Shown here piece after piece: positions 1-64,000 of a DNA stretch of 64,000 nt. The DNA is from a virus. A model generated the notes under the pieces. It did not search any database, was not told where the DNA came from, and saw only the letters and a program-made list of their open reading frames with translations. A program made the position numbers and the translations under genes. How positions within the stretch are numbered: position 1 is the stretch's first letter; the number at the start of each line of letters is the position of its first letter. The DNA lies in IMG/VR virus record IMGVR_UViG_3300045303_000182, positions 45,847 through 109,846 of that record, one strand, 5' to 3'.

Positions 1-434
1 TCGAGCGCCGACTGCTCCAGGTAGCTCACGTACTCCCGCGTGATGATCTCGGGGTTGTACATGAAGTAGAGACGGCACTTCGACAGGTCGTCCTTCACGT
101 CGTACTCGGCACGACGGATGTAGCCGCGCAGGATCCGCGCTGGCCCCCCGTCAGGGCCGAGCAGCAGAGGGTGCAGCCGACCTGCTGCTCCACTCACGAA
201 GGGAGGGTTGACCAGACCCTGTGCGCCTGTGAAGCCAGCGGAGCGATCGCCCGACTGGAACCACTCGTAGGCGAACTGCTGACGCAGCGCGTCGGTCGAG
301 ATGTTGGTCTGGTGGTCCACCCACTGGCTCGGCACGTCGGCCGAGGAGTACGTCTGGCCGCGCGCCCACCCGTAGGCGTGCGGGGTCAGTTGCGCTGGCT
401 TGTAGCTGTTCTTGATCCCGTATTGGTATGCCAT
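1..434 (-). CDS. Baseplate / tail-associated protein, 3' part missing
   Basis: The gene is open at the left window edge, so only its first ~144 residues are present. It begins MAYQYGIKNSYKP and ends in the window with a segment rich in FMYNPEIITREYVSYLEQ, which resembles the (F/Y)NP..I.R..Y segment of tail-tube-initiator and LysM-type baseplate proteins. The start codon overlaps the stop of the tape-measure gene (TGATG), so the two are translationally coupled. Its position right after the tape measure is where myoviruses keep baseplate hub genes. The family assignment is inference from position and one motif. Confidence 0.6.
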   Translation of the reverse strand, partial: MAYQYGIKNSYKPAQLTPHAYGWARGQTYSSADVPSQWVDHQTNISTDALRQQFAYEWFQSGDRSAGFTGAQGLVNPPFVSGAAGRLHPLLLGPDGGPARILRGYIRRAEYDVKDDLSKCRLYFMYNPEIITREYVSYLEQSAL

Positions 435-3277
435 CAGGCTGACCTCACCAGTCGTCGCTTCATCTCGTCCTCGAGGTGGTCCGCGATGAGGTTCACGGTG
501 CGCCTTACGTCGATACCGCCATTCGCACCGCCCCCGTATCCCCCTACGGAGAGCTTGAAGTCGTTCTGGAAGACGATGTTGCCACCACCCTGGCGCGACG
601 GGTAGTTGTACGCCATCGCCATCGCCTCGACATCACCGAGGCCCGCCTTCTTGAGCGCCTGGTCTGCGAGGCCCGCCGCCTCCGCTGGGATGCCACCGAA
701 GGGGTTGCCGTTGATGTTCCACGGACGCATCGTGTTGGGACCGCCAGGCCCGTTCATCGGTGACACATTGCGGTACTGGTCCCAGGCGATGAACGCTGCC
801 GCCTGCGGGTCCATGGCGTCGGCCTGGGTGAACGGCGACGGATTGCCCTTGTCCGTCCACGGCTTCTGGTTCGCCTGCAGGATGCCGCCGCTCTCATCGA
901 CGGGGCCAGAGTTCCAGGCGTTGGCTGTCCAGTGCGACTCACGGTAGGAGATCTTCAGGAAGTTCTTCAGCACGTCACCGCTGAAGCCAGCGTTGTGCAG
1001 AGCCTTGGCGACAGCAACACCACGCTCGATCGGGTCGCTCGACTGGATCCCCGCCACGATGTCGGGCGACGCCGTCTGGTTGTACTTGTCACCGCGGCCA
1101 GAGGCGCTGGTGCCCTTCCAGATCTTGCCGTTCGTGCCGCCCCAGCCAGTACCAGTGCCAGCGACCGACTCACCCTTGGCGGTCTGCGAGAAGGAGGACT
1201 GCACCTCGCCACCATTGAACACGCCACCCAGCACGCCACCGAACCCACCCACCTTGGGCGTCATGCCGAGCACGGTCTTGGATGACGAACCAGCGAGGCG
1301 CTTGTACATGTCGTCGGCGTCGGTGGCGAAGGCCGTCGTCTGCTCCGTACCGCCGATGAGCTTGCCCAGCGCGCCTGTCATCGTGGAGAGGATCTTGGTG
1401 ATGAAGCCCGCCATGCCCTCCGGGCTGGAGGCCACGTCCTTGATGCTGTCCACGAACTTGTCGAAGTCGTTGTCCCCGATGTCCGCGTCACCGACGCCAG
1501 AGATGTCACCCGGCATCCCGACGTGCCACGGCTCACCGTGGTTCTTGCCCGAGGCCAGCCCGAACTTCTTGGCGTTCTTCATGATCCAGCCGTACTGGCT
1601 GCGCGGTCCGAGGTCGGCAGCCATGCCGCGCGTGTGGGCGCTGGGCTTGCCCGAGACGTTGGAGTAGCCCTTGGCCCGGAGCCGCTCCTGAATCCCGGTG
1701 TCGCGCAGACCGGAGGTCATGCGGAGCTTCGGGTTGGCCTTCATCATCGCGCCGACCTTGGACTTCATGTCCGGGTGCAGACCGCTGAGGCCGTTGCCGC
1801 CAGTCGCTCCGTAGGCGTCCCCGATGTCGCCCATGCCGCCGAAGGCGTTGGGCACGTCGCCGCCGCCGACGAGTTCGTTCATGCCCCGTTCGGCCCCGGT
1901 CATCATGAGGTCTTCCAGCGAGTCAGGCAGGTACTGGATCCAACGGAAGATCGAGTTGGAGAGGGCCGGGATGACCTTCTCCTGGATCGACCCCATCAAC
2001 TCGTTGAACCAGCGGTTGCTGCCCTCACGCTGTGCGTACTGGCCTGACATCTTCCCGGCGAGGCTGAACTCGGTGCGGGTGAGCTCGGACCCGGCGCGCA
2101 GGCGCTGCCACGCGACGTTGTCCTTGTCCGCACCGATCTCAAAGCCCTTCTCCGTCGAGGAGGCTCCCTTGCTCGTCTTGCTGAGGGCGTACGTCCACCA
2201 GTAGTCGCGCATGTTCTGCGGCACGCCGGTCGTGTTGAACCAGGCGTCGATGTTGCTGCCAGGGAAGTACTGCGCCATCAACTCGCCGTAGCTGAACCCC
2301 TTGCCGCGGTTGGCTCCGGGCCGCAGACCTTCGAACCAACGCAGGATCGACTCGGCCCACTCGCTGAGGCTCTTCTGGCGACCGCCGGCAGCGATCATGC
2401 CCATCGTTCCGCCCGTGAACATCTGCGCCCGCTGCTGCGAGCCGGTGTCAGCGGCGTAGCCACCGATCTGGCTGACGAGGCCACCCTGCCCACCAACCTG
2501 AGCCAGGGGGTTGAGCATCTGCGCCTCGCGCACGCCCTTGAACAGACCAGCGGCGCGCACACCTTGGCCCTCAGGGTTGCCACCGAAGTTGTAGCTCGCA
2601 CCAAGGCGGGCCGAGTCACCGAACATGCTGATCATGTCCTGCGGCGTGCCGTAGATCGAGCCAGGGAACTTGGCGATCGTGGACATCATCGACGCCGTGT
2701 TGACGCCCTGCTGGTTGGCGGTCATGTTCAGCCCACCGGAGGCCATGATCGCTGTGTCACGGTTCGTGTTGATCCGCGACCGCAGGTAGCGCAACGGGGC
2801 GAGCGCCAAGTCCTTGGTCAGGTCGTCGCCGCTGGAGCCGACGAAGGCTCCGAGGCTGAGGCCACCCGGCAGCTTCTTGTCCACAACGTTCTGGATGGCT
2901 GCCGAGGCCGACGACGTTGCGCTGTACATCCAGCCGCTGTTGCCACCACCGCCACTGCTCGATGACTGCGCTGCGGCAGCGGGGACGTTGCCGCCTCCGC
3001 TACCGCCGCCGCCGCCCGCACCTGCTGCGCTGAGCGCGCTACCCATCCCAGCGAGTTGCTGGGTGACCTTGGTCGCTGTGTCACCGATGGACTTGAGGTG
3101 ACGGTTGATCTTGTCTGCGATGGCGTAGGCGTTGTTGCCGAAGTCGGAGAGAGCCTTCTCCAGGCCCTTCATGGCGGCAGCCATCTGCGAGATCGATGCT
3201 TGCGCGGCCTCAGTGTCGATCTTGAGGTTCGCGGCAGGCCCCATGTTGTAGGCCCGTGCAGCATCAGGCTCAGCCAC
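434..3277 (-). CDS. Tape measure protein with M15 peptidase and lysozyme-like domains
   Basis: This 947-residue protein probably sets tail length and digests peptidoglycan at DNA entry. Residues ~15-75 are helical and coiled-coil-like, followed by a Gly-rich linker. Around residues 500-590 is a D-Ala-D-Ala carboxypeptidase/VanY (M15) signature: SGLRD, SAHTRGMAADLG with metal ligands His ~547 and Asp ~554, and EPWHVG with His ~582. Residues ~750-850 look like a goose-lysozyme/SLT fold, with ISYRESHW supplying a candidate catalytic Glu ~778 and GGILQANQ following. The GTG start is chosen for the GGAGAAGG ribosome site and an 8-base overlap with the upstream frame. An ATG 11 codons later is the alternative. 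Confidence 0.85.
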   Translation of the reverse strand: MAEPDAARAYNMGPAANLKIDTEAAQASISQMAAAMKGLEKALSDFGNNAYAIADKINRHLKSIGDTATKVTQQLAGMGSALSAAGAGGGGGSGGGNVPAAAAQSSSSGGGGNSGWMYSATSSASAAIQNVVDKKLPGGLSLGAFVGSSGDDLTKDLALAPLRYLRSRINTNRDTAIMASGGLNMTANQQGVNTASMMSTIAKFPGSIYGTPQDMISMFGDSARLGASYNFGGNPEGQGVRAAGLFKGVREAQMLNPLAQVGGQGGLVSQIGGYAADTGSQQRAQMFTGGTMGMIAAGGRQKSLSEWAESILRWFEGLRPGANRGKGFSYGELMAQYFPGSNIDAWFNTTGVPQNMRDYWWTYALSKTSKGASSTEKGFEIGADKDNVAWQRLRAGSELTRTEFSLAGKMSGQYAQREGSNRWFNELMGSIQEKVIPALSNSIFRWIQYLPDSLEDLMMTGAERGMNELVGGGDVPNAFGGMGDIGDAYGATGGNGLSGLHPDMKSKVGAMMKANPKLRMTSGLRDTGIQERLRAKGYSNVSGKPSAHTRGMAADLGPRSQYGWIMKNAKKFGLASGKNHGEPWHVGMPGDISGVGDADIGDNDFDKFVDSIKDVASSPEGMAGFITKILSTMTGALGKLIGGTEQTTAFATDADDMYKRLAGSSSKTVLGMTPKVGGFGGVLGGVFNGGEVQSSFSQTAKGESVAGTGTGWGGTNGKIWKGTSASGRGDKYNQTASPDIVAGIQSSDPIERGVAVAKALHNAGFSGDVLKNFLKISYRESHWTANAWNSGPVDESGGILQANQKPWTDKGNPSPFTQADAMDPQAAAFIAWDQYRNVSPMNGPGGPNTMRPWNINGNPFGGIPAEAAGLADQALKKAGLGDVEAMAMAYNYPSRQGGGNIVFQNDFKLSVGGYGGGANGGIDVRRTVNLIADHLEDEMKRRLVRSA

Positions 3278-3434
3278 GCGCCTTCTCCCTCTTCCAGGTA
3301 ATCATCTTGAGCCAGTAGCTCCGCTGTCGTCCGGTCATCGCACGTATCTCACTCAGGGTCCATCCGCTGTAGTTGGAGGCGATCACGTCGTAGTTGACGT
3401 ACAGCGCCTGATCGTTAGCTACGAAAGAAGTCAC
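3270..3434 (-). CDS. Tail assembly chaperone, second frame (short ORF or +1 frameshift extension)
   Basis: A 54-residue reading frame (…NDQALYVNYDVIASNYSGWTL…) overlaps the end of the 276-residue chaperone-like gene by about 20 bases and lies immediately before the tape measure. This is the canonical position of the G/GT-type frameshifted chaperone. It lies +1 relative to the upstream frame. At the overlap the upstream gene reads GAC TTC TTT CGT, and a tRNA-Phe slip from TTT to TTC would enter this frame. It could instead be a separate gene starting at the GTG at 3434, but no good ribosome site precedes that codon. SGWTLSEIRAMTGRQRSYW resembles the C-terminal helical parts of such extensions. 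Confidence 0.6.
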   Translation of the reverse strand: MTSFVANDQALYVNYDVIASNYSGWTLSEIRAMTGRQRSYWLKMITWKREKARG

Positions 3435-4245
3435 CCCATCCCATGCCCAACGTCTGCGAGGCTCCACAGGAGGCGCAGGTCGTAGTGACGTTGAGGTCGA
3501 TCTGCGGCTGGCGCTCGACCAGAAGCTCGAGGAACTTCTGGCGGTCGCGCATCGACAGCGACCGTGCGAACCCCATCGGGTCGGTGACCAGATCGCCGTT
3601 GCGCTTGGTGACACAGCGGCTGATCATCAACGTGTTCTGCTCGGCCACGCTGAGGCCCTTCTTGTCCATCACCTCTTCCTGGTCCGAGCCGAGGGCAGCC
3701 CGGTAGGTGAGCACCTCGCCCTTGGAGGTGGTCCACTCCAAGGTCGTGGCGTCCACGTTCTCCACCTTCGTCGGCGGGAAGTCCGTGTCGAGGAGGAGAT
3801 GCACTTCCTGCGCTACCCCACACGACTGACAGGTGAAGCCGATGTCGCGCGAGTTGCCGAACGACACCTGCACCACCTTGAGGAAGATCTGCTCACGCTC
3901 CCCGATCAGCAGGTCGTTGAGGAAGTACTGACGCTCGGGGACCGAGTGCTTCGACAGGTCGAAGGAACCGATCGATGTGACACCGAGAGCCAGCACCGTG
4001 TTGAAGTACTGGTATGGGGTGGTCGCCTTGGCGAGCGCCTCCTCGTCCACCCCGGTGAGCTCGCGGCAGACAGCTTCACGCTCCCATATGCCGCTATGGA
4101 ACAGCCCTCTCGGCAGCTTAATCACGGGGTCCGGTGCGTCATCGATGAGAGGCACCGGTCCCGCGATCGCTTCCTTCGCTTCGCGCAGCGTCTGCTGCTT
4201 GTCTTGCACCGCCTGTTCAGAGGCGAACACGTCAGTCGTTGTCAC
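3415..4245 (-). CDS. Tail assembly chaperone / T4 gp26-like baseplate chaperone
   Basis: This 276-residue protein lies between tail tube and tape measure. It carries two CxxC pairs, CQSCG (~140) and CASCG (~262), which could bind one zinc ion, as in T4-type baseplate hub assembly proteins (PF12322-like). The central part (FDLSKHSVPERQYFLNDLL) is helical. The start is GTG, preceded by GGAGAA. By position it should bind and protect the tape measure during tail assembly. The zinc-binding view comes from the cysteine pairs only, and the family is inferred from position and the Cys pattern. Confidence 0.65.
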   Translation of the reverse strand: MTTTDVFASEQAVQDKQQTLREAKEAIAGPVPLIDDAPDPVIKLPRGLFHSGIWEREAVCRELTGVDEEALAKATTPYQYFNTVLALGVTSIGSFDLSKHSVPERQYFLNDLLIGEREQIFLKVVQVSFGNSRDIGFTCQSCGVAQEVHLLLDTDFPPTKVENVDATTLEWTTSKGEVLTYRAALGSDQEEVMDKKGLSVAEQNTLMISRCVTKRNGDLVTDPMGFARSLSMRDRQKFLELLVERQPQIDLNVTTTCASCGASQTLGMGWGDFFRS

Positions 4246-4271
4246 GTCTAGTTCTCCGGTCGTTGGTTGAG

Positions 4272-4877
4272 TCAGCGCAGCGCTTGTGCAGAGTGCCGCA
4301 GGTTGGCCGCGTCCTGTGCTCCGTGGAACACGTCGAAGCCTTCGTGGTGGACCTGCATCTGATGCACCAGCACGGCGTTCTCCATCGCGCTCAGGTTGTT
4401 GAAGCCGATGCTGGCGGTCCAGCAGTTGTAGAAGGCGAACGCGAGGATCGCCCCCGAGGTGTCACCGGTCGAACCGGAGGCCGGTCCGTCGGTGACAGGG
4501 TGGTCGAGAACGCGGACCGCCATGTCATAGCGGAACTCCTCCCCGAGGCCGATGGTGCCAGCGCCCCACTGGACGCTGAACATCTGCTTGGCGAGGTTCC
4601 ACATACCGGGCTTGGTGTAGAACACGCCGGCCGAGCAGGTGAGCGGAGCAAAGTCCGTCTGCCCCGGCAGCTTGTGCGGGTTGGTGTTCCAGCCGCCTTC
4701 GCGGTACTGGACCATGTCGGTGTTCATGGCGATGCCCTCGACCACCATGAACCCCATCTCAGCGATCTGCCGAGAGAGGGTGGCGTCCGAGTGGAACATC
4801 TGAACTTGGAACTTGAAGTTCCTGACGGGGTCGGCCCGAAGCCGGGTCCGATCCGCCAGGGATGGTGCGCTTGGCAT
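4272..4877 (-). CDS. Tail tube protein (T4 gp19-like)
   Basis: This 201-residue protein polymerises into the inner tube of the contractile tail. It sits directly downstream of the sheath gene. Its N terminus has the conserved DPVRNFKFQVQ strand of gp19/Hcp-fold tubes, followed by FMVVEGIAMNTDMVQYREGG, the usual position of the ...EYREGG loop. Its length matches the family (about 140-200). A 16-base gap separates it from the sheath gene. Expression is expected to be late, with sheath and tape measure. Confidence 0.85.
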   Translation of the reverse strand: MPSAPSLADRTRLRADPVRNFKFQVQMFHSDATLSRQIAEMGFMVVEGIAMNTDMVQYREGGWNTNPHKLPGQTDFAPLTCSAGVFYTKPGMWNLAKQMFSVQWGAGTIGLGEEFRYDMAVRVLDHPVTDGPASGSTGDTSGAILAFAFYNCWTASIGFNNLSAMENAVLVHQMQVHHEGFDVFHGAQDAANLRHSAQALR

Positions 4878-4893
4878 GTGTTACTCCTCTGGC

Positions 4894-6774
4894 CTATGCG
4901 ACCGGCTGGACTTCGGTCGTGAAGGAGCCACGATCGAACTGGGTGATCTTGATGACGACGAACTCAGCGGGGTACTCCAACGCCACGCCGATCTCCATGC
5001 GGACTTCGCCCGACTGGATGACGGCTGGGGTGTTGATCGTGTCGTCGCAGGTGATGTAGTACGCCTGAGCGGTGTTGGCACCGCGCAGCCCCCCTGCTTC
5101 CCACAGAGGCCGCAGGATGCGTTCTGCGGACATCCGCAGGGCACTCCACAGCCGCTGATCGTTGTTCTCGAAGACGGCGAACTGGGTCGAGCGCTTCACC
5201 ACCTCCTTGATGTAGATGAGCGTCCGACGAGCGGAGACGTAGCGGTCAGCGCCGTACGTCTTGCGGGTGCGGCCACCCATCACGCAGATCCCCGAGCCGA
5301 CCACGGAGCGGACGACGTTGATGTTCTGCGAGTTGAGATCACCGAGCTCAGTGTCGGTGAACTTCGTCTGCACGCCCACGGCGTTGCTGAGTCCTGCGAT
5401 CACACCAGCGGGCGCGCGGAACACGCCGACGGTGGCATCGACGCGCGCCATCATCCCGGCGACCGCCCCGCCCGGAGGCACGTTGATCGTGGTCCCGACC
5501 CGAGCCGGGTTGGGGATGATCAGCCAGGGGCCGTAGGAAGCCGAGTAGCTGTCGCCCGTGTTGGCCCCGAGCGACGTGACGATCTGCGTCTTGTAGACCG
5601 ACGACGACGTGCCGGGGTTCCGCGGAGGAGCCGAGTCGTTGATGATGAAGATGTCCTGCCGGTCCGAGAAGAAGGTCGAGGGGATGGTCGCACCCACCCA
5701 CGACGAGGCGAACTCGGAGGTGTCGGCCTTCGATGCGTCAGCGAGGTAGCCGCAGATGTTGAGGGCGATCGGACCCTCCACCTTGGTGATCATCTCGGCG
5801 GCGTCCTGGAGGTCACCAGCGTCAGGGATCGACGGATCGATACCACCGGCCAGGACCACAGGGTCGTCGGTCGCCATCGGCCGCGGCTGCTGCTCGTTGA
5901 TGCCCGACACCGAGAGGTACAGCGAGCCTGAGGCCGAGTCGTTGATCACCGTGTCGATGCGCCGCGTGCCTGGGATCTCGCCCTTGATCGACAGCGACGG
6001 GAACGTCTCCACGACCTCGTCGTTGCCTTCGCTGTTGCGGATCAGCACTTGCAGGGCGAACACGTCCTCGGCCGTCGCGCCGGCACCGACAGTGCTCTGC
6101 GTGGTGAGGCCGTACTTGAGGCCGTTGCCCCACACGCCGGGAGAGCGAGCCTTCAGCGTGAAGCTGGTGAGGTTGCCCGACCCAGTGTTCTGGCCGTTGA
6201 CAGCGATGGTCGAGGCGGTGCCCTTCTCAGGGGCCGCGGTCGGCGTGGCTCGGATCACCCAGCACAGCCGCCCACCGTTCTGGAAGTACGAGTAGACGCT
6301 GAACGGAAGGTACGAGAGCACCTTGGGCGTGACCGGGATGGCTGCCGGCGTGCCGGGGAAGGCACCGGCCACCCACACACCCGCAGGGGAGTGCGGCGTG
6401 AAGTGGGCCTTGGATCCATCAGCGAGCTTGACGTACTGACCCGCCGTGAAAGCAGCACCGCCGAATGGCGTCTGGTACTTGCCGTCACCGTAGGTGGCAT
6501 GGGCCTTGATGGCGGTGAGGTCAGCGGGGACCGGCGTCGTGACACGGCCGGTCACATCGTTGGGATCAGCCAGCGCAGGCTGCGAGATCGGGTTGAGGCC
6601 ACCGAAGACGGTGACATAGTCACTCCAGGACTCAACGAGGATCGGCTCGTTCACCGGCCCCTTCTCGGCAGCCCCGACGAAGGCACCCACGGTGTAGGTG
6701 CCCGCCACGTCGGACGGGTTGACGAGTAGTGACTCCTCGAGGTAGACGCCTGGACGGCGGTAGTACATGGGCAT
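4894..6774 (-). CDS. Contractile tail sheath protein
   Basis: The 626-residue protein begins MPMYYRRPGVYLEE, the hallmark RPGVYxEE N terminus of phage and contractile-injection-system sheaths. The C-terminal third carries RYVSARRTLIYIKEVVKRSTQFAVFE and later VALEYPAEFVVIKI, both typical of the conserved sheath core that wraps the tube. The middle holds an inserted, variable domain. The ATG is preceded by AGGAG at ideal spacing. It proves myovirus morphology for this genome. The tube gene follows immediately. Confidence 0.93.
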   Translation of the reverse strand: MPMYYRRPGVYLEESLLVNPSDVAGTYTVGAFVGAAEKGPVNEPILVESWSDYVTVFGGLNPISQPALADPNDVTGRVTTPVPADLTAIKAHATYGDGKYQTPFGGAAFTAGQYVKLADGSKAHFTPHSPAGVWVAGAFPGTPAAIPVTPKVLSYLPFSVYSYFQNGGRLCWVIRATPTAAPEKGTASTIAVNGQNTGSGNLTSFTLKARSPGVWGNGLKYGLTTQSTVGAGATAEDVFALQVLIRNSEGNDEVVETFPSLSIKGEIPGTRRIDTVINDSASGSLYLSVSGINEQQPRPMATDDPVVLAGGIDPSIPDAGDLQDAAEMITKVEGPIALNICGYLADASKADTSEFASSWVGATIPSTFFSDRQDIFIINDSAPPRNPGTSSSVYKTQIVTSLGANTGDSYSASYGPWLIIPNPARVGTTINVPPGGAVAGMMARVDATVGVFRAPAGVIAGLSNAVGVQTKFTDTELGDLNSQNINVVRSVVGSGICVMGGRTRKTYGADRYVSARRTLIYIKEVVKRSTQFAVFENNDQRLWSALRMSAERILRPLWEAGGLRGANTAQAYYITCDDTINTPAVIQSGEVRMEIGVALEYPAEFVVIKITQFDRGSFTTEVQPVA

Positions 6775-6849
6775 AGTCGCTCCTGACGGAAGGTTGCTAG
6801 TTGGTGGATCCGATTAGTGCGACGACTGGTTGTACGAGCCTGATGGCGG

Positions 6850-7578
6850 TCACGGTTGAGGTGTCAGAACCTCTTGCCCTTCGTGGTCAATCTCGAAGAG
6901 CTTCTCCAGGCCATCTCGCGTGTAGGCGTCGAGGTGGACCCGGAAGACCTTGTAGAAGCTGGCGTCGAGGAACCGCGTCTGCGGCACCTCGGCAAGCAGT
7001 GAGACGGTGTACACCTTGCGGAAGATCCGCTTGGTGCCCGATTCCGATGTCTCGGACTGGTCGGTGTTGGCGTAACCGATGAGCTCAGTGCGCCGCCATG
7101 TCTGATCAGCGTCGCAGGCGATCCAGAAGGGTCGCTGGGGGAACACATCAGTGGCGAAGATCGACCGGAGGTAGCGGTCGTGGAGGTTGTGCCGCGCGAA
7201 GACGCTCACCTGATACACCAGCCGGAACGGGAGGTAGTTCAGGATCTGGTAGTCCTGCAGCGCCCAGCCATGCTCAGGCGGCGGCAACGTGGGCGAGACG
7301 CTCGGCCGGTACAGGCCCTGAGTGTTCTCGAGGTGGTTGCTGTGGAACAACTCGTAGGCAGGCTCGGCCGTGATGGCGTCGATCGTGATGAAGGGGTACT
7401 TCAACTGGCGCTCGGACTGCGGCCAGCGGAACCAGACGCCCACCTTCTCCCACGTCGAGTCGGGATCACGCCCTGGTACCTCGATACCAGTGAGGTAACT
7501 CTTGAGCGCCTCGTCCTCGGCCAGCAGGAACCCGACGTGTTCGTGGATGTCAGGCTGGTCGCGCAGCGGGCGTATCAC
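6850..7578 (-). CDS. Putative tail terminator / sheath-completion protein
   Basis: A 242-residue protein of unknown family. It is rich in aromatic residues and beta-prone segments (YLPFRLVYQVSVFARHNLHDRYL, FRKVYTVSLLAEVP). It overlaps the gp10-like neck gene by GTGA and precedes the sheath gene. In myoviruses this slot usually holds the tail terminator, which caps sheath and tube. No motif confirms this, so the role is inferred from position. Confidence 0.55.
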   Translation of the reverse strand: MIRPLRDQPDIHEHVGFLLAEDEALKSYLTGIEVPGRDPDSTWEKVGVWFRWPQSERQLKYPFITIDAITAEPAYELFHSNHLENTQGLYRPSVSPTLPPPEHGWALQDYQILNYLPFRLVYQVSVFARHNLHDRYLRSIFATDVFPQRPFWIACDADQTWRRTELIGYANTDQSETSESGTKRIFRKVYTVSLLAEVPQTRFLDASFYKVFRVHLDAYTRDGLEKLFEIDHEGQEVLTPQP

Positions 7579-7964
7579 AGCGGCTTCCCGACGATCCCGG
7601 ACCCGTAGATGTAGCCGTGGGCTTCCATCTCGTCCTTCCAGCGCTTGTTCGCTTCGCGCACATCCTCTGAGAGGGAGCGGAACAGCGCCGAGGGAGGACG
7701 CACCTCGTCGCCGTACTCCAGGGCCATCGCCTCGGAGACGCGGTCCTGGTTGTTGACACCGAGGAACATGTAGCCGTCCTGCGACCAGACCGTGATGTCG
7801 TCAGCGAGGTCGGACCATTCGGGCGTCTCACGCGCACGCTCCACGACCCGGTCGTGGAGGAAGGAGACAGCAGAGGATGCGGCGGCTTCAGTGTCGGCCT
7901 GGAGCTTGTCCATGTAGCGAGACAAGCTCGCGAACCACTCCGCGCTGATGCTGATCTGCGCCAT
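7575..7964 (-). CDS. HK97 gp10-like neck / head-tail joining protein
   Basis: This 129-residue protein has a helical N terminus (WFASLSRYMDKLQADTEAAASSAVSFLHDRVVERARE) and the MALEYGDEVRPPSALFRSL element. That element matches the E(Y/F)G...PP.P.L..S pattern of HK97 gp10-family head-tail joining proteins. It lies in the neck cluster upstream of the sheath. Its GTGA overlap with the next gene indicates coupled expression. The assignment is fairly good at family level; the exact neck position is inference. Confidence 0.65.
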   Translation of the reverse strand: MAQISISAEWFASLSRYMDKLQADTEAAASSAVSFLHDRVVERARETPEWSDLADDITVWSQDGYMFLGVNNQDRVSEAMALEYGDEVRPPSALFRSLSEDVREANKRWKDEMEAHGYIYGSGIVGKPL

Positions 7965-8022
7965 GGACTCCTCGATGCTGTGCTATGGAGGTCATACCCG
8001 CTTGGTATGGCCTGGCCGGAGC

Positions 8023-8274
8023 CTAGCTCAGCACGTCGAGCGCAGCGAGTAATCGCATCACCGCGTCCACCTGATCCCCTCGCAGCGTGATCACCAGATC
8101 AGCGTGGCCCTCAGCGTCCTCACCCATCGCCCGCGTCCAGGAGTCGGGACGGACCTCGTTGGCAACTTGACGGACGAACTCGACACCCGACTGCATGAGT
8201 GCCAACTGGCCGGTGAGGTTGGCGACATCGACACTGATCCGACGTATGGCCCCAAGGGCAACTGTGCTCTCCAT
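8023..8274 (-). CDS. Small helical virion-region protein, unknown
   Basis: An 83-residue protein with no recognised motif. It is mostly helical, with a hydrophobic C terminus (VDAVMRLLAALDVLS). The ATG at 8274 is preferred over a GTG one codon upstream because TGATG couples it to the stop of the preceding fibre gene. The position between fibre and neck genes suggests a structural or assembly role, but no function can be assigned. Confidence 0.55.
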   Translation of the reverse strand: MESTVALGAIRRISVDVANLTGQLALMQSGVEFVRQVANEVRPDSWTRAMGEDAEGHADLVITLRGDQVDAVMRLLAALDVLS

Positions 8275-9167
8275 CACCAGTAACTATTGCCGGCGTAGTT
8301 GCGGTCCACGTAGTACACGCTCACGTCGTAGTACTCCGTGCCGTCACACCACATGTCCTCGCACCAGAGCATGTAGGTACCGTTGCCGGTCGTGCTCCAG
8401 CCAGAGCCTCGAGCTACGAAGCCGCAGGCTTGGCCGTTGCCCCACTCGTAGAGAGGGAAGTCCCACCAGGCATAGCTGCTGCCGCTGAGAATGGTATGGC
8501 CGATGTGGTCGTTGAGCGGACCCCGATCGACGGTCTGAGTGATCAGGTTGACCGTGCGCTGGTTGTAGGGGGTGACGACGCTCGACTGCGGCGTGGTCAT
8601 GTTGCGCCAGTGCAAGCCGGTGAGGATGACGCTGCCTGGCACGCCGACCCAGAACGGATCGTCCCTGTTGCGCGCGCTGCTGATGTGCTCCGAGCTCCAA
8701 GGACGCGACTGCTGCACGGTGCCGTAGTGCCCAAGCTCGGTATGGCCGATCTGCACACGCACCGGACCGCACCAGCCACTCTCCAGACCAGCAGCGCTGA
8801 CGGACTGCACGAAGAACTGGTAGCGCCCGTCCTGGCCGACGCCGAAGTTGCCCCACGGTGAGCCACCGACGTTGACCGAGTTGAGCCAGTTGCCGTTGGC
8901 GTCGGTCTGAACGAGCCGGTAGTACGCGACAGGAGCGCCACCGGCCGGTGGGCCAGTGAAGCCGATCGCCACGTTGTTGAAGTCCCAAGCGTGGACCCAA
9001 ATGCTCTGCGGTGCGAGGGGGAAGCCGCGGTAGCCCGAGTCCTGCCAAGCGCCGTTGACCTTCTCGTAGATGTAGCTGGCTGTCTGCCATGCCCCGCCCC
9101 ACCTGATCTTGATCTGACCGTTGTTGCCGGCGCGCCAAGCTCCACCAGACTTGATGTAGACGGTCAT
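8274..9167 (-). CDS. Tail fibre / receptor-binding protein with FnIII-like domain
   Basis: A 297-residue, Trp- and Gly-rich secreted-type beta protein. The N terminus holds two short repeats (SGGAWRAG, RWGGAWQTA, EKVNGAWQDSGY) that resemble virion-anchoring modules. Residues ~50-140 look like a fibronectin type III fold (WVHAWDFNNVAIGFTGPP ... YQFFVQSVSAAGLESGW). The rest is likely a binding domain rich in aromatic residues and with a few cysteines. It overlaps the next fibre gene by ATGA. Adhesin function is inferred from composition and position. Confidence 0.65.
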   Translation of the reverse strand: MTVYIKSGGAWRAGNNGQIKIRWGGAWQTASYIYEKVNGAWQDSGYRGFPLAPQSIWVHAWDFNNVAIGFTGPPAGGAPVAYYRLVQTDANGNWLNSVNVGGSPWGNFGVGQDGRYQFFVQSVSAAGLESGWCGPVRVQIGHTELGHYGTVQQSRPWSSEHISSARNRDDPFWVGVPGSVILTGLHWRNMTTPQSSVVTPYNQRTVNLITQTVDRGPLNDHIGHTILSGSSYAWWDFPLYEWGNGQACGFVARGSGWSTTGNGTYMLWCEDMWCDGTEYYDVSVYYVDRNYAGNSYW

Positions 9168-10096
9168 TGGATCATGATCGATCCCTCAGGACAGTTGCCC
9201 ACGCCAGGGTCGCCCCAAAAGTGCGGAGCGAAGTAGCCAGTGTGAGCACCGTCGTAGCGGATGTACTGGATGGGGTTGGTGAAGATCCGAGCCTGGGTGT
9301 TCGCCAGGATGTCGAGGACTCCACCGCCACCGATGTTGATGCCACCAGTCGTGGTCTGCACATAGGGACCAGTGCGGTTGACGTGACGCATGATGGCGCT
9401 GCCGCTGTCGCCATAGAACGAACCGCTCTGCGAGTCGAACCCGGCCGAGGCCGTGGCCTTGTTGCCAGAGTGGGCGACACCGCCGATCGTGCCGCTGGTC
9501 CCGTTGATCACACCGCCCGTGAGCGTGCCCGACATCGTGATGTTCGGAGCCGTCAGGGTGCCGCTCATCGAGATGCTGCCCGCCGAGACTGTGCCGGTGG
9601 TGACGAAGCCTGCCGCTGATATCGGGATATCGGAGACGAGGTTGGCGGCGTCGGTGGTGAGCTTGGCCGCTCTGGCACCGGTCTTGATCGAGACCCCGGT
9701 GCCGTCCACGGTGAGCACGCCGCCCATCACCAGGATCGGGTTGTCGAGCACCGTCTGCGTCGGCTGGAACGTGATGCCCTTGCCGCCAGCGTTCTTGTGC
9801 GAGATGGCGACACCGGCAGCGGTGTCCTGCAACGAGACGAGGTTCACCCACTGCGGGATCTGCACCCAGGTGTTCTGCGTCTTGGAGAACGCCTCCAGCC
9901 TGTCGCTCGCCTCGTTGTAGGTCGTCATCCCGAACTTCGGGTTCGGGTACTGCGTCTGACGCGATGCAGTCGTAGCGAAGCGCAGGACCGCGCGCTCCAT
10001 GATCCACTCGGCGTCGATCTCACGCCAGTAGTTGGAGTAGTCCACCCAGTCGGCCTTGCCATACCCACCAGCCGGAAGCGGTTCGATGATCGTCAT
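9164..10096 (-). CDS. Minor tail / fibre protein with beta-helix-like repeats
   Basis: A 310-residue protein. The first ~130 residues are mixed (DWVDYSNYWREIDAEWIMERAVLRF), probably the virion attachment part. Residues ~180-220 carry short Thr/Gly/Ser repeats (TGTVSAGSISMSGTLTAPNI, MSGTLTGGVINGTSG) typical of triple-stranded fibre shafts. The C terminus (YIRYDGAHTGYFAPHFWGDPG) could be a tip domain. It overlaps both neighbours by ATGA. There is no enzymatic motif. Confidence 0.6.
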   Translation of the reverse strand: MTIIEPLPAGGYGKADWVDYSNYWREIDAEWIMERAVLRFATTASRQTQYPNPKFGMTTYNEASDRLEAFSKTQNTWVQIPQWVNLVSLQDTAAGVAISHKNAGGKGITFQPTQTVLDNPILVMGGVLTVDGTGVSIKTGARAAKLTTDAANLVSDIPISAAGFVTTGTVSAGSISMSGTLTAPNITMSGTLTGGVINGTSGTIGGVAHSGNKATASAGFDSQSGSFYGDSGSAIMRHVNRTGPYVQTTTGGINIGGGGVLDILANTQARIFTNPIQYIRYDGAHTGYFAPHFWGDPGVGNCPEGSIMIQ

Positions 10097-10617
10097 GGTG
10101 TCACCACCTCAGGTGCGGTCCCCGGAGGGAAGTCGAAGTTCATGTCGTCGTCAGGGAAGCTCTCGATGGCGGTGATGCCGATGATCACGTCCTCGCCCTT
10201 GGCGCGGCCGCGGATCTGGTAGGCGCTGATCTCCCAGTAGCGGCCGTCGTAGTAACACATGTCGTGCAGCCGGTCCCGCCGCCAGATCTCGCTGGGGCTG
10301 GTGTCGTAGACCCGGTTGCCGTGCGTCTCGGTGACGGAGAAGCCAGCCTCGTACATGTTCTTGGCCGAGACGGCGAGGCGCAGACGCTGCGTGGGCCGAC
10401 GACCCTCAGGGGCGTAGTCCTCGGTGGCCTCCTGCTGATCGACCCACAGGATGGGGATGACCTTGCCCTTGTGGTACTGGCGGTAGCCCTCGTCGTAAAC
10501 CCGGTCGTACCTCGAGGCGTCAGCGTCGAAGCGGAAGTAGATCAGCCCCTCACCGATGGTGCCGTAGTGGCGATCGAAGTGCTTCCAGATCTGGCGAACC
10601 TCACGGCGTGTGTCCAT
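10093..10617 (-). CDS. Virion-region protein, unknown (connector or baseplate)
   Basis: A 174-residue protein with mixed alpha/beta composition, rich in Tyr, Arg and Asp (YIRFDADASRYDRVYDEGYRQYHKG type pattern near the N terminus). The motif MCYYDGRYWEISAYQIRGR recalls head-tail connector or tail-completion proteins that contain a DIYELDGVYYEV-like strand, but this is weak. It overlaps the small CxxC gene upstream by 17 bases. Its role is not known. Confidence 0.5.
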   Translation of the reverse strand: MDTRREVRQIWKHFDRHYGTIGEGLIYFRFDADASRYDRVYDEGYRQYHKGKVIPILWVDQQEATEDYAPEGRRPTQRLRLAVSAKNMYEAGFSVTETHGNRVYDTSPSEIWRRDRLHDMCYYDGRYWEISAYQIRGRAKGEDVIIGITAIESFPDDDMNFDFPPGTAPEVVTP

Positions 10618-10795
10618 CGGACACCCCTTGCCGATCGAGGAGCTCCGGGGCCATCTGCATCTTCATCTCGACCTCGCGCTCCTCGGTGAGCGCCCCGCAC
10701 TCTCCGCACCGCGTCACGTTGGTGTCCTCGTCCCACATGACGTTGGCGTCCTTGCCCTTGCACCACCCGGTGTGCTCGGTGTGCTGCTCCTTCAT
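10601..10795 (-). CDS. Small CxxC protein, possible zinc ribbon
   Basis: A 64-residue hydrophilic protein with Cys ~13 and the CGECG pair ~31-34, and His residues at the N terminus (EQHTEHTGWC). Together they could form one zinc site. The ATG at 10795 is chosen because TGATG overlaps the previous stop; a GTG lies one codon upstream. It sits inside the virion operon, so a structural, assembly or nicking-type cofactor role are all possible. No family was recognised. Confidence 0.5.
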   Translation of the reverse strand: MKEQHTEHTGWCKGKDANVMWDEDTNVTRCGECGALTEEREVEMKMQMAPELLDRQGVSDGHTP

Positions 10796-11640
10796 CACGG
10801 CACCCCGAGCCAGCCAGGACCGACGGCCGGGTAGCCAGCGCCTGTGCTGCGGCGAGCGGATGAGCGGTCGTAGATCTCAACGCCATCGATCACTTCGACC
10901 GTGCCGTCATCGACCACGCCCATCGTGTAGTCGGGGATGGGCGGGTACAGCCGCTTGGGCCAGCGCGGATCATCGATCTCACGGTTCTGGTACATCGGCA
11001 CGTAGCGACCTGTGGTGAGGGCGACGCGGCGCAGCTTGAAGACCTCCAGAGCGCCGTAGCCGAGGTTCAACGACTGAGCGCGCGTCTGGTACTCGTTCTC
11101 CCAGTACTGCATCATCTGCAGCACCTGGGCGTAGCGCTGGTGGGCCGGGATGAACATGCCCTCGGGCGTTGACACATCGATGTCGAGCGCTAGCTCGATG
11201 CACAGCGACCACAGCAGACGGACGACCGCACCCATCTGAGCAACCTCGGACACAGCAGGATCGACCTCGCTGAGGTCTTGCCCCGGCGTGGTGTAGAGCA
11301 CCTCGTCCGAGATGTTCTGGACCGCTCGAGCAACGTCGGAGTCTGAGAACCAGATGTAGTGATATCCGGCTACCAGCACCCTCTGACCGATATATGACTC
11401 ATCGGTCAGCTTGAGGATCCCGTTCCGTTCATCAAGCTGCCACTTGTCGGTGAGCGCCGGCGTAGTCGGGTCGGCGTCCGGGGTGACGTAGACCTGCAGC
11501 GAGCCAGGCGAGACGAGCGGGTGCGGGAGCCGGATCGTCAAGACCTGGACCGGCCCCTCCTCCACTTCGAAGTACTGCGGGAAGTCGCGGACCAGGGACC
11601 GGACCCCACTCGCCATCTCGACATCGACCGCTGTAGCCAT
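10795..11640 (-). CDS. Putative structural protein, unknown
   Basis: A 281-residue protein. The N-terminal ~100 residues are beta-rich (VQVLTIRLPHPLVSPGSLQVYV, RVLVAGYHYIWFSD), followed by a long helical stretch (ARAVQNISDEVLY ... QRYAQVLQMMQYWENEYQTRAQSLN). The tail end is basic and Gly-rich. It lies in the adhesin/neck block and overlaps the small CxxC gene by one base. No motif was recognised; the baseplate or neck are the best guesses. Confidence 0.5.
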   Translation of the reverse strand: MATAVDVEMASGVRSLVRDFPQYFEVEEGPVQVLTIRLPHPLVSPGSLQVYVTPDADPTTPALTDKWQLDERNGILKLTDESYIGQRVLVAGYHYIWFSDSDVARAVQNISDEVLYTTPGQDLSEVDPAVSEVAQMGAVVRLLWSLCIELALDIDVSTPEGMFIPAHQRYAQVLQMMQYWENEYQTRAQSLNLGYGALEVFKLRRVALTTGRYVPMYQNREIDDPRWPKRLYPPIPDYTMGVVDDGTVEVIDGVEIYDRSSARRSTGAGYPAVGPGWLGVP

Positions 11641-11649
11641 GCCTCAACC

Positions 11650-12078
11650 TTACGCTGGGAGCCGCATCCACACCCCGATGGTGGGCGGCTTGTCGTCGGG
11701 CGGGACCGCCGGGAGCACAGGCCGGATGATCAGGGTGCCGGTGCGCGCGATGGTGATCGGAGAGTCATCGGCGTTGGTGTCGATGAAGGCCAGCACGTTG
11801 GGGTTGCCGTTGCCCACGTCCTGGGCCACCACGACCTGATACGGAGTGGCAGCAGACACCTTCTGGAAGGCGACCGGAAGACCCATCGCCTGCCCGTCTT
11901 CGAAGTACCGACCCATGATGGGCTGGACGCCACCGCGCTCGCCACCGAGGTCGGCCACCGTCTTGGCGACGGGGTCGAATGAGACATTGGTGCAGAGCAG
12001 AGCAAGGATCGAGTCGTACTGCCAGGTGAGCTTGCCCTGAGCGAAGAGCGCTGCGACCTGTTCGTAGTTCTGGTTCAT
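11650..12078 (-). CDS. Putative structural protein, unknown
   Basis: A 142-residue protein that starts MNQNYEQVAALFAQGKLTW. The ATG at 12078 is preferred to the longer frame because GGAAGGG precedes it at good spacing. After a short helical N terminus the rest is beta-rich and ends ...PPTIGVWMRLPA. In many actinophages a protein of this size and beginning (helix, then a jelly-roll-like strand set) follows the fibre genes. The function is unknown. Confidence 0.5.
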   Translation of the reverse strand: MNQNYEQVAALFAQGKLTWQYDSILALLCTNVSFDPVAKTVADLGGERGGVQPIMGRYFEDGQAMGLPVAFQKVSAATPYQVVVAQDVGNGNPNVLAFIDTNADDSPITIARTGTLIIRPVLPAVPPDDKPPTIGVWMRLPA

Positions 12079-12098
12079 AGCTGGGTATCCCTTCCGAT

Positions 12099-15000
12099 CT
12101 ACACAAGTTCCCACACCAGTTCGTCACCGCAGTACACCCGATCGACGGCCTCGTCTCCGAGGAATAGTACGTCAGCCTCGTTGAGCGTGGTCCCACGACC
12201 GGCAGCGACAGCGAACGCCCGCGCATCCCAGGTGTCCCAGCCCCCGTAGGCGAGAGCGAAGTGCTCGACGGTTCCGGTGGCGCTGAAGGTCGCCGCGTAG
12301 ACCGTGAGGATCGACGCCTGGCGCTCGATGGTCGCCAGCGCCGTGGCGGTCCAGGTGCCCCAGTCCGCAGTGATGAGGCCGGGAACAGCGACGGAGACTT
12401 CCGCTGTAGCGATCCACCGGCCCCAGTTGGTGGTGATGGAAGCAGGGTGGTTGATGTAGACGACACCGACGGCAGTAGCGCTCCACGCCCCCCAGTTGGT
12501 GCTGATCGACGCCGAGGTGGTGATGCCGTGCGCGTCGCCAACAGCGGTCGCCGTCCACGTCCCCCAGTCCGACGTGATCGTGGCAGCGGTTGCGCGCGTC
12601 GCGCTCGCCGTTGCCGTCCAGGCCCATGTCGTCGTGATCGACGCTGGGTGCTCAACGGTGGCGCTCGACCCCAGGAACGTCGTGCCCCAGTTGGTGGTGG
12701 CAGACGCTGCTACCAGAGGGATGGCTACCGCAGTGGCGTCCCACAGCCCCCAGTTCGTCGTGATCGTGGCGTCGATCTCCTCGGCCACGACCTGCGCTGT
12801 AGCAACGGCCTGCCAGGTGCCCCACGATGTCTCGACGCTGGCGTAGACGGTGTGAATGGCCTCGGCGCTGGCCGTCCAGGTGCCCCACGACGTGGTGATG
12901 CTGGCGTTGCGCTGGATCGGCTGGGCCGTGGCTGTCGCTGTCCAGGTGCCCCAGTCGCTGACGCTCGTCGCTGGGTGCTCGACCTCGGCCGTGGCTGCCG
13001 CCGCCCACGCCCAAACCGTGTCAACGGTCCCATAGTGGGATATCGGCAAGGCGACCGCGATCGCGGTCCAGCCTCCCCAGTTGGTGGTGATGAACCCAAC
13101 CGCCTGGCCCTCTTGGGTGCCGATCGCTGTGGCGCTCCAAGCACCCCAGTTGGTGGAGATCGAGGCGATGTGCGCGATCGGGTCAGCGATCGCTGTCGCA
13201 GCCCACGTACCCCAAAGCGATGTGATAGTGGACGTGTGGCCGACGAGCGCCGTAGCGGTCGCTGCCCATCCACCCCACAGCGTGTCGATCGACGCCGAAT
13301 CCTCGACAACGGCTACCGCTGTCGCCGCCCACGTTCCCCAATCGGCCGTACTCGAGGCTGCGGTCGTTCGGACCGCCGTCGCTGTTGCTGCCCACGACCA
13401 GACCTCTGTGGCAGTGGCTGAACGCTCGACAACAGCAATCGCCGTCGTCGTCCACCCTCCCCACGGAGAATCAGAGGTAGCACTGGTCTCGCGGACAGCG
13501 ACGGCATCGGCAACCCAGCCGCCCCAGTTGCTGATGGCCGTGCCGGAAATGACCGGGAACGCTTCGGCCGTACCGAGCCACCCACCCCAGTAGCTGACGA
13601 TGGTGGCGGGATGCTCGACCTCAGCAGTCGCTGGCCCGGTCCACCCACCCCAGTTGGTGGCGACCGATGCGTTGCGCTGGATCGGATCAGCAGTCGCAGT
13701 AGCGGTCCAGGTGCCCCACGACGTGACGCTCGTCGCGATGTGCTCCGATATGGCAGCGGCAGTAGCGGTCCAGGCGTCCCATACCGATGTGACAGTGGCC
13801 GGGTGATCAGGAGCCGCGACAGCCGTTGCTGTCCAGGTGCCCCAAGAAGAAGAAATGGCACCATCGGTCGATCGAACACTGGTTGCGGTGGCCGTCCATG
13901 TGCCCCAACTCGAGGCAGCGTTGGCCGGGTGACTGACCGTGGCAGTGGCGATCCAGAAGTCACCCCCGCCTGCCGGAACTCCTGCGCCGAGGTACTTGGC
14001 CCGCAGGTGATCCTCGACGCTCTTGCGCTGGGCACCCGACAACCGACGGTCGTAAAGGCACACCTCGGCCACTTCGGCGTCGCACGTCTCCGCAGTGCTC
14101 ATGTCGTAGCCACTGATGGCGAACGTGTCCGACCAACCGGCAGAGGTCGCCGCCGTACCGAGGAGCAACCCGTCACCGAAGAAGCGGGTCAGTCCAGTGA
14201 TCCCGTCAGCCGAGTACATCTTCCATGCGCCCGTCATGGGTGTCTGTGTGTTCGGGTTGGTGAACCCGGCGTCGTAACACACATCCTCAAAGCCGTTCCA
14301 GTACCCGACGAGAAGGTTGGCTGGTGGGTAGATGCCGCTGATGACGCGGCCGATCGCACCGCCAGGGATGATCCGCCCGACGTAGACCAGCGTCCAGTCG
14401 ATGTTGACGCCCGTCCCGCTGCTCATGCGGATCCGGCCCTCGTTGATCTTGAAGCGCACGCTCGACAGGCCGTTGAGGGTGTTGCCCTGGACAACAGGCT
14501 CCGGGGTGCCGATCACCGGGATATCGACGGCACTGCCCTGGTTGGACCACGATGTGAGCGGCCCGAGTGGAAGCGCGTTGGCTTCTAGCCAGACAGTCAG
14601 GCCCGGTATGTCACTGGGAGAGAACGATGGCGCAACGGCGTTCCACACCGTGGTAACCGACGCCGGGTGCTCGACCCCGGCTGTTGCCGTCGCGACCCAG
14701 GCACCCCAGTTGGTGAGGATGACGCTGGAGAGCTCCGGCGTCGCCATCGCTGTCGCCGTCCAACCTCCCCATGACGTAGCGATCGATGCTGGTGTCGCGC
14801 GAACGGCTGTGACAGTGGATGCCCAGGTTCCCCACGACGAGACAGCAGAGGCTGGGTGCTCGACGGATGCGCTCGCTGTAGCCGACCAGCCGCCCCAGTT
14901 CGATGTGATAGTGGCAGGCCAAATGGAAGAGGCTGTCCCCGTCGCTGTTGCTACCCATGTGCCCCAGGAGGTAAGTGCTGTAGCCGGGTGCTCCAACGTC

Positions 15001-15377
15001 GCCGTCGCTGTTGCCGCCCAGGTGCCCCACGACTGAGCGGAGGTCGCTGCAGTAGCTCGGACAGCGGTCGCTGTTGCCGCCCACGTTCCCCAGGACTGAG
15101 ACGAGGTGGCAGCAGTCGCGCGAACAGCCGTGGCTGTCGCCGTCCACGACCATCTCTCGGTGATGGTGCCAGCGACCGTCGGGATGGCGGCAGCGGTCCA
15201 GGGCAGGTATGTCCAGTTGGAAGCAATCGTCGCTGCTCGACCAACCGTGGCGGTGGCTGTACCAGACCAACCACCCCAGTTGGTGGTGATCGTGGCGACT
15301 ACTTCAGGCTTCTCCAGAGTGCGCTGAGCGCCACTCTCAAGTGTCCGTTGAACTCCAGACTCTAGGAAGCGGCTCAC
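12099..15377 (-). CDS. Giant repeat tail fibre with lectin-like insert
   Basis: A 1092-residue protein with an extraordinary repetitive build: roughly forty copies of a ~18-20-residue unit close to ASITTxWGTWTATATA. About a dozen precede and about thirty follow a globular insert at residues ~250-465. The insert (FSPSDIPGLTVWLEANALPL ... VAEVCLYDRRLSGAQRKSVE) resembles concanavalin/LamG-type lectin domains of phage adhesins. The N terminus has a short direct repeat (LESGVQRTLESGAQRTLE). The last ~25 residues (DVLFLGDEAVDRVYCGDELVW) match a tail-protein element of the form lG...v.rvy.GdeLVW. The start is GTG. The repeats probably form a long rigid shaft or a Trp-rich binding surface. Confidence 0.7.
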   Translation of the reverse strand: MSRFLESGVQRTLESGAQRTLEKPEVVATITTNWGGWSGTATATVGRAATIASNWTYLPWTAAAIPTVAGTITERWSWTATATAVRATAATSSQSWGTWAATATAVRATAATSAQSWGTWAATATATLEHPATALTSWGTWVATATGTASSIWPATITSNWGGWSATASASVEHPASAVSSWGTWASTVTAVRATPASIATSWGGWTATAMATPELSSVILTNWGAWVATATAGVEHPASVTTVWNAVAPSFSPSDIPGLTVWLEANALPLGPLTSWSNQGSAVDIPVIGTPEPVVQGNTLNGLSSVRFKINEGRIRMSSGTGVNIDWTLVYVGRIIPGGAIGRVISGIYPPANLLVGYWNGFEDVCYDAGFTNPNTQTPMTGAWKMYSADGITGLTRFFGDGLLLGTAATSAGWSDTFAISGYDMSTAETCDAEVAEVCLYDRRLSGAQRKSVEDHLRAKYLGAGVPAGGGDFWIATATVSHPANAASSWGTWTATATSVRSTDGAISSSWGTWTATAVAAPDHPATVTSVWDAWTATAAAISEHIATSVTSWGTWTATATADPIQRNASVATNWGGWTGPATAEVEHPATIVSYWGGWLGTAEAFPVISGTAISNWGGWVADAVAVRETSATSDSPWGGWTTTAIAVVERSATATEVWSWAATATAVRTTAASSTADWGTWAATAVAVVEDSASIDTLWGGWAATATALVGHTSTITSLWGTWAATAIADPIAHIASISTNWGAWSATAIGTQEGQAVGFITTNWGGWTAIAVALPISHYGTVDTVWAWAAAATAEVEHPATSVSDWGTWTATATAQPIQRNASITTSWGTWTASAEAIHTVYASVETSWGTWQAVATAQVVAEEIDATITTNWGLWDATAVAIPLVAASATTNWGTTFLGSSATVEHPASITTTWAWTATASATRATAATITSDWGTWTATAVGDAHGITTSASISTNWGAWSATAVGVVYINHPASITTNWGRWIATAEVSVAVPGLITADWGTWTATALATIERQASILTVYAATFSATGTVEHFALAYGGWDTWDARAFAVAAGRGTTLNEADVLFLGDEAVDRVYCGDELVWELV

Positions 15378-15394
15378 GACACATCATCTCAGGT

Positions 15395-17308
15395 TCACGG
15401 CGCAGCGCCGGGTGCCCAGTAGCCCCTGGCCGCAGTCCAGTGCCAGTGAACGACGTTCCCAGCGATCGTGGCCGACTGCCCGGATGTCCAGTGCGCTGAG
15501 GTGCTGGAGTAGTAGCCGAACAACGAGCAGGCGGTGACCTGTTCGTTGGCCGGGAGAGCCGAAATCGCAGCGTTGGTGACGACATCACTCGGGTTCACAA
15601 GCGTGCCCCCGTTGGAGGGGGCGGCACCGCTCACCCAGGCTGTGCCGTTCCAGTAGTACTGGTGGATCACTGCCCCGTTGAGCATGTTGTAGAAGCGGAA
15701 GTCGGAGTTGCAGACGGTCGTTGTACGGTTGACCCAGGCGCTTCTGAACAGCGGCACGTAGCCGTAGCCCAGCAGGGCGGCAGCGATGGTGGAGTTGGAA
15801 GCCGTCACTCGGGAGTCGATGAAGGTTTGGCCCGGTGTCACTGCATACGTCGCCGCCTCATGGATCGTCACGGGAGCCGCAAGGATCACCCAAGATGTGC
15901 CGTTCCACTGAATGATGGCGTTCCCCATCCAGACGTGCTGATCGGCGGTCCACGGCGACGACGGGCTTCCCACGAAGTAGCTGTTCATCACGGCGACCTG
16001 ATCCGCAGCGGCGATCGCACCGCAGTTCGGGTTGGAGCTATTGGGGTTGTAGAGCGACAGGGTGGTCGGTGCCAGAGCCGTTGGGGTGCCGTACTGAATG
16101 TTGGCGCTCCAATGGGAACCATTCCAGAACTGGCTGGCACCCAGGTACTTCATCCTCTTGTAGGGGGCGGTGTTCGACCTCCAGGCCAGCTTCTCCGAAG
16201 CTGCTGCTCGATACCCAGCAGCGGTCAGCCACGTAGCGAAGGTGCCGTCCTGGTACCCAATGCCCAGGGCAGGCAGGTCAGATTGATGAATGACATACTG
16301 ATCATCAGGAAGCAGCGCCGTCTTGACCGGCGTCGGCGGGGCGGTACCGGGTGACACACCGTTCATGAAGGTGCCTGTGGTCATCCCGTACATCTGCTGC
16401 CCACCGATCGTCGTGTATGACGTTGGTGACCAGACCTCGTAGTTGCCGCTAGCGCCGACAGTCGCGTACGCCTCAGCAGCCCAGGCCCGTTGTTCCGCTG
16501 GCAGCGCTGCAATGCCTGCGTGGGCGAGCGTCTGCGTCATGTAGGCGTAGTTCGTTGTCGATGCGTACGTCCACCCTCCTGCGCCGGTCCAGAAGAAGCT
16601 GTACGTAGTGTTTGCCGTGGGACTCGGGAATCTGACGGCACCAGTGGTGTTGGTGAACCCAGGCGCTCCAATAGCGGGGTTCATCGTGTAGCCGAGGCCC
16701 GTGAGCTTGGCGGCGTTGGTGGCATCACCAGCCGTGATGTTCGGGTCCATTACCACCGCGCACCCTGGTGTGAGCGTCTTGTCCCAGGCGTTCCCCAGGT
16801 ACTCCGGGCCGGTCGAGGCGAACTCCCAGGCGGTGCCGTTCCACCTGACGACGTGACCAAGAGTGTTGGAGGCGTGACTCACCACGGCGTACTGGCCTGC
16901 CGCCCACGCTGTCAGAGGGCTGGCGACGCACAGCTTGTCTAGGTTGGTGATCCTCCGAGCAAGCGACAGTCGATTCCAGTCGAGATACCAGACGTAGCTG
17001 CTACTCGCCCCGCCCGTCGGCGTGAGCGTGGTCCTGGTGTTGCTTGGGGTGAACGGCCTCCACTCCGACCCCGACCAGAAGAACGTGCTCCCGGCGTAGG
17101 TCATCGTTGTTGTGCTACCGAACCACGCATCAACGAACTGAGGGTCGGGATAGAACCCGCAGTAGGTCAGGTAGGGGGCCTGCTGTGACGAGTTGGTGGC
17201 GTGCGTCGGCATCAGCGGATCGGCAGCGAACACGTCCTTCGGCCAGACCGCTGCCTTGCTGGCGACGCGCGACACGATCGCTGATGCTGTGACACCAGCG
17301 ATGGGCAT
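15395..17308 (-). CDS. Tail fibre / adhesin with repeated WNGTxW modules
   Basis: A 637-residue fibre. The ATG at 17308 is chosen because TGATG overlaps the previous stop; the frame extends nine codons further without a ribosome site. At least five modules of ~80-110 residues each contain a WNG(T/S)xW core: RWNGTAWEF, FWNGSHWSA, QWNGTSWVIL, YWNGTAWVSG and a degenerate last copy. Between them lie conserved stretches such as LTGLGY, LGIGYQDG and LGYGYVP. The composition (Trp, Asn, Thr, Gly) suggests a glycan-binding beta domain. Function is inferred from position and repeats. Confidence 0.6.
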   Translation of the reverse strand: MPIAGVTASAIVSRVASKAAVWPKDVFAADPLMPTHATNSSQQAPYLTYCGFYPDPQFVDAWFGSTTTMTYAGSTFFWSGSEWRPFTPSNTRTTLTPTGGASSSYVWYLDWNRLSLARRITNLDKLCVASPLTAWAAGQYAVVSHASNTLGHVVRWNGTAWEFASTGPEYLGNAWDKTLTPGCAVVMDPNITAGDATNAAKLTGLGYTMNPAIGAPGFTNTTGAVRFPSPTANTTYSFFWTGAGGWTYASTTNYAYMTQTLAHAGIAALPAEQRAWAAEAYATVGASGNYEVWSPTSYTTIGGQQMYGMTTGTFMNGVSPGTAPPTPVKTALLPDDQYVIHQSDLPALGIGYQDGTFATWLTAAGYRAAASEKLAWRSNTAPYKRMKYLGASQFWNGSHWSANIQYGTPTALAPTTLSLYNPNSSNPNCGAIAAADQVAVMNSYFVGSPSSPWTADQHVWMGNAIIQWNGTSWVILAAPVTIHEAATYAVTPGQTFIDSRVTASNSTIAAALLGYGYVPLFRSAWVNRTTTVCNSDFRFYNMLNGAVIHQYYWNGTAWVSGAAPSNGGTLVNPSDVVTNAAISALPANEQVTACSLFGYYSSTSAHWTSGQSATIAGNVVHWHWTAARGYWAPGAAP

Positions 17309-19323
17309 CAGCCAAGATCCCCGAACACAACCCAACGAGTGCTGCTGATCAGCTTCGCTGTGACAACACCGTTCTGTGCCCGAATCGCGAGCTTGCCGTC
17401 AGCCGAGACGATCGTCGCGCCCGACCCTGCTGCGAACGTCACCGTCTGAGTCGTATCACGCATGTAGTGGTACTCAGACCCGACCACGATGCTGGTGTTG
17501 GCAGCCGTGCCCAGCGTGATGGTGACCGCTGAAGCAGTGGTCAGGTAGCAGAAGTCCCCAGCACCCGATGGTAGAGGCGAGATCGAAGCGGAGACCGAGG
17601 TGGTGACGGGCGCTCCCCCACCACGCTTTGCCCACACCAAGGCGTAAGAGCCAACCGCGGCTGGCGCATTGGATGTGCAGGTCCACTCGGTATCAGCTTG
17701 CGCTGTTCCCTCGGACACGAACACCGTGGCGTTGGTAGCAGTCGATGAGGTCGCCATATCAGTAGCGCGCGTCCATGCCCCGTTGGCGACCACGTAAATG
17801 CCGTTCTGAGTCTGAGTGGTCTGATCCTTCACCAGGACACGGTTGCCAGACACCGCACTGACACCGTCAATGGTCTGCGCTCCGCTCAGCGACGCGATGT
17901 TGGCTGTGCTGGCGCACCGCACCGCCGCCTTCCACGACAGAGTGAGAGGAACAGCATCGACGTACCCCTTGTTGGCAGCGTCGGTGTCGTTGTTCGGGCT
18001 GGAGACGTTCCTGACGTAGTACCCGCCGAACGACACGTTGCCTGTCGGTACAGCCAGGGCGTTGAGCGGGATGGTCGAGTGGGCCGCAGCGTTGTGGGAG
18101 GCAGGATCGAGCGCACCTAGTTGCTGCCAGCCCGTCCACCCACTCGGTCCATCGACGTAGGTGTACGCCCGAAAGAAGACCAGGGGAAGGGCGGCTGGGA
18201 TGTAGCCGTCGGTGGGGTGCGCTGTCCACTTCTGAGCGACTTGGACGGAGTCACCGCGAACGACCTCGAGCGTCCCCGGATACGTGTTCGCCATCGCCGG
18301 CGCGTGCTGAGCCGTCGCGTTGTTCGTGTAGCTGGTCGTGTACTGCCCTCGGTTCGTGAAGGTGTCCCAGTCTTGAGTCGAACCGACGTTGCCAATGACG
18401 TTCGTTCCAAATGTGACCGTGGGGTCTTTCCAGTACCCGTCGTCACACAACACGTTGTAGCCAGAACCAGACGCGGGACCGGGAACCAGACCCTTCGTGT
18501 TCCACTGGAAGACGGGGAGCAGCGCGGCGGCTTGAGCAGCAGTCAGATCCTTCGGGTCAGCGGTCGAGCCAGTGTTGTTGCCCTTGAAGGTGTTGGCAGG
18601 CATGTTCGCCAACACACTGTTGGTGACGGAGTCAGCAGAGGACGCTGGCGTGAACTCCCAAATGGATTCGTACCACGTAGCGCCGCCACCAGCGGCAAGC
18701 CCGATAACGACGGGCACCTGAACGTAGTCACCCAACAGGCCACTCACTCCAGTGGTCGTGAACAATGACCGCTCAGTGGGGTTGCCAACGATCGAGCCGA
18801 GGATTCGTGAGCCGGGTGGCAGCGTCAACAGGAACGCCGTGAGATCGGTGCTGTTCTTGTCGTAGATCGAGAACCGCAGCCATGTCGGGGAGTTGGTGTA
18901 CGAGAAGTAGCCCGTACTGGTTGACACCTCTGACATCCCTGGCACTGCTCCAGGCGTGATGTTGCCATTCCACCTGTAGGGCAGTGGGACGTTCTGCCAG
19001 TAGGCGTCTCCATCAGAGTCGCTGTTCTTGGTCAACACCTGACTGGTTGTGCCGCCGTTGGGCGCTGGCGGGCTGTACCAGTCCCACATGTCAACGTCCG
19101 GTCCCCAACTCTTGAGCACTCGGTTGGCGCTTCCCGGCGCAGGGAGCGGTGGAGCACCGACGCCGTTGGCGTTGAGGAAGGTGACCATCTCCGACAGCGT
19201 GAGGCTCTTGTTGGTCCCCGTCGGAGCCATCGACTTGTCGGAGACATCGACCGTCTCGATCAGGTCGGCCCCGGTGGCGACATCCCCGGTCAACGCCGCC
19301 AGTTCAGTGATCTTGCCTGGCAT
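17308..19323 (-). CDS. Tail fibre protein
   Basis: A 671-residue fibre. It opens with MPGKITELAALTGDVATGAD, then LIETVDVSD and LTLSEMVTFL, an N-terminal pattern very common in phage tail fibres and likely to attach to the baseplate. The middle has SGNRVLVKDQTTQTQNGIYV, another frequent tail-fibre strand motif. The C-terminal ~100 residues are a beta-sandwich-like tip (VTITLGTAANTSIVVGSEYH). It is one of a series of adhesins, which suggests several receptors or a branched tail tip. Confidence 0.7.
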   Translation of the reverse strand: MPGKITELAALTGDVATGADLIETVDVSDKSMAPTGTNKSLTLSEMVTFLNANGVGAPPLPAPGSANRVLKSWGPDVDMWDWYSPPAPNGGTTSQVLTKNSDSDGDAYWQNVPLPYRWNGNITPGAVPGMSEVSTSTGYFSYTNSPTWLRFSIYDKNSTDLTAFLLTLPPGSRILGSIVGNPTERSLFTTTGVSGLLGDYVQVPVVIGLAAGGGATWYESIWEFTPASSADSVTNSVLANMPANTFKGNNTGSTADPKDLTAAQAAALLPVFQWNTKGLVPGPASGSGYNVLCDDGYWKDPTVTFGTNVIGNVGSTQDWDTFTNRGQYTTSYTNNATAQHAPAMANTYPGTLEVVRGDSVQVAQKWTAHPTDGYIPAALPLVFFRAYTYVDGPSGWTGWQQLGALDPASHNAAAHSTIPLNALAVPTGNVSFGGYYVRNVSSPNNDTDAANKGYVDAVPLTLSWKAAVRCASTANIASLSGAQTIDGVSAVSGNRVLVKDQTTQTQNGIYVVANGAWTRATDMATSSTATNATVFVSEGTAQADTEWTCTSNAPAAVGSYALVWAKRGGGAPVTTSVSASISPLPSGAGDFCYLTTASAVTITLGTAANTSIVVGSEYHYMRDTTQTVTFAAGSGATIVSADGKLAIRAQNGVVTAKLISSTRWVVFGDLG

Positions 19324-19334
19324 CAGCCGACCAC

Positions 19335-19730
19335 CTACGCGGCGACGTTGAGGCCGATGGAGATGGCTCCGATCGCGAACGTCAGTGTGTCACCAGCGGT
19401 GTAGGCGTTGGCGGTGATGATCCCTGAGCCGAGGAAGTTGCCCGCCGAGGTGGCGTCCCACAGGGAGTAGTGAGAGGCGTCCTGCGAACCAGCGATGCCG
19501 GTGTACTGCACCTGCGCGTCGTTGAGGATCGAAGTGACGCCAGCAGCCGTCGAGACGTTGCCCATGGAGACAGCCTTGCGGGCCGTTTCCGTCGCTGGCG
19601 CGGTCACGCCGGCAGCGCCGGGGTCAGCGATGTGGAGTTGGATGTATGTCTGGGCGACAGAGAACGACAGCGCGTTGAACGTAGCGTCGAGCCACTTGCC
19701 GACCAGATAGGAGCTTGGTCCTAGTGCCAT
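19335..19730 (-). CDS. Conserved fibre-associated structural protein
   Basis: A 131-residue protein beginning MALGPSSYLVGKWLDATFNA, followed by YIQLHIADPGAAGVTAPATE. This is a pattern I recognise from small conserved actinophage and cyanophage tail proteins (SxYLxxKWLDxxF...vqLHxgdPGaAGt). The rest is a beta-sandwich. GAAAGGT precedes the ATG. It probably decorates or trimerises with the adjacent fibres. The exact role is unknown. Confidence 0.6.
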   Translation of the reverse strand: MALGPSSYLVGKWLDATFNALSFSVAQTYIQLHIADPGAAGVTAPATETARKAVSMGNVSTAAGVTSILNDAQVQYTGIAGSQDASHYSLWDATSAGNFLGSGIITANAYTAGDTLTFAIGAISIGLNVAA

Positions 19731-19751
19731 GTCTGGTTACCTTTCGTTGAG

Positions 19752-20018
19752 TCACCCAATGATGACATAGAGCGTTTGTGAGTCTTTGACAATCAGTGCG
19801 TCGTACTGGGCCTGGGTCATGCGGACCCACTTGGCGTCAGCGCCTGGTGGGCCTGGTGGACCGGGAGGCCCTTGGTCACCCTTGGGACCGTGTTCGATGA
19901 CTCCTATCTCGATATCGGCAGGCCGTACCGGGGTAACAACGACACCACTGCTGCCATTGCCCGTCCAGACATGGATCGGAGCTTCTTGGCCGGTGCGAAC
20001 GAGAACGTCAGAACTCAT
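19752..20018 (-). CDS. Collagen-like small tail protein
   Basis: An 88-residue protein. Residues ~52-62 form a short Gly-X-Y run (GPKGDQGPPGPPGPPG) that can make a collagen triple helix, and the C terminus (WVRMTQAQYDALIVKD) is a common phage tail element. The ATG at 20018 is chosen over the longer frame because GGAAGGG precedes it. Collagen repeats in phage fibres act as trimerising rods, so this is likely a fibre hinge or connector. Confidence 0.65.
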   Translation of the reverse strand: MSSDVLVRTGQEAPIHVWTGNGSSGVVVTPVRPADIEIGVIEHGPKGDQGPPGPPGPPGADAKWVRMTQAQYDALIVKDSQTLYVIIG

Positions 20019-20755
20019 GGCACCCTTCCGTTGGGACCGACGCACCAGCCGCCCGTGGTGATCACGGTGACAGTGGGAGGCGGTCCCGGCCAGGGAACGA
20101 GCGGGTACCCAGCGCCGCCACCGATGAGCACATCGGTCTCGGTGACGCGCGGCGCGATGTTGACGATGCCGTAGAGCCATGTGCGAAGAGCGTCAGGCGG
20201 GGGCCAGATCTCGTCCTCGGGCAGGTCGATGGGCATCGGGAAGCGCGAGAGATCAACGGCCGAGAGCGAGTACAGATCCCAGCGGTACTGGCCGTAGTGG
20301 CGGTTGTCGGCGCGCGGCAGGAACAACTCCACCTTGGTGTACTCGGTGTCCTCGTCAGCCCCTGGGTGGAACTCAGCGGCCGTGACGAAGTCAGCGACGA
20401 GCGTGGACTGGTAGCGGTGGAGCACCCTGATCTGAGCGAACCACTGCTGGTCGCTCATGTCGTCGCCAGCGATCGAGGGGTCGTTGAAGTAGAGCGGGAT
20501 GACCACGTCGTCGCCCTGGTAGAAGAGCAGGTCGCAGCGCGACGGCGTGCGCTCCCACAGCTTGTGCCCGTCGGCGGTGGTTGCCGAGCTCGAGCCGTCC
20601 CCGTTCACGATGTTCGGCGGATAGAAGGGTACGACGGGCTGATACCACGGTAAGGACGGTGCGACCTCGCCAGGCTCCAGCACCAACTGGGCCGTCCCGG
20701 CGATCCGGGTGGGCATGTTCGGTCCGAAGACCTGGGCGACCTGTTGTCCTGCCAT
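20015..20755 (-). CDS. Putative baseplate / tail protein
   Basis: A 246-residue protein, beta-rich and acidic, with a Pro-rich N terminus (PWYQPVVPFYPPNIVNGDG) and a Pro/Gly-rich C terminus (LVPWPGPPPTVTVITTGG). The central LLFYQGDDVVIPLYFND matches the 'QGDD..ipl.f' strand seen in phage proteins with an immunoglobulin-like BppU-type fold, which is a weak resemblance. The ATG at 20755 overlaps the previous stop as TGATG. Confidence 0.5.
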   Translation of the reverse strand: MAGQQVAQVFGPNMPTRIAGTAQLVLEPGEVAPSLPWYQPVVPFYPPNIVNGDGSSSATTADGHKLWERTPSRCDLLFYQGDDVVIPLYFNDPSIAGDDMSDQQWFAQIRVLHRYQSTLVADFVTAAEFHPGADEDTEYTKVELFLPRADNRHYGQYRWDLYSLSAVDLSRFPMPIDLPEDEIWPPPDALRTWLYGIVNIAPRVTETDVLIGGGAGYPLVPWPGPPPTVTVITTGGWCVGPNGRVP

Positions 20756-22317
20756 CACGACCTCACGTAGCTGTAGACGGTGAGATATTCCGGGGTGATG
20801 TCGAAGGCTGTGTCACCACCGACTTGGTCCTCAGCCATGACGTGCTCATGCTCAGGGATCGGGTCGATCCAAGCCGTGTGGGTGTGCTCACCGTTGGGGT
20901 CCACGTTGTGCCAGTGCTCGGAGCGAGCGGTGCTGACGCGGACGTTCGACAGGGCAGGCGAGGTCCACTGCAGAGCCTCGACCGAGTAGGTGTGGTTGCG
21001 GTCGTTGAAGAGGGCGTCGATCTTGTTCTGCCCACCCCACACCAGCGCCACGACGGCGGTGCCACCGAGGCCCGCGTAGTCGAAGCCGTTGTGGGCGTGA
21101 CCGTCATCGTTCACATCGTGTTCGTGGGTGCCGCCGTAGACGTTGTGTCCATGGTTGCCGGCGCGGCTGACGTTGACCTTCGCGTTGACTGCGCCAGCAG
21201 GCTGCGACCGCGGCCGGTGCCCGTGGCGAGGCATGTGGGCGACCTGGAGCGTGATCAGGTTGTTGGCGTGGGTTGACACCTTCAGCCCCGGCTTGCGACC
21301 CCAGTCGCAGATCATCGCCAGCTTCTGAGCGTTGGGCAGTTGGATGTACCGCGGTGTGTCATTGACGATGAGGTGCTGCATGCCCTGGACATCGAACAGC
21401 AGCGGCGCATCCTCCTCGTAGACCTTGCGGCCGTCGATCGGGATCCAACCGAGCGGAGTCATCACGCTCGGCTGCTCCAGGCTGGTGATGATGGTGCCAG
21501 GAGGGTTGGCCGACTTGGTGGTCGCCAACTCTTCCCAGGCGTTGCCACGCCAGACGAAGATCTTGCCCCTGGTCTTGTCCTGCCAGATCGTCCCCGGCTC
21601 CAACGGTGCTACTGGCTGCACGGTGTCCCAGTGCAGGTTGGCCCCGTAGACGTTGCCGACAGCGGTGATGTCGCCCTTGGCGAAGACGTTGCCGTCAGCG
21701 GTGAGCGTCCCCTCCAGCTTGAGGTTCTTGTGGATGCTCAGCGTCTCGGGAGCGCTGCGCCACATCCAGGTGTCGTTCTCCCACACCGTACGGCCGTCGC
21801 CGTTGAGGAGGAAGTGATTGCCGGTGCCGTTGAGGTTGCGGAGCAGCGCGTCGTCGGGCGAGATCTTCGTCAGCAGGTTCTTGCTGACGAACTTGCGCTT
21901 GTCGATGACGTTGTCCGACAGGCTCTGCACGCCGGTCGGGCAGAACACCGCTGCGAGCACGGTGACGCCCAACGGCGGGTCGGGGAACACCGGGTCCACG
22001 GCCGGCGTGCCCACAATGACCGTGAGGGTGCCTCCAGCGTCGGCCACGACGAGAACGAAGCGATCCTGGGCGCTGGTGACGCCGAGGCCGACCGTACCCG
22101 GAGCAAGGGTGACGATGGCACCGTTGACGAGGAGCGTGCCTCCAGGAGTCGAAGCCGTGGTGCCAGCGACAGTGACTCCACAGCCCTCGATCACACCCCA
22201 CAGAGGGTGCGCGAGGGTGTTGAAGTCCACCCGGTCTGGCTCGGCCATCCGAGGGTTGGTGACATCGCTTGCATTCGGGATCAGGAATCCGTCGTGCAAG
22301 ACCTTCGGACGAGCCAT
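20755..22317 (-). CDS. His-rich collar-type tail fibre
   Basis: A 520-residue fibre. Residues ~1-60 (LHDGFLIPNASDVTNPRMAE ... NTLAHPLWGVIEG) probably attach to the virion. Residues ~270-300 (PPGTIITSLEQPSVMTPLGW) look like the phage tail-collar motif. The last ~180 residues hold many HxH and HxHxH clusters (HMPRHGHRP, NHGHNV, GTHEHD, DGHAHNG, HTHTAW, EHEHV). In T4 gp12 and many short fibres such clusters bind metal ions along the trimer axis. GAGAGGGAGG precedes the ATG. Confidence 0.7.
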   Translation of the reverse strand: MARPKVLHDGFLIPNASDVTNPRMAEPDRVDFNTLAHPLWGVIEGCGVTVAGTTASTPGGTLLVNGAIVTLAPGTVGLGVTSAQDRFVLVVADAGGTLTVIVGTPAVDPVFPDPPLGVTVLAAVFCPTGVQSLSDNVIDKRKFVSKNLLTKISPDDALLRNLNGTGNHFLLNGDGRTVWENDTWMWRSAPETLSIHKNLKLEGTLTADGNVFAKGDITAVGNVYGANLHWDTVQPVAPLEPGTIWQDKTRGKIFVWRGNAWEELATTKSANPPGTIITSLEQPSVMTPLGWIPIDGRKVYEEDAPLLFDVQGMQHLIVNDTPRYIQLPNAQKLAMICDWGRKPGLKVSTHANNLITLQVAHMPRHGHRPRSQPAGAVNAKVNVSRAGNHGHNVYGGTHEHDVNDDGHAHNGFDYAGLGGTAVVALVWGGQNKIDALFNDRNHTYSVEALQWTSPALSNVRVSTARSEHWHNVDPNGEHTHTAWIDPIPEHEHVMAEDQVGGDTAFDITPEYLTVYSYVRS

Positions 22318-22329
22318 GGCCTCCCTCTC

Positions 22330-22662
22330 TCAGCTTCTCACGTAGATCTTCCCCAAGTCCCAAAGGTAGGCGGCGATGTGGCGGGGAACGCGGTAGCGCT
22401 TCCCGGCCTCGAGGCGGAAGGAGACGTGCGGGTTGCCGTACGTGAACTCCTCGATCGTCTCAGCCATGCGGATCTCGACCATGCCATCGGGGTCCACCTT
22501 GGGGGGTGGATCGTTGATCTGCTCGACCTCGATCTCGCGCCTGCCCCCGAAACCGAGGTCGGATGGGCGAGTGACTTCACTGGTTGCCGGATCCATCTCT
22601 GGATCGATCTCGACTTCGGGAACTACTTCCTCATCGAGAGGCTGGGGCTGTCTGGTTGGCAC
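22330..22662 (-). CDS. Small virion protein, unknown
   Basis: A 110-residue acidic, Pro-rich protein. Its C-terminal half (FTYGNPHVSFRLEAGKRYRV, PRHIAAYLWDLGKIYV) resembles a conserved element found near capsid genes of large actinophages, with the sequence 'leaGk.y.vP..va..L...g'. The start is GTG with AGGAGAA upstream. It sits between the decoration protein and the first fibre. Role unknown, likely structural. Confidence 0.5.
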   Translation of the reverse strand: MPTRQPQPLDEEVVPEVEIDPEMDPATSEVTRPSDLGFGGRREIEVEQINDPPPKVDPDGMVEIRMAETIEEFTYGNPHVSFRLEAGKRYRVPRHIAAYLWDLGKIYVRS

Positions 22663-22702
22663 GTCTGGTTCTCCTGCTGGTATCCCGGTATGGAAGCCGA
22701 GA

Positions 22703-23299
22703 CTACTCCCCGGCTACGACGCCCTCGAGGTAGGCGACGAGCGTCGTGCGGTTCTTGCCTGCCTTCTCGCTGGCGAGCACCGCTTCGGCTTCGTCGGGGT
22801 TGTCGTTGATGAAGTCCTCGATCTCGGCCACCGTGTAGTCGGCCGGGTCGAAGCCCAACTCGACCTCGTCGTCCTCGACAGGCACGTCGGGCACGTCTTC
22901 GCCCGTGTCGGCGTCGTAGATGACCGGCTCGTCATCCTCATCGACTCGACGCGGACCAGCCGTGAGGGACTGGACGATGATCGGGTAGCTCCCACCGGCA
23001 GGCGGGCCTGCGCCGGCAGCGACGGTGAGCGTCGCCGTCTTGGCACCAGCCGAGGCGAAGGTGACCGAGATCGGCCCCTTGTTGTCGGTGGCCGTGGCGG
23101 GCACGCCATCGGGGGTGAAGGTCCAGTCGTAGTCGGCGGCGGCGCGCGACTTGTCCTTGGCTTCGAAGGTGAACTTGCGGCCGTTGGTCTGGTCGGCGGT
23201 GGCCTTGACATCAGCCGTCTCCACGACGTTGCCACTGCCTCCCCCACTTGCTCCAGTGCCGCCGTACATGTTGGGGCCGTGAACGGAAACGATGCTCAT
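22703..23299 (-). CDS. Capsid decoration protein with PKD/Ig domain
   Basis: A 198-residue protein immediately after the major capsid gene. The ATG at 23299 is preferred for its GAGGAAGAGG ribosome site. Residues ~25-100 fit a PKD/Ig-like domain (YDWTFTPDGVPA, ISVTFASAGAKTATLTV). The C terminus (GFDPADYTVAEIEDFINDNP followed by DEAEAVLASEKAGKNR) is a short helical domain I recognise from actinophage capsid-region proteins. This suggests an outer-surface capsid decoration with a capsid-docking tail. Confidence 0.65.
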   Translation of the reverse strand: MSIVSVHGPNMYGGTGASGGGSGNVVETADVKATADQTNGRKFTFEAKDKSRAAADYDWTFTPDGVPATATDNKGPISVTFASAGAKTATLTVAAGAGPPAGGSYPIIVQSLTAGPRRVDEDDEPVIYDADTGEDVPDVPVEDDEVELGFDPADYTVAEIEDFINDNPDEAEAVLASEKAGKNRTTLVAYLEGVVAGE

Positions 23300-23375
23300 G
23301 CGATACCTCTTCCTCGGGATGCGCCAGAGCGCCAAGGAGCCGCCGCGGGCGGGGACGACTCCCTGGCGCGGCTGG

Positions 23376-24737
23376 TCAGTTCGTGACGATCTTGCAGACC
23401 GAGGACTCGGTCACGACGCCCCAGCCCCAAATCGAGTACCACGCCAGCGCGTGCTCACGACCGAAGTCGAGCACCCCGCCGTCGCGAAGCTCCACCGGGA
23501 GGGAGATGGCATGACCGAAGGCGTTGTCGCCCAGGACGATGGCCTCGTACGCGCCACCCGACGGACCCCACGGCTGACCCCAGCCGGGGAGGCCAACGGA
23601 GCCGGTCGGGTTGTCGTCCAGCGCTGCCGGATCGGCAACGTCCGCGAACGGGTCGAGCGTCTCGTCGTAGTTGGTCATCGACAGGTCGCCACCGGCCTGC
23701 AGCGCGGCGCGCTGGGCCTCGGTGAGGCCGAGGGCCGTGCCACGCCAGTCCGGGTTGAACGGGTTCGCCGTGGCGACCGCCCCACCCGGCAGGTTCGGGT
23801 ACGGATCCGACTCGGTGCCGGTGACCGGCGCACCGATCTGCGTCGTCTCGATGAAGACCACGTCGTCCAGACGGCCGATCTCGCCCAGCATGAAGTTGCC
23901 GGGAGCCGCGTACTTCGTGACCTCGATCCACTCCGGGGTGTCCCGGAGCCGACGGGACTGGTGCGGGTGGACGAAGCAAACGTACGTCTCACCGAGGCGA
24001 GGCACGTTCTTGCTCGACAGCACCTCGACGGCGTCCTTCACGCTGTGCGGCGTGAGGTAGTAGCCGTTGTCCACGCCACCCGCCGTCACAGCGGCGATGT
24101 TGGCGGCGACGGTCCCCGGCTCGTAGATGCCGTAGCCAGCGTTGATGGCGGCGGGCTTCTTGTAGCCGAACACGACGCTCGACGCGCGCTGGAGCGTGCT
24201 GCGAGCCTGGCCGTCCATGTAGAGCGCCATGTTGCGGCCCAGGAGACGCGAGGCCGAGGCCATCACGTCATCGAAGGACGCGTTGAGCAGGAGCTCGGAG
24301 ACGGCGACCGCGAAGCCCTGCTCTGCGACGGTGATCGCGTACTGGTTCGCCGTGATCGCGTGCGTCTTCATGCGGACGCCTTCGATCAGTGGCCCAGCGG
24401 GCATGGGGAGGTTGTTGTAGCGCATGAAGTTCACGGTCAGACCCGGCATCGTGCCGAGTTCCGTCTTCTTCACGGCGAACTGCTCGAACCGGAGCACGGG
24501 CATGCTCTGGAAGAGGATCTCCTTGGACCAGATGGTCTGGATCGCTGGACCCATCATCGTGGTGCCGGATGCAACGGAGCCGGCGTAGCCGACCCCTGTG
24601 TTGTCCATCGTCGCGTTGCCGTAGTACCCCACAGGGGCCTCGTACTGCGAGTAGGGACCGCCCGTGGCGATACGCGTGGTACCGGTGATACCGGAAACTA
24701 CGGGAAGCTCGCCACCGAGACCAGTACCTGCGGGCAT
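23376..24737 (-). CDS. Major capsid protein (N4-gp56-like, HK97 fold)
   Basis: A 453-residue protein, adjacent to scaffold and portal. The N-terminal region AIQTIWSKEILFQSMPVLRF is the hallmark of the N4-gp56 major capsid family (iw..eile.a.p.l.f.qfa). FVHPHQSRRLRD and LGEIGRLDDVVFIE are also typical of it. AGGAG precedes the ATG. It forms the icosahedral shell. No protease gene was seen nearby, so maturation may not involve cleavage or the protease lies elsewhere. Confidence 0.85.
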   Translation of the reverse strand: MPAGTGLGGELPVVSGITGTTRIATGGPYSQYEAPVGYYGNATMDNTGVGYAGSVASGTTMMGPAIQTIWSKEILFQSMPVLRFEQFAVKKTELGTMPGLTVNFMRYNNLPMPAGPLIEGVRMKTHAITANQYAITVAEQGFAVAVSELLLNASFDDVMASASRLLGRNMALYMDGQARSTLQRASSVVFGYKKPAAINAGYGIYEPGTVAANIAAVTAGGVDNGYYLTPHSVKDAVEVLSSKNVPRLGETYVCFVHPHQSRRLRDTPEWIEVTKYAAPGNFMLGEIGRLDDVVFIETTQIGAPVTGTESDPYPNLPGGAVATANPFNPDWRGTALGLTEAQRAALQAGGDLSMTNYDETLDPFADVADPAALDDNPTGSVGLPGWGQPWGPSGGAYEAIVLGDNAFGHAISLPVELRDGGVLDFGREHALAWYSIWGWGVVTESSVCKIVTN

Positions 24738-24806
24738 GGTGGTTCTCCTTACGGATGATGGAGGGCTAGGAAGCCCCCCGGTGCGGTTGTTGTGTTACCG
24801 CTGCGC

Positions 24807-25646
24807 TCAGCGGCCTCGTCTGTTGTTCGGTGAGGTCGCCTGGAGGAGTTGTGACCGGTAGCGCTTGTAGGTCTCCATGTCCATGCCCTTGATGTCATCG
24901 GGCGTCAACGATTCGTACGACGGCAGTTGTTCCATCGGCCCGACAGGCGGTGAAGTCGGGGCCGCTCCTCTTGGGGGTGGGACGGAGTTGGCGGCTGCCA
25001 AGTTGGCGAAGATCTGCTCGCTGCGGGCCTTCATGACCTCGATCGACGCATCGATCGCGGCCGGGGTGTCCCCACTGATCAGATCCCGAAGCTCGGGCAG
25101 GATGTACTCGGACTCCTGCTCGATGCGCTGGCGCTTGTACTCCATGATCTCGTTGAACTGTCGTTCCCGGTCGAACACGGCGCGGTCGGCGTCGTAGCGC
25201 TGCTCCAACTGTGATAGCTGCGTCTGCCATTCCACTTCCTTGCGGGCGAGGAGGTCACGGACCTCAAGCTCGCCCTCTTCCTTCGCCTTCGCGATGTCGG
25301 CAGCCTCTTGGGCCAACCTCTCCCGCTCGGCCGTCTCAGCGGCTCGCGCCGCCTGCAGTTCCTCTAGCTGCGACCCCATCGTCTCGATGCGGCCGTACAG
25401 CTTGTCCTTCTCCTCGCGTCGGATCTCAGCGACCTCCTGCTCCGTGAAGAAGCGGCCCTGGACCTGTTGCGGCTGTGTGATCCCGTTGCCCAAGTTGACA
25501 ACCGGCTGACTGACCTGTTGGTCGGGTCTGCCGTTCTGTCCGTTCCAGTCCGCGGCGTTGCGCGGCTGTGCTGGTTCCACGCCGACAAGGTGACCCTGGC
25601 CGGTGTCTGTGATGTTGTTGGGCTGGTTGCCCTCTTGGACGGTCAT
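24807..25646 (-). CDS. Capsid scaffolding protein
   Basis: A 279-residue, highly charged protein. Residues ~80-200 are predicted coiled coil (VAEIRREEKDKLYGRIETMG ... RQFNEIMEYKRQRIEQESEY). The N terminus is Gln/Asn/Gly-rich, and the C terminus is basic (SPNNRRGR), as in scaffold proteins that bind the shell. It lies between portal and major capsid, the canonical position. GAGAAGG precedes the ATG. Confidence 0.75.
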   Translation of the reverse strand: MTVQEGNQPNNITDTGQGHLVGVEPAQPRNAADWNGQNGRPDQQVSQPVVNLGNGITQPQQVQGRFFTEQEVAEIRREEKDKLYGRIETMGSQLEELQAARAAETAERERLAQEAADIAKAKEEGELEVRDLLARKEVEWQTQLSQLEQRYDADRAVFDRERQFNEIMEYKRQRIEQESEYILPELRDLISGDTPAAIDASIEVMKARSEQIFANLAAANSVPPPRGAAPTSPPVGPMEQLPSYESLTPDDIKGMDMETYKRYRSQLLQATSPNNRRGR

Positions 25647-25730
25647 GTTGCGCCTTCTCGTTGTCCTGGTTGGTGAAGTTAGCAGGTGGGTGAGCGATAC
25701 CTGGATATCACACGTCCCCTAAGGGATGTA

Positions 25731-27386
25731 TCACTCGGTCTGTTCGTCAAAGTCTGACCGCTCCGGCGGGTGCGGTCCATAGGCCATCCACTGAAGCTCC
25801 TGAGCCATCGCCGGATCGACCTGCTGGAGCATCGGAACGGGGTTGCCCTCGGCGTCAGCGCCCATCATCGGCTGCCCGTCGGGTGTCATGCCCGTCGCCA
25901 TCATGGTGAAGCTGTTGATCTGGCCGCGGATGAGGTCGAGCGCACCCTGCTGCTTCGTGTCCTCCAGCACCTCTTCGAAGATCTCGCGCATCTTCTGGTC
26001 CGGGAAGGCGTAGCCGAGGTCGCGCAGCGCTCCGCGTCGGGACTCGAGGTTCATCGCCATCATCGCCTGGATCTCGTTGATCTTGATCAGCCGGTCCATC
26101 GGCATCGGGGCGGGCCAGTCCACGTAGGTGCGGTAGCTCGCCGGGTCGTTGGGGTTGAGCTCGGGGTACTGGTCGGGCTTCAACTCCGTCGAGGACAGCA
26201 TCGGGTTGTACACGACGAGGTCCGGGGCGAAGAGGAAGGCGTGCCGGATGATCAACTCGTTGATCTGCTGGAACAGCGGCGTGTACTGGGTCTTCTTGCG
26301 CTCGTACTTGAGCATCAGCGGCTGGTACTGGATCGACAGTGCGACGCCTGATGTGTTACTGATCGGCTGCATCGTGCCGAGCGCCTGAGCCGGGACGCCG
26401 GTCAGTTCGTGCATCGCCTGCTTGAGCAACTCCATGTAGCCGAGCGGACCGGTGAAGTTGGTCTGCAACTCCAACTGGCTGATCTTGGCGTCCTTGTTGT
26501 TGATGGCCCACACCTTGCGTGGACCCTTCTCCAGGTTCGACGCCTTGGCTCCGGTGATCACCGTGACGGGAGCGACGTGGTAGTTGATGATGTCGCTGAT
26601 CTCCGTGGCCTTCTCGTTGTACTCACGGTTGAGCGAGACGAGGTCGGTGATGTCGGCCAGGCCCCACGGCGACGAGGCCACAGGGATGTTGGTGCAGAAG
26701 GCGATCGGGATCGTGCCCAGCGGGTTGGGGCGCGCGTCGATCAGTTCGTCGTTGATGTACTCCTCGATCGTCTCCTCGGTCATGAGCTCGACGTATGTCA
26801 TCACCATGCGCGAGCCGTCCGAGGCCGTGCCCCAGAACTTGTACTTGAGCTTGAAGCGGATGAGGCGCGATCGATCGTGCGGGTGGAACTCCGGGAAGCA
26901 GAAGGCGGGGTTCAGCGGGAGGATGCGGATCTTGCCGTTGTGCGGCACGCCGGCCGGGTCCACGTACGGGTCTTCGAAGGCGACCTTGACGAACACGTCA
27001 CCCGAGACACCACCAAGCTGGCCGATCTCCTGGAGGATCCCCATCTTGTTGTTGTGGACCTCCCACACTTCCTTGAGCGAGTACGGCACGATGGCCGCGG
27101 TCGCCTCGGGGCTGTGGAAGTTGATGCCCTTGCCGAAGCAGAAGTTGCAGATGTAGTCCGCGAACGCGCGCACCCAGTTGAAGACCAACTGCGGCTCGCC
27201 TATCTCACGCTTGTATGCCCAGTGATGGCCGAGGTACCACGCCCAGTTGCTGGCGTACCGGTTCATCCGAGGTCCGTGGACTTCGAACTCCTCGTCGGCA
27301 AGCTCCACCAGACCCAGCGGTGAGATAGCAACGGTGAGGTCGCTGGCAGCGCCTCGGTAGCTGGGTGGGTAGAAGGTGGCTGCCAT
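25731..27386 (-). CDS. Portal protein (SPP1 gp6-like)
   Basis: The 551-residue protein forms the dodecameric DNA gate at one capsid vertex. Features: GQLGGVSGDVFVKVAFEDPY near residue 130, PNPLGTIPIAFCTNIPV (~225), LADITDLVSLNREYNEKATE (~245, the typical 'Dli.lq..lN...s' helix) and ALGTMQPISNTSGVALSIQY (~335, the common 'sg.al...' portal element). The start overlaps the stop of the preceding gene by TGATG. The C-terminal tail is Gln- and acid-rich. Confidence 0.85.
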   Translation of the reverse strand: MAATFYPPSYRGAASDLTVAISPLGLVELADEEFEVHGPRMNRYASNWAWYLGHHWAYKREIGEPQLVFNWVRAFADYICNFCFGKGINFHSPEATAAIVPYSLKEVWEVHNNKMGILQEIGQLGGVSGDVFVKVAFEDPYVDPAGVPHNGKIRILPLNPAFCFPEFHPHDRSRLIRFKLKYKFWGTASDGSRMVMTYVELMTEETIEEYINDELIDARPNPLGTIPIAFCTNIPVASSPWGLADITDLVSLNREYNEKATEISDIINYHVAPVTVITGAKASNLEKGPRKVWAINNKDAKISQLELQTNFTGPLGYMELLKQAMHELTGVPAQALGTMQPISNTSGVALSIQYQPLMLKYERKKTQYTPLFQQINELIIRHAFLFAPDLVVYNPMLSSTELKPDQYPELNPNDPASYRTYVDWPAPMPMDRLIKINEIQAMMAMNLESRRGALRDLGYAFPDQKMREIFEEVLEDTKQQGALDLIRGQINSFTMMATGMTPDGQPMMGADAEGNPVPMLQQVDPAMAQELQWMAYGPHPPERSDFDEQTE

Positions 27387-28225
27387 CAGAATCCTTCGAA
27401 CTGCATCTGGTTGGCGACCCGACGGTGCGTCGGCTCAGGCTCAGGCTGTGATACCGCAGTATGGCGCAGTTCGGACAGCAGCGGCTCATGCGCGCTCTCA
27501 GTGGAGGCTCCCCACTCGCCCAGGCCCGCCCCCTTGCCGATGCGCTCCACGTCGTTGGTGGAGAAGTCGATCGCCTCGCTGAGGCTGCCCATGCCGCCAC
27601 GGATCAGGCCCCACTTGGGCGTGTAGCCGATCGTCTGCCCGCTGCGCTCGCCCTCGTTCGCCACGACCGGATCGAACAGCGCCTGCTGGATGTGCGGCAG
27701 CTTGCCTTGCTCCTGGTGGAGGCGGTTGGCCTCGGGCGTGCCCTGCACAGCGTGGTGAGCGAGGTCCACGTAGTCGAGGCTGCCTCGAGCTTCGATCGTC
27801 GGCTCGCGACCGGTAGGGGTGTAGTCATGCACCCCTTGGGGGGCTATGGCGTGGTCCCGTACCGTGGTACCAGGACGGAGACGTACCTCGGCCTCGTTGT
27901 CGAAGCCCCACTGCGACTTGCCGGTCTTGAACTCGCCGTTGTCGGTGTAGTGCGAGCGGATGTTGCCGCCCATCCACTCGCCCTGGCTGATGATCTGGTC
28001 AGGGTCCACGACCGCTCGATGCACGGTGCGCTCCTCGTCGCTCCCGCCGAGGCCGGTGTAGTGAGCCACGTTCTGGTCGGTGGTCCAGTGGACGCCAAGT
28101 GAGTCACCAGGCCCGCCCTGCATGCGGTAGATCGTCGTGTTCGGCGTCGGGTTCTTGGCGAGCTTCTGGAACTGCTCCTTGCGGAGCTTCATGGCAGCCC
28201 ACTCTTCATCGCTCACACCCGCCAT
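27386..28225 (-). CDS. Putative ADP-ribosyltransferase-like virion protein
   Basis: A ~279-residue protein upstream of the portal. The ATG at 28225 is chosen because TGATG overlaps the previous stop; a GTG lies three codons earlier. Residues ~30-125 fit an R-S-E class ADP-ribosyltransferase pattern: TIYRMQ (Arg), VHWTTDQNVAHY (an STS-like strand with Thr-Thr), and NEAEVRLRPGT, which supplies an E-x-E pair before the typical l.pG. strand. Such enzymes are injected by T4 (Alt) and are fused to head proteins of other phages. The function is a motif-level inference. The remaining ~150 residues match nothing I recognise. Confidence 0.5.
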   Translation of the reverse strand: MAGVSDEEWAAMKLRKEQFQKLAKNPTPNTTIYRMQGGPGDSLGVHWTTDQNVAHYTGLGGSDEERTVHRAVVDPDQIISQGEWMGGNIRSHYTDNGEFKTGKSQWGFDNEAEVRLRPGTTVRDHAIAPQGVHDYTPTGREPTIEARGSLDYVDLAHHAVQGTPEANRLHQEQGKLPHIQQALFDPVVANEGERSGQTIGYTPKWGLIRGGMGSLSEAIDFSTNDVERIGKGAGLGEWGASTESAHEPLLSELRHTAVSQPEPEPTHRRVANQMQFEGF

Positions 28226-28440
28226 CAGGTCCACCGGCTCTTGGTCGGGGACTTCGCGCGCATGTAGCTGCGGTAGGCGTTCTTGATCGGGTTGCGGACG
28301 TAGAGCGCTGGGAACTGCTTGCTGCTCAGCGTCGGGAAGGGGTCACTGGGACTGCCCGTCTGGTGCGAGGCAGCGAACGTCTCGATGTGGTGCCGCGGCG
28401 GCTGCCGGCGTGGGCGTGTCTCGCCGCGGTATCCAGGCAT
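28225..28440 (-). CDS. Small basic protein, unknown
   Basis: A 71-residue Arg/Pro-rich protein starting MPGYRGETRPRRQPPRHH and ending in a basic tail (RNPIKNAYRSYMRAKSPTKS). The start is the internal ATG at 28440; sequence upstream in the frame has the Arg/Ser-rich composition of an anti-sense shadow. Coupled to the next gene by TGATG. The charge suggests DNA or capsid-interior binding. Confidence 0.5.
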   Translation of the reverse strand: MPGYRGETRPRRQPPRHHIETFAASHQTGSPSDPFPTLSSKQFPALYVRNPIKNAYRSYMRAKSPTKSRWT

Positions 28441-28444
28441 CTCG

Positions 28445-28588
28445 CTACTTCGTGTCCTTGCCGGTGTCTTGGCGCTCGCGCCCCTTGCTGGCCGCAGACG
28501 GCTTGGCCTTGGTCTGCTCCTTCTTGCCCTTCGTGAACGGCTCGGCCTTCTTGCCGCCGAAACTCGCTGGCTTCTTGTCACCAGGCAC
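28445..28588 (-). CDS. Very small Lys-rich protein
   Basis: A 47-residue, strongly basic and disordered protein (GDKKPASFGGKKAEPFTKGK ... KGRERQDTGKDTK). The GTG start at 28588 is supported by a perfect GGAGGT seven bases upstream, and it overlaps the end of the preceding gene. It may be a DNA-binding internal head peptide. No family can be named for such a low-complexity sequence. Confidence 0.5.
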   Translation of the reverse strand: MPGDKKPASFGGKKAEPFTKGKKEQTKAKPSAASKGRERQDTGKDTK

Positions 28589-29039
28589 CTGCGCTACCTC
28601 CTCCTCCACCCCCGCCAGGGGTGTCGTACATGGGTGAGCGCTCGACCTTGCGGTTCGGATCGAACGCTGTGTTATTGCCATATGAGCCGTTGATCCCTCG
28701 CGACCCGTGAGATCCGCCGGGGCCGTACTCGGCCTGGGCGAGCGCGCGTTGGCCGGGAAGCGAGGAGTGCAGCCGCCAGTCCTGGGTGAACCCGCCGCCC
28801 TGGGGATGGGGCACGACGATCTCAGGCCCCTGCTTCTGCGGCGGGGTGTAGCTGCCGGTGATGCCGATCTGCGGCCCCGGCTCCTTCTTGGGATCAGCGA
28901 AGAGCTTGTACGGGATCGTGCTCTCCAGCACGCTGTCCTTGTCGTCGGAGAAGAACGCACCGTGGATCGCGCCGATCGCACCACCGCTGACGAAGCCAGC
29001 AGCAGCCTTGAGCGGGTTGGGCCACCAGTCCTTCGGCAT
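28578..29039 (-). CDS. Gly-rich protein with hydrophobic N-terminal segment
   Basis: A 153-residue protein. Residues ~9-30 (LKAAAGFVSGGAIGAIHGAF) form a glycine-zipper-like hydrophobic stretch that could insert in a membrane. The remainder is Pro/Gly-rich and ends GGGGGGGSAGAW. It is coupled to both neighbours. Small glycine-zipper proteins injected from virions can help DNA cross the membrane, but that is only a suggestion here. Confidence 0.5.
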   Translation of the reverse strand: MPKDWWPNPLKAAAGFVSGGAIGAIHGAFFSDDKDSVLESTIPYKLFADPKKEPGPQIGITGSYTPPQKQGPEIVVPHPQGGGFTQDWRLHSSLPGQRALAQAEYGPGGSHGSRGINGSYGNNTAFDPNRKVERSPMYDTPGGGGGGGSAGAW

Positions 29040-29218
29040 CAGCTACCTCCGTGACCGAACTTCTCCGTCATCTCGCTCAAGAAGCGAGAGTCCTCGTCGT
29101 CGGGGTTGTTCATGGTGGCCTTCATCCGTGCGAAGCGATCCTCCATGGCATCGCGCGACACCTGCCGATCGGGATGCCCAGCCTTGTTGGGCTTGTCCAC
29201 TCCATGTCCACTCGCCAT
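29039..29218 (-). CDS. Small MASGHGV-family protein, copy 2
   Basis: A 59-residue protein missed by longer-ORF screens. It begins MASGHGVDKPNKAGHPDRQV, nearly the same as the N terminus of the next gene upstream, and then diverges into an acidic helical C terminus (DEDSRFLSEMTEKFGHGG). It starts at TGATG with the preceding stop and ends at TGATG with the following start. The two copies are tandem paralogues. No function is known. Confidence 0.6.
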   Translation of the reverse strand: MASGHGVDKPNKAGHPDRQVSRDAMEDRFARMKATMNNPDDEDSRFLSEMTEKFGHGGS

Positions 29219-29433
29219 CAGCGTGATCCTCCTTGCTCTTTCGGCAGTTGGTGACCCATGCCGATGCTTCTCATGTACTCGGCGTAGTCACCCGTGCCGA
29301 CGGCCTTGGCCGAAGCGTCCGAAGCCCTCCAGGCGTCAAGCTCCTGGGCGTATGGACCAACGTCCTCAGGCCCGACCTTGCGGCCGGGATGGTCTGCCTT
29401 GTTGGGCTTCGGGACGCCATGACCGCTTGCCAT
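29218..29433 (-). CDS. Small MASGHGV-family protein, copy 1
   Basis: A 71-residue protein that begins MASGHGVPKPNKADHPGRKV and continues with an acidic, Tyr-containing helix (YAQELDAWRASDAS, YAEYMRSIGMGHQL). It is a paralogue of the next gene downstream; both share the MASGHGV.KPNKA.HP.R.V head. The shared head may be a packaging or docking signal for an internal head protein, which is inference. Confidence 0.6.
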   Translation of the reverse strand: MASGHGVPKPNKADHPGRKVGPEDVGPYAQELDAWRASDASAKAVGTGDYAEYMRSIGMGHQLPKEQGGSR

Positions 29434-29435
29434 GA

Positions 29436-29654
29436 CTAGGCCGGAAGCTGCGTGGCCTCGGGCGGCGTCTCGTTGTCGCCGCGCGACGCCTGGATCTCAT
29501 CGATCGCCGCCTGGATCTCGTCCACCTTGGCGTTGATCTCCTGGCCGACCTCGGCAGCCTTGGCCGACAGCGCCTGGCGCAGTTCCTGCACCGCCGTGTG
29601 TGCCTTCTCGATGGCGGCGTCGAGGCGACCTCCGGGGGTTGCTGTGTCACTCAT
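29436..29654 (-). CDS. Small coiled-coil protein
   Basis: A 72-residue protein, almost entirely helical with heptad spacing (LDAAIEKAHTAVQELRQALS, VGQEINAKVDEIQAAIDEIQ). AAGGAG lies at good spacing before the ATG. It probably oligomerises. It sits in the portal-terminase cassette. No family recognised. Confidence 0.55.
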   Translation of the reverse strand: MSDTATPGGRLDAAIEKAHTAVQELRQALSAKAAEVGQEINAKVDEIQAAIDEIQASRGDNETPPEATQLPA

Positions 29655-29665
29655 GTCGTATCTCC

Positions 29666-29977
29666 TTATGGGGTTGGTTGACCAAGTAGATGGTCAGCGA
29701 GTTGTCGATGGAAGCCCTTGACGAGGGTCTGCGGGGGATCACCAAGCTCGTAGGGGTTCATCCCGATGAGCTCGTCAACCCCGTCCTCCGCAGGCTCGTA
29801 GAGCGGTACGCCTTCTTGGTACTCGGAGAGGTCGGACTCGGTGTCACTCGTTGACACATAGACGTAGAGCGCCTGGCGCTCCTCGTCCCACTGTGCGCCA
29901 TGGACCTTGACCTTGCCGTTGCGCGGCAGGTTGATGTCATATGCCAGCTTCCAGTACACGTCTTGCTTCTCAGCCAT
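29666..29977 (-). CDS. Hypothetical protein
   Basis: A 103-residue protein. Residues 1-50 look beta-rich (VYWKLAYDINLPRNGKVKVH, QALYVYVSTSDTESD), then acidic with a helical C terminus (TLVKGFHRQLADHLLG). Its ATG lies just behind the stop of the 446-residue gene, so translation is probably coupled. No motif seen. Confidence 0.5.
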   Translation of the reverse strand: MAEKQDVYWKLAYDINLPRNGKVKVHGAQWDEERQALYVYVSTSDTESDLSEYQEGVPLYEPAEDGVDELIGMNPYELGDPPQTLVKGFHRQLADHLLGQPTP

Positions 29978-29980
29978 GTG

Positions 29981-31321
29981 TCAGTCGGGGAGGTACAGCG
30001 CCCCGGCCCCTCTCTTGGTCCGTCTGGTGAAAGTTGTCTCGGGCATCGCTGCCGCCTGCCAACCGTAAACCTTCTCAGGTGTGTACGACAGGGTGCGAGC
30101 GCCTGGCTCCGGGTGCAGCGTGCGGTGGATCTGCTCCTCGCCCCAGGCAGCGCCCTGCTGGTAGCGAATCTTGCCGAGGCCGCGCTCGCCCAGCACCTGC
30201 CGGAAGGCGAAGTCCATCGCAGCGTGAGCGTGAGGGATGCGGGCCATCGCCAACTCCCGCTCCGACTTGGAGCCAGTGTCAGCGCCCGACGGGTTGATGT
30301 TCTGCCCCGACCCCTTGATCCCGGAGAGGTGCGGGAGGGCGATCCCGGCCATGTGGATGTCGCCCACGGTGAACGGCGCAGCCTCGTCAACGAACGAGCC
30401 AGCGAACGGAGAGGTCTTCGGGGCTGCTCCGAACAGCGGGTTGCCCTCGGGTGAGGTCTTCGACGGCAGGCCCATCCAGTCGGTGATGTCAGCGCCCTCG
30501 ATGCCCTGCTTGAGGCCCCATCCAGCCTTGCGGACGTTGGTGAACATGCCGATGCCACCACTGCCGGGACCATGGGTCCGACCGATCTCCTTGAGATCCT
30601 CCCCGGAGATCTCGCGGAACTGCTCACCCGTCGTGTAGCGCCCGCTCTGAGCGATGTGTCCCGCCACCGCAGCAGCGTTCACGTTCGACGTGTTCATCGC
30701 CCCACCAAGGGTCGGCTCAGCGAACTTGTTCTTGGCCGAGGTCATGGCGATCGCTGCTGCCTGCCACTCGCTTGGGGCACCAGGGATAGCGCGCTCCAGC
30801 GACTTGCGAGCGAACGACTCAGGCTCGTAGAAGTTGGCGGCGTACGGCGTCGCCCCCATCTGGCTGGAGCGGGTGTACGCGCGATCGAGGCCACGGCCGA
30901 GGTCAGCCGTCATGCGGCCCAGGCTGGTGCCGTGTTGCTCGAGGCCGGCGTGAGCGCGGGTTCGCTCGTCATCGGAGAGGTCTTCCCAGCGCGTCGGCAA
31001 CGGGAAGGGGTTGTTGCCGTGCTCGGCCAGTTCGTTGAACTCGTACATCGACGGAGCAGCGCGGGCGTGCGTCTTCTCGATGTCGGTCCAGCCCATCTTC
31101 TCGTAGTGGGCAGCCATGTCGCCAACGCCGCGCAGCGGCGAGTCCATCTTCGACCCGCTCTGCTCGTAGGAGCGACGACGCGTCGTCAGCGTGTTCCGCA
31201 CGGCCACGTTCTCCGGGCGAGCCATGTCCTCGGGGGTGAAGCTGCGCTTGACGCCCTCGCTGACATCGGACGCCTCGCGGAGCGTCTGGAGCGGCCGACC
31301 TCTCTGTGGTGCTGTAGGCAT
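29981..31321 (-). CDS. Polyvalent-protein-like virion protein, unknown
   Basis: A 446-residue protein. Segments FYEPESFARKSLERAIPG and EWQAAAIAMTSAKNKFAEPT resemble the 'W(Y/F)..a......i......AaiiAalSp...w' element found in phage-delivered polyvalent proteins, and FTVGDIHMAGIALPHLSG is a second conserved-looking block. The C terminus is basic (TRRTKRGAGALY). It is the first gene of the cassette that runs to the portal and is divergent from a small plus-strand gene. It may be a head-internal, injected protein. The enzymatic activity is not known. Confidence 0.5.
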   Translation of the reverse strand: MPTAPQRGRPLQTLREASDVSEGVKRSFTPEDMARPENVAVRNTLTTRRRSYEQSGSKMDSPLRGVGDMAAHYEKMGWTDIEKTHARAAPSMYEFNELAEHGNNPFPLPTRWEDLSDDERTRAHAGLEQHGTSLGRMTADLGRGLDRAYTRSSQMGATPYAANFYEPESFARKSLERAIPGAPSEWQAAAIAMTSAKNKFAEPTLGGAMNTSNVNAAAVAGHIAQSGRYTTGEQFREISGEDLKEIGRTHGPGSGGIGMFTNVRKAGWGLKQGIEGADITDWMGLPSKTSPEGNPLFGAAPKTSPFAGSFVDEAAPFTVGDIHMAGIALPHLSGIKGSGQNINPSGADTGSKSERELAMARIPHAHAAMDFAFRQVLGERGLGKIRYQQGAAWGEEQIHRTLHPEPGARTLSYTPEKVYGWQAAAMPETTFTRRTKRGAGALYLPD

Positions 31322-31342
31322 ACGAAATCAGTTTCCGTTCGC

Positions 31343-31354
31343 TAGCATAAACCC
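31343..31354 (+). promoter_or_regulatory. Leaderless promoter of the 31355 gene
   Basis: TAGCAT at 31343-31348 sits exactly six bases before a GTG start, and TTTCCG lies about 16 bases further upstream. The hexamer is part of a GCTAGC box shared with other promoters in this window. No ribosome site is present, so a leaderless transcript is the simplest reading. Confidence 0.5.
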
Positions 31355-31552
31355 GTGGCTACCAACCAACTCACCGGAACCGGCTCGCTCATCGACCTCC
31401 TTGAGGCGCTGACTGACGAGCAGCTTGAGGAGCAGATCACGTACTGGCAGGAGCGCCGTTCCGAGGCGGTGGCGCGCGGCTACGCCTCCTGGCGCTACAG
31501 CCGCTCCATCGAGACGGCCTCCGGGATCCTGTCCAGCCGTCATTCCGCCTGA
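31355..31552 (+). CDS. Small helical protein on the opposite strand
   Basis: A 65-residue protein (LIDLLEALTDEQLEEQITYWQERRSE...) that stands alone on the plus strand within the minus-strand late region. Its last 13 bases overlap the end of the convergent 31540 gene. It has its own leaderless promoter. The helical, acidic N terminus suggests a small regulator or inhibitor, but nothing specific is recognised. Confidence 0.55.
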   Translation: MATNQLTGTGSLIDLLEALTDEQLEEQITYWQERRSEAVARGYASWRYSRSIETASGILSSRHSA

Positions 31553-32151
31553 GCCGCCCTCCGAGCCTTGATCTTGGACTCCTTGGCTGCCTTGGCGTCA
31601 CGCACCGGTTGATTGGCCCAACTGGCGATCTCCGGGTACTTCTCCGGGTCGAGCGCAGTGGCCGGGTTGTTCTTGATGACGTTGGCGAACTCGGGGAACG
31701 CCGCCGACAGCCGAGCCGGGGGAGTGTGCTCCGACCCGGTGAACCATGGGTTCGGCTCCTCGGCCATGTCGTGGAGGCTGAACGACGCTTCCTGGCCGCG
31801 CAGAATCTGCGCTCGGCGTGAGTTGCTATGTCCCTGCGGCGTGGCCGGATAGACCTTCGGGATGTCGAGCACGCTGGCGTCGTCGGACTGCCAGCCGCCG
31901 ATCATCTCCTGGCCGCGACCCTTGGCCTTCTGCTGCTGCCAGAGCGGAGCCGACCCGGCAACGTAGCCAGCGAGGTGTGCCTCGTCGGCGGTCCCGCCAA
32001 CACGAAGCTCAGCAGCGGGGTGCGCTGCCACCGAATAGCCCTCGGTGACGAAGTCGCGCTTGCGGGGGTCGTACGTGAAGCCACCCTCCGTCGCGAGACG
32101 GTTCTTCATCTCACCGAACTGGTGATCGCTGGTAACTCCACTCCCACTCAT
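31540..32151 (-). CDS. Polyvalent-like conserved phage protein
   Basis: A 203-residue protein. The ATG at 32151 follows AAGGAG and overlaps the preceding stop (ATGA). GFTYDPRKRDFVTEGYSVAA, then GYVAGSAPLW, GGWQSDD, VLDIPKVYP and EASFSLHDM, together match a domain of actinophage polyvalent proteins with the plan GysV ... GgW ... LDvs.v ... nq.a.fdl. The biochemical role of that domain is unknown to me. The C terminus is a basic helix (KAAKESKIKARRAAQ). Confidence 0.55.
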   Translation of the reverse strand: MSGSGVTSDHQFGEMKNRLATEGGFTYDPRKRDFVTEGYSVAAHPAAELRVGGTADEAHLAGYVAGSAPLWQQQKAKGRGQEMIGGWQSDDASVLDIPKVYPATPQGHSNSRRAQILRGQEASFSLHDMAEEPNPWFTGSEHTPPARLSAAFPEFANVIKNNPATALDPEKYPEIASWANQPVRDAKAAKESKIKARRAAQAE

Positions 32152-32450
32152 CCCTGCGGACTCCTTGGCTTGACCCACCCCTTGCTGATCTGCTTGGCCC
32201 GCTGACGGGCCTGGATCTCGGGTTCCCGGATGTACTGCGGCTGGAGCGCCGGCGGAAGCTCATGCTTCTTGAGGTAGTTCTCCTTGGCCGCTGTGATCGC
32301 TGCTGGCGTGTTCTCCAGCATCTCAAAGCCGGTCTTCGACCGACTCGGCCCGACGGGCTTGATGAGATACTTGCCCAGGTTGGACTTGGGACGACCAGGA
32401 GCCGCCTTGGTCCAATCGACCAACACCGTGCCCTTCTTGAGGGCGGGCAC
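32148..32450 (-). CDS. Small basic protein
   Basis: A 100-residue basic protein (GTVLVDWTKAAPGRPKSNLG, AKENYLKKHELPPALQPQYI). GTG start, coupled downstream by ATGA. The N-terminal Lys/Arg/Pro richness suggests nucleic-acid or capsid-interior contact. No family recognised. Confidence 0.5.
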   Translation of the reverse strand: MPALKKGTVLVDWTKAAPGRPKSNLGKYLIKPVGPSRSKTGFEMLENTPAAITAAKENYLKKHELPPALQPQYIREPEIQARQRAKQISKGWVKPRSPQG

Positions 32451-32453
32451 GGG

Positions 32454-32816
32454 TCAGTCCTGGACGTTCGCCGGGTTGATGCGGATCAGCCGTCGCTCGG
32501 AGCCAAGCTCCATCTCGAACTGCGGCGGCAACTGGCCGACCGAAGCGCCGATGACGAAGTCCTGGAGCATGGTCGGTGCCTCGATCCAGGTTGCGCTGCC
32601 GACGTGAGCTCGCTCACGCATGGTCTGCATCGGATCCTTGACGCAGACGAAGGGACGGCCACGACCGTCACCGCCCGGATCACCGTAGGCACCCTGGCCG
32701 AAGTCGGCGGGGATGTCGGTGTCGGTGGCGACGCCCTCTTCGAAGCGAAGGGGACCACGCCGCGCGGTGTTGATCGCGATGGCGTGCTCGTAGCCCGATT
32801 CTGGACGGTATGACAT
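32454..32816 (-). CDS. Hypothetical protein
   Basis: A 120-residue protein starting MSYRPESGYEHAIAINTARR, with an acidic, Gly/Asp-rich centre (FGQGAYGDPGGDGRGRPFVC) and a beta-like C terminus (FEMELGSERRLIRINP). GGAGG lies five bases before the ATG, the strongest ribosome site in this cassette. An inverted repeat GCTATG/CATAGC lies just upstream. Function unknown. Confidence 0.5.
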   Translation of the reverse strand: MSYRPESGYEHAIAINTARRGPLRFEEGVATDTDIPADFGQGAYGDPGGDGRGRPFVCVKDPMQTMRERAHVGSATWIEAPTMLQDFVIGASVGQLPPQFEMELGSERRLIRINPANVQD

Positions 32817-32879
32817 ACGGGCCTCCTGTTAGCTGGCTATGGACGGAGCATAGCCCTATACCACGACCTGGCTGAGGTA

Positions 32880-33908
32880 TCAGGACTCGGGCTTCCGCAG
32901 CTTCCACTTCTCTTCGTCCCGACGGGGAGTCCCAAGCCGAACGTCGGCGGGTGTCTCACCTTCGAATGGCAACCCCAACTGCGTACCGACACCGCCCGGA
33001 CGCATGTCTTCCTTCACCTTGATCGACGGGTCGTAGCCAGCCTCGGCCAGATGGACCAACGCCGGATGCGGCTTGTTGCGGAACGCGTGCTCGTCGCCGG
33101 TCCAGCCGTACTTCTCGCTGGCGGGTCGCCCGTTGAGCGGGTTCCGCGCCTGCATCACATCCTCCGACCACGTCCTTGCCGTCTCGGGTAGTGCCCGATA
33201 CGAGGTAGAGCCGACAGCCTCCACGTCGTTGCGATAGGCGAGCGTCTTGCCTTGCTCAACCAGATCGGTGGCCTTCTCGGCGTAGTTGGCAGCAGAATCA
33301 GACCAACGGGTGTCCTTGGTTCGCTCACCTGTCTCCCGGTTGACAATGTCGTTGTTGGATCGGTACGGACCGCCAGCGATCGACCCACCGGGCCTCTCCG
33401 TCATGAACGTTCCTCGAGGCGGGTCTGCCAACGTCTCAGCAGGGATGCGCGCTGGGTGCATGAACGGACGCGGCGCGCGTGACGCAGCGGCCTCCAGGTC
33501 ACCGAAGTGCATGCCCACCGCCGAGCCGTAGTTGGTCATCGGGCGCTCTTGGGAGTCCACCGACCAGTCCCGGTAGTCCTCGTTCTCCTCGCCCTCGTCG
33601 TCGTAGTAGGCGTTGCCCCAGTCAGCACCTTCGAAGTCGGACGGGTCACTCGCTCGGTGCTCGTACTCGTCCGAGCGCGCAAGTTGCGAGTCCTCGGAGC
33701 CGTGCCAGGAGATCACGTCGTCGTGTGCCGGCGTGTCGCTCTGGCGCATCCAGTTCGACGGGTGGAGCCGCATCGGGTCACCCGTGTAGCCGCCAGTGGG
33801 AGCGAACAGTCGGCCCTGGGGGTGCTTCTCGGTGCCCTCGTAGGGCCGCGACTTGTCAGCAAGCCACAGGTGCCGCGTCTGTTGCGACAGGTGCTCGCCG
33901 TCAGCCAC
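32880..33908 (-). CDS. Polyvalent/ART-like protein
   Basis: A 342-residue protein. The block VISWHGS followed ~60 residues later by VGMHFGDLEAAASRAPRP resembles the 'HGt ... g.HFGt..aA..R' plan of polyvalent ADP-ribosyltransferase-like domains found in phage and conjugative elements. The middle is acidic, and the C terminus carries ADVRLGTPRRDEEKWKLRKP. A second ART-like gene lies 5 kb downstream, so two candidate virion-injected modifiers flank the cassette. This is motif resemblance only, and no full catalytic triad is assigned. Confidence 0.45.
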   Translation of the reverse strand: MADGEHLSQQTRHLWLADKSRPYEGTEKHPQGRLFAPTGGYTGDPMRLHPSNWMRQSDTPAHDDVISWHGSEDSQLARSDEYEHRASDPSDFEGADWGNAYYDDEGEENEDYRDWSVDSQERPMTNYGSAVGMHFGDLEAAASRAPRPFMHPARIPAETLADPPRGTFMTERPGGSIAGGPYRSNNDIVNRETGERTKDTRWSDSAANYAEKATDLVEQGKTLAYRNDVEAVGSTSYRALPETARTWSEDVMQARNPLNGRPASEKYGWTGDEHAFRNKPHPALVHLAEAGYDPSIKVKEDMRPGGVGTQLGLPFEGETPADVRLGTPRRDEEKWKLRKPES

Positions 33909-34167
33909 GACTACTCAGCCCACGGCCGAAGTCCTTGGCACGACCTCGCTCCGTGGCTTCGAACGCCTCATCCTCGATGCGGTCAGCGTGCTCAGCAGTG
34001 CCACCAACGGAGTGGAAGTCCTGACGAGCCTGCGTCCAGGCTTCATCCAGGTTGGCGCTCGCGTTGAGGATGTCGGGGTGCCGATAGTCAGCGTTGGGAT
34101 ACGCGGCTCGGTGAGCGGCAGCGGCAGAGACAGCCTCACGAAGCCTTTGGTCAGGCGAGAGAGCCAT
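33901..34167 (-). CDS. Small helical protein after the terminase gene
   Basis: An 88-residue, mostly helical protein (SPDQRLREAVSAAAAHRAAY, LDEAWTQARQDFHSVGGTAE) with a basic end (GRAKDFGRGLSSRG). It starts 12 bases after the terminase stop. No motif is recognised. Confidence 0.5.
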   Translation of the reverse strand: MALSPDQRLREAVSAAAAHRAAYPNADYRHPDILNASANLDEAWTQARQDFHSVGGTAEHADRIEDEAFEATERGRAKDFGRGLSSRG

Positions 34168-34179
34168 GACCGGACGCTA

Positions 34180-35781
34180 CTACCGGAAGAAGGGCGAATC
34201 GATGACTTCGACCAGCGGCACCGAGTCACCGATCGTGCAAGCGCAGGCCAGCGCAGCCGAGTCCACGTAGTCGTCGTGGGCCTCTCGCTCGCTGGGAGCC
34301 TCGATGAGGAGGTACTGGCCCTTCATCACCTTCTCAGCGTCGGACATCTGCTGGCGGAAGCGCCGCCAGACGCGCGTACGCCGCGCCTTGCTGTGGCCGG
34401 GGTAGATCAGCATCTGGCGCTGTGTCAGTTGGATGAGGTGCTTCCACCGCTCCGACTGCGTCTTGGCGTCGCTGTTCATCGGGATGACCTCGCAGCGCGA
34501 TCCCATCAGCCGCTGGATGCGATCGGCCACGGCGGAACCCATGCCCTGGGCGTCCACGGCGATGTGGGAGATGACATACGGGTCGAGGAACTCCATGATC
34601 TGGAAGTACTGCTCCTCCCACGCGGTGTTGTGGATCTCCAGCCAGTTGAGGATGCGGTGCTCGCGGTACCCGGCAGCGTCGGGGTGGTCCCAGTCCACCC
34701 AGCACACCGTCACGACGGTCGAGTCCTTCACACGGGCCGGGTCGATGCCCACGACGCACGGCGTGCGGTGCCACGCCTTCATCAGCGGCATGCTCTTGTC
34801 GGCCAGCATGTCCAACTCGTCCTCGGTGATGAGCATGCCTCGGTCGAGCATCCACTTGAGGCAGTAGCTCATCTGGAACTCTTCGGAGTCCTCCCCGAGG
34901 CGGTACTTCTCCTTCTCCACGAACTTGCGGTACGCCTCGTTGTACTTCGACACGACGCGGTAGTCGTATTCGAAGTGGTTCGTGCGCCGGCCGCGCGCCC
35001 GACGCTTGTTGAGGTTGATGGCCTTGTAGAAGTCACCCTTGTGGTAGCCGGGGGTGCCGATCTTGACCATCGAGCCACCGGTCGAGGCGAGCATGGGGTG
35101 GATCGACTTGCGGATCACCTGCTCGTCAGCGTCCTGGCACTCGTCCACGACGAGGATGTGATACGTCGAACCTTCGATCTTCGCCCGAGGGTTGGCGGTG
35201 TGCCGACGGCAGCGGGAGCCGTTGGAGAGCTTCAACTCCCGGCTCTTGGCGTCGAGCTTGGTGGCGATCTCGGGATCCTGAAGGAAGTGACCGGCGCGGT
35301 CGCTGCTGAGGCGGTCGATCAGGCGGCGGTAGACGATCTCGCTCTGCTCATCGACCGGGGCGAACAGACCCACCCACACGCCGTTCTTGAAGCGCTCCAG
35401 GATGGGATACGTCTTCGCCAGGATCGGGAAGAGGATCATCACCCCGGCCAGGGTGGTCGCCACGACCTCGCTCTTGCCTGACTGGCGGGCCAGGAGGCCG
35501 GTCATCTCCTCAGCGTCCTGGAGGACCAGGGACTCGATCATCCGGTACGACATCGCCCGCTGGTACGGGTAGAAGTCCTCGCCCCACAGTTCCTCGCAGA
35601 ACAGGATCGTGCGCTTGACGAGCTCATCCACGAACCCGGCCATCTCGGGGTCGAGCAGGACGAAGGACTCATCCTCGGCCTGGATGTTCTCGCCCTCGTC
35701 GTCCTCAGCCTCCGCAGCGAGTTGCTCCTCAAGCTCTTCGTCGCTGGGGCCGTAGCCAAGGTCTTCGATGGTGACAGCCAC
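34180..35781 (-). CDS. Terminase large subunit
   Basis: The 533-residue DNA-packaging motor. The ATPase domain has a Walker-A-like ARQSGKSE (~97), a Walker B ILVVDECQD (~207) with the catalytic Glu, and a coupling motif region (MVKIGTPGYHKG). The C-terminal RNase-H-like nuclease shows VVGIDPARV (~345), HIAVDAQGMG (~405) and DDYVDSAALA (~505), which supply the three acidic metal ligands. Start GTG at 35781, seven bases after a TAGAGT -10 element and with no ribosome site, so it is probably leaderless. No small subunit was recognised nearby. Confidence 0.9.
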   Translation of the reverse strand: MAVTIEDLGYGPSDEELEEQLAAEAEDDEGENIQAEDESFVLLDPEMAGFVDELVKRTILFCEELWGEDFYPYQRAMSYRMIESLVLQDAEEMTGLLARQSGKSEVVATTLAGVMILFPILAKTYPILERFKNGVWVGLFAPVDEQSEIVYRRLIDRLSSDRAGHFLQDPEIATKLDAKSRELKLSNGSRCRRHTANPRAKIEGSTYHILVVDECQDADEQVIRKSIHPMLASTGGSMVKIGTPGYHKGDFYKAINLNKRRARGRRTNHFEYDYRVVSKYNEAYRKFVEKEKYRLGEDSEEFQMSYCLKWMLDRGMLITEDELDMLADKSMPLMKAWHRTPCVVGIDPARVKDSTVVTVCWVDWDHPDAAGYREHRILNWLEIHNTAWEEQYFQIMEFLDPYVISHIAVDAQGMGSAVADRIQRLMGSRCEVIPMNSDAKTQSERWKHLIQLTQRQMLIYPGHSKARRTRVWRRFRQQMSDAEKVMKGQYLLIEAPSEREAHDDYVDSAALACACTIGDSVPLVEVIDSPFFR

Positions 35782-35788
35782 GCTGGGA

Positions 35789-35809
35789 ACTCTAGGCCGT
35801 ATCCCGATA
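35789..35809 (-). promoter_or_regulatory. Late-operon promoter with operator at the terminase gene
   Basis: On the minus strand TAGAGT (35789-35794) lies seven bases before the terminase GTG. A TATCCCGATA palindrome (35800-35809) falls in the spacer between -10 and -35. Because all head and tail genes follow on this strand, binding there could switch the late operon. The transcription start is inferred, not seen. Confidence 0.5.
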
Positions 35810-35964
35810 CCAGGAGAAGACGCTCGCTCGGAGCGCCTCGAGCTCGAGGCCCCCTTGGTTGTCGCGGTTGTAGGGAGGAACGAAAGCGGATCCTCGCGTG
35901 ACGTTGGTCACACTGGCGGGCACCGAGGGCAGAAGCTGCGTTCAGGCGTGTCCTGATCCGCGCT

Positions 35965-36198
35965 TCACTCCGTATCGAGGTACGAGGCGTCGCGAGGTAT
36001 CACACGCTTGCGTGGTGGCTCTGGCTCTACGACCGGCTCTTCCACGTCGAGCTTCTTCGGCTTGCCGAGGCCGCGGTGGTAACCGGGGCACGCTGCCAGA
36101 TGGTTCGCTACTGCCTGCTGCAGGGACACTCGCCTCATGTCAGGTGATGAGGTCCAGCCTCCGCAGTACTCGCAGAGGTGCCTCGCCTTGCGCGGCAC
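35965..36198 (-). CDS. Small zinc-finger protein
   Basis: A 77-residue protein with CEYCGG (~9-12), then HLAACPGYH (~33-41), giving a CxxC...H...C plan for one zinc site. The C terminus is Pro/Glu-rich and basic. GTG start, directly after the stop of the 155-residue gene. A TATCGAGGTA palindrome lies within its last codons. A DNA-binding role is possible; the family is not recognised. Confidence 0.5.
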   Translation of the reverse strand: MPRKARHLCEYCGGWTSSPDMRRVSLQQAVANHLAACPGYHRGLGKPKKLDVEEPVVEPEPPRKRVIPRDASYLDTE

Positions 36199-36666
36199 CT
36201 ATTGGTCTGTTCGGCCGTCGTCCAGCAGCCAGAGCACGCACGACGCCAGGTCGAACACGTCGCATGGGTGGCGAGTGTAGTGACACACAGCGCAGCGCTC
36301 GTAGCCGTTATCCGGCTGCTGGGAAGGGTCGTGAGCGCTCTGCAGGTCGAGGGCGAAGCGGCGCAGGTCGTCTCGACCCCAGCCGTTGACATCGTCGCGC
36401 GGCTTGGGGTGATCGTCCTTGCACTCGTCGCACGGCTTCATGATCGGTGCCGGCGCTTGGCCGGGGGCCAGGGTGAAGCCCATCGGTAGGTGGCAGGTGC
36501 AGTGGCACACGAAGACCTTGGGCGGCTTCGCGGCCACCTGGGTCATCGCATCGACCAGCACCTGGCGCTGCTGGTGCGGCTCAAGCTCTTCGATCTGAGC
36601 GAGCACAGCACCCACCACGAACCGAGGGTCGGAGAAGTCCTGGTCGTCAGTCACGGATGACGCCAT
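36199..36666 (-). CDS. Cys/His-rich protein, likely metal-binding
   Basis: A 155-residue protein with three Cys/His groups: CHCTCH (~55-60), CDECKDDH (~79-86) and CAVCHYTRHPC (~124-134). This could fold around two zinc ions. The N terminus is helical (LAQIEELEPHQQRQVLVDAM). It overlaps the upstream gene end and is followed by another CxxC gene. Role unknown. Confidence 0.5.
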   Translation of the reverse strand: MASSVTDDQDFSDPRFVVGAVLAQIEELEPHQQRQVLVDAMTQVAAKPPKVFVCHCTCHLPMGFTLAPGQAPAPIMKPCDECKDDHPKPRDDVNGWGRDDLRRFALDLQSAHDPSQQPDNGYERCAVCHYTRHPCDVFDLASCVLWLLDDGRTDQ

Positions 36667-36916
36667 TCTCGTCCATGAACATGATGTCCATGCGCTTGCC
36701 GTTGGCCCGGAAGATGGCCTTGAGGTGCATCAGCAGATCGACCATCGGCTCGGTGTCGTCCTCGTAGCCGTGGCACTCGATGCCGCCGCGCTTGCCGTCG
36801 TCCAGGAAGACGATGCACTTGTCGCCCTCTCGGTGCTCGGGGTGCGAGTCGAAGACCTCCGTCATCGCCTCGCACATCCGAGTCAGCCGGTCCGTCGGCT
36901 CTCGGTCAATCGCCAT
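36647..36916 (-). CDS. Small conserved-type hypothetical protein
   Basis: An 89-residue protein from the ATG at 36916, which has AAGGAG upstream; the longer frame is Arg/Thr-rich antisense-type sequence. Features are EHREGDKCIVFLDDGKRGGI and YEDDTEPMVDLLMHLKAIFR. It looks like a small alpha/beta protein. No function recognised. Confidence 0.5.
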   Translation of the reverse strand: MAIDREPTDRLTRMCEAMTEVFDSHPEHREGDKCIVFLDDGKRGGIECHGYEDDTEPMVDLLMHLKAIFRANGKRMDIMFMDENGVIRD

Positions 36917-37211
36917 TGGTGTTGCGCTCCTTGTAGTACTCCGATGAGGCCCGAGCGCATGCGATGCCCTGGCAGCCCTGACGCCTCCGGTAGAGCGAGG
37001 CGTCGGGGCATGTTGATGAGTCACGGTCGGGATCGACGCCACAGACGCCCTCGACGTGAACCGTGATCTTCTTGGCGGGTCGCCCGCCCTTGCGTTGGCT
37101 CTCCAGTTGGGTGACGCGGGCAGTCAGTAGTCCCACCTGGAAGATGAGATAGTCGATCTGCTCCTGGGGAGTGCGGCGACGCAGGACGACCTCGCGGTCG
37201 TCAGTGCTCAT
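36906..37211 (-). CDS. Coiled-coil protein with Cys-rich tail
   Basis: A 101-residue protein from the ATG at 37211, which overlaps the previous stop (ATGA). Residues ~12-40 form a coiled coil (QEQIDYLIFQVGLLTARVTQ). A basic KGGRPAKK follows, then four Cys residues (GVCG, STCP, QGCQGIAC). The layout resembles small DNA-binding or recruiting proteins. Unknown family. Confidence 0.45.
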   Translation of the reverse strand: MSTDDREVVLRRRTPQEQIDYLIFQVGLLTARVTQLESQRKGGRPAKKITVHVEGVCGVDPDRDSSTCPDASLYRRRQGCQGIACARASSEYYKERNTNGD

Positions 37212-37552
37212 GAGATACGCACTGCCAATCCGCAATCAGCGCACCGCACAGGCGAGGGGATCTGAGGCTCCCACACAGCCGAGCGGCCGTCCTCGGAGCG
37301 GCTGTTGTGCATCGGGATGCGAATCTCCCGCCCGTGCGGACACGGCTCGTCGTCACCCGGACCAGCACACGGTGTGAGCGGGTCCGAGGCGAGGAGCCGG
37401 AACATCTTCGAATAGAAGTCCGGTCGTCCGCGAAGCGCATCGGTCAGGGCGTCAGCCACTTGCTCACGCACGACCTGATCGATGTCGAGTCGCGCGATGG
37501 CGTCGGCCAGCGGCAGGTACTTCCTGTCGAAGCGCCGTTGGGAGGGGTTCAT
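37208..37552 (-). CDS. Small Cys-containing protein
   Basis: A 114-residue protein. The N-terminal half is helical (DAIARLDIDQVVREQVADAL). The C-terminal half holds CAGPGDDEPCPHGRE and VRCADCGLAV, a C...C.H...C..C plan for zinc. Coupled by ATGA on both sides. Confidence 0.45.
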   Translation of the reverse strand: MNPSQRRFDRKYLPLADAIARLDIDQVVREQVADALTDALRGRPDFYSKMFRLLASDPLTPCAGPGDDEPCPHGREIRIPMHNSRSEDGRSAVWEPQIPSPVRCADCGLAVRIS

Positions 37553-37863
37553 GACGCCGTGAGCGGCTCGTTCAGCGACGGCACTACGGAGATCTCAAAG
37601 ACGATGCCTCCGGGGGCCAGACCGAACAGGAGGCCACGCTCGTCCACCTCTTCGTGCTGCCACTGGACCGTGTCGCGGTTGGCGGCGGTGTCGCGCAGCC
37701 CCTCGATGAGGTTGATGGCGTCGTCGGTCGTCTTGGCGTCGAAGGTGCGGAGGACTTCCATGTCCCCGACAGCGCCCTTGGAGAGCTTGACGGTGTAGTG
37801 GTCGTAGGTGGCGAACTCGAGGTCGAGCACGCCCTGGTTGGGATCAGGTGTAGGTGAGGTCAT
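37549..37863 (-). CDS. Hypothetical protein
   Basis: A 104-residue alpha/beta protein (LEFATYDHYTVKLSKGAVGD, TTDDAINLIEGLRDTAANRD, LAPGGIVFEISVVP). It is the first gene of a five-gene overlapping run toward 35965. The 9-bp inverted repeat GCAAACGAT/ATCGTTTGC lies just upstream of its ATG and may control it. No family recognised. Confidence 0.45.
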   Translation of the reverse strand: MTSPTPDPNQGVLDLEFATYDHYTVKLSKGAVGDMEVLRTFDAKTTDDAINLIEGLRDTAANRDTVQWQHEEVDERGLLFGLAPGGIVFEISVVPSLNEPLTAS

Positions 37864-37866
37864 GCC

Positions 37867-37891
37867 GCAAACGATATCTCAAATCGTTTGC
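37867..37891. promoter_or_regulatory. Perfect inverted repeat upstream of the 37863 gene
   Basis: Arms GCAAACGAT (37867-37875) and ATCGTTTGC (37883-37891) are perfect complements with a 7-base spacer. The site covers the end of the upstream gene and the promoter region of the gene starting at 37863. An operator is the most likely reading; a weak terminator hairpin is the alternative. Confidence 0.4.
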
Positions 37892-38121
37892 AGATTCAAC
37901 TTCCGCTGCAAGGCCCGTATGGCACCCAGTTGCTGCTCGGTCAGCACCTCAAGCTGAGACAGCACCCACTCCTGGTCCAGTTCCGAGTGACTCAGCCCCC
38001 GGAACATCTCCCCGTTCCTCATCATCGCCGCTTCCAGCATGTCGATCAGGTCTGCCCTCGCGAAGCGATCGAACTTGCTCGGGGGTGGGAAACTCTTCTG
38101 CTGCTTCTTCCTCAGGGCCAT
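37879..38121 (-). CDS. Small helical protein
   Basis: An 80-residue protein (MALRKKQQKSFPPPSKFDRF, then ARADLIDMLEAAMMRNGEMF and EVLTEQQLGAIRALQRKLNL). GGAAGGAAGAG sits before the ATG, so this start is good. The gene is embedded in the 3' part of a different reading frame (37949-38368). Basic N terminus plus helices suggest a nucleic-acid-interacting or oligomerising role. Unknown family. Confidence 0.5.
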   Translation of the reverse strand: MALRKKQQKSFPPPSKFDRFARADLIDMLEAAMMRNGEMFRGLSHSELDQEWVLSQLEVLTEQQLGAIRALQRKLNLQTI

Positions 38122-38368
38122 CGCTCTTCCTTCCCCACGCTCCGATCTGATTCGGATCGACCTCCAGGCCCCATGGTGTCACAGTGCTCTTGTACCGGCA
38201 GGTGCCGATGTGCAGCCAATGCTTATGTGATACCCGGATACGGAATGCGAAGGTCGAGTAGCGATAGGGGGGTAACGCCTCCTCCATCGTCGCCTTGGTC
38301 AGGAAGGACCGGTCCTGGGCGTCGCGCTCGACACCCCAGTAGATCGGCACGCCGCGTATCAGGATCAA
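37949..38368 (-). CDS. Hypothetical protein with long overlap
   Basis: A 139-residue frame with a TTG start at 38368 that overlaps the GNAT stop (TTGA). The first ~85 residues look like a true folded protein (VPIYWGVERDAQDRSFLTKA, FAFRIRVSHKHWLHIGTCRY). The last ~55 overlap the 37879-38121 gene by 173 bases and become Gly/Glu-rich. Either two genes share this DNA, or the first protein really ends near 38100 through an undetected frameshift. Confidence 0.4.
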   Translation of the reverse strand: MILIRGVPIYWGVERDAQDRSFLTKATMEEALPPYRYSTFAFRIRVSHKHWLHIGTCRYKSTVTPWGLEVDPNQIGAWGRKSDGPEEEAAEEFPTPEQVRSLREGRPDRHAGSGDDEERGDVPGAESLGTGPGVGAVSA

Positions 38369-38781
38369 GACTGGTTCCTCTTCGGTAGGCGACCTCCGAC
38401 CGAGCGTGCCCAGGGATCACCTGAGTTGGTGCGGAAGGACGAGTGTCGTGGCAACGGTACTCCGCGCGTCTCGCCGGCAATCTCCTGAGCCTTCGCGTGC
38501 AGCGCCGAGGCGATGCCCTGCCGCTGGAACTCCGGGTCGGTGTAGACGCCCTTGATCTCGCCGGTCTTGTGGTGCCACGACATCGAGGAGATCGGCCGAG
38601 TGCCGGGATCGACACTGGATCCTGCGTACTGGTTGCGCTCGGTGGGGTGCGCCTTCGCCCACGGTGTGTCAACGTCCTCGGGTGCCCACGCTTCGACGGT
38701 GTGCGTCGAGACGCCGCCCATCTCCTTCGGGTTGGCCGGGTGGAAGACCGTGTCGAACTGGGTCTCGCCTTTGGTCTTCAT
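38365..38781 (-). CDS. GNAT-type acetyltransferase
   Basis: A 138-residue protein from the ATG at 38781, which overlaps the KTSC gene stop (ATGA). Residues ~85-112 show the acetyl-CoA-binding motif A of GNAT enzymes: GVYTDPEFQRQGIASALHAK (V.p..q.qGia..L). A C-terminal basic segment follows. The N-terminal part (STHTVEAWAPEDVDTPWAKA) is the variable substrate half. It could acetylate a small molecule or a protein; the substrate is not predictable. Phage GNATs often modify DNA bases or antibiotics. Confidence 0.6.
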   Translation of the reverse strand: MKTKGETQFDTVFHPANPKEMGGVSTHTVEAWAPEDVDTPWAKAHPTERNQYAGSSVDPGTRPISSMSWHHKTGEIKGVYTDPEFQRQGIASALHAKAQEIAGETRGVPLPRHSSFRTNSGDPWARSVGGRLPKRNQS

Positions 38782-39173
38782 CGCACCCTCGAGGTGAGCG
38801 CTCTGCGCTCGGCATTGGAGGGAGCACTCTCCTCCTCGGGCGTCATCTTGCGGTAGCCGAAGTTGTCGAGCGAGGCGTTGATGTGTCTCCCCTTGGACGC
38901 CGCGCGAGCCATCGAGCGGTAGCCCTCGTAGGGCACTTCCAGGTAGATGTACGCCGGTCCACCGTTGCGCCAGGTGACCTGGATGGCGTTGTTGAGATAG
39001 TCGTAGCGGAAGGCATCGACCCGGCTGGACTTCGGCGTCTCGACCCAGGGACCGAGGTCGTGAGCAGCTTCGTTGAAGGCTTCGTCCAACGAGTAAGCGC
39101 CGGCGTGGACCTTCTTGCGCTGCCCAGCCTGCTGGCCTGGGACTCGGGCGACCTTCGGCTTCGCAGCGGCCAT
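38778..39173 (-). CDS. KTSC-domain protein
   Basis: A 131-residue protein. Residues ~48-110 match the KTSC domain plan: SSRVDAFRYDYLNNAIQVTW, YIYLEVPYEGYRSMARAASK and GRHINASLDNFGYRKM, including the VP..y..l..A.SkG.y.n core. KTSC proteins are small and common in phages and bacteria, with suggested RNA- or protein-binding. It is leaderless: TAGCGT ends six bases before the ATG, overlapping the promoter of the divergent gene. Confidence 0.65.
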   Translation of the reverse strand: MAAAKPKVARVPGQQAGQRKKVHAGAYSLDEAFNEAAHDLGPWVETPKSSRVDAFRYDYLNNAIQVTWRNGGPAYIYLEVPYEGYRSMARAASKGRHINASLDNFGYRKMTPEEESAPSNAERRALTSRVR

Positions 39174-39178
39174 GTGCG

Positions 39179-39190
39179 TACGCTAGCCGG
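39179..39190. promoter_or_regulatory. Divergent leaderless promoter pair
   Basis: Only 17 bases separate two divergent start codons (39173 and 39191). TACGCT (39179-39184) is six bases before the plus-strand ATG, and TAGCGT (39180-39185 on the minus strand) is six bases before the minus-strand ATG. Both lie around one GCTAGC. The two transcripts therefore almost certainly exclude or co-regulate each other. Confidence 0.5.
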
Positions 39191-39457
39191 ATGGACCTGG
39201 AGCAGGGAGTCTCAGCAGCCCTCGGAATCACAGTCGATCCCGACGGCGATGCCGTGGTGCTCGTCGTCATTGGGACGGAGCGCCATCAGGTGGCTGTGCC
39301 GATGACTCCCGAGGTGGCGATCGCCTACGGGAGGGCGATGAGGGAGATGGCTCGGGAGGCGCAGACCCTCCAGGACGAGCTTGACGATCTCAGCCCGGAG
39401 GAACTGCAGGACCGGCTGATCGCCATCCAGAAGCGGTACGCCGCTCAGACGAACTGA
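39191..39457 (+). CDS. Small acidic coiled-coil protein
   Basis: An 88-residue protein with a beta-like N terminus (VVLVVIGTERHQVAVPMTPE) and an acidic helical C terminus (EAQTLQDELDDLSPEELQDR). It is convergent with the Toprim gene, leaving four bases between the stops. Leaderless. Function unknown. Confidence 0.55.
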   Translation: MDLEQGVSAALGITVDPDGDAVVLVVIGTERHQVAVPMTPEVAIAYGRAMREMAREAQTLQDELDDLSPEELQDRLIAIQKRYAAQTN

Positions 39458-39461
39458 TGTG

Positions 39462-40475
39462 TCATTTCCAGCGCTTGATCATCCGCTTGACGGCAGCGCT
39501 CATGCGAGTGCGCTCGACCTCAGCCGTCTCCTTGGTCGTCTCCAAGACCGCCATGTCGGTGTAGCGCTCGAAAGCGTCGCGGACCCAGCCGACCACGGTG
39601 GCCGGGGGAACGGCCTCCAGTTCGAACTTTCCCGCCTTGCCGGCGACAGCAGGGTTGCCGTTCTCGTCCAGCAGGCCGAGGTCCACCGCCTGGTCTGCCG
39701 TGAGGCCCAGCCACTCGCTCTGGAGCACGTAGTCCACGATGGCTGACACCGGGTAGTCCTCGCCATCCAGATCCCTGGTCGCCTCGTTGCCGCCCATGGC
39801 GTCGATGAAGAACTGGCGGATGTCGGAGTCGCTGCGATCGATGCGCGTCATGCCCGAGGGGTCGCAGTCACCGAGGAAGATGAGGATCGTGCGCTGATGG
39901 GTGGTGACGAAGCGCTCCCTGGCGTCGATGGCCGACTGGCGGATGCGCTTGACCGGGTTGAAGCCCGAGCCAGTGATGAGGACCGCCCCGAACTCACCGG
40001 CCACGCGCTCCAGGACGGGAAGGTAGCCCGCTGACTCCACCCACAGTTCGATGAACCAGTCCTGGTTCTGGCGCAGCGCACGACGGTAGGCGTGCTCGAT
40101 GTCGCTCACCGTGGAGCGCCAGTAGTCGGCCGGGTCGTCGTAGCCGCCGATGTCGATGACGACGCTGCGGCCGTCATCGATGTCGTCCCAGTCGATGTAG
40201 CCGCTGCGACGAGCCGAGGTGATGAGGTCGGTGAGACGGCTGTCGTCAGCCTTCGTCGCCAGCCGCTGGCCCATCAAGCGGTAGAGGATGGCGCGCGGTC
40301 GCAGCGGGAGATAGGCGGCGTTGGTCGTGAGGATCTTCTTGATCTCGGTCAGCGTGGTGTCCTGCCAGGAGCCGGGGTTCGGCTCCCACTGGTACTCACC
40401 CAGCCCTCGGGCGCTGGGGTACTCGCGACCTGTGAGGCGACCGACGTAGCCCCGTTCCTTCTTCTTTCTCGGCAT
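39462..40475 (-). CDS. Topo VI-A/Spo11-like Toprim protein
   Basis: A 337-residue protein. Residues ~55-90 form a winged-helix-type segment (LRPRAILYRLMGQ, LTDLITSARRSGYIDWDDID). Residues ~140-230 carry a Toprim-like core: WFIELWVESAGYLPVL supplies the conserved Glu, and TILIFLGDCDPSGM supplies the D-x-D pair. This is the plan of the Spo11/TopoVI-A fold and its phage relatives (Y..L...R..G.I.w..i.D). A catalytic Tyr in the winged-helix part (Tyr of LYRL) is possible but not certain. It may be a DNA-cleaving or DNA-binding partner. TACAAT lies six bases before the ATG. Confidence 0.55.
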   Translation of the reverse strand: MPRKKKERGYVGRLTGREYPSARGLGEYQWEPNPGSWQDTTLTEIKKILTTNAAYLPLRPRAILYRLMGQRLATKADDSRLTDLITSARRSGYIDWDDIDDGRSVVIDIGGYDDPADYWRSTVSDIEHAYRRALRQNQDWFIELWVESAGYLPVLERVAGEFGAVLITGSGFNPVKRIRQSAIDARERFVTTHQRTILIFLGDCDPSGMTRIDRSDSDIRQFFIDAMGGNEATRDLDGEDYPVSAIVDYVLQSEWLGLTADQAVDLGLLDENGNPAVAGKAGKFELEAVPPATVVGWVRDAFERYTDMAVLETTKETAEVERTRMSAAVKRMIKRWK

Positions 40476-40496
40476 GCCGAGATTGTAGCAGGAAAC

Positions 40497-40517
40497 CCGC
40501 TAGCTCTGAGCTAGCGG
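40497..40517. repeat. GCTAGC inverted repeat upstream of the Toprim gene
   Basis: CCGCTAGC and GCTAGCGG form perfect 8-bp arms around TCTGA. Both arms contain the GCTAGC word used in other promoters here. It is about 10 bases upstream of the TACAAT element of the Toprim gene, roughly at its -35, so a dimeric regulator site is likely. Confidence 0.45.
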
Positions 40518-40535
40518 CTGTGTCACGATCATCCT

Positions 40536-40593
40536 GGCCGGGAGAACCGGGTGCCTCGCTGTCATCCACGGACGAGGCAGGCTTCTCCCGGCC
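40536..40593. terminator. Long terminator hairpin after the H1-like gene
   Basis: GGCCGGGAGAA (40536-40546) pairs perfectly with TTCTCCCGGCC (40583-40593); inner GTGCCTCG/CGAGGCA also pair. The stem abuts the stop codon of the 40594 gene, so it ends the minus-strand operon. A U-run is not obvious. Confidence 0.6.
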
Positions 40594-41001
40594 CTACCGA
40601 CCGGAGGCACCACGTTTGAACGCACGAACATTCGATGTCGCAGCCTTCTTCGGCGCGGTCTTCCTGACCGGTGCTGCCTTCTTCGGAGCGGCCGTCTTGC
40701 GCGGCGCTGCTGCCTTCCGCGGCGCTGCCTTCTTCACCGGCCCCGACGCCTTGCGGGTCCGCGCCCTCTGAGCGCGGACCTGTTCGGCGCGCTGGTACGC
40801 GATCAGGGCCTGACGAAGCTGCCAGTTCTCAGCCTGTAGCCGCTGCACGAAGATCAGGTGGTTGTAGAACTTCGGCTCGGTCATGACGAGCACGACGGAG
40901 CGCGCGACAAGCTCGGTGACCACCTGCTCCAGGTTGGGTGGCACGCGGCCGTGGACGAACGCCTGGACGTGCCTCATGAGGTCGTCGCTCTCTTCGCTCA
41001 C
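40594..41001 (-). CDS. H1/HupB-tail-like basic protein
   Basis: A 135-residue protein. Residues 1-75 are a helical, rather acidic domain (LEQVVTELVARSVVLVMTEP). Residues ~85-135 form a Lys/Ala/Pro/Arg-rich tail with repeats such as KKAAPRKAAAPRK and KKAAPVRKTAPKK, like the tails of eukaryotic H1 and mycobacterial HupB and Lsr2-type proteins. Such tails bind DNA without sequence preference. A phage nucleoid or DNA-compaction protein is inferred. GTG start, GTGA-coupled to the upstream gene. Confidence 0.6.
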   Translation of the reverse strand: MSEESDDLMRHVQAFVHGRVPPNLEQVVTELVARSVVLVMTEPKFYNHLIFVQRLQAENWQLRQALIAYQRAEQVRAQRARTRKASGPVKKAAPRKAAAPRKTAAPKKAAPVRKTAPKKAATSNVRAFKRGASGR

Positions 41002-41900
41002 GGCTTGGTCACGTACTCCTGCTCCACGACACCGAACGAATCATCGCCGCGAAGGTGCTGTGGAATCCAGAAGCGGCCCTCGATCTTGCCGAACAGGAGT
41101 CCTTTGCCGTACTTCGGTCCGTACTCGGAGAAGTGCCCCCGGACTGAGCTCAGAGGACTCGAGGGCACCTGAGAGAGCGGAACGCCCATACCCCGATACG
41201 AGCGTGATACGGGCTTGATGTGGATCTCGTTCACTGTCACACCCGTGCGCGACAATCGCCGTGCGACGGGTCTGCTCCGGGTCGGCTCGGCCACCTGGAC
41301 GTTGACGCAGTTGCACATGTTGAAGGTGTCGAGCATGACCATCATCGCCGTGTCCCACAGCGTCGCGTCGAGGTCCGGGCGCACCTGGATCCAGTTGAGG
41401 TCCGCTATCTCACCGTCGGGGTAGATGGCGACACGCCACAGGTGCAGCGGCCCCTGGGTCCGCACGTACTCGCCGCCACCGCGCCCGCCCATGTACACGA
41501 CGACGTGCATCACCCAGCGCACGCGGTCCCACTCGATGACGTGGGTGTCAGCCAGCGAGTCCCAGTACTCGATGACCTTCGGGTCGATCCGGTCGTTCTC
41601 CTCCTTGCTGGTGAGGTCGATCGTGCGCGCGCTCATCACGGTGACGTTCTCGAAACCGTTGACGTAGCAGATGAGGGCGTTCTGCCACGGCGGGCAGATG
41701 CGGTGGTCCTCGTAGATCTGCCCGCCCTGCTCGCTGCTCATCCAGCGGTCCCAAATGGCCGTGGAGTCCACCACGGTGGCCCACTTCGTCAGAAGGGCTG
41801 TGTCCTTGTTCAGGGTGTCACCGGGAGCGTCGTCACGCGGGTCGTAGACGTTCCCCATCCTGAGGTCACGCACGACCTTGGCGATCGCCTCCGCGCTCAT
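40998..41900 (-). CDS. Conserved phage protein with RGHF...FGK...FW motif
   Basis: A 300-residue protein. Its C-terminal 60 residues contain VRGHFSEYGPKYGKGLLFGK followed by GRFWIPQHLRG, an arrangement I recognise from actinobacterial plasmid and phage proteins in which 'RGHw.....  ....r.W...h.RG' ends the chain. The front 200 residues are mixed and Trp-rich (TKWATVVDSTAIWDRWMSSE). Function not known. Confidence 0.45.
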   Translation of the reverse strand: MSAEAIAKVVRDLRMGNVYDPRDDAPGDTLNKDTALLTKWATVVDSTAIWDRWMSSEQGGQIYEDHRICPPWQNALICYVNGFENVTVMSARTIDLTSKEENDRIDPKVIEYWDSLADTHVIEWDRVRWVMHVVVYMGGRGGGEYVRTQGPLHLWRVAIYPDGEIADLNWIQVRPDLDATLWDTAMMVMLDTFNMCNCVNVQVAEPTRSRPVARRLSRTGVTVNEIHIKPVSRSYRGMGVPLSQVPSSPLSSVRGHFSEYGPKYGKGLLFGKIEGRFWIPQHLRGDDSFGVVEQEYVTKP

Positions 41901-42097
41901 TCCGGCTTCGGTGCAGCCCGCACCTCGAGGATCACGTCCCTGGGCTGGGTGTCACCCACGTCCAACCGCATGCGGATGACGGGGATGTAGTCACCGTTGT
42001 TGTCCACCACCGGGTAGGCCGATATCCCAGCCCTCATCAGCGTGCCGACGACGAAACCGGTCACCAGTGCGTGGTCGTTGTCTACGAAGTTGCCCAT
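41897..42097 (-). CDS. Small protein, unknown
   Basis: A 66-residue, mixed-composition protein (DHALVTGFVVGTLMRAGISA, YIPVIRMRLDVGDTQ). GGAGGAGAT precedes the ATG, and a TATCAT -10 with conserved upstream TGGAATCAGC is shared with the 45744 gene. It heads a short operon with the 300-residue protein and the H1-like protein. Confidence 0.5.
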   Translation of the reverse strand: MGNFVDNDHALVTGFVVGTLMRAGISAYPVVDNNGDYIPVIRMRLDVGDTQPRDVILEVRAAPKPE

Positions 42098-42201
42098 ATC
42101 TCCTCCATGATAGCTGATTCCAGCAAGCTAGCGGTTGACAACGTTACGGTTGTGTGACGCTAGGGTGGTGCGACCCTCCCTTACCTACCAAGGAGATAAG
42201 C

Positions 42202-42795
42202 GTGATACCTCGACTACTGCTCATTGCTTCACTGTGCCTCTGCGGAGGTGGTGGCATCCAGATCGACACCTCGGCCCCAGCGGCGCTCGCTGCACCCGCC
42301 CAGGTGGTGGTGGAGCCGCCTCCCGCGCCGCCGAGCTCAACGGTAGTGGTCGAAGCGATCAACGACCCCGCAGTGGCACCCATCGCTGAACCGTTCGTGC
42401 CTGCTGTGCGCCTTTCTCCACCGATCCAGGTCGCTCCGACGCTGCCGCCGCCGCCCTCCGGGATATGGGGCCTGCCGTTCGCTCCCGAGGGCCTGAGCAA
42501 CTGCGACGAGATGTCGTTCTACCGGCAGCAGTTCGGCCTGCCGGCGCGCTTCGACGGCATCGGCTGGCGTGAGTCAAACTGCAGGAACGAGGACGGCGTC
42601 CACACGTCGTGCTGCTGGGGCTACTGGCAGCTTCACCAGATGCACCTGGGCGGCGAGGTCTACGCGCGCAACTGCGATGTCCACTCGTACCGCGACGTGA
42701 ACAGCGACAACCCGCTGGAGAAGCAGAAGCAGGCGTGCGCCGCCAAGCAGTTGTACGACGCTGCAGGCACCTCGCCCTGGGCAGCCACGCGGTAG
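42202..42795 (+). CDS. Secreted lysozyme-like protein
   Basis: A 197-residue protein with an N-terminal export segment (MIPRLLLIASLCLCGGGG), a Pro/Val-rich linker (~30-85), and a C-terminal domain resembling SLT/lysozyme folds: FYRQQFGLPARFDGIGWRES, with Glu in WRESNCRNE as the probable acid, and CCWGYWQLH. Six further Cys residues suggest disulphides. The GTG at 42202 is preferred, with AAGGAG just upstream; the longer frame has no ribosome site. It could be a peptidoglycan hydrolase acting outside the membrane, in lysis or surface remodelling. No holin is seen. Confidence 0.6.
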   Translation: MIPRLLLIASLCLCGGGGIQIDTSAPAALAAPAQVVVEPPPAPPSSTVVVEAINDPAVAPIAEPFVPAVRLSPPIQVAPTLPPPPSGIWGLPFAPEGLSNCDEMSFYRQQFGLPARFDGIGWRESNCRNEDGVHTSCCWGYWQLHQMHLGGEVYARNCDVHSYRDVNSDNPLEKQKQACAAKQLYDAAGTSPWAATR

Positions 42796-42868
42796 TCTCT
42801 CCCGTGGTCGGCCGTTCCCGTGGAAGCCCGCAGCCATTCGATGACTCACCTATCCGAATGGAGCTTCC

Positions 42869-43105
42869 ATGGTCAGAGCAATGTTCTACGTCAACCACGT
42901 CGGCAAGAACGCCAGCGGCATCGGCGTCGTCAAGCTGAACGCGACCACCAAGGGCGACTACGCCGCCTGGTCCAAGTACACGCCCTCGGGACAGCTTGAG
43001 ATCAGCAGCCTCAATGAGAAGGCGACAGCCTGGTTTGAGGAGAGGCTGGGCAAGGACGTGGCGCTCACGTTCGATGACCCCACCGAGGCTGATCAGGCTG
43101 TCTGA
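42869..43105 (+). CDS. Small protein, unknown
   Basis: A 78-residue protein (GKNASGIGVVKLNATTKGDY, LEISSLNEKATAWFEERLGK). GGAGC lies before the ATG. It follows the lysozyme-like gene on the same strand and is followed by a TATCGGGATA site and a strong hairpin. Function not known. Confidence 0.5.
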   Translation: MVRAMFYVNHVGKNASGIGVVKLNATTKGDYAAWSKYTPSGQLEISSLNEKATAWFEERLGKDVALTFDDPTEADQAV

Positions 43106-43211
43106 CCCGTATCGGGATACCAGCAGAAGTGCGTGACTAGCGCTCGAGCTCTCTGGGGGGCCTGTGACCAGGGGCGATGCGTTAACGGCCCAGATAACGG
43201 GTTTCGCGGAA

Positions 43212-43263
43212 GAGGGCCTCGACAGCCCGTAGGGCGGTATGCCCACAAGCTGTCGAGGCCCTC
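43212..43263. terminator. Strong hairpin between converging genes
   Basis: GAGGGCCTCGACAG (43212-43225) and CTGTCGAGGCCCTC (43250-43263) are perfect 14-bp complements around a 24-base loop that itself can pair (CCCGTAGGGC). It separates the plus-strand 42869 gene from the minus-strand 43289 gene, so it is most likely a bidirectional terminator. A structured RNA cannot be excluded. Confidence 0.55.
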
Positions 43264-43288
43264 GCCTCGAGGTCCAAGTTTCCTTTCG

Positions 43289-43462
43289 TTATGAACCGAA
43301 GGGGTTGCGCTGACCGGGGGTGACGTGGTCGCGCTCCTCGGTCCAGGTGTGCCCGATCTCGTTGTCAACGAGGTGGTCGCGCATCATCGTGAGCGCGTCG
43401 CACAGCCCAGCCAGGCGCTCGTCGGCCTGGCCGATCTCGATGTCGATGTGCCAGCGGATCAT
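43289..43462 (-). CDS. Small protein, unknown
   Basis: A 57-residue protein (HIDIEIGQADERLAGLCDAL, RDHLVDNEIGHTWTEERDHV). It was found by reading the sequence and is below usual length cut-offs. Its ATG overlaps the previous stop (ATGA). No motif beyond an acidic helix. Confidence 0.55.
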   Translation of the reverse strand: MIRWHIDIEIGQADERLAGLCDALTMMRDHLVDNEIGHTWTEERDHVTPGQRNPFGS

Positions 43463-43830
43463 CGCTTCACCCCGGCTTCCTTGAGCACGGACGCCGGCAC
43501 ACCCTCTTCACGCCAGTCGGCGTAGATCAGGCCGTGGCGCTCGCTGTAGGAGGCGCAGTGCTCGATGAACGCGCGGACGAGGGACGAGTTGTCGCTCGAC
43601 TCTTCCGCCTGGGCCTCGCGAAGCAACGGACGGAGCTTGAGACGCTCGATCGGATCCGTGGCCTCAACGAGGGCCTGCTGGAGGTCTTCGGCGGTCCTGC
43701 GGCGGGGACCGCGGCGCGGGACGGGGACTGCCTGGATCGACTCCAGGTACAGACGCACTGCTCGGGACTGAACCATGGCGATCGACATCGCACTCGGTTC
43801 TTTGGGGGTGTCAGCCTTGGGTTTGGTCAT
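43459..43830 (-). CDS. HTH-like protein, putative regulator
   Basis: A 123-residue protein. The basic middle (PVPRRGPRRRTAEDLQQALV) is followed by a C terminus FIEHCASYSERHGLIYADWR and EEGVPASVLKEAGVKR, which reads as a helix-turn-helix of the kind found in small actinophage DNA-binding proteins. TAGCAT lies six bases before the ATG, next to a perfect GTTGCTAGCAAC palindrome, so it is leaderless and perhaps self-regulated. DNA-binding is inference from motif and context. Confidence 0.5.
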   Translation of the reverse strand: MTKPKADTPKEPSAMSIAMVQSRAVRLYLESIQAVPVPRRGPRRRTAEDLQQALVEATDPIERLKLRPLLREAQAEESSDNSSLVRAFIEHCASYSERHGLIYADWREEGVPASVLKEAGVKR

Positions 43831-43836
43831 GCAACT

Positions 43837-43854
43837 ATGCTAGTTGCTAGCAAC
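43837..43854 (-). promoter_or_regulatory. Leaderless promoter with GTTGCTAGCAAC operator
   Basis: On the minus strand TAGCAT (43837-43842) ends six bases before the ATG at 43830. The perfect 12-bp palindrome GTTGCTAGCAAC (43843-43854) touches its upstream side. The same palindrome occurs at 52846-52857. Confidence 0.5.
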
Positions 43855-43861
43855 CACTATG

Positions 43862-44080
43862 TCACTCTCGCTCGACGGGGCACCAGTTCTTGTCGCCGGT
43901 CGTGTGGTTGATCGATCCGCAGTTGACGCAGCCGTAGTTCGCGTTCTCCGGGAACGCCACAGCGCTCACCGACATGACGACGCGCGCTCCGAGCGGAGGG
44001 TACGACTCGGTGTCCCGGTCGATGACGATGGTGATGACGCCGCCCCCAGCATCCCGGACGTAGCCCCTGATGTCAGCCAT
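43862..44080 (-). CDS. Small zinc-ribbon-like protein
   Basis: A 72-residue protein. Beta-rich start (DIRGYVRDAGGGVITIVIDR) and a C-terminal CVNCG...HTTG...WCPVE zinc site of three Cys and one His. The ATG at 44080 overlaps the end of the neighbouring zinc protein. One of four adjacent small zinc-type genes. Confidence 0.5.
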   Translation of the reverse strand: MADIRGYVRDAGGGVITIVIDRDTESYPPLGARVVMSVSAVAFPENANYGCVNCGSINHTTGDKNWCPVERE

Positions 44081-44291
44081 GGCTCTCATTCTGCAGCGCC
44101 TCGAGTTCGCGGCGCAGACGCAGGCGAGCTTCCTCAGCGCTCTCAAAGTCGCCGTCAGGAGCGTTCGTCGCCATCCACTGGCTCTGGAAGGCGTCGCACT
44201 GGCAGCGGTGGTCGCCGTCGTGGCCTTCCAGCTTGTGGCAGACGTGCTCGGGGGACCAGCCATCGGCCCACTCGTACCCGCACGCTGTCAT
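44073..44291 (-). CDS. Small Cys/His protein
   Basis: A 72-residue protein with CGY (~4), VCHKLEGHDGDHRCQCDAF (~18-36), and an acidic helix (EEARLRLRRELEALQN). The C...C.....H...H.C.C arrangement is typical of small phage zinc proteins ('C......C....gH.g.H.c'). Coupled by ATGA. Confidence 0.5.
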   Translation of the reverse strand: MTACGYEWADGWSPEHVCHKLEGHDGDHRCQCDAFQSQWMATNAPDGDFESAEEARLRLRRELEALQNESHG

Positions 44292-44671
44292 GTCTGGAGC
44301 CTTGGGTACTTGCGGAGGAGTCGGTCCACAGTCTCAAGCGCCGCAGCGCTCGGTTCCTCGATCTCCTCTTGCCCATGGTCTGCTGCCTCGTTGCCGGAAG
44401 CGAACAACGGTACGGTCGCCTCGGGGATATCGGGATACCCCACGACGCGTAGCGAGATGAGGTCGAACTCGTTGCCGCGGGAGGTATGCACGACGGCCCA
44501 GCCGTGACAGAAGTGCTCCGGGGTCGCGTGGCAGGCGAAGTACGCGAAGGGCTGCTCGGGCGTGATGTTGTCGTACTCGCGCAGCTTCTCGTACTCATGG
44601 TGCGCCCACAGGCCGCTGGGAACGTCACAGCGGTACGGGCAGGCACTACAGGGCTGTGAGCGGACCTCCAT
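44288..44671 (-). CDS. Cys-rich protein, DUF6283-like
   Basis: A 127-residue protein. PCSACPYRCDVPSGLWAHHE, EYEKLREYDNITPEQPFAYF and ACHATPEHFCHGW match the plan of actinobacterial DUF6283-type proteins: PC..CPyR.dvp.GvW...Eye.L..Y, then CHq....C.GW. Function of the family is unknown; the Cys/His pattern indicates metal binding. The ATG at 44671 overlaps the previous stop by TGATG. The upstream extension is antisense-like. Confidence 0.5.
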   Translation of the reverse strand: MEVRSQPCSACPYRCDVPSGLWAHHEYEKLREYDNITPEQPFAYFACHATPEHFCHGWAVVHTSRGNEFDLISLRVVGYPDIPEATVPLFASGNEAADHGQEEIEEPSAAALETVDRLLRKYPRLQT

Positions 44672-44931
44672 CAGCGGTACCGGTCCTCTTCGGCCTGGCG
44701 CACCTGGCGCAGGATCTCCGTGACCGCCGGCCCGACGCACTCGGTCGAGCACGCGTTGTAGGCGTAGGCGGGGCCACAGCCGATGAGCCAGCCCTCGCCC
44801 TGGTGCCAGCCGTACGGCCCCATGACCTTCTGGCCGCGCTTCTTCGGCCCCTCGCGGCCAGGCACGAACTCAGGCTCCCCGACGCTCTTGCACTTCGGGT
44901 TGTCGCACACGATCATCAGTCGCTCAGCCAT
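44671..44931 (-). CDS. Small zinc-ribbon protein
   Basis: An 86-residue protein with CDNPKC (~9-14) and CSTEC (~61-65), a two-pair zinc ribbon, between which are GPYGWHQGEGWLIGCG. AGGAG lies before the ATG. Nearest to the DUF6283-like gene and coupled to it. Unknown. Confidence 0.5.
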   Translation of the reverse strand: MAERLMIVCDNPKCKSVGEPEFVPGREGPKKRGQKVMGPYGWHQGEGWLIGCGPAYAYNACSTECVGPAVTEILRQVRQAEEDRYR

Positions 44932-45100
44932 CGGACTCCTCCTTGTCTCCGATCCAGAAGTCGATGTCTTCCTCGGTCTCCAGGGCGTCAGCCGCCTCGG
45001 CCATCAACGTCGCCCAGGCGGTCAGCGGCGGCGGCTCCGTGAGGGGCCACTCTTCGCACGCGGTGGCCGCGCGACGCAGGCGCTCGATCAGCCCGCCCAT
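44924..45100 (-). CDS. Small helical protein
   Basis: A 58-residue acidic protein (GGLIERLRRAATACEEWPLT, LMAEAADALETEEDIDFWIG). The ATG at 45100 overlaps the previous stop by TGATG. No motif. Confidence 0.5.
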   Translation of the reverse strand: MGGLIERLRRAATACEEWPLTEPPPLTAWATLMAEAADALETEEDIDFWIGDKEESDG

Positions 45101-45744
45101 CAGATATGCACGTCCACGACAGCGACGAATGCATCGTCGTTCAGGCCGGTCCAGAACTGATCGAACCACTTGGAGAAGGCGTCCTGCTCGGTCTCGCCCT
45201 CGGTGCTCATGCCGAACCAGCCCATGCGGCCGGGAGCCTTCCAGACGCCCTCAGCGAGCACGGCGTAGGTCTGCACGCGCTCGTCCTCGGTGACGATGTC
45301 GCCCTTGCGAGCCACGTTGGCCTTGAAGCCGTCGGTCTTGGTGTAGAAGCCGTCCCAGCGGCCACCGATGACCCACCAGTCCCACTTGCTCTGCGGGTTG
45401 TAGTTGCTCATCTGATAGAGGCCCTTCTCGTCAACGAAGTACTTCTCGTCGTCGCCCCACTTGGCGTTGGCGAGGGCAGCTACGGCCGCGGGGTCACCGA
45501 GGTCAACCTCGGGATCCTCCTCACGGAGAGAGGAGTAGGGCCAGCCAAGCTCGCGCGTCGGCATGGAGCGCCAGTTCTCGGGGACCGGGTCTGTGTAGCT
45601 CTTGTACGGCTCGACCTCGATGTTCTCATCGAACGGCTCAAGGGCCGCGCTGACCATCTCTTCGATATGAGCCATGTCGAGGTTCCCACCTGGGTGGGTG
45701 CGGGGCGTCTCGGCCAGCACGACGGTGACGGTGTAGTGACTCAC
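45100..45744 (-). CDS. Conserved hypothetical (WDWW.IGGRW protein)
   Basis: A 214-residue protein with NPQSKWDWWVIGGRWDGFYT, a motif I know from conserved bacterial and phage hypothetical proteins ('skWDwy.iGGRw.g'). The N terminus MSHYTVTVVLA and the region KANVARKGDI fit as well. The GTG at 45744 with AGGAG is preferred over the TTG at 45780. A TGGAATCAGCTAGCAT promoter lies upstream. Confidence 0.55.
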   Translation of the reverse strand: MSHYTVTVVLAETPRTHPGGNLDMAHIEEMVSAALEPFDENIEVEPYKSYTDPVPENWRSMPTRELGWPYSSLREEDPEVDLGDPAAVAALANAKWGDDEKYFVDEKGLYQMSNYNPQSKWDWWVIGGRWDGFYTKTDGFKANVARKGDIVTEDERVQTYAVLAEGVWKAPGRMGWFGMSTEGETEQDAFSKWFDQFWTGLNDDAFVAVVDVHI

Positions 45745-45798
45745 TGGGGTACTCCTGGGGTAGGTGGTTACTGCTAGCAACTATGCTAGCTGATTCCA

Positions 45799-46275
45799 TC
45801 AGGAATCCTCCTCAGCCTGAGCCTCTTCCAGCGCGCGTCGCAGAGCGAGCCGCTCCTCCTCCTCTTCGTGCTCGGCCATCCAGTCCTTGAGCCTCTGGAG
45901 GTTCGCCGGGGTCAGCGGGCCTGCTGGGAAAGCGAGATCAAGCTGATCGAAGGCGAGCACAGGGAACCACGCCCAATCTCTCCCTTCCCATACCCCGATA
46001 CGGTGCGCGGCCTGGTCGTACTTGAGCGTGCCCACCTCGAGGAGCTCAAAGATCCGCAGTGCCTCCTGGATCTCGCGCGACCGATGAGGCTTCATCTCGA
46101 TGTAGTACTTGCCGTCCACGAAGTGGACCGGGAAGCCCTCGGGTTGGCCGAGGGCACCACCGAACTGCTGGGGACTCAGGTGGGGGCTGCGGTGGAGCGC
46201 GGCGCGGTCGCCGCGCTCCCGTAGCTCATCCATCGTCGCCTTGGGGATCTCAACCCAGGACGGATCAACGGTCAT
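45799..46275 (-). CDS. Hypothetical protein
   Basis: A 158-residue protein (PKATMDELRERGDRAALHRS, FVDGKYYIEMKPHRSREIQE) with an acidic coiled-coil C terminus (EHEEEEERLALRRALEEAQA). ATGA overlap with the LPxTG gene. A TACCCCGATA palindrome lies inside the gene. Unknown family. Confidence 0.45.
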   Translation of the reverse strand: MTVDPSWVEIPKATMDELRERGDRAALHRSPHLSPQQFGGALGQPEGFPVHFVDGKYYIEMKPHRSREIQEALRIFELLEVGTLKYDQAAHRIGVWEGRDWAWFPVLAFDQLDLAFPAGPLTPANLQRLKDWMAEHEEEEERLALRRALEEAQAEEDS

Positions 46276-47744
46276 GCCCGCCGGCGCTTCCTCCCTACCG
46301 AGAAGAGGGCGAGGCCCGAGCCGAGGGCGAGGGCAGCAATAGCGAGGTAGGTGCCGCTGTTGCTTCCGGTGGGTGGCAGTCCCTCGGGCGGGGGCGTGAC
46401 CCCTGGCGGGAACGGCCCGTTCGGATTAGCGCAAGTTGCGCTCTCCGGTGGGTAGGTGACGAAGGCCGTAGCCGTCGGGTTGACCGTGTAGGTCAGGTTG
46501 ATGCCGGCGCGGAGGAACTCGTCGCTGGGGTCGCGGATCCAGAAACCATCGCTGGTGAGGATCCAGCCAGGCACGTCAGCGATGGTTCCATCGCTGTTCA
46601 CGGTGGTACCTGGGTACAGCAAGTCCACGGTCGTGCCGGGGGCGTAGACCAGCGGTTGGGTCGAGACGACGTTGCCGTTGATGTCCGACATCGTCAGCGT
46701 CCCAGTGCGACCGGCCAACTCGGGGAACGTGTTCTGGAAGACGATCCTGATCGTCGGAACCTCAGCCACGCAGACTGTCGCCGCGGCTCCGAACGTGAAC
46801 GGTGGGGCTGGCACCGTCGTGGTAGTGGTCCCAGGGATCGTAGGCCCAGTCGTGGTGGTCCCAGGGATGGTGGTGGTGGTCGTTGTGGATGGCGAGGTCG
46901 TCGTCGTCGGCCCAGTCGTAGACGTGGGTGGCACCGTCGTCGTCGTCGGCGGGAGCGTCGTGGTCGTCGGCGGGAGCGTGGTCGTCGTCGTCGTTGATGT
47001 CGTCACCGCCGTGGTCGTAGTGGTAGGTGGGCAGTTCGGTGGGAAGGTCACGGAGGCCGTTGCTGTCTCCGGGCCGAGCGAGTAGATCAGGTTCACGTTC
47101 TGCGTCGTGTTGGGGTAGGCGATCGTCACCGTCTGGTTCGACTGGAAGGTCAGGAACACCGACCCGCCCGTGCTGAACGACAGCACTCCGACCTGACCGT
47201 TGAGGTCAGGCCGATCACCGAAGGTGATCGAGATCTCGGGCAGGAAGTCGGGACCGCAGAAGGCGAACACGTTGACCGCGAACAGGCTCGGCTTCGGAGG
47301 CTGGGTCGTGCTCGTCGTGCTTGTGGATGACGTTGTGGAAGTTGTGGATGACGTACTGGTCGAGGTTGTGGAACTCGAGGTCGTCGTCGTCGGCTTCATC
47401 GTGGTCGTCGTGGTCGGGTACGGCTTGTGGGTCGTCGTGGTCGCTGGCAACGTCGTCGTCGGAGCAACGGTCGTGGTCGTCGTCGGGTAGGTGTGCGGCG
47501 GCTTCTCCGTCGTGGTCGTGTCGTGCTTGTACGTCGTCGTCGTCTCGTACGGCTTGTGGGTGGTGGTCGTCACCTCCCGCGGCTCCGTCGTGGCAGTGGT
47601 CGTCGTGTAGTTCTGCGTCTCGACCTGCACGACTTGCTCGACCGGGGCTTCATCGGGCGGCTGCGGCGACTCTTCGGCCATCACTGCAGGCACTCCACAT
47701 GCCGCTAACACCAGGAGGCCCAGTAGCCCCAGTCGCCTGATCAT
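46272..47744 (-). CDS. Thr-rich LPxTG surface protein
   Basis: A 490-residue exported protein. N terminus: signal peptide MIRRLGLLGLLVLAACG with an apparent lipobox LAAC (Cys16). Residues ~45-150 and ~230-305 are mucin-like Thr/Pro runs (TTTTTVAPTTTLP). Between and after them are two similar beta domains (FAFCGPDFLPEISITF; CVAEVPTIRIVFQN). C terminus: LPPTGS (456-461), a hydrophobic segment, and RKRRRA, a classic sortase anchor. GGGGAG precedes the ATG. It would be displayed on the infected host, possibly glycosylated; superinfection exclusion or surface masking are possible roles (inference). Confidence 0.75.
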   Translation of the reverse strand: MIRRLGLLGLLVLAACGVPAVMAEESPQPPDEAPVEQVVQVETQNYTTTTATTEPREVTTTTHKPYETTTTYKHDTTTTEKPPHTYPTTTTTVAPTTTLPATTTTHKPYPTTTTTMKPTTTTSSSTTSTSTSSTTSTTSSTSTTSTTQPPKPSLFAVNVFAFCGPDFLPEISITFGDRPDLNGQVGVLSFSTGGSVFLTFQSNQTVTIAYPNTTQNVNLIYSLGPETATASVTFPPNCPPTTTTTAVTTSTTTTTTLPPTTTTLPPTTTTVPPTSTTGPTTTTSPSTTTTTTIPGTTTTGPTIPGTTTTTVPAPPFTFGAAATVCVAEVPTIRIVFQNTFPELAGRTGTLTMSDINGNVVSTQPLVYAPGTTVDLLYPGTTVNSDGTIADVPGWILTSDGFWIRDPSDEFLRAGINLTYTVNPTATAFVTYPPESATCANPNGPFPPGVTPPPEGLPPTGSNSGTYLAIAALALGSGLALFSVGRKRRRA

Positions 47745-47747
47745 GTG

Positions 47748-48077
47748 CTACTCCCCTACGTGGACCGTCACCTTGCGAACTGTGTCAGTGAGAGCCTGGA
47801 ACGCTTCCACACTCCGCGCTGGCACTTCGGGGCCGACTGTAGCCGTAAGAGACACACCGGACTGATTCTTGATCTCGACGGTGTCACCCTCGTAGAAGGC
47901 GTCAGCCTCAAGTAGCTCGTTGAGGACGTGGGCCATGAAGTCAGCCCCCATCCGGCTGCCGTCATCGCAGAGCGCTCCGACCCACAAGTTGATAGGAGCG
48001 TCCACGGAGTAGACCCACGCCTCCTGCTTGCCCTCGGGGTCGAACACGCCAATCAGCACTACCTCGTTGTGGTTCAT
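47748..48077 (-). CDS. Hypothetical protein
   Basis: A 109-residue protein (EVVLIGVFDPEGKQEAWVYS, VGALCDDGSRMGADFMAHVL, TVEIKNQSGVSLTATVGPEV). The ATG at 48077 overlaps the deaminase stop (ATGA). Alpha/beta fold likely. Unknown. Confidence 0.5.
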   Translation of the reverse strand: MNHNEVVLIGVFDPEGKQEAWVYSVDAPINLWVGALCDDGSRMGADFMAHVLNELLEADAFYEGDTVEIKNQSGVSLTATVGPEVPARSVEAFQALTDTVRKVTVHVGE

Positions 48078-48478
48078 CGGTACACCACCCGCGTGATCCC
48101 TGCGCCCTGGATCAGCACCGAGCAACCGTGGCACGGCTCCCCGGTCACGTAGATCGTCTTGCCACGCGTCTCACGGCCCGCTCGCATGATCGCGTTGGCC
48201 TCGGCGTGGACAGCGTCACAGCGGCCCGGACCATGGCTGTAGGGAGCCAGCGACGGCACCTCCTCCTTGGAGAGCAGGCCGCGCGAGCAGTCACCGGCCA
48301 GGCACGACCCGGCGTTGGACGCCAACCCGTTGTAGCCGAGGGAGACGATGTCCTTCGTCTCCTCATCGAAGATGATCGCAGCGTGCCTCGCACGACGGCA
48401 GTCGGACCGTGAGTCAGCCAACAGCCGCGCCATCGCCAGCAGCGTCTCGTCCCAGGAAGCGCGAACGTGCTCAGTCAC
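48074..48478 (-). CDS. dCMP deaminase (deoxycytidylate deaminase-like)
   Basis: The 134-residue enzyme should convert dCMP to dUMP for thymidylate synthesis. It has the zinc site of the cytidine/dCMP deaminase family: CDAVHAEANAIM (His and catalytic Glu, ~92) and GEPCHGCSVLI (two Cys, ~114-117), and VSLGYNGLASN, typical of dCMP deaminases. GTG start, coupled by GTGA to the 85-residue gene. It lies in a short operon with LPxTG and other genes rather than with other nucleotide genes. Confidence 0.8.
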   Translation of the reverse strand: MTEHVRASWDETLLAMARLLADSRSDCRRARHAAIIFDEETKDIVSLGYNGLASNAGSCLAGDCSRGLLSKEEVPSLAPYSHGPGRCDAVHAEANAIMRAGRETRGKTIYVTGEPCHGCSVLIQGAGITRVVYR

Positions 48479-48732
48479 TCGATGCCTTCCAGGACAGCGA
48501 CGCGCTCGATCAGGTTCTCGCTGTGGGCCACGTACAGCGTCACCGTGGGGTCGATGCGCTCCATGAAGTCAGCCAGCAGGCCAGCGATGAGCGCGATGTC
48601 GGCTCGTAGCTGCCCCTGCTGACCGATGTCACCGTGGGAGATGTCCTCGTCCAGGACTTCCATCTCCAGTTCGGACGCTTTGGCACGCAACAGGCGCACC
48701 GCGCGCTCGGGATCCAGCTTCTCAGTTGTCAT
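48475..48732 (-). CDS. Small helical protein
   Basis: An 85-residue helical protein (VRLLRAKASELEMEVLDEDI, ADIALIAGLLADFMERID). Leaderless: TAGCTT (48740-48745) lies seven bases before the ATG. First gene of the operon with the deaminase. Unknown. Confidence 0.5.
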   Translation of the reverse strand: MTTEKLDPERAVRLLRAKASELEMEVLDEDISHGDIGQQGQLRADIALIAGLLADFMERIDPTVTLYVAHSENLIERVAVLEGIE

Positions 48733-48742
48733 GTGATAGAAG

Positions 48743-49336
48743 CTAGCAGGAGCAGGAGAAGTAGGACGGCCTCCGTCCGCGTGGAAACGAGGCCCCTGCG
48801 TAGATCTCCATGTGGTCCCACATCAGGTCGGGGATCGAGCCGCTGGCGTCCTCGCCGTGGATGACGACGTACTCGTCGCCATCGTTGCCCTGGCTGACAC
48901 AGTCGCGAACCAACTGTTCGAACTCGATGTCCATGTCGCGGGCGAAGTTCCGCAGCCAATCCTCGCTGGCCCGCACGTTGGGGCCGATCAGGAGGTCGGT
49001 CGTCTCTCCCGAGGGCGGGAAGGCCGGGTGCTCCCACACATGGCGCAGGCTGGTGATCTCGCGGGGGTAGACGATCAGCCAGAAGCGCGCGTCGGGCTGC
49101 ACCGGCTGCCGCAGGAACGGATCCACGATGCCCACGCTGTTGACCCCGACAGCGCCGCGGTAGGCCAGACCGTCATCAGGGTCCAACTGGACGTGCTGAC
49201 CGGGCTGCAGGAGCTCACCAGCCTCGATCGGGTACACGGCGAGGTGGATTGCGTCCCGCTTCTCCTCCGGGCCGATGATCGAGCCGAGGGTGTCGAGGGC
49301 GTCTGTGTGGACAGTTGGTCGGGCGTCTTGCGTCAT
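48743..49336 (-). CDS. Conserved phage protein
   Basis: A 197-residue protein. RDAIHLAVYPIEAGELLQPG, GIVDPFLRQPVQPDARFWLI and VYPREITSLRHVWEHPAF follow a widely conserved phage protein of unknown function ('RDAiH.Av..v.a...L.PG ... GIVDPFL ... fWl..yPr.it.LrH.W.HPaF'). The C terminus has three Cys. Leaderless: TAGCTT (49344-49349) seven bases before the ATG. Confidence 0.65.
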   Translation of the reverse strand: MTQDARPTVHTDALDTLGSIIGPEEKRDAIHLAVYPIEAGELLQPGQHVQLDPDDGLAYRGAVGVNSVGIVDPFLRQPVQPDARFWLIVYPREITSLRHVWEHPAFPPSGETTDLLIGPNVRASEDWLRNFARDMDIEFEQLVRDCVSQGNDGDEYVVIHGEDASGSIPDLMWDHMEIYAGASFPRGRRPSYFSCSC

Positions 49337-49512
49337 GACTCAGAAGCTAGCGAAATCCCTAAGCGATCCGAGCAGCATTTGCCGGCGCTCGAGGGATCCG
49401 CCGGCGTGGGATCCCCCTTCTGCCCATATCGCCATATCAGCCGCACCTCCAACACGGCTCCCCCGCCTACATGCCGCCTCAACTACCCGCGTTGGGGTGG
49501 TGACGCGAAGAA

Positions 49513-49532
49513 GCCCCCGCCGTAGCGGGGGC
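49513..49532 (-). terminator. Intrinsic terminator
   Basis: GCCCCCG/CGGGGGC arms with a 6-base loop; on the minus strand the stem is followed by TTCTTCGCGT. It ends the 49550 gene. Two related terminators with the same tail lie at 52907-52926 and near 58816-58833. Confidence 0.65.
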
Positions 49533-49549
49533 CTCTCGCCTGAGGACGG

Positions 49550-49993
49550 TCAGGCCGGTGTGGCGACGTGGCGCGTCGGCGCTGTCCGCGTCGCCCGATG
49601 AAGAGCCGTCTTGCCCTTCCCCGAGCGCTTGTTCGAACCCGGCTTCACGCCCGCACGCGCTCCCAGCTTGCGCGAGGCCGGTGGCGGCGTCAACTTCACC
49701 TTGTACCCGCACGGGAACGCCCCCTGCACGTCGAACTCCTTGATCAGCGCACGGTCGTTCTTGCTCAGGTCGTAACGCACCACCGTGTCGGGATCGTTGG
49801 AGAAGGTGACGTACACCTTCGACGCTCCGACCGACACCGTGGCGACGCCCTTGCTGCGCCGCATCGACTCAGCAATGGCGCAGTGCGCCGGATCCGTGGG
49901 GATCGCCCTGCTCACGTCGGCCGCCGTGATCTCCGTGGACAGGTTGCGGGTGGCGTCCTTGACGGTCACCCCGTTCATCTTGATGGCTGGCAT
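49550..49993 (-). CDS. Protein with basic tail, unknown
   Basis: A 147-residue protein. The N-terminal ~100 residues are alpha/beta (MPAIKMNGVTVKDATRNLST, KVYVTFSNDPDTVVRYDLSK), and the last ~45 are Lys/Arg-rich (GSNKRSGKGKTALHRATRTA). AGGAG precedes the ATG. DNA or RNA binding by the tail is plausible. Unknown family. Confidence 0.5.
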   Translation of the reverse strand: MPAIKMNGVTVKDATRNLSTEITAADVSRAIPTDPAHCAIAESMRRSKGVATVSVGASKVYVTFSNDPDTVVRYDLSKNDRALIKEFDVQGAFPCGYKVKLTPPPASRKLGARAGVKPGSNKRSGKGKTALHRATRTAPTRHVATPA

Positions 49994-50166
49994 GCTTGCT
50001 CCTACTCGTTGTAGTGGACTCCGAGAGCGCACCCTACATGATGTGTCACGTCGAGCGCAACGCCTGCTCAGAGGAGCCATCCATGGCCTCCACGCACGGA
50101 TACGCGGATACCCGCTTATCACTGCTTCATAGGTCCGTATGGGACTCGCTACTACTCTCTGGCGCG

Positions 50167-50601
50167 ATGAGACGCCCCCTGCTGCTCGCCGTTGCGGCCC
50201 TGCTCCTGGCCGGTTGCGACCTCGACTACCCCGCCCTCGGCCTCTACCGCGATGTCACCCCCGGAGGCCAGGAGCAGATCGACCAAGGCTTCGTTGTCGA
50301 TGTCATCACCCCCGTCGATCTCCCCGGCATCTGGCTCGCCGCCCATCGCTCCAGCCACGGCTCGAGTTTCGCCAACCTCGTCAATGCCCGCGTCGGTGAC
50401 CAACTGACCTACGGCGGTGTCAACTACGTCGTCGTCCGCACCGCCATCGTCAACGATGCCTGGACCCCGCGTTACCTCGGCCCTCTCGTCCTGCAGACCT
50501 CCTTGCCGGGAGACGACAACCTCCTCGTCATCTGCGAACCGGCCGGCGCACCACCCCCCGGCACCGCAACCGCCTCCCTCCGCGCCGTCCGACTCCCGTG
50601 A
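50167..50601 (+). CDS. Sortase-like lipoprotein with Ser at the Cys position
   Basis: A 144-residue protein. N terminus: lipoprotein signal with LLAGC (Cys17). Residues ~38-125 follow the sortase fold plan: IDQGFVVDV, GIWLAAHRSSHGSSF (His60 in the catalytic AAHR position, like GHR), GDQLTYGGVNYVVV, then LVLQTSLPGDDN where sortases have TLxTC. Here the catalytic Cys position is Ser112, and the downstream Arg position is Asn118. It may be inactive, redirected to another chemistry, or a binding decoy. An LPxTG protein lies 2.4 kb away. Sortase fold is inference from motifs; only one domain is present. Confidence 0.55.
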   Translation: MRRPLLLAVAALLLAGCDLDYPALGLYRDVTPGGQEQIDQGFVVDVITPVDLPGIWLAAHRSSHGSSFANLVNARVGDQLTYGGVNYVVVRTAIVNDAWTPRYLGPLVLQTSLPGDDNLLVICEPAGAPPPGTATASLRAVRLP

Positions 50602-50693
50602 GGCCCGAAGAGCGCCACGACCTCTACGTCCTGATCATCGGCCTGGTGCTGACGATCGCCCTCGGAGCCGCCGCAGCCCGCTGGATCCCTTAG
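50598..50693 (+). CDS. Very small membrane protein
   Basis: A 31-residue protein (ERHDLYVLIIGLVLTIALGA) with a single transmembrane helix. GTG start overlaps the sortase-like stop (GTGA). Probably a partner of the sortase-like lipoprotein. Confidence limited by length. Confidence 0.4.
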   Translation: MRPEERHDLYVLIIGLVLTIALGAAAARWIP

Positions 50694-50751
50694 CGATACC
50701 GCACTACCCAACCCGCACTACGGCCCTATAGGGATGCGGAGTTGCTAATCG

Positions 50752-50832
50752 CTACCCAACGAGCGCAACCACCAACACGCACAGCAAGCCGGTGACGGCT
50801 GCGAAGATCAACGCCTTCGACTCGTCGCTCAT
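50752..50832 (-). CDS. Very small membrane protein
   Basis: A 26-residue peptide (MSDESKALIFAAVTGLLCVL + VVALVG) with one transmembrane helix. Its ATG overlaps the RHH stop as ATGA, which argues for real translation. Role unknown. Confidence 0.4.
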   Translation of the reverse strand: MSDESKALIFAAVTGLLCVLVVALVG

Positions 50833-51029
50833 CGTCGGTTCGGCCAGTTGTCGGAGACGCCCTGATCCTTGCGGTAGCGCTGTGGCCCCCGCATCATGCT
50901 GTCCGGTTGGACGCCCTGGCGTCCCAACTCTTGCCGGATCGCTGCCTGGAGTAGTGGGCTGAGGCTCAGCCCGTACGCCTCAACGAGGTCATCGAGCTCA
51001 GCCGGTAGGTAAACGGTGCGTTGTGCCAT
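50829..51029 (-). CDS. Ribbon-helix-helix DNA-binding protein
   Basis: A 66-residue protein. The N terminus QRTVYLPAELDDLVEAYGLS and the helix that follows (PLLQAAIRQELG) give a ribbon-helix-helix (CopG/Arc-like) fold: a beta strand RTVYLP, then two helices. Leaderless: TAATGT lies six bases before the ATG. A perfect palindrome covers that element, so it probably represses itself. It may act as an antitoxin-like or operon repressor; no toxin is adjacent. Confidence 0.65.
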   Translation of the reverse strand: MAQRTVYLPAELDDLVEAYGLSLSPLLQAAIRQELGRQGVQPDSMMRGPQRYRKDQGVSDNWPNRR

Positions 51030-51049
51030 ATACGTACATTAGTACGTAT
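51030..51049 (-). promoter_or_regulatory. RHH operator and leaderless promoter
   Basis: ATACGTAC (51030-51037) and GTACGTAT (51042-51049) are perfect arms around ATTA. The -10 element TAATGT (51036-51041, minus strand) lies in its centre. The palindrome spans the promoter of the RHH gene, so autorepression is likely. Confidence 0.6.
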
Positions 51050-51234
51050 ACCCCCGGCATCGTCAAGCCCTTAGAGACTATGACAGTTTGCAGCGATAAC
51101 CGGTGTTCACCAGGCACGATGGCGACACCTCGAGCAGATAATGCCTGGTCAGAGCGTTCTGCACTACGGCCGAAACTCCCACGGTCCAACACCCACCGCC
51201 GTTCCCTCGGCCGGCCGGAGGCCGGTCCGTAACT

Positions 51235-51261
51235 TAATAGGCGGCTATCGCCGGCCTATTA
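51235..51261. repeat. Hairpin A with GGC-TATC-GCC core
   Basis: TAATAGGC and GCCTATTA enclose CGGC-TATC-GCCG, one base bulged. It is the most 5' of four related hairpins. Confidence 0.5.
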
Positions 51262-51281
51262 GTTACTAATGCGGGCATGCC

Positions 51282-51303
51282 ATAGCCGCCTATAGGCGGC
51301 TAT
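51282..51303. repeat. Perfect 22-bp palindrome (hairpin B)
   Basis: Arms ATAGCCGCCTA and TAGGCGGCTAT are perfect complements with no spacer. Second of the four inverted repeats. Confidence 0.6.
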
Positions 51304-51346
51304 TGTTGCTAGCAAGTCGTGCTCATAGTTGAGCTCGACCAGGGCA

Positions 51347-51370
51347 TATGCACGGCTATTGCCGTGCATA
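51347..51370. repeat. Perfect hairpin C, TATT loop
   Basis: TATGCACGGC and GCCGTGCATA form a 10-bp stem around TATT. Third of the four, with outer arm bases different from its neighbours. Confidence 0.6.
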
Positions 51371-51391
51371 AGCACGACCAGTTGCCAACGA

Positions 51392-51411
51392 TAGACGGCT
51401 ATTGCCGTCTA
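51392..51411. repeat. Perfect hairpin D, TATT loop
   Basis: TAGACGGC and GCCGTCTA form an 8-bp stem around TATT. Last of the four; only the GGC-TATT-GCC core is shared with hairpin C. Confidence 0.6.
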
Positions 51412-51585
51412 CGTGCCGAGGGATACAGGTGCTCGAGGCGTTCGCTAGTAGCTACGAGCTATCAACTCGGAGCGTTATCGATGAGTCATTGTCTGCATTC
51501 ACTCATGAGCTCGGTGACTGATATGGGCATGGGTGGCTCTCACCGGCCGCAATAGGGCGCGCCGTTGGTATCGGCATATGGGGTG

Positions 51586-51678
51586 ATGAGCACTCAGTAC
51601 GCATGGGACACGGCGCTAACGCCATGGGCCGAGCATGGGCTGACCATGGGCCGAACGAGTACGGTCGTGGGATGTTGA
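51586..51678 (+). CDS. Possible leader peptide of the methyltransferase
   Basis: A 30-residue frame (MSTQYAWDTALTPWAEHGLT...). Its stop TGA overlaps the methyltransferase ATG at 51672 closely (ATGTTGA), so it could couple translation to the enzyme. It has no ribosome site. Evidence is weak. Confidence 0.25.
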   Translation: MSTQYAWDTALTPWAEHGLTMGRTSTVVGC

Positions 51679-52814
51679 CGGTGGACCTCTTCGGAGGCGC
51701 AGGTGGTGCAGCCCTTGGGCTGGAGAGGCTTGGACTCAGGCCGTGGTCGTACGAGATCGTGGGGGACTGTGTTCAGACTCTGCGCCGAGCCGGTCACCGC
51801 GCCGTGCAGTGCGACCTGAGCACGTACGCATGGGACGAGGGGTGGCGTGGTGAGGTTGGGGTGCTGCATGGGTCGCCGCCTTGCCAGCCGTGGAGCGCGA
51901 GCGGATCGGGCCGTGGTGCTGCTGACCCACGCGATGGCATGCCGCACATGCTGCGAGCGGTGGAGGCGTTGGAGCCGTGGCTGGTGACCGTGGAGAACGT
52001 GGAGGGGCTGACGTACGCCAAGCACCGGCCGTACCTCGACTGGTTCGTGGAGTCGCTGCGAGCGCTGCGCTACATCGTGGAGTGGCGGGTGCTCAACACG
52101 GCCAACTACGGGGTGCCGCAGACGCGCAAGCGGCTCATCATCGTGGGGCGCATCGGTGGCAGTGTGCGATGGCCCGCACCGACGCACGCCAAGCAGAACG
52201 CCGGCAACGCGCGGACGTGGAAGCCAGGCGACCCCGACGTGCTGCCGCCCGTACTGCTGCCGTGGGTGAGCATGGCCGAGGCGCTCGGTTGGGGGATGAC
52301 CACGAAGCCGATGCTGACGATCGCCTCGGCGCGGACGACCGGTGGCCCTGATGCCCAGGGCGTCGGCGGTAGCCGTGCTCGGGCGGTCCTCGAGGCCGAG
52401 CTAGTCGCCGGTCGGTGGGTGCTGAACACGGGCAACGATTGGAAGCCGGGACAGGATCGGCGCACCGCGCAGAAGCGCTCGCTGCTACGACCGGCACCGA
52501 GTCTCACTGGCAAGTCGGGCGGGCACTGGGTGCTCGACCGACCAGCGACCACGGTGCAGAACGACACACGCGTGCACCCGCCTGGACACCGAGCGAACGC
52601 CGACTACGACGGCCACCCACGGCGCGGCCCGGACGCGTACCGGCTGAGCGTGGCCGAGCTAGCGCGGCTGCAGGACTTCCCCGACGGCTACCCGTTCGTT
52701 GGCACGAAGACGAGCCAGGTGAGGCAGATCGGCAACGCCCTCCCGGCCACCCTGCTGCAGGCGGTAGTGGGAGCGAACCTGTGGCCCCCGCATTGGCCCG
52801 TAGAAGAGCCGTAG
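51672..52814 (+). CDS. Orphan C5 cytosine DNA methyltransferase
   Basis: A ~380-residue enzyme that methylates cytosine C5 in DNA using S-adenosylmethionine. Motif I VDLFGGAGGAALGLERLG, motif IV GSPPCQPW with catalytic Cys71, motif VI VENVEG, motif VIII RKRLIIVGR, and IX/X RLQDFPDGYPF and IGNALP are all present in order. The start is set at the ATG nearest to motif I (51672); the frame extends 23 codons upstream. No restriction enzyme lies nearby, so an anti-restriction role is likely. It sits between the hairpin block and a TATCGGCATA site. Confidence 0.85.
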   Translation: MLTVDLFGGAGGAALGLERLGLRPWSYEIVGDCVQTLRRAGHRAVQCDLSTYAWDEGWRGEVGVLHGSPPCQPWSASGSGRGAADPRDGMPHMLRAVEALEPWLVTVENVEGLTYAKHRPYLDWFVESLRALRYIVEWRVLNTANYGVPQTRKRLIIVGRIGGSVRWPAPTHAKQNAGNARTWKPGDPDVLPPVLLPWVSMAEALGWGMTTKPMLTIASARTTGGPDAQGVGGSRARAVLEAELVAGRWVLNTGNDWKPGQDRRTAQKRSLLRPAPSLTGKSGGHWVLDRPATTVQNDTRVHPPGHRANADYDGHPRRGPDAYRLSVAELARLQDFPDGYPFVGTKTSQVRQIGNALPATLLQAVVGANLWPPHWPVEEP

Positions 52815-52845
52815 AGGCCCGTATCGGCATACGGGCAGCACTTGC

Positions 52846-52857
52846 GTTGCTAGCAAC
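52846..52857. promoter_or_regulatory. GTTGCTAGCAAC palindrome
   Basis: A perfect 12-bp palindrome 31 bases after the methyltransferase stop. Identical to the site at 43843-43854. It lies 14 bases after the TATCGGCATA copy at 52822. It may bind the same factor. Confidence 0.4.
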
Positions 52858-52906
52858 TGCGAGGCGCTTAGAACGCCACACAGCGCCTGGGCCGAGACGC
52901 GAAGAA

Positions 52907-52926
52907 GCCCGCCCCGAAGGGCGGGC
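52907..52926 (-). terminator. Intrinsic terminator after the helicase gene
   Basis: GCCCGCCC-CGAA-GGGCGGGC is a perfect 8-bp stem with a CGAA loop. On the minus strand it is followed by TTCTTCGCGT, as at 49513-49532. It ends the helicase transcript. Confidence 0.7.
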
Positions 52927-52980
52927 CTCATCACTGCGGAAGGTGAGTCTCGACGGGGCGCTACCACACGCCCCGGAGCC

Positions 52981-54687
52981 TCACCACCCGCCGACGTGGT
53001 GGCGCTTGCTGGGCACCCACTCCATCAGTGCCTCGTACTGCACCGACTCTTCGCTCATCGTCACCGGGCGACCGGCGTTCACCGCGTCGCACACGGCAGC
53101 CTTGCGCTCTAGGACGACCCAGCCAGCCGCGTCGAACGTCGCGTCGCCGTCGCTGTAGTGGGCCTGCAGGACGTGCCACGTCACGCGCTCACCGGCAGCG
53201 GCGCGGGCCTTGGTGATGTCATCGACGCGCAGGTTGCGACCGGCCGTCTGAGCAAGGTCGCCCGCCGACCACGGCACCTGCACGTACACCGCGTCCGAGG
53301 CTGCGGTGAGCGTGACGGCCATGCCCGCCGCCTTGACCTGCGCGAGGCACACCTGCGCGTCACCGGCCTGGAACTCTGCGATGGCGTCGGTGCGATCGTC
53401 GCCGGTCACCGAGCCGTTGATCGACACGATGCTGATGCCACGGCCGAGCAGGGCCAGGCTCAGCTTCGTCCACACCGACTTGTGGTCGTAGAACGCGATG
53501 ACCTGCTTGCCCTCAGCGACGAGGTCAGCGATGTAGTCGGCGGCGTACTCGGCCTTGGCGACGCCCGCCTCTTCGCGGAGCATGCCCATCTGGACGACGG
53601 CCTGCGCGCGGCTGACCTTGTCGGCCCACACCGCGCCGCGCTCTTCGGCGCACAGGTTGTAGAAGTCCTTCTCGACCCGCTGGTACCGGCGCATGATGCT
53701 GTCGGGCAGCGTGGCCGGGACGATCGTCCAGCCGCTGTGGGGCAGCACGCCCTCGCCCAGGTCGGCCTTCTCGCGGCGCACGTAGGCCGTGCGGCGCAGG
53801 CAGTCGTGCAGCACCAGCGCGGTGGCCGTGTCGATGCCGGTGAACTTCGTGAACGTGCGCCCGCCCTTGGCACGGCCCTGGACCGGGGCGCAGTAGCGCC
53901 ACTTGTAGCTCGCCAGGCTCGACGCGCCAGGCGTGACGGCCTTGACGAGCGCCTCGCCGCCGACGATCTGCAGCGGGATGAACGCCTCGATCGGGCGGTT
54001 GGTGAGCAGGGTGCCGGTGGCACCGACGATCGGCGTGCCGACCGAGCGGCACCATGCGCCGACGGCGAGCATGACCTTGCTGCGGCCGGTCGGCTTGTCG
54101 CCGTTGCCCTTGTCGCGGTGAATCTCGTCGCGAGCGATCAGCGACGCGGTCTGCACCCAGGCGCTGGCGACGTGGTGCTTCTTGCCGTTGGCACCGACGA
54201 CCTCGTCGGTCAGCCAGGTGCTCATCGTGCGGCTGTCGTCGCTGATGAAGAACACGTCGGCGTCGGGCAGCGGGAGACGCTTGTGGCCCTTGACGATGCA
54301 CAGGCGCAGGTTGGGGAAGCACGCCGCCAACTCGGTGATGTAGCCACCCTCGGCCACCGGAGGGGCGACGATGATGGCGGGGCGACCGGTGGCCGCGATG
54401 CGCTCGGCGGCGAGCGCGAGCAGCACGGCCGTCTTGCCGAGGCCCATGTCGTCACCGACGAGGCAGCCGCCCCAGCGGGCGATCGACGCCTGGGCGTACA
54501 GGTAGGCGCTCGCCTGCCAGGGGTGGAAGGGGCGAGCGAGGCCGGGGATGACGACCGGCGCAGCCGGGGCGAGCGCCTTGCTGGCGGCGAGCCAGGCATC
54601 GTCACCGAGGCCGTGGAACGCCACGACGGGCGTAACGGGCGCAGCGGCCGCAGCGGCTGCGAGTGTGGGGTCAAACAGGTTGGTCAT
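52981..54687 (-). CDS. SNF2-type helicase / DNA translocase
   Basis: A 568-residue SF2 ATPase. Motif I DDMGLGKTAVLLAL (~80), DEIH in RDEIHR (~186), motif III GTPIVGATGTLLTN (~222), motif V/VI TLTAASDAVYVQVPW and QTAGRNLRVDD (~482), with an N-terminal HPWQASAYLYAQ Q-like motif. The layout is that of single-polypeptide Snf2/SMARCAL1-like phage proteins. It may remodel DNA or strip proteins during replication or repair. Minus-strand operon with the shared TTGGTT...GCTAGC promoter and a TATCCT -10. Confidence 0.8.
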   Translation of the reverse strand: MTNLFDPTLAAAAAAAPVTPVVAFHGLGDDAWLAASKALAPAAPVVIPGLARPFHPWQASAYLYAQASIARWGGCLVGDDMGLGKTAVLLALAAERIAATGRPAIIVAPPVAEGGYITELAACFPNLRLCIVKGHKRLPLPDADVFFISDDSRTMSTWLTDEVVGANGKKHHVASAWVQTASLIARDEIHRDKGNGDKPTGRSKVMLAVGAWCRSVGTPIVGATGTLLTNRPIEAFIPLQIVGGEALVKAVTPGASSLASYKWRYCAPVQGRAKGGRTFTKFTGIDTATALVLHDCLRRTAYVRREKADLGEGVLPHSGWTIVPATLPDSIMRRYQRVEKDFYNLCAEERGAVWADKVSRAQAVVQMGMLREEAGVAKAEYAADYIADLVAEGKQVIAFYDHKSVWTKLSLALLGRGISIVSINGSVTGDDRTDAIAEFQAGDAQVCLAQVKAAGMAVTLTAASDAVYVQVPWSAGDLAQTAGRNLRVDDITKARAAAGERVTWHVLQAHYSDGDATFDAAGWVVLERKAAVCDAVNAGRPVTMSEESVQYEALMEWVPSKRHHVGGW

Positions 54688-54727
54688 GGGATTCTCCGTC
54701 GAGTGGTAGGTGAACGGGTGAGAGGTC

Positions 54728-54760
54728 AGGATACAGGCGTGCTAGCAGAAACCAACACGC
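54728..54760 (-). promoter_or_regulatory. Shared-type promoter of the helicase gene
   Basis: Minus strand: TTGGTT (54750-54755), 16-base spacer containing TGCTAGCA, then TATCCT (54728-54733). One of six copies of a GCGTGTTGGTTTCTGCTAGC promoter in the right third. Confidence 0.6.
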
Positions 54761-54767
54761 CCGGCGA

Positions 54768-54800
54768 TACCGGGGTATGAGATTGGCCCATACCCCGGTA
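54768..54800. promoter_or_regulatory. Two TAYCNNGRTA palindromes
   Basis: TACCGGGGTA (54768-54777) and TACCCCGGTA (54791-54800), 23 bases apart, just upstream of the helicase promoter. Likely paired operator sites for one factor. Confidence 0.5.
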
Positions 54801-54815
54801 CCGGGCGTTGATGAC

Positions 54816-55682
54816 TCACCAAGCCTTGGTGCTGCAGACCGGGCCGATGCCCTGCTTGCGCCACTCGCTGGTGAGGGTGATGCCGCACCGGCCGCACACG
54901 CCCAACTCCTTGCCGTACAGCACGGTGGCTGCCTGCGGGTCGAGGGCGATGGCGGCGAGGATGGCCTCGCGGCTCGCACGGTTGCGGATGGGGAACAGGT
55001 CGTCGGACGCCTGCGCCGAGACGAACACGAAGCCCTCCCACTTGCCGCCCTTCGCGCCGTGCTCGACGCGGTAGAACTTGACGATGCCGTCGTCGTCGGT
55101 GAGCGCGTAGCGGCCCTCGGCCACGGTGGGCGCAGCGACCGGCGCAGCCGCCGTCGGGGCGGGGCACTGGCCGTCGAGGTGGAACGTGTCCCAGCCCTTG
55201 CCACACGCCTTCTGAGCGATGCGACCGAGGCCCTCGGCCACCTTGCCGCCGCAGGTGACGCACTTGGCGGCGAACTTGTTCGGACGTACCGCGGCAGCCG
55301 TGGCGGGACGGTGGCGGCGAACGACGCTCAGCGCGTCGGTCAGCTTGATCGCGCAGGCGACGTTGTCATACTCGTCGGCCGTCCCGGCGAGCACGTCACC
55401 GACGTTGGCCGGGGCGTGCTGGTTGACGGCAGCGAGGTCGTCGGCCGTGAGGCCGTACGTGACCGCCTCGGCCTGGATCAGCTTGATCAGGGCCTTGGAC
55501 TGCTCGACCGTGCTCGACGCGTGCAGGGCGCACACTGTGAGCCACTGGCCGTTGTCGAGGGCGGCGAAGTCAACACCGGCCTGGGTGGCGGTGCCGCAGA
55601 AGAAGCACAGCTTGCCGCTGTACTTGGACGGGATCGCCTTCTGGAACCGGGCGAGTCCTGCGGGGGAAGTCTGAGTGGTCAT
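54816..55682 (-). CDS. Zinc protein with DUF6011-like C terminus
   Basis: A 288-residue protein. Two or three zinc-type sites: LCFFCG (~26-29), CVTCGGKVAEG (~140), and a C-terminal CGRCGITLTSEWRKQGIGPV followed by Cys, which matches the DUF6011 plan (C..Cg..Lt...s...GiGp.C). The middle is an Ala/Asp-rich domain. Likely binds DNA near the helicase and is transcribed by its own shared-type promoter (55721-55749). Function of DUF6011 is not established. Confidence 0.55.
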   Translation of the reverse strand: MTTQTSPAGLARFQKAIPSKYSGKLCFFCGTATQAGVDFAALDNGQWLTVCALHASSTVEQSKALIKLIQAEAVTYGLTADDLAAVNQHAPANVGDVLAGTADEYDNVACAIKLTDALSVVRRHRPATAAAVRPNKFAAKCVTCGGKVAEGLGRIAQKACGKGWDTFHLDGQCPAPTAAAPVAAPTVAEGRYALTDDDGIVKFYRVEHGAKGGKWEGFVFVSAQASDDLFPIRNRASREAILAAIALDPQAATVLYGKELGVCGRCGITLTSEWRKQGIGPVCSTKAW

Positions 55683-55720
55683 GGGGTGCTCACTTTCGTG
55701 GTAGGTGACGAGCAGTTACT

Positions 55721-55753
55721 AGGATGCCGCGGGTGCTAGCAGAAACCAACGCG
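55721..55753 (-). promoter_or_regulatory. Shared-type promoter of the zinc protein
   Basis: TTGGTT (55744-55749), 17-base spacer with TGCTAGCA, -10 CATCCT (55721-55726). The leader then carries CACCTACCA before the start codon. Confidence 0.55.
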
Positions 55754-55831
55754 GCGCTCGGATTTCCCTGAGCTCGAGCTCATAAGCCCTGGTCACAGCC
55801 TCGAGATTGCCGGCGGCGTAGGCCCTCGGAG

Positions 55832-55963
55832 TTACCAGTCGGTGCGGTACATGAAGTTGAACAGGATCCAGATCGCGATGCCGAGCGCCACGAACGCGAG
55901 CACGATCGGGATCACGTCGTGGTACCACGCGTGGTCACCCTGGCGCGGTGGTCGTCGTCTCAT
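55832..55963 (-). CDS. Small membrane protein
   Basis: A 43-residue protein (MRRRPPRQGDHAWYHDVIPI) with a single transmembrane helix (VLAFVALGIAIWILFNF). Its first bases overlap the end of the next membrane gene. Found by reading the sequence. Confidence 0.5.
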   Translation of the reverse strand: MRRRPPRQGDHAWYHDVIPIVLAFVALGIAIWILFNFMYRTDW

Positions 55964-56102
55964 CGATCGTGGGCGCGTGGGCGGGTGAGTCATCGTTCAG
56001 CAGCATCATCACCATGAGCGCGACGAGCAGGACCACGAAGCCACCGACGACGAGCACGAAGAACGATCGCAGCGTGTCGTCGTCAGCCTCGGCCGGGTCC
56101 AT
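55935..56102 (-). CDS. Small membrane protein
   Basis: A 55-residue protein from the ATG at 56102. Acidic N terminus, transmembrane helix (FFVLVVGGFVVLLVALMVMM), and acidic Thr-rich end. The upstream frame is antisense-like. Co-transcribed with the next 43-residue membrane protein; a two-part membrane complex is possible. Confidence 0.5.
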   Translation of the reverse strand: MDPAEADDDTLRSFFVLVVGGFVVLLVALMVMMLLNDDSPAHAPTIDETTTTAPG

Positions 56103-56460
56103 ATGGGCGACCGTATCCCGGTATCGGACGATGATGCCTCGGATCGCCGGCAGACCTCGAGGCGCTCCGCACGAATCGAAACGGCCCACGCGTGTGCGGA
56201 TCGCGGGTGCCCGTTTCCCCCTCGGAGGCGTGGCTGTGTGCCCCGTAGCGAGGCGCTAGCGGCGCGGACGCATCAGCACAGCACGCGCTCACAGCGAGGC
56301 TCACAGGGCCACACAGCGCCTCGGACTTGACCCCGGACGCGGCTCAGCCCCCGCTCACCGCGGGCACCCATGGGGACCGGGGAGGGGGGCTGAGTCTGAT
56401 CGTCGTGGGCCACCTACCAAGCAGCCACGACGACTGCCTGCAGCATGCCACGCGCAGGGG
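56103..56460. other. Gap without gene
   Basis: Holds a TATCCCGGTA palindrome (56114-56123), a GCTAGC (56255-56260), and a 10-bp stem (56343-56352 with 56385-56394) that probably ends the minus-strand 56461 gene. No convincing gene seen. Confidence 0.5.
56343..56394 (-). terminator. Terminator hairpin
   Basis: CTCAGCCCCC (56343-56352) pairs with GGGGGCTGAG (56385-56394). It lies downstream of the last gene of the Ku operon on the minus strand. Confidence 0.5.
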
Positions 56461-56634
56461 CTAGTCGAAGAACGAGCGAATCGCCTTCGCCACGATGAAG
56501 CCGGTGAGGAAGTTCTCGCCGTACCGCTTGGCACGCGGCCACAGCGGGCCACGATCGACCGCTGGCGCGGGGCGCACCGTCTCGGCGTAGAAGTCAGCGA
56601 CCTCACGCTCGGCGCGCCGATCCTGCGCGCTCAC
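56461..56634 (-). CDS. Small protein, last gene of the Ku operon
   Basis: A 57-residue protein (SAQDRRAEREVADFYAETVR, LWPRAKRYGENFLTGFIVAK). GTG start overlaps the previous stop (GTGA). No motif. Confidence 0.5.
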   Translation of the reverse strand: MSAQDRRAEREVADFYAETVRPAPAVDRGPLWPRAKRYGENFLTGFIVAKAIRSFFD

Positions 56635-56756
56635 GACAGCTTCGCGATCAGGCTGGCGAGCAGCGGCTGCTCGTCGGCGCACAGCAGGCCGGGGATCGTG
56701 AACGCACTCAGCAGGCGGCGCAGTAGCTCACGCTCGGCGGGTGTCAGGTCAGGCAT
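56631..56756 (-). CDS. Very small helical protein
   Basis: A 41-residue protein (MPDLTPAERELLRRLLSAFT). Coupled by TGATG at 56756. Unknown. Confidence 0.45.
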   Translation of the reverse strand: MPDLTPAERELLRRLLSAFTIPGLLCADEQPLLASLIAKLS

Positions 56757-56917
56757 CACGCCACCACCGCGGGCAGCGGGAACGACCACCCGGTGGTCGT
56801 CGCGTGGATGTCCTTGCACGCCTCGCACGTCGGCGGGCGATCGTTCATGATCACGGCCTCCCACGGCCCACCGCAGAGGGTGAGCCGTGGGGTGGCCTCG
56901 TCGTAGAAGTGAGTCAT
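56756..56917 (-). CDS. Small CxxC protein
   Basis: A 53-residue protein with Cys ~15 and CEACKDIH (~33-40), possible zinc site. Coupled by TGATG on both sides. Unknown. Confidence 0.5.
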   Translation of the reverse strand: MTHFYDEATPRLTLCGGPWEAVIMNDRPPTCEACKDIHATTTGWSFPLPAVVA

Positions 56918-57261
56918 CACGCCACGTCCGCGTACGAGCGGCGGCGAACGATCTTGTAGATCGAAGGCTGCGCCAGGCCAAACCGGCGACCGAGCGCCGA
57001 CTGGCTGTGCCCCTCGGCGTGCAGGCGGCGAATCTCGCGGACCTGATCGTCGGTGAGCACGCGGCCGGTGGCGACCACGTTGTTGGCGTGCGTCAGCGCA
57101 CGAATCTCGTCGGCAACGTCGGCGCGCTGCGCCTCGCCGTCGGCAATGAGGGTGGCGAGCAGGACGCGGCGCTCGGTGAGCTTCGCGTCGAGCCGCGCCC
57201 GGAGCGACGCGATGTCCGCGTCGATCCGGGCCACCCGGTCGAGGGGTGCGAGGCGGCTCAT
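56917..57261 (-). CDS. HTH protein with coiled coil
   Basis: A 114-residue protein. Residues ~10-50 form a coiled coil (RIDADIASLRARLDAKLTER). The C terminus DQVREIRRLHAEGHSQSALG + RRFGLAQPSIYKIVRR is a helix-turn-helix of the resolvase/Hin type. DNA-binding regulator is inferred. In the operon between Ku-like and small genes. Confidence 0.6.
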   Translation of the reverse strand: MSRLAPLDRVARIDADIASLRARLDAKLTERRVLLATLIADGEAQRADVADEIRALTHANNVVATGRVLTDDQVREIRRLHAEGHSQSALGRRFGLAQPSIYKIVRRRSYADVA

Positions 57262-57467
57262 GACTGCGCCGCCGTGAACGCGGCCAGCGCGAGCGCCTCG
57301 ACGCGCTTGGTCAGCTTGCCGTCGCCGCTGTAGGTGAACGTCGGCTCGCCGCCGTCCTCGCCGGGGCGCACGGTGATCGTGCCGAACCAGCCGTGGAACT
57401 GCCCGGACAGGCGCACCACGCCACCGTTCAGGTGGCGGGTGCTGTAGTCGTACTGCAGGCCGCTCAT
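57258..57467 (-). CDS. Small protein, unknown
   Basis: A 69-residue beta-rich protein (SGLQYDYSTRHLNGGVVRLS, GKLTKRVEALALAAFTAAQ). The ATG at 57467 overlaps the Ku-like stop by TGATG. No motif. Confidence 0.5.
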   Translation of the reverse strand: MSGLQYDYSTRHLNGGVVRLSGQFHGWFGTITVRPGEDGGEPTFTYSGDGKLTKRVEALALAAFTAAQS

Positions 57468-58276
57468 CACGCCACCTTGCCCTTCGCAGCCTTGGCCGCA
57501 TCGATGCTCGCCTGCAGGTCGGCCATCAGGTCACCGATGACGGGGACCGCGGGCTTCGCCGGGGCGGGGACGCCCTTGGCCTTGTTGTCCACGAACGCAC
57601 GCACCGCGGGCGCTGTGTCATCGGTGAGCACCGGGGTGCTGGTGCCGACCGCGTCGAGCAGGGCCTCGGCCAGCGCCAACTCGGCGGCGCTGAACTTGAA
57701 GCCGTCGTTCAGGTCACGCGCCTCGCGGACCTGATCGGCCGTGCGGACGTAGGTGAACGAGCCGTCGGCGGCGAGCAGGGCGTAGCGGGCGGGGCCGCGC
57801 AGGGCGACCCGGACGAGGGCGACGACCTTCTTCTTCCGCAGCACGGTGAGCAGCAGCGCGAACGCCTTCTCACCGGCAGCGTCGGCCTTGCCCTTGACGG
57901 CCTTCGGCCGAACCTGCGCCACGTCCTGCGCGGCGTAGTTGCCCACGTCCTTGACGGGGATGAAGGTGACGATGTCACCGACGCCCTTCGGGCAGGTGCA
58001 GTCGGCAATCTCGTCGTCGGTCAGGACGACCCACGCGCCGTTGCTGGCCTCGGCCATGCGGACGACGCGGTCCGACGGGATGACCTCGCCAGTGTCCTTG
58101 CGGATGGGCGAGCGGCCGACGGGGATCGATGCGTCGCCGTCGAGGAACTCGTTGCGGGAGACGCGTGTCTCTTCGGTGCCGGTGTAGACACCGAGCGGGA
58201 TGTTCAGCACGCCGAAGGCGAGCGTGAACGAGTTTGATGCCCGTTGCGGGGCGGGGGCGAGTGCGGTGGTGCTCAT
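57467..58276 (-). CDS. Ku-like DNA-end-binding protein
   Basis: A 269-residue protein. Residues ~15-150 fit the Ku core: FTLAFGVLNIPLGVYTGTEE (is.GL..ip.....at), GRSPIRKDTGEVIPSDRVVR, and SNGAWVVLTDDEI, as in bacterial Ku (yy.v..dG..ev...d.v....... g..vvltdeE). Phage Ku proteins (for example in Omega and Corndog) cooperate with host LigD to circularise genome ends. The remaining part (RKKKVVALVRVALRGPARYA) is also Ku-like. Leads a five-gene operon; shared-type promoter at 58317-58345. Assignment by motif; no ligase seen here. Confidence 0.65.
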   Translation of the reverse strand: MSTTALAPAPQRASNSFTLAFGVLNIPLGVYTGTEETRVSRNEFLDGDASIPVGRSPIRKDTGEVIPSDRVVRMAEASNGAWVVLTDDEIADCTCPKGVGDIVTFIPVKDVGNYAAQDVAQVRPKAVKGKADAAGEKAFALLLTVLRKKKVVALVRVALRGPARYALLAADGSFTYVRTADQVREARDLNDGFKFSAAELALAEALLDAVGTSTPVLTDDTAPAVRAFVDNKAKGVPAPAKPAVPVIGDLMADLQASIDAAKAAKGKVA

Positions 58277-58316
58277 GGGATTCTCCGATTGGTAGGTGTG
58301 GAGTGGAACGGGGATC

Positions 58317-58350
58317 AGGGTATCGAGCGTGCTAGCAGAAACCAACACGC
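58317..58350 (-). promoter_or_regulatory. Shared-type promoter of the Ku operon
   Basis: TTGGTT (58340-58345), 17-base spacer with TGCTAGCA, -10 TACCCT (58317-58322). Leader with CACCTACCA before GGAGA and the ATG. Confidence 0.55.
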
Positions 58351-58364
58351 CGATACGTGAGATA

Positions 58365-58544
58365 TCAGACGGTCGTGACGACCCAGCCGTCGCGCTCGAC
58401 GACCACGTCGTACTCCCGGAGGATGTACAGGGTGGCCCAGGCGATGAGCGCCCGGTCGGTGCGCTCGACGTGCGAGTCGATTTCGAGCGGCTCGCTCAGT
58501 TGCGGGTGGCTCAGGCGGTAGGTGATTTCGTGGGTGGTAGGCAT
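58365..58544 (-). CDS. Small protein, unknown
   Basis: A 59-residue protein (MPTTHEITYRLSHPQLSEPL, TDRALIAWATLYILREYDVV). Its start codon follows a shared-type promoter with only six bases to the -10 (CATCCT), so it is leaderless. First codons overlap the CCTACCA leader word. Unknown. Confidence 0.5.
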   Translation of the reverse strand: MPTTHEITYRLSHPQLSEPLEIDSHVERTDRALIAWATLYILREYDVVVERDGWVVTTV

Positions 58545-58856
58545 GCGATCAGGATGGGGTTTCTGCTAGCTGAAACCAACACGCGGCCCGGATTGCCGGC
58601 GGTGACATCCGTCACCTCGAGGTCCGCAACGCATACGGGCCGAGCATGCGCCCACGGCCCTCGTACGACCGGCTGTGTGGCCGCGTGAGCGGCGATCGGC
58701 ATCGGGCGCGGTGCTTGCCGCTCACGGCCGCAGCGAGGCTCACAGAGCCTTGTAGGCCGTGCGCGCCACCTTCGCCCCATACCCGGATATGGCACGCCGA
58801 ACCGGGAACGCGAAGCAGCCCCCCGTTGCCGGGGGGCGTGCTCGGAGCGGGGCGGC
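58545..58856. other. Gap with promoter, palindrome and terminator
   Basis: Contains the shared-type promoter of the 59-residue gene (58551-58579), a TACCCGGATA palindrome (58780-58789) and a CCCCCC/GGGGGG stem near 58816-58833 whose minus-strand tail resembles the other terminators and ends the AAA+ gene. No gene seen in this 312-base gap. Confidence 0.5.
58816..58838 (-). terminator. Intrinsic terminator after the AAA+ gene
   Basis: GCCCCCCG/CGGGGGGC type arms with a short loop; the minus-strand tail reads TGCTTCGCGTTC, similar to TTCTTCGCGT of two other terminators. Confidence 0.6.
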
Positions 58857-60131
58857 TCAGGCTCGGTGGGCAGCCTCGGCCGCAGCCTGCCGCAACTCTT
58901 CGTTGAGCAGGATGATGATCGACCGATCCTCAATGATCGACTCCACGATCGGCCGCTCGTTCGGGCCGAACATGCTCGTCAGCACGTTGAGGCCGACGAC
59001 CGGGCCGAACGTCGCCACGTTGCGCTCGCAGCGCTGCAGGGCGGCGGTGCCGACCGGGGTGCGGACGCTGTTGCGCTCGCGGGCCGTGCGGAGCGCGTCG
59101 CCCAGCAGGCGGATCGCCGCCGACTTGATCAGCTTCGTCTCCACGTCGCCGTTGTAGCCCCAGCAGACGTGCTCAAAGCGGTTGACGAACGCCTCGTTCT
59201 GCTTGCCCATGCCGACGTAGCCCTCGTTCAGCGTGCCGATGACCCACAGGTCGAGCGACGCCTGAGTGACCTCGGCCATGAACTGGCCCTTGTTGAACAC
59301 GGCCTTGTTGCGGTTGACGAACAGGTGCCGGTGGTCGATCAGCGGGTGCAGCGACGACGTGACGCGCGGGTCGAGCGCGTTGACCTCGTCCAGGTACAGG
59401 ATGCCGCCGACCTGCGCCGCCAACTCGACCATGCCGGGGAGCCAGACGAGCGACTCGACGCCCGTCGCCGGGTCGGTGTAGCTCGTCGTCTGGCCGAACA
59501 GGTCGAAGTCGGTGACGCCCGACGAGCCGCTGATCGTGAAGATCGGCATCGGCTTCGGCAGGCCGAGGCGCTCGGCCCACACGATGGCGAGCACTTCGAC
59601 CAGCATGGTCTTGCCCGACTGTGTGTCACCCTTCAACAGGACCGAGGCGGGGCGACCGGCGTTGTTGCTGTCGGCCCGGTACGGGTCGCTGGTGAAGGCG
59701 AGCAGGAAGTCGATGTCGGTCAGACCGGGGGCGACCTCGCGGCCGATGTACTGGCGGAACTTCCGCTTGCTCGGACGCAGGTGGTCGAGCCGCTGGTCCA
59801 TCGGATCGGTGATCGGGTCGAGGATGCGGGCGACCTGCGCCACGGTGGCGACGGCGACCTGCTCGGTGGCGACCAGCGTGGCGACGGGAGCCGTCAGCAC
59901 CGGAGCCGGTGCGGGAGTGGCGACCCCGGCGATGCCGACGGGAACGTCCTTCAACTGACGGGGGAGGATGTAGTAGTGCGTGCCCTCAGGCGTCTCGACC
60001 AGCACCTTGCGCTGGTTCGGCTCGCCGTCGGCGACGGGCTTGCTGTCGAGGATGGTGACGACCTCTCCGGCGAAGTCGCCGTCCTTGATTTCGTACTGCC
60101 ATCCGGTGAGGAGTGCTGCTGCTGTTGCCAT
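58857..60131 (-). CDS. MoxR/CobS-like AAA+ ATPase
   Basis: A 424-residue AAA+ protein. An N-terminal beta domain (residues 1-65, KDGDFAGEVVTILDSKPVAD) is followed by the AAA+ core: Walker A LKGDTQSGKTMLVEVLA (~166), TISGSSGVTDFDLFGQ, Walker B GILYLDEVNALDP (~242), sensor-1 region WVIGTLNEGYVGMG, and an arginine-finger-like FVNRFEHV. This is the CobS/MoxR pattern. It pairs with the divergent CobT-like VWA protein. Family members act as chelatases or as chaperones that assemble or disassemble protein complexes; here the target is unknown. Shared-type promoter at 60175-60202. Confidence 0.8.
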   Translation of the reverse strand: MATAAALLTGWQYEIKDGDFAGEVVTILDSKPVADGEPNQRKVLVETPEGTHYYILPRQLKDVPVGIAGVATPAPAPVLTAPVATLVATEQVAVATVAQVARILDPITDPMDQRLDHLRPSKRKFRQYIGREVAPGLTDIDFLLAFTSDPYRADSNNAGRPASVLLKGDTQSGKTMLVEVLAIVWAERLGLPKPMPIFTISGSSGVTDFDLFGQTTSYTDPATGVESLVWLPGMVELAAQVGGILYLDEVNALDPRVTSSLHPLIDHRHLFVNRNKAVFNKGQFMAEVTQASLDLWVIGTLNEGYVGMGKQNEAFVNRFEHVCWGYNGDVETKLIKSAAIRLLGDALRTARERNSVRTPVGTAALQRCERNVATFGPVVGLNVLTSMFGPNERPIVESIIEDRSIIILLNEELRQAAAEAAHRA

Positions 60132-60174
60132 GGGTATCGGTCCGTTCGGTGAGTGGTAGGTGGGAACGAGTACG

Positions 60175-60207
60175 ACTCTAGGCCGGTGCTAGCAGAAACC
60201 AACACGC
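60175..60207 (-). promoter_or_regulatory. Shared-type promoter of the AAA+ gene
   Basis: TTGGTT (60197-60202), 16-base spacer with TGCTAGCA, -10 TAGAGT (60175-60180). Leader with CACCTACCA at 60154-60163. Confidence 0.6.
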
Positions 60208-60420
60208 GTATCGCGATATCGGCAGAAACCTCGAGTTTCCCCTGGTCAGAGGGGGTGAGCTCCCCGAGCTCATATCTCGGTACCACACGCGAGACCCTTG
60301 CCAGCAACTCGACGTGCGAAGAATCTGCGATGCCGGCGGCGGGCGAAAACAGCCTCTGACCTGGACCTCGAGGCTCGCGCCGGCCGCCTCGACGGCATGT
60401 TCGCCCGATACCTCGGTACC

Positions 60421-60453
60421 GCGTGTTGGTTTCTGCTAGCAGGGGAGTAGAGT
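60421..60453 (+). promoter_or_regulatory. Shared-type promoter of the VWA gene
   Basis: TTGGTT (60426-60431), 16-base spacer with TGCTAGCA, -10 TAGAGT (60448-60453), seven bases before the ATG. The only copy on the plus strand, and apparently leaderless. Confidence 0.6.
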
Positions 60454-60460
60454 CATCCCC

Positions 60461-62794
60461 ATGACCACGCCACCTACCACCGTCGGGGGAAAGCCTCCGA
60501 AGAAGGCGCGGAAGAAAGTCACGACCGACCTCGGTCGTCAACTTCTCACCCGCGAACGTCAGCGCCTCAGCCGTGAGCAGGCTGCTCTTGCCGAGCAGCA
60601 GCTTCTGGAAGCCGAGCGCGCCCGGACCCAGCAGAAGCGCAACGTCAAGTCGGCCAAGCCGCTCGACATCGCTGTCAGCCGGTCGATCGTCAAGCGCTTC
60701 GCAGGCGTCCTCGCCTCCGAGGGTGTCAGCGTCCGCATCAGCGCCACGCCGAGCACCACGACCAGCGCCTGGACCGACTTCGAACAGATCGTCATCAACT
60801 ACGTGCAGCAGGACGACGACCGCGTGCTCGCCGCCACCATGCGCGGCCTGGCGTACCACGAAGGTGGTCACTGCCGGTTCACCCTCCCGTTCATCCAGCT
60901 TGCCGAGGCCGCGGGCCAGCCCGCCGACACGAAGCTGCACCGGGCGTGGAACTGCCTGGAAGATCAGCGGATGGAGACGGCCGTCGTGTCGGACTCGCCG
61001 CGCAAGGCTGCGTATCTCACGCCGATGATCATGCTCGACTTCGTTCCTACGGTGAACCACGCCGCCGCCAACTGGCCGCTGCTGGTCTGGCGTCGGTACC
61101 TCCCGACGCACATCCGCAAGGGCGCTCGCAAGCTGTTCGTCCACCAGCACAACCTGATGGGCCTCGACGGCGAGGCGCTCGCCAAGTCGATCGAAGCCGT
61201 CACCACGAAGTACGTGCTGGCCGACAACGCCGTGACCATGTGGGAAGCGGTTGTCGAGTACGCCGCGCTGCTCCAACAGACCGCTCCGTTCGCTGCGAAC
61301 GTCGATGACAACGCCATGGGCCACCAGCGCCAGTACAAGCGCTCCGAGCGCAACCTGGACGACTTCCTGGTCATCCCGGTCGAGGGCGGCATGGTTGACG
61401 AGGGTGCCGACGAGGCAGCCGACGAGGCCGACGAGTCCGACACGATCGACACGGTCGAGGGGTTCCAGCACTTCCTCGACATCCTGTTCGCGCTGCTCAA
61501 CGGCCAGGACATCCTGCCCCCGGTCATCTACGCCTCCAAGGGCGAGGGTGAGCAGGGCGAGGGCGCTGGCTCCCCGTCCGACGAGGCGCAGCCGCACGGC
61601 GACGCTGCCGACGAGGGCGACGACGAGGGCGACGAGTCCGACGACGATGCCGAGGCCGAGGGCGACGAGTCCGAGGGCGGCAAGGGCAAGGGCAAGGCTT
61701 CCGACGACGACACCGAGGGTGCCGACGACGACGAGGCCGAGGCTGGCTCCAACGGCTCCAACGACGACGACGACGACGACGACGAGGCTGACGCCACGGC
61801 GACGGGCGGCGACGACGACGGCCTGGACTTCGCCAACGAGCCTGCCGACGACGAGCAGGACGAGCAGGGCGGCGCGAGCGGCGAGCACAAGAACACTGGC
61901 GTGCGCGACGACCTCGACTACAAGAACGACGACGACCTGACCGACGAGGCGCTCCAAGAGGCGATCGATGAGGCTGCTGCCGCTCGCGACAGCGACCCGA
62001 CGCTCGACGGCGACGTGCAGTCGCTCCACGATGCGATCAACAACCGCACCAGCGACCTGCTGCCGTACAACGCAGGCGTCAGCCAGGACATCGCCGCCGA
62101 GGCGACGGGCCGCAACCTGGCCGACGACATCGAGCAGGCGTTCCGCGAGAACACGATCGACAAGGCTCCGGGCTGGGTCGAGGGTCAGCGTCGTGGCATC
62201 GTCAACGTGCTGCGCTACGAGACGCGTCGCCCCGGCGACGTGGAGTTCTTCCGCCAGTACACCGAGACGGACGCCCCCGGCCAGAACATCGCCGTGTCGG
62301 TCCTGCTCGACTACAGCGGTTCCATGGGCGGCGCGACGCTGGAACTGGCTCAGGCCGGTTACGCCACGAAGCTGGCTTGCCAGGCGCTCGACATCCCCTG
62401 CACCGTGACCCTGTGGGACACGCAGGCGACGGTGCTCTACGACGCCACCGAAGAGGCCGACCGCCTCCCGGTGATCGTCTCGGCCGGTGGCACCGACATC
62501 ACGGTGGCGGTGGCCGACCTCGACAAGCAGCGCTACGAGAAGGACATCCACATCGTCATCATCATGACCGACGGTGCGTGGTCCGGGGCGTGCGGCCAGA
62601 ACGGCTTCCTCGCTTCCTACAAGGGCGACGAGGGCCGGTACTTCATCGGCCTCGGCTACAACAGCGGCTGGGGCGACTCCGGTCCGGGGATGGCCGAGAA
62701 CCTGCGCCGCTACGGGTGCGACGAGGCCCACGGCATCGCCTCCCTGATGGAGATTCCCCGCTACTTGGAGCAGGCGCTGGTCGCCTTCTCCTGA
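60461..62794 (+). CDS. CobT-like VWA protein with HExxH motif
   Basis: A 777-residue protein. Residues ~1-60 are basic and helical. HEGGH (133-137) with NCLEDQRMETAVV after it is the CobT/VWA-associated HExxH plus LEDxR element. Residues ~320-510 are strongly acidic Asp/Glu/Gly repeats. The C-terminal VWA domain has MIDAS DYSGSMGG (Asp617), a Thr in GGTDITVAV and TDGAW (Asp704). With the divergent AAA+ ATPase it makes a CobS-CobT-like pair. In the cobaltochelatase the acidic part and MIDAS touch the ATPase; a metal-loading or remodelling complex is the likely form. No CobN partner is seen. Terminator at 62811-62841. Confidence 0.8.
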   Translation: MTTPPTTVGGKPPKKARKKVTTDLGRQLLTRERQRLSREQAALAEQQLLEAERARTQQKRNVKSAKPLDIAVSRSIVKRFAGVLASEGVSVRISATPSTTTSAWTDFEQIVINYVQQDDDRVLAATMRGLAYHEGGHCRFTLPFIQLAEAAGQPADTKLHRAWNCLEDQRMETAVVSDSPRKAAYLTPMIMLDFVPTVNHAAANWPLLVWRRYLPTHIRKGARKLFVHQHNLMGLDGEALAKSIEAVTTKYVLADNAVTMWEAVVEYAALLQQTAPFAANVDDNAMGHQRQYKRSERNLDDFLVIPVEGGMVDEGADEAADEADESDTIDTVEGFQHFLDILFALLNGQDILPPVIYASKGEGEQGEGAGSPSDEAQPHGDAADEGDDEGDESDDDAEAEGDESEGGKGKGKASDDDTEGADDDEAEAGSNGSNDDDDDDDEADATATGGDDDGLDFANEPADDEQDEQGGASGEHKNTGVRDDLDYKNDDDLTDEALQEAIDEAAAARDSDPTLDGDVQSLHDAINNRTSDLLPYNAGVSQDIAAEATGRNLADDIEQAFRENTIDKAPGWVEGQRRGIVNVLRYETRRPGDVEFFRQYTETDAPGQNIAVSVLLDYSGSMGGATLELAQAGYATKLACQALDIPCTVTLWDTQATVLYDATEEADRLPVIVSAGGTDITVAVADLDKQRYEKDIHIVIIMTDGAWSGACGQNGFLASYKGDEGRYFIGLGYNSGWGDSGPGMAENLRRYGCDEAHGIASLMEIPRYLEQALVAFS

Positions 62795-62810
62795 CCAATC
62801 CCACGGCCCA

Positions 62811-62841
62811 GGCCCGGAGTGCTCCAAAGGCGCTCCGGGCC
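62811..62841 (+). terminator. Terminator after the VWA gene
   Basis: GGCCCGGAG (62811-62819) pairs with CTCCGGGCC (62833-62841), followed by TTCGG. A CACCTACCAAGAGG leader then precedes the next gene. Confidence 0.65.
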
Positions 62842-62870
62842 TTCGGCCATCACCTACCAAGAGGTACCCC

Positions 62871-63041
62871 ATGAACCGATACGAGAAGGCGTTCCACGAA
62901 ACGCACAGCGTCCTGTCCGAGTGGCTGCCCGACGCGGAGCCGTGGAAGGTGGACACGATCACGCGCAAGGTGGTCGAGAGACTCATCGCCAAGGGCGTCG
63001 TGCAGAGCACCGACCCGGACGAACTGAGCGTGCCGTCGTGA
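62871..63041 (+). CDS. Small protein, unknown
   Basis: A 56-residue helical protein (NRYEKAFHETHSVLSEWLPD, WKVDTITRKVVERLIAKGVV). Preceded by a CACCTACCAAGAGG leader with AAGAGG as ribosome site. Starts a row of overlapping small plus-strand genes. Confidence 0.5.
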   Translation: MNRYEKAFHETHSVLSEWLPDAEPWKVDTITRKVVERLIAKGVVQSTDPDELSVPS

Positions 63042-63277
63042 GGGCGCACATGGCGCGCTTCCCACTGACCGATCACGCTCAGCAGAGGCGCAAGCAGATG
63101 GGCGTGAGCGAGGACAGAATCCTCGACGCGCTCAACCACCCCGAGGCCGTCTACCCCGGCTCACAGGGCCACCCAGGGGGTCGTACGTGCCGCCAGAAGG
63201 GTGACATCGTCGTGATCACCGACGATGCGACCGGCGAGGTTGTCACAGTCCTGTGGCACGGCAAGGAGGGCCGATGA
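63038..63277 (+). CDS. DUF4258-like protein
   Basis: A 79-residue protein. PLTDHAQQRRKQMGVSEDRI, NHPEAVYPG and IVVITDDATGEVVTVLWH match the DUF4258 plan (fs.HA..Rm.ergis...i..ai..p.......g....  .v.vivd...g.ivTv). The GTG at 63038 overlaps the previous stop (GTGA); an ATG lies four codons later. DUF4258 proteins resemble RelE/BrnT-type toxins, but a toxic function is not shown here. Confidence 0.55.
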   Translation: MRAHMARFPLTDHAQQRRKQMGVSEDRILDALNHPEAVYPGSQGHPGGRTCRQKGDIVVITDDATGEVVTVLWHGKEGR

Positions 63278-63525
63278 CGCGCAGCTACAAGCCGAAGCCG
63301 ACGCCGCCTGATGGGCCGCGTCCGAAGCGCACAGCGGGCGTCCTGTCGTGCTCGGCGTGCAAGAGGACCATCCCATATCAGGGTTACGCCGATCCTGATA
63401 TCGAGCCATGGCCCAAACACAAGTGCCCGACGCCTCGAGGTCCGATGGAGGTCCGCGACTTCGACCTGTTCAGCGACGACGACCCGTACCGACCGGCGCT
63501 GCCGGCGGGATTGAAGTTCCCATGA
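63274..63525 (+). CDS. Small zinc-ribbon-type protein
   Basis: An 83-residue protein with CSACKRTIP (~25) and HKC (~50), a zinc site of three Cys and one His. AAGGAGG precedes the ATG, which overlaps the previous stop (ATGA). Unknown. Confidence 0.5.
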   Translation: MTRSYKPKPTPPDGPRPKRTAGVLSCSACKRTIPYQGYADPDIEPWPKHKCPTPRGPMEVRDFDLFSDDDPYRPALPAGLKFP

Positions 63526-63692
63526 CCTACACCTACACACCGCGCCAGGACGACGTGATCGTCTGGCCGAACGGCCTCACCATGCGCTGCGAGATGAACG
63601 GCATCATCGTGGTCGAGGGCGTGCCCGCTGATGACACACTCACCGTCGAGCCAACGATCGACGGCACCTACCTGATTGGAGTCGTGCAATGA
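63522..63692 (+). CDS. Small protein, unknown
   Basis: A 56-residue beta-rich protein (VIVWPNGLTMRCEMNGIIVV, DTLTVEPTIDGTYLIG). ATGA overlaps on both sides. Unknown. Confidence 0.5.
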   Translation: MTYTYTPRQDDVIVWPNGLTMRCEMNGIIVVEGVPADDTLTVEPTIDGTYLIGVVQ

Positions 63693-64000
63693 GCACGCTG
63701 CCCCCCGTAAACGGTCCTACGGACCTGCCTGGCCTCCGGGACTGGCTCCTGAGTCGCTTCCGCCCCGGTGGTGACCTGCACAGCGTCGATGGTCGGTTCG
63801 TCCACGACAGCCTCAAAGCGGCGCACCTGTGGTGGGTCGAGGAAGAGACGTGCCACCTGCTGGCCGAGTCCGCACCGACGTGGCCCGACGACTACACGTT
63901 CAGCTTCCAAGACCTTCCAACGCCCGCGGGCCTGGCGATCTTCGCCCACGACATCGAAGGCACTGACTCATCACCGGAGGCGAACGGCGAGCCGGTACGC
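63689..64000 (+). CDS. Hypothetical protein, 3' end outside the window
   Basis: The first 104 residues of a protein that continues past the right edge (LRDWLLSRFRPGGDLHSVDG, AAHLWWVEEETCHLLAESAP). It is coupled to the previous gene by ATGA. The partial sequence has no recognised motif. Confidence 0.5.
   Translation, partial: MSTLPPVNGPTDLPGLRDWLLSRFRPGGDLHSVDGRFVHDSLKAAHLWWVEEETCHLLAESAPTWPDDYTFSFQDLPTPAGLAIFAHDIEGTDSSPEANGEPVR

Follow-up and report, generated by a model that had tools for sequence, protein, structure and literature searches.

What reads a promoter that recurs, almost unchanged over 20 bp, ahead of genes on both strands of one viral locus? The locus lies in the 64,000-nucleotide stretch analysed here (the window), which is the right end of the 109,846-bp virus record G000 (hereafter G0). 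The present comparison suggests that seven copies of one phage promoter probably define a regulon within a cluster of ~11 kb, with an operator in the promoter spacer that would be read by a DNA-binding factor. A first-pass annotation had proposed a regulon from six of these copies; the seventh site, a leader element with the sequence CCTACCA, and the different promoter cores found in related phages go beyond it.

In the proposed mechanism, host RNA polymerase would read each sigma-70-like promoter (TTGGTT, 16–18 bp, TANNNT or CATCCT), the spacer of which would hold a putative operator centred on GCTAGC, with its left arm overlapping the −35 box. A DNA-binding factor at this operator would time expression, as a repressor more likely than as an activator, and CCTACCA (CAC[CT]TACC in the relatives) would mark the first ~20 nt of each transcript. 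The specificity of the factor would differ between phages, and the promoters would have been re-keyed among the relatives. We infer the factor, its sign, the re-keying of promoter specificity, and any role of the leader element from the arrangements described below.

Phage type and layout of the cluster

The G0 record encodes a tail-sheath protein and a terminase that is 46–47% related to those of Streptomyces phages such as BRock and GiJojo, and a profile search for tyrosine integrases (PF00589) gave no match in G0 or in its relatives G1–G4. Together these features suggest a phage of myovirus type with an actinobacterial host. A megablast comparison of positions 53000–63000 with isolated phages returned no match, and a scan of genome contigs gave no hints of the host. 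In the relative G2, the genes p189 and p158 come after the VWA gene, and this gene order, common to G0 and G2, indicates that the ends of the G0 record probably adjoin in the genome. If they do, all seven promoter sites would fall within the one ~11 kb cluster.

Promoter copies and downstream genes

The 20-mer GCGTGTTGGTTTCTGCTAGC, searched with up to three mismatches, has six matches on the two strands of the 64 kb, against a mean of 0.01 in shuffled sequences. Four are exact (copy 1, 54741–54760, −; copy 3, 58331–58350, −; copy 5, 60188–60207, −; copy 6, 60421–60440, +), while copy 4 (58565–58584, −) has one mismatch and copy 2 (55735–55754, −) has two. The six copies reported in the first-pass annotation are thereby borne out, as is their anatomy: TTGGTT occupies the −35 position in all six, the spacers are 16, 17, 17, 17, 16, and 16 bp in copies 1–6, and a TANNNT or CATCCT −10 box follows.

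Annotation with Pfam and PHROGs gave the following assignments. Copy 1 (54728–54760, −; GCGTG-TTGGTT-16-TATCCT) precedes a helicase gene (52981–54687, −; SNF2-rel/Helicase_C, phrog_62), and copy 2 (55721–55754, −; CCGCG-TTGGTT-17-CATCCT) precedes the gene at 54816–55682 (−) for a 288-aa protein (phrog_636), earlier labelled a zinc protein, a label left unproven by a weak DUF6011 match. The other genes that had been named, namely, Ku, 59-aa, AAA+, and VWA, like the helicase, were confirmed. Copy 3 (58317–58350, −; GCGTG-TTGGTT-17-TACCCT) belongs to the Ku operon, which encodes a Ku-like protein (57467–58276, −; PF02735, 3.9e-15) and a 114-aa protein (56917–57261, −) with a resolvase-type helix-turn-helix (HTH_7, above the cut-off). 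The Ku-like gene is also present in IMG/VR relatives, and tblastn found none in the isolated phage collection. Copy 4 (58551–58584, −; GCGTG-TTGGTT-17-CATCCT) serves the apparently leaderless gene of an orphan 59-aa protein (58365–58544, −), whose AlphaFold model has low confidence. Copy 5 (60175–60207, −; GCGTG-TTGGTT-16-TAGAGT) precedes the gene of an AAA+ ATPase (58857–60131, −; AAA_5; phrog_249, "porphyrin biosynthesis"). Copy 6 (60421–60453, +; GCGTG-TTGGTT-16-TAGAGT) precedes that of a VWA protein (60461–62794, +; CobT-like, weak CobT_C match), also apparently leaderless, its −10 box being located 7 nt ahead of the ATG at 60461.

When the rest of the genome was searched, as the first-pass annotation had recommended, the core turned up a seventh time beyond the window, at record position 1332 (+). 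Here GTTTCTGCTAGCAGAAAC, a perfect 18-bp palindrome, is followed by TATCAT and then by the GTG start of the 189-aa gene at record position 1369. All seven promoters have a −35 to −10 distance of 16, 17, or 18 bp, in agreement with sigma-70/SigA-type spacing, and their −10 boxes are of the TANNNT type in five cases and CATCCT in two. A scan with the strict sigma-70 consensus (TTGACA/TATAAT, at least 9 of 12 positions) found no promoter in 54600–60600. The assignment of the −10 boxes, and with it the earlier reading of these sites as promoters, is supported by the 59-aa, VWA, and record-1369 genes, because their start codons sit 6–7 nt past the −10 box, the geometry of leaderless transcripts.

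The spacer operator

Six of the seven copies have TGCTAGCA as the core palindrome, and the remaining one has AGCTAGCA; the palindrome is contiguous, with a perfect half-arm of 3–9 bp centred on GCTAGC. The longer palindrome is complete only at the record-1369 gene and nearly complete at the 59-aa gene (GGTTTCAGCTAGCAGAAACC). The other five copies retain the left arm, overlapping the −35 box, and the 8-bp core only, the right arm being lost, and a symmetric dimer site is therefore complete, or nearly so, in two copies only. The palindrome that had been taken as a likely regulator site is present, and its binding role, with five of the seven copies reduced to left arm and core, is one that we infer.

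The exact GCTAGC-type pattern has only three matches in viral contigs, which we read as coding (a LAETN-type peptide) and set aside. Other genomic occurrences of GCTAGC near gene starts often overlap a −10-like TAGCNT and are read as a separate element.

The near-identity over 20 bp and the location of every copy in one cluster could also be explained if no regulator were involved and the 20-mer were a strong promoter cassette spread by copying within the genome. We consider this improbable. The information content of the aligned copies falls directly after GCTAGCA, as would not be expected had a larger segment been copied recently, and no flanking sequence is common to the copies except the separately placed CCTACCA, the distance of which varies.

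We have also considered a phage-encoded activator, or a sigma-appropriating factor, that would bind the spacer and −35 region as at T4 middle promoters and switch the regulon on. TTGGTT is a poor sigma-70 −35 box, in line with the negative consensus scan, and the left arm and core, kept in all copies, overlap and follow it, a placement that could suit a class II activator. However, the spacing is a normal 16–18 bp, and the evidence from the relatives given below also speaks against activation, which we regard as possible but rather unlikely.

The leader element

CCTACCA lies 9–20 nt past the −10 box in all seven promoters. Between −50 and +25 it is present at 7/7 starts of the regulon, compared with 2/51 of the other starts that have a gap of 35 bp or more and 0.4% of random 75-nt windows. 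The element is found in the 5′ leaders belonging to copies 1 (54704–54710, −), 2 (55699–55705, −), 3 (58290–58296, −), and 5 (60154–60160, −), and within the coding sequence for copies 4 (58535–58541, −; codons 2–4) and 6 (60473–60479, +). It is inside the reading frame of all three apparently leaderless genes, in frame 0 in the 59-aa and VWA genes and in frame 1 in the 189-aa gene. We read CCTACCA as a probable nucleic-acid element because 5′ leaders and coding sequences alike carry it; the frame argument alone is modest, two of the three genes sharing a frame. A few more copies stand ahead of other starts, for example at 42184 and at 62853–62859 (+), the latter just ahead of the start of the reading frame 62871–63041 and not accompanied by a promoter copy.

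One tentative reading, to which we give a low probability, would make CAC[CT]TACC an element that this phage lineage dedicates to the starts of its transcripts, acting on messages with and without a leader, either as an RNA signal or as a signal in the initially transcribed DNA, and kept while the operators were re-keyed.

A post-transcriptional regulon, in which a small RNA of the phage encoded at 56400–56440 (−) would target CCTACCA, was suggested by the exact complement UUGGUAGGUGG, which lies there between complementary arms (10-bp stem), outside the called genes and downstream of the Ku operon. However, a 10-bp stem is likewise present at an occurrence within coding sequence of this genome, the hairpin is not the minimum-energy structure of the 61-nt fold (z −1.1), and Rfam gave no match. 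Since the relatives' loci examined have no such hairpin outside genes and the folding is no better than that of many shuffles, this model was rejected as highly improbable.

The same genes in related phages

Related contigs were gathered by scans with AAA+ and Ku alignments, and five relatives were compared: G1 (L017), G2 (L021), G4 (L019), G11 (L016/L018), and G12 (L030). Most orthologues in these carry another repeated promoter core, GTTGTGATACC, GTGTTGTGTTACC, or GTGTGTGATAC (up to two mismatches), mostly 63–77 nt upstream of the start or in leaderless geometry, the distance matching that in G0. Such a core precedes the helicase and 288-aa genes in 5/5 relatives (269 nt upstream for the G4 helicase), the AAA+ gene in 4/4 relatives whose contigs include its 5′ end, p189 in 3/3, and p59 in 1/1. 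It precedes Ku in 2/5, with no clear site in G1, G2, and G11. A clear site is likewise lacking close to some of the VWA orthologues, the sites in G1 and G11 being uncertain. Over 50 residues, the 59-aa proteins of G0 and G2 share 82% identity, yet each has the promoter type of its own phage.

That most orthologues have a repeated promoter typical of their phage at a corresponding distance, in another sequence, supports the proposal of one regulon and speaks further against copying within the genome. Because a different repeated promoter stands before the same genes, the arrangement looks like a re-keyed phage regulatory circuit, and it provides a natural swap experiment, with the same genes under different promoter cores; the leader element recurs in several of the relatives. 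CAC[CT]TACC leaders are found in four of the five relatives (G1, G2, G11, and G12; not G4).

The sign of control is addressed by the geometry of these sites. Some G2 sites are long inverted repeats that reach from the −35 box to past the −10 box, TGTGATACCAGTGTA-N-TACACTGGTATCACA. An activator bound there would hinder the polymerase, the second arm of the site being at or past the −10 box, and the relatives' −10 boxes are a near-consensus TACACT. Because of this arm position we favour repression over activation.

The sequence TTGTGATAC is absent from the G0 record. In the relatives it also occurs elsewhere, some of the copies being complements of ribosome-binding regions, and its total count is therefore not a promoter count. 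More distant relatives (G5, G6, G7, and G8) have other repeated start-linked sequences. Those in L024 and L023 (G7, G8) are GACACACCCGACACCTCAGG-type repeats, several of them ~20 bp ahead of gene starts, and in L022 (G6) ACCGAACCGA is repeated, with 3/4 copies upstream of gene starts. In G2, a GAGAAATC/GAAATC-like sequence lies shortly upstream of many cluster promoters (e.g., G2:C1:69911−, 63225−, 62625−, 61774−, and 60963−), and one similar sequence, GAAATCCGAG, lies upstream of copy 2 in the window.

Candidate regulators

The 114-aa helix-turn-helix protein of the Ku operon is a speculative candidate for the regulator. Its AlphaFold model, from a two-sequence input (mean pLDDT 82, pTM 0.38), predicts a long N-terminal helix (residues 4–65) followed by short helices, and its structure matches are weak. 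Among the contigs compared, G2 alone has a counterpart (40% in BLAST and 47% across aligned columns), and none of the relatives has a PF02796 match. This distribution argues against the 114-aa protein as the regulator.

Other candidates were set aside. The MerR-like protein (record 26662–27108) has a helix-turn-helix region largely common to G0, G1, and G2, whose cores differ; its gene is also present in the Streptomyces phage GiJojo, in which the early region examined has no comparable repeated promoter. The search for a WhiB regulator found none, and for the ribbon-helix-helix protein (record 27946–28161) RHH_1 matches only G000, G007, and G008 of 11 records.

Comparison with known systems

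The closest parallel is the ESAS of cluster K mycobacteriophages, a multi-copy intergenic element (seven in Adephagia) combining a SigA-like promoter with an imperfect inverted repeat of two 15–17 bp arms around a variable spacer, the left arm better conserved than the right; its consensus differs between subclusters, which was proposed to reflect different DNA-binding specificities (PMC3203893; PMC11373665). The G0 element likewise has several intergenic copies, a SigA-like promoter, and an imperfect inverted repeat with a better-kept left arm, and its core varies among the relatives as the ESAS consensus does by subcluster. It differs in being a compact, contiguous GCTAGC-centred palindrome in the spacer; the spaced long arms absent in G0 appear in G2. 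The cluster K phages are moreover temperate siphoviruses, whereas G0 is of myovirus type with no tyrosine integrase detected, and the sequences are unrelated.

The cluster K SAS (GGGATAGGAGCCC) is a short conserved start-linked element with a Shine-Dalgarno core, typically 3–7 bp upstream of the start codon; it is coupled in part to the repeats linked to promoters and is conserved across subgroups in which these repeats differ (PMC3203893). CCTACCA is also short, start-linked, and promoter-coupled, and recurs in relatives with different cores, but it has no Shine-Dalgarno core and sits after the −10 box, within the coding sequence of leaderless genes. No SAS match with up to two mismatches was found in the window.

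The stoperators of L5 and other cluster A phages are 13-bp asymmetric immunity-repressor sites of temperate phages that also stop elongation (PMC9283540, PMC6550527). They resemble the G0 element in that one phage site is present many times and diverges in specificity from one phage to another, and differ from it in their asymmetry; their phages are temperate, and no tyrosine integrase was detected in G0. The L5-type consensus was taken as the 13-bp GATGAGTGTCAAG, and the window has no match to it with up to two mismatches. The actinomycete phage phiC31 likewise has inverted repeats repeated over a phage region; these conserved repeats bind the repressor and lie across its early region, at early promoters.

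Given the lack of SAS and stoperator sequences and the different geometry of the palindrome, the G0 arrangement is, as far as sequence comparison can tell, a design similar to ESAS/SAS without being a member of that family. The function and regulator of ESAS and SAS are reported as open (PMC3203893, PMC11373665), and a similar two-part design is present in the G0 lineage, which is not linked to cluster K. Elsewhere in the window, at 51280–51420, several inverted repeats around TATAGGCGGCTA and TTGCTAGCAA sit between the reading frame 50829–51029 and a C5 methyltransferase-like reading frame at 51603.

Follow-up and report, generated by a model that had tools for sequence, protein, structure and literature searches.

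A MoxR-family AAA+ ATPase and a CobT-like zincin-VWA protein, encoded head to head on a phage genome, may well be part of a co-regulated phage DNA-metabolism module together with an SNF2-like helicase, a DUF6011 protein and, in this lineage, Ku, with DNA-bound proteins as clients, a reading to which about an even chance is given. The window, i.e. the whole 64-kb stretch of DNA that was analysed, is part of a 109.8-kb (109,846-bp) phage record. Such pairs are already known from phages, either as "CobST" or as MoxR plus metallopeptidase-vWA. Both ORFs of the pair, separated by a 329-bp gap, were found where a preliminary description of this DNA had placed them, while the extent proved larger than stated there, as the promoter word recurs before further genes as far as the helicase. 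The relevant features are the following:

52981..54687, minus strand: SNF2-like superfamily-2 helicase, 568 aa (Pfam, PHROG, PDB)
54704-54712, minus strand: CACCTACCA leader element of the helicase gene
54728..54755, minus strand: promoter word upstream of the helicase gene
54816..55682, minus strand: DUF6011 / phrog_636 protein, 288 aa (family matches)
55699-55707, minus strand: further CACCTACCA element
55722..55749, minus strand: promoter word upstream of the DUF6011 gene
57467..58276, minus strand: Ku protein, 269 aa, first gene of appreciable size downstream of the AAA+ gene (Pfam, PHROG, PDB)
58290-58298, minus strand: further CACCTACCA element
58318..58345, minus strand: promoter word upstream of the Ku gene
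58365..58544, minus strand: 59-aa ORF between the AAA+ and Ku genes, no assigned function
58579, minus strand: promoter word of the 59-aa ORF, one mismatch
58857..60131, minus strand: MoxR-family AAA+ ATPase, 424 aa (ORF, Pfam AAA_5, alignment, AF2, Foldseek)
60154-60162, minus strand: further CACCTACCA element
60175..60202, minus strand: promoter-like element of the AAA+ gene, TTGGTTTCTGCTAGC-N7-TAGAGT
60426..60453, plus strand: promoter-like element of the VWA gene, TTGGTTTCTGCTAGC-N7-TAGAGT
60461..62794, plus strand: CobT-like VWA protein, 777 aa (ORF, alignment, AF2, VWA and CobT matches)
60471-60479, plus strand: CACCTACCA within the start of the VWA gene
60857..60871, plus strand: HEGGH (codons 133-137), putative zinc site with LEDQRME (codons 166-172)
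62309..62326, plus strand: MIDAS motif DYSGSM (codons 617-622), residues invariant in the alignment
62851-62859, plus strand: CACCTACCA element

Both halves of the pair are complete, as had been claimed. The ATPase (Pfam AAA_5 match, 1.2e-13) carries the Walker A/B, sensor and arginine residues of a MoxR-type AAA+ protein, with Walker A GDTQSGKT at residues 168-175, Walker B ILYLDE at 244-249 and NRF at 317-319; in an alignment of 16 relatives, G168, G173, K174, T175, D248, E249, N302, R318 and R348 are invariant. Its AF2 model (pLDDT 83.9) predicts a small N-terminal beta domain (about residues 1-65), which might be read as KOW/SH3-like from the GPxxGxxV pattern of the relatives, and a low-confidence loop (68-99) that precedes the ATPase domain. 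Foldseek returned CbbQ and NorQ as top matches, and among solved structures Midasin, CbbQ and NorQ are its closest relatives; for the partner's VWA domain, the Rea1 MIDAS domain and the NorD VWA domain are structurally nearest. As all of these AAA+ kin are MoxR-type machines with VWA partners, the matches support assignment of the pair to this type of machine.

The VWA protein consists of an N-terminal helical and zincin-like domain with HExxH, an acidic disordered linker (residues 361-490, 42% D+E), pre-VWA helices and a C-terminal VWA domain, in which the MIDAS motif is accompanied by GGTD at 676 and MTDG at 702. Residues D617, S619, S621, M622, G676, T678, T703 and D704 of this domain are invariant in the alignment (n=18), and DxSxS is present in 46 of the 47 non-redundant VWA proteins, the sole exception being a truncated ORF. 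HExxH is retained in all 47. In the AF2 model, three strands are followed by a helix with HEGGH, and LEDQRME lies in the next long helix, an arrangement that would correspond to zincin topology. The model matched none of the solved zincins, and the HExxH may be structural. Its position N-terminal to the VWA domain is that of the phage MoxR/metallopeptidase-vWA pairs. Among the structural matches are also ORF892 of Acidianus two-tailed virus (ATV; E 3.3e-4) and VWA proteins of the haloarchaeal viruses HCTV-2 and HHTV-2. The designation "CobT-like" is fair as a statement of ancestry, since linker, pre-VWA helices and VWA start match solved CobT (PDB 9uka) at an E-value of 9.6e-4, a profile match with strong composition bias.

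The same promoter type does precede both divergent genes, as previously noted: TTGGTTTCTGCTAGC-N7-TAGAGT is found at 60426 on the plus strand for the VWA gene and at 60202 on the minus strand for the AAA+ gene. A single promoter word is common to the helicase, DUF6011, Ku, AAA+ and VWA genes; with up to three mismatches, TGTTGGTTTCTGCTAGC occurs seven times in the window versus 0.09 expected, and within the whole record the core motif is nearly restricted to the island from helicase to VWA gene. The -10-like box of the VWA gene ends 8 nt before the ATG, hence its mRNA may be leaderless. The leader element CACCTACCA has eight exact matches in the window versus 0.21 expected, four of them 16-25 nt before the starts of the helicase, DUF6011, Ku and AAA+ genes and a fifth 13 nt before the ORF at 62871. 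Since the exact promoter word is absent from other viral contigs, the motif is phage-specific. In three relatives (L036, L049 and L023), other upstream words are common to subsets of the same genes, as judged by plain shuffles over about 50 comparisons, so that co-regulation seems to outlast its motif. What these words show is co-expression, not joint function.

Linkage of the genes was examined across related loci. The VWA gene adjoins the AAA+ gene in 47 of 47 non-redundant loci. Of these loci, at least 29 have the helicase close by, the gene order taking several forms, and at least 20 have DUF6011. The Gordonia and Brevibacterium relatives gave no helicase match and no Ku. Ku stands beside the pair in 14 loci, always in the divergent layout VWA<AAA>Ku and in none of the 29 co-directional pairs; for the other 33, no Ku was found within the sequence stretch examined, and a search for a diverged Ku in four Ku-less divergent loci (L028, L058, L067 and L074) found none. 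Hence, Ku cannot be the sole client of the pair and may be a lineage-specific passenger. The Ku protein itself is well assigned: it matches Pfam Ku (3.9e-15; 56.7 bits versus a curated cut-off of 25 for the beta-barrel core), phrog_4873 (Ku-like DNA end binding, 1.7e-14) and PDB chains of bacterial Ku (best E 9.8e-11, covering residues 7-264), and as this alignment reaches residue 264 of 269, the C-terminus is present. With it as tblastn query, 50,697 phage records yielded nothing at E 1e-3, indicating a divergent lineage. The helicase is supported by Pfam Helicase_C (2.4e-11) and phrog_62 (1.7e-46) and also matches SNF2/Rad54-type PDB chains. That the pair shares its switches with Ku and a helicase, also in relatives, suggests work on viral-DNA-bound proteins and not on vitamin B12.

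In such a module, the AAA+ protein would form a ring as in other MoxR-VWA machines, and the VWA domain would dock and aim this ring at a client, which the HExxH domain might cleave or clamp. Protein complexes bound to phage DNA would be the likeliest clients, and Ku, possibly contacted directly, would be a natural candidate in this lineage because, as a closed ring by which DNA ends are bridged or protected, it must be stripped after joining, recombination or packaging. A more specific version, in which the pair serves as a viral machine for Ku unloading and clearing of DNA-bound proteins, with the ring pulling and HExxH cutting Ku or other trapped proteins, is unlikely in this strict form; it would be a functional analogue of eukaryotic p97, and of p97 plus SprT-type protease. 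The preliminary description had suggested that the pair remodels a host or phage complex, which stands as a fair generic guess; it did not pin the complex down and overlooked Ku, helicase and DUF6011 with their common promoter.

Alternatively, it is possible that the link to Ku is accidental, the pair having a general phage role and Ku being a lineage-specific insertion for genome circularisation by host LigD (compare Corndog and Omega). The restriction of Ku to 14 of 47 pairs agrees with this, as does the tree, which requires three changes of the Ku label and is compatible with one origin. Moreover, phage Ku has a known role of its own (PMC4351075, PMC3706429, PMC7719229), and the phage encodes no ATP-dependent ligase, which would fit a host-supplied LigD; a phage-encoded NHEJ ligase was rejected after none was found in 16 records. 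However, promoter word and leader element are common to Ku and the pair, and Ku keeps its position behind the AAA+ gene in diverged phages.

A chaperone-protease for virion assembly, which would fold and process structural proteins as in jumbo phages and ATV, is doubtful. This role was proposed for a jumbo-phage MoxR with a vWA protein fused to an N-terminal metallopeptidase (PMC7824862), and ATV p618/p892 function in tail development (PMC3893208), in line with the structural match of ORF892 mentioned above. The present pair, however, shares its promoter words with Ku, helicase and DUF6011 rather than structural genes, at least 17 kb separate it from the large terminase gene, and the helicase linkage recurs over many relatives.

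Host takeover or counter-defence, with the pair taking apart or cutting a host complex such as an end-attacking nuclease or defence assembly while Ku shields the ends, appears quite unlikely. MoxR-VWA and peptidase fusions do occur in conflict systems (PMC7159879), and Ku together with an AAA+/protease would fit phage DNA protection. Yet neither the pair nor Ku matched a defence model at E 0.01, and the pair is ancient and broadly retained across related phages, whereas counter-defence genes change fast. Origin from a defence system was likewise rejected, as PADLOC gave no match for the pair or Ku and its helicase matches were generic SF2.

It is very unlikely that the pair is a true CobS-CobT that joins host CobN and raises cobalamin synthesis, e.g. 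for a B12-dependent ribonucleotide reductase: a cobalamin role was proposed for viral 'cobST' (PMC8651126), the VWA protein has the CobT match described above, and PHROG assigns 'porphyrin biosynthesis' to the AAA+ protein and 'cobalamin biosynthesis protein' to some VWA relatives, but CobN (PF02514) has no match anywhere in the 109,846-bp record, confirming its reported absence, NCBI's cobaltochelatase models do not hit the AAA+ protein, NCBIfam giving no match to CobS up to an E-value of 1, CobT_C reaches 14.7 bits (E 0.024) on the VWA protein against a cut-off of 21, the HExxH region has no CobT counterpart and the conserved neighbours are DNA-metabolism genes. The comparison with cellular CobST was made through family models and PDB profiles. 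With neither CobN nor a CobS-model match, cobalt chelation was rejected as main function; the earlier view that cobalt insertion is an unlikely role thus holds, given also the proximity to Midasin, CbbQ and NorQ and the DNA-metabolism partners.

The proposed DNA-metabolism module resembles several known systems in part. NorQ-NorD and CbbQ-CbbO provide the closest solved structures for this AAA+ protein, and NorD is among the best for the VWA protein; they differ in having nitric-oxide reductase and Rubisco as clients and in not being phage systems. NorD and CbbO are not known to have an HExxH domain. The jumbo-phage pair, with virion processing as its proposed role, likewise comes from a tailed phage and combines MoxR with an adjacent vWA protein whose N-terminal part is an HExxH domain, while the present genes are divergent, belong to a phage of about 110 kb and are co-regulated with Ku, helicase and DUF6011 (PMC7824862). 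The viral 'CobST' of haloarchaeal tailed viruses and cyanophages shares the two-gene AAA+/vWA cluster; unlike it, the present pair lacks CobN, has an AAA+ protein that is not CobS by the curated model and lies in a DNA-metabolism neighbourhood (PMC8651126). As in the mycobacteriophages Corndog and Omega, a single-domain Ku is phage-encoded without a phage ATP-dependent ligase, whereas this Ku is divergent and tied to a MoxR-VWA pair; Corndog/Omega kin were not among the matches to the AAA+ or VWA protein.

Annotation routinely assigns phage AAA+/VWA pairs to cobalamin or porphyrin biosynthesis and lists them among auxiliary metabolic genes, or else a virion chaperone role is guessed. The conserved linkage and co-regulation with Ku, SNF2-like helicase and DUF6011 suggest a task on phage DNA, and Ku offers a concrete candidate client for one branch of these pairs. 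If Ku unloading were true, it would bear on how the Ku rings of prokaryotes come off DNA after joining. Cellular relatives of the pair were represented by one locus only, on a contig binned as Armatimonadota. Finally, the 59-aa ORF between the AAA+ and Ku genes has an 82%-identical 50-aa stretch in another Ku-bearing relative (L037).

Both genes of the pair are intact, divergent and preceded by matching promoter-like elements (TTGGTTTCTGCTAGC-N7-TAGAGT), so that the AAA+/VWA pair proposed in the preliminary description is real. The genes concerned are:

57467-58276, Ku gene, first gene of appreciable size behind AAA+ (Pfam 3.9e-15, PHROG 1.7e-14, solved bacterial Ku 9.8e-11)
58857-60131, minus strand, AAA+ gene, intact ORF with MoxR-family catalytic motifs
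60461-62794, plus strand, VWA gene, intact ORF with HExxH and a MIDAS-bearing VWA domain

Beyond Ku follow a DUF6011 gene and a gene for an SNF2-like helicase.

The catalytic motifs of the AAA+ protein are kept across 16 aligned relatives, and its AlphaFold2 model (mean pLDDT 83.9) is structurally nearest to CbbQ and NorQ, while Midasin, CbbQ and NorQ are nearest by sequence profile. The VWA protein consists of four parts: an N-terminal HExxH domain, an acidic linker whose model confidence is very low, pre-VWA helices and the MIDAS-bearing VWA domain, the last being closest to the Rea1 MIDAS domain and NorD. HExxH is retained in all 47 non-redundant VWA relatives, and a LED..R..E-like motif following it was found in 39 of them by a strict regular expression. 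The model places three strands ahead of the helix that holds HExxH, with LEDQRME inside the long helix that follows. As zincins are usually ordered in this way, the N-terminal domain is likely to bind zinc, either as a peptidase or as a structural domain. A jumbo-phage pair likewise carries an HExxH-type domain fused to vWA, for which virion processing was proposed as role (PMC7824862), and the pair described here belongs to these known phage MoxR/zincin-VWA machines.

Viral CobST has been proposed to hijack host CobN (PMC8651126). Here, the VWA protein matches solved CobT (E 9.6e-4) from the linker through the pre-VWA helices into the first part of the VWA domain. This match makes shared ancestry with CobT likely, which speaks of descent and not of function. 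Against a viral CobST, the AAA+ protein is not matched by NCBI's cobaltochelatase models, the CobT_C match of the VWA protein stays below its cut-off, the neighbours of the pair are DNA genes and CobN is absent from the whole virus record, though the host may have one.

Scans of viral contigs gave 95 AAA+ loci, of which 47 were left once loci at least 90% identical had been removed. The VWA gene adjoins AAA+ in all 47, with the helicase nearby in at least 29 and DUF6011 in at least 20, both lower bounds because the sequence covered reaches only some 8 kb from the match. This linkage persists although gene order differs (helicase-AAA-VWA; AAA-VWA-helicase; DUF6011-helicase-VWA-AAA; VWA<AAA>Ku-DUF6011-helicase). 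Ku, present in 14 of the 47 loci, occurs only with the divergent layout (14/18 divergent versus 0/29 co-directional pairs); no diverged Ku was found behind AAA+ in the Ku-less divergent loci. In a maximum-likelihood AAA+ tree, the window falls within a group of 10, all Ku-bearing (support 100/100), and the Ku label needs 3 changes versus 12.3 in shuffles; it may have a single origin. A contig from an Armatimonadota MAG (JAKPQA010000047.1, locus L057) shows the layout VWA<AAA>Ku>DUF6011 on a long branch and is a prophage or misbinned virus.

The promoter word precedes the helicase, DUF6011, Ku, AAA+ and VWA genes and a 59-aa ORF, and its core is nearly confined to this island in the whole record. 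The window holds 8 exact copies of a 9-bp leader element, CACCTACCA (0.21 expected). In the island (54704-62859), copies stand just ahead of where the helicase, DUF6011, Ku and AAA+ genes and the small ORF of 62871 begin, and one lies close behind the start of the VWA gene; the other record parts examined (L004-L006) hold none. Start-associated sequences of some mycobacteriophages are comparable in kind. Relatives share other words, unlike those of the window: GTGTGTGATACG, about equally far from the start of the VWA, DUF6011 and helicase genes (L036), leader words of AAA+, helicase, DUF6011 and Ku (L049), and CGTGTTGTGTTAC for AAA+ and VWA (L023). Single weak pairs among these roughly 50 comparisons, controlled by plain shuffles, are not trustworthy; taken whole, the pattern supports co-expression being conserved while the motif changes. 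The AAA-VWA gap of L023 (7637-8000) also contains three copies of an operator-like imperfect palindrome, TGTTGTGACAACAC.

The conserved link of the pair to Ku, helicase and DUF6011, with which it is co-regulated, changes its likely function; what the data show directly is homology, linkage and shared upstream elements. The link was not found in the open-licence literature searched, which is weak evidence of novelty. By analogy with Midasin, NorQ-NorD, CbbQ-CbbO and RavA-ViaA, the AAA+ protein probably works as a ring directed by the VWA protein to a client, and the DNA-metabolism neighbourhood suggests protein complexes on phage DNA as clients. In the window's branch, Ku is a candidate, because it encircles DNA ends and would remain on joined DNA; in human cells, Ku extraction by the AAA+ protein VCP/p97 has been proposed, not proven (PMC4431666). 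Phage Ku is known to act in NHEJ-type circularisation with host LigD (PMC7719229, PMC3706429, PMC4351075), and a search for an ATP-dependent ligase of the phage's own found none, which fits this partnership.

The record (109,846 bp, the window covering 45847-109846) stems from a tailed phage, judging by its genes: the large terminase lies inside the window, and DnaB-like helicase, primase, DNA polymerase and UvsX-like recombinase farther left. In relatives, genes of its left end (L004:1-7000) adjoin the VWA gene, which suggests that this end connects with the window's right end in a genome that is probably nearly complete and circularly permuted.

Among smaller genes, the ORF at 62871-63041 (plus strand), which has a CACCTACCA leader, is related to sequences of other phages with Ku. 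It is overlapped in another frame by an ORF at 62961-63277 (plus strand) whose match to DUF4258 is weak (0.0009) and below cut-off. On the minus strand, 48743-49336 encodes a 197-aa protein strongly matching phrog_11912 (1.9e-51), a family of unknown function, and 46272-47744 a 490-aa protein with a C-terminal sub-threshold match to a Gram-positive LPXTG anchor, odd in a phage gene.
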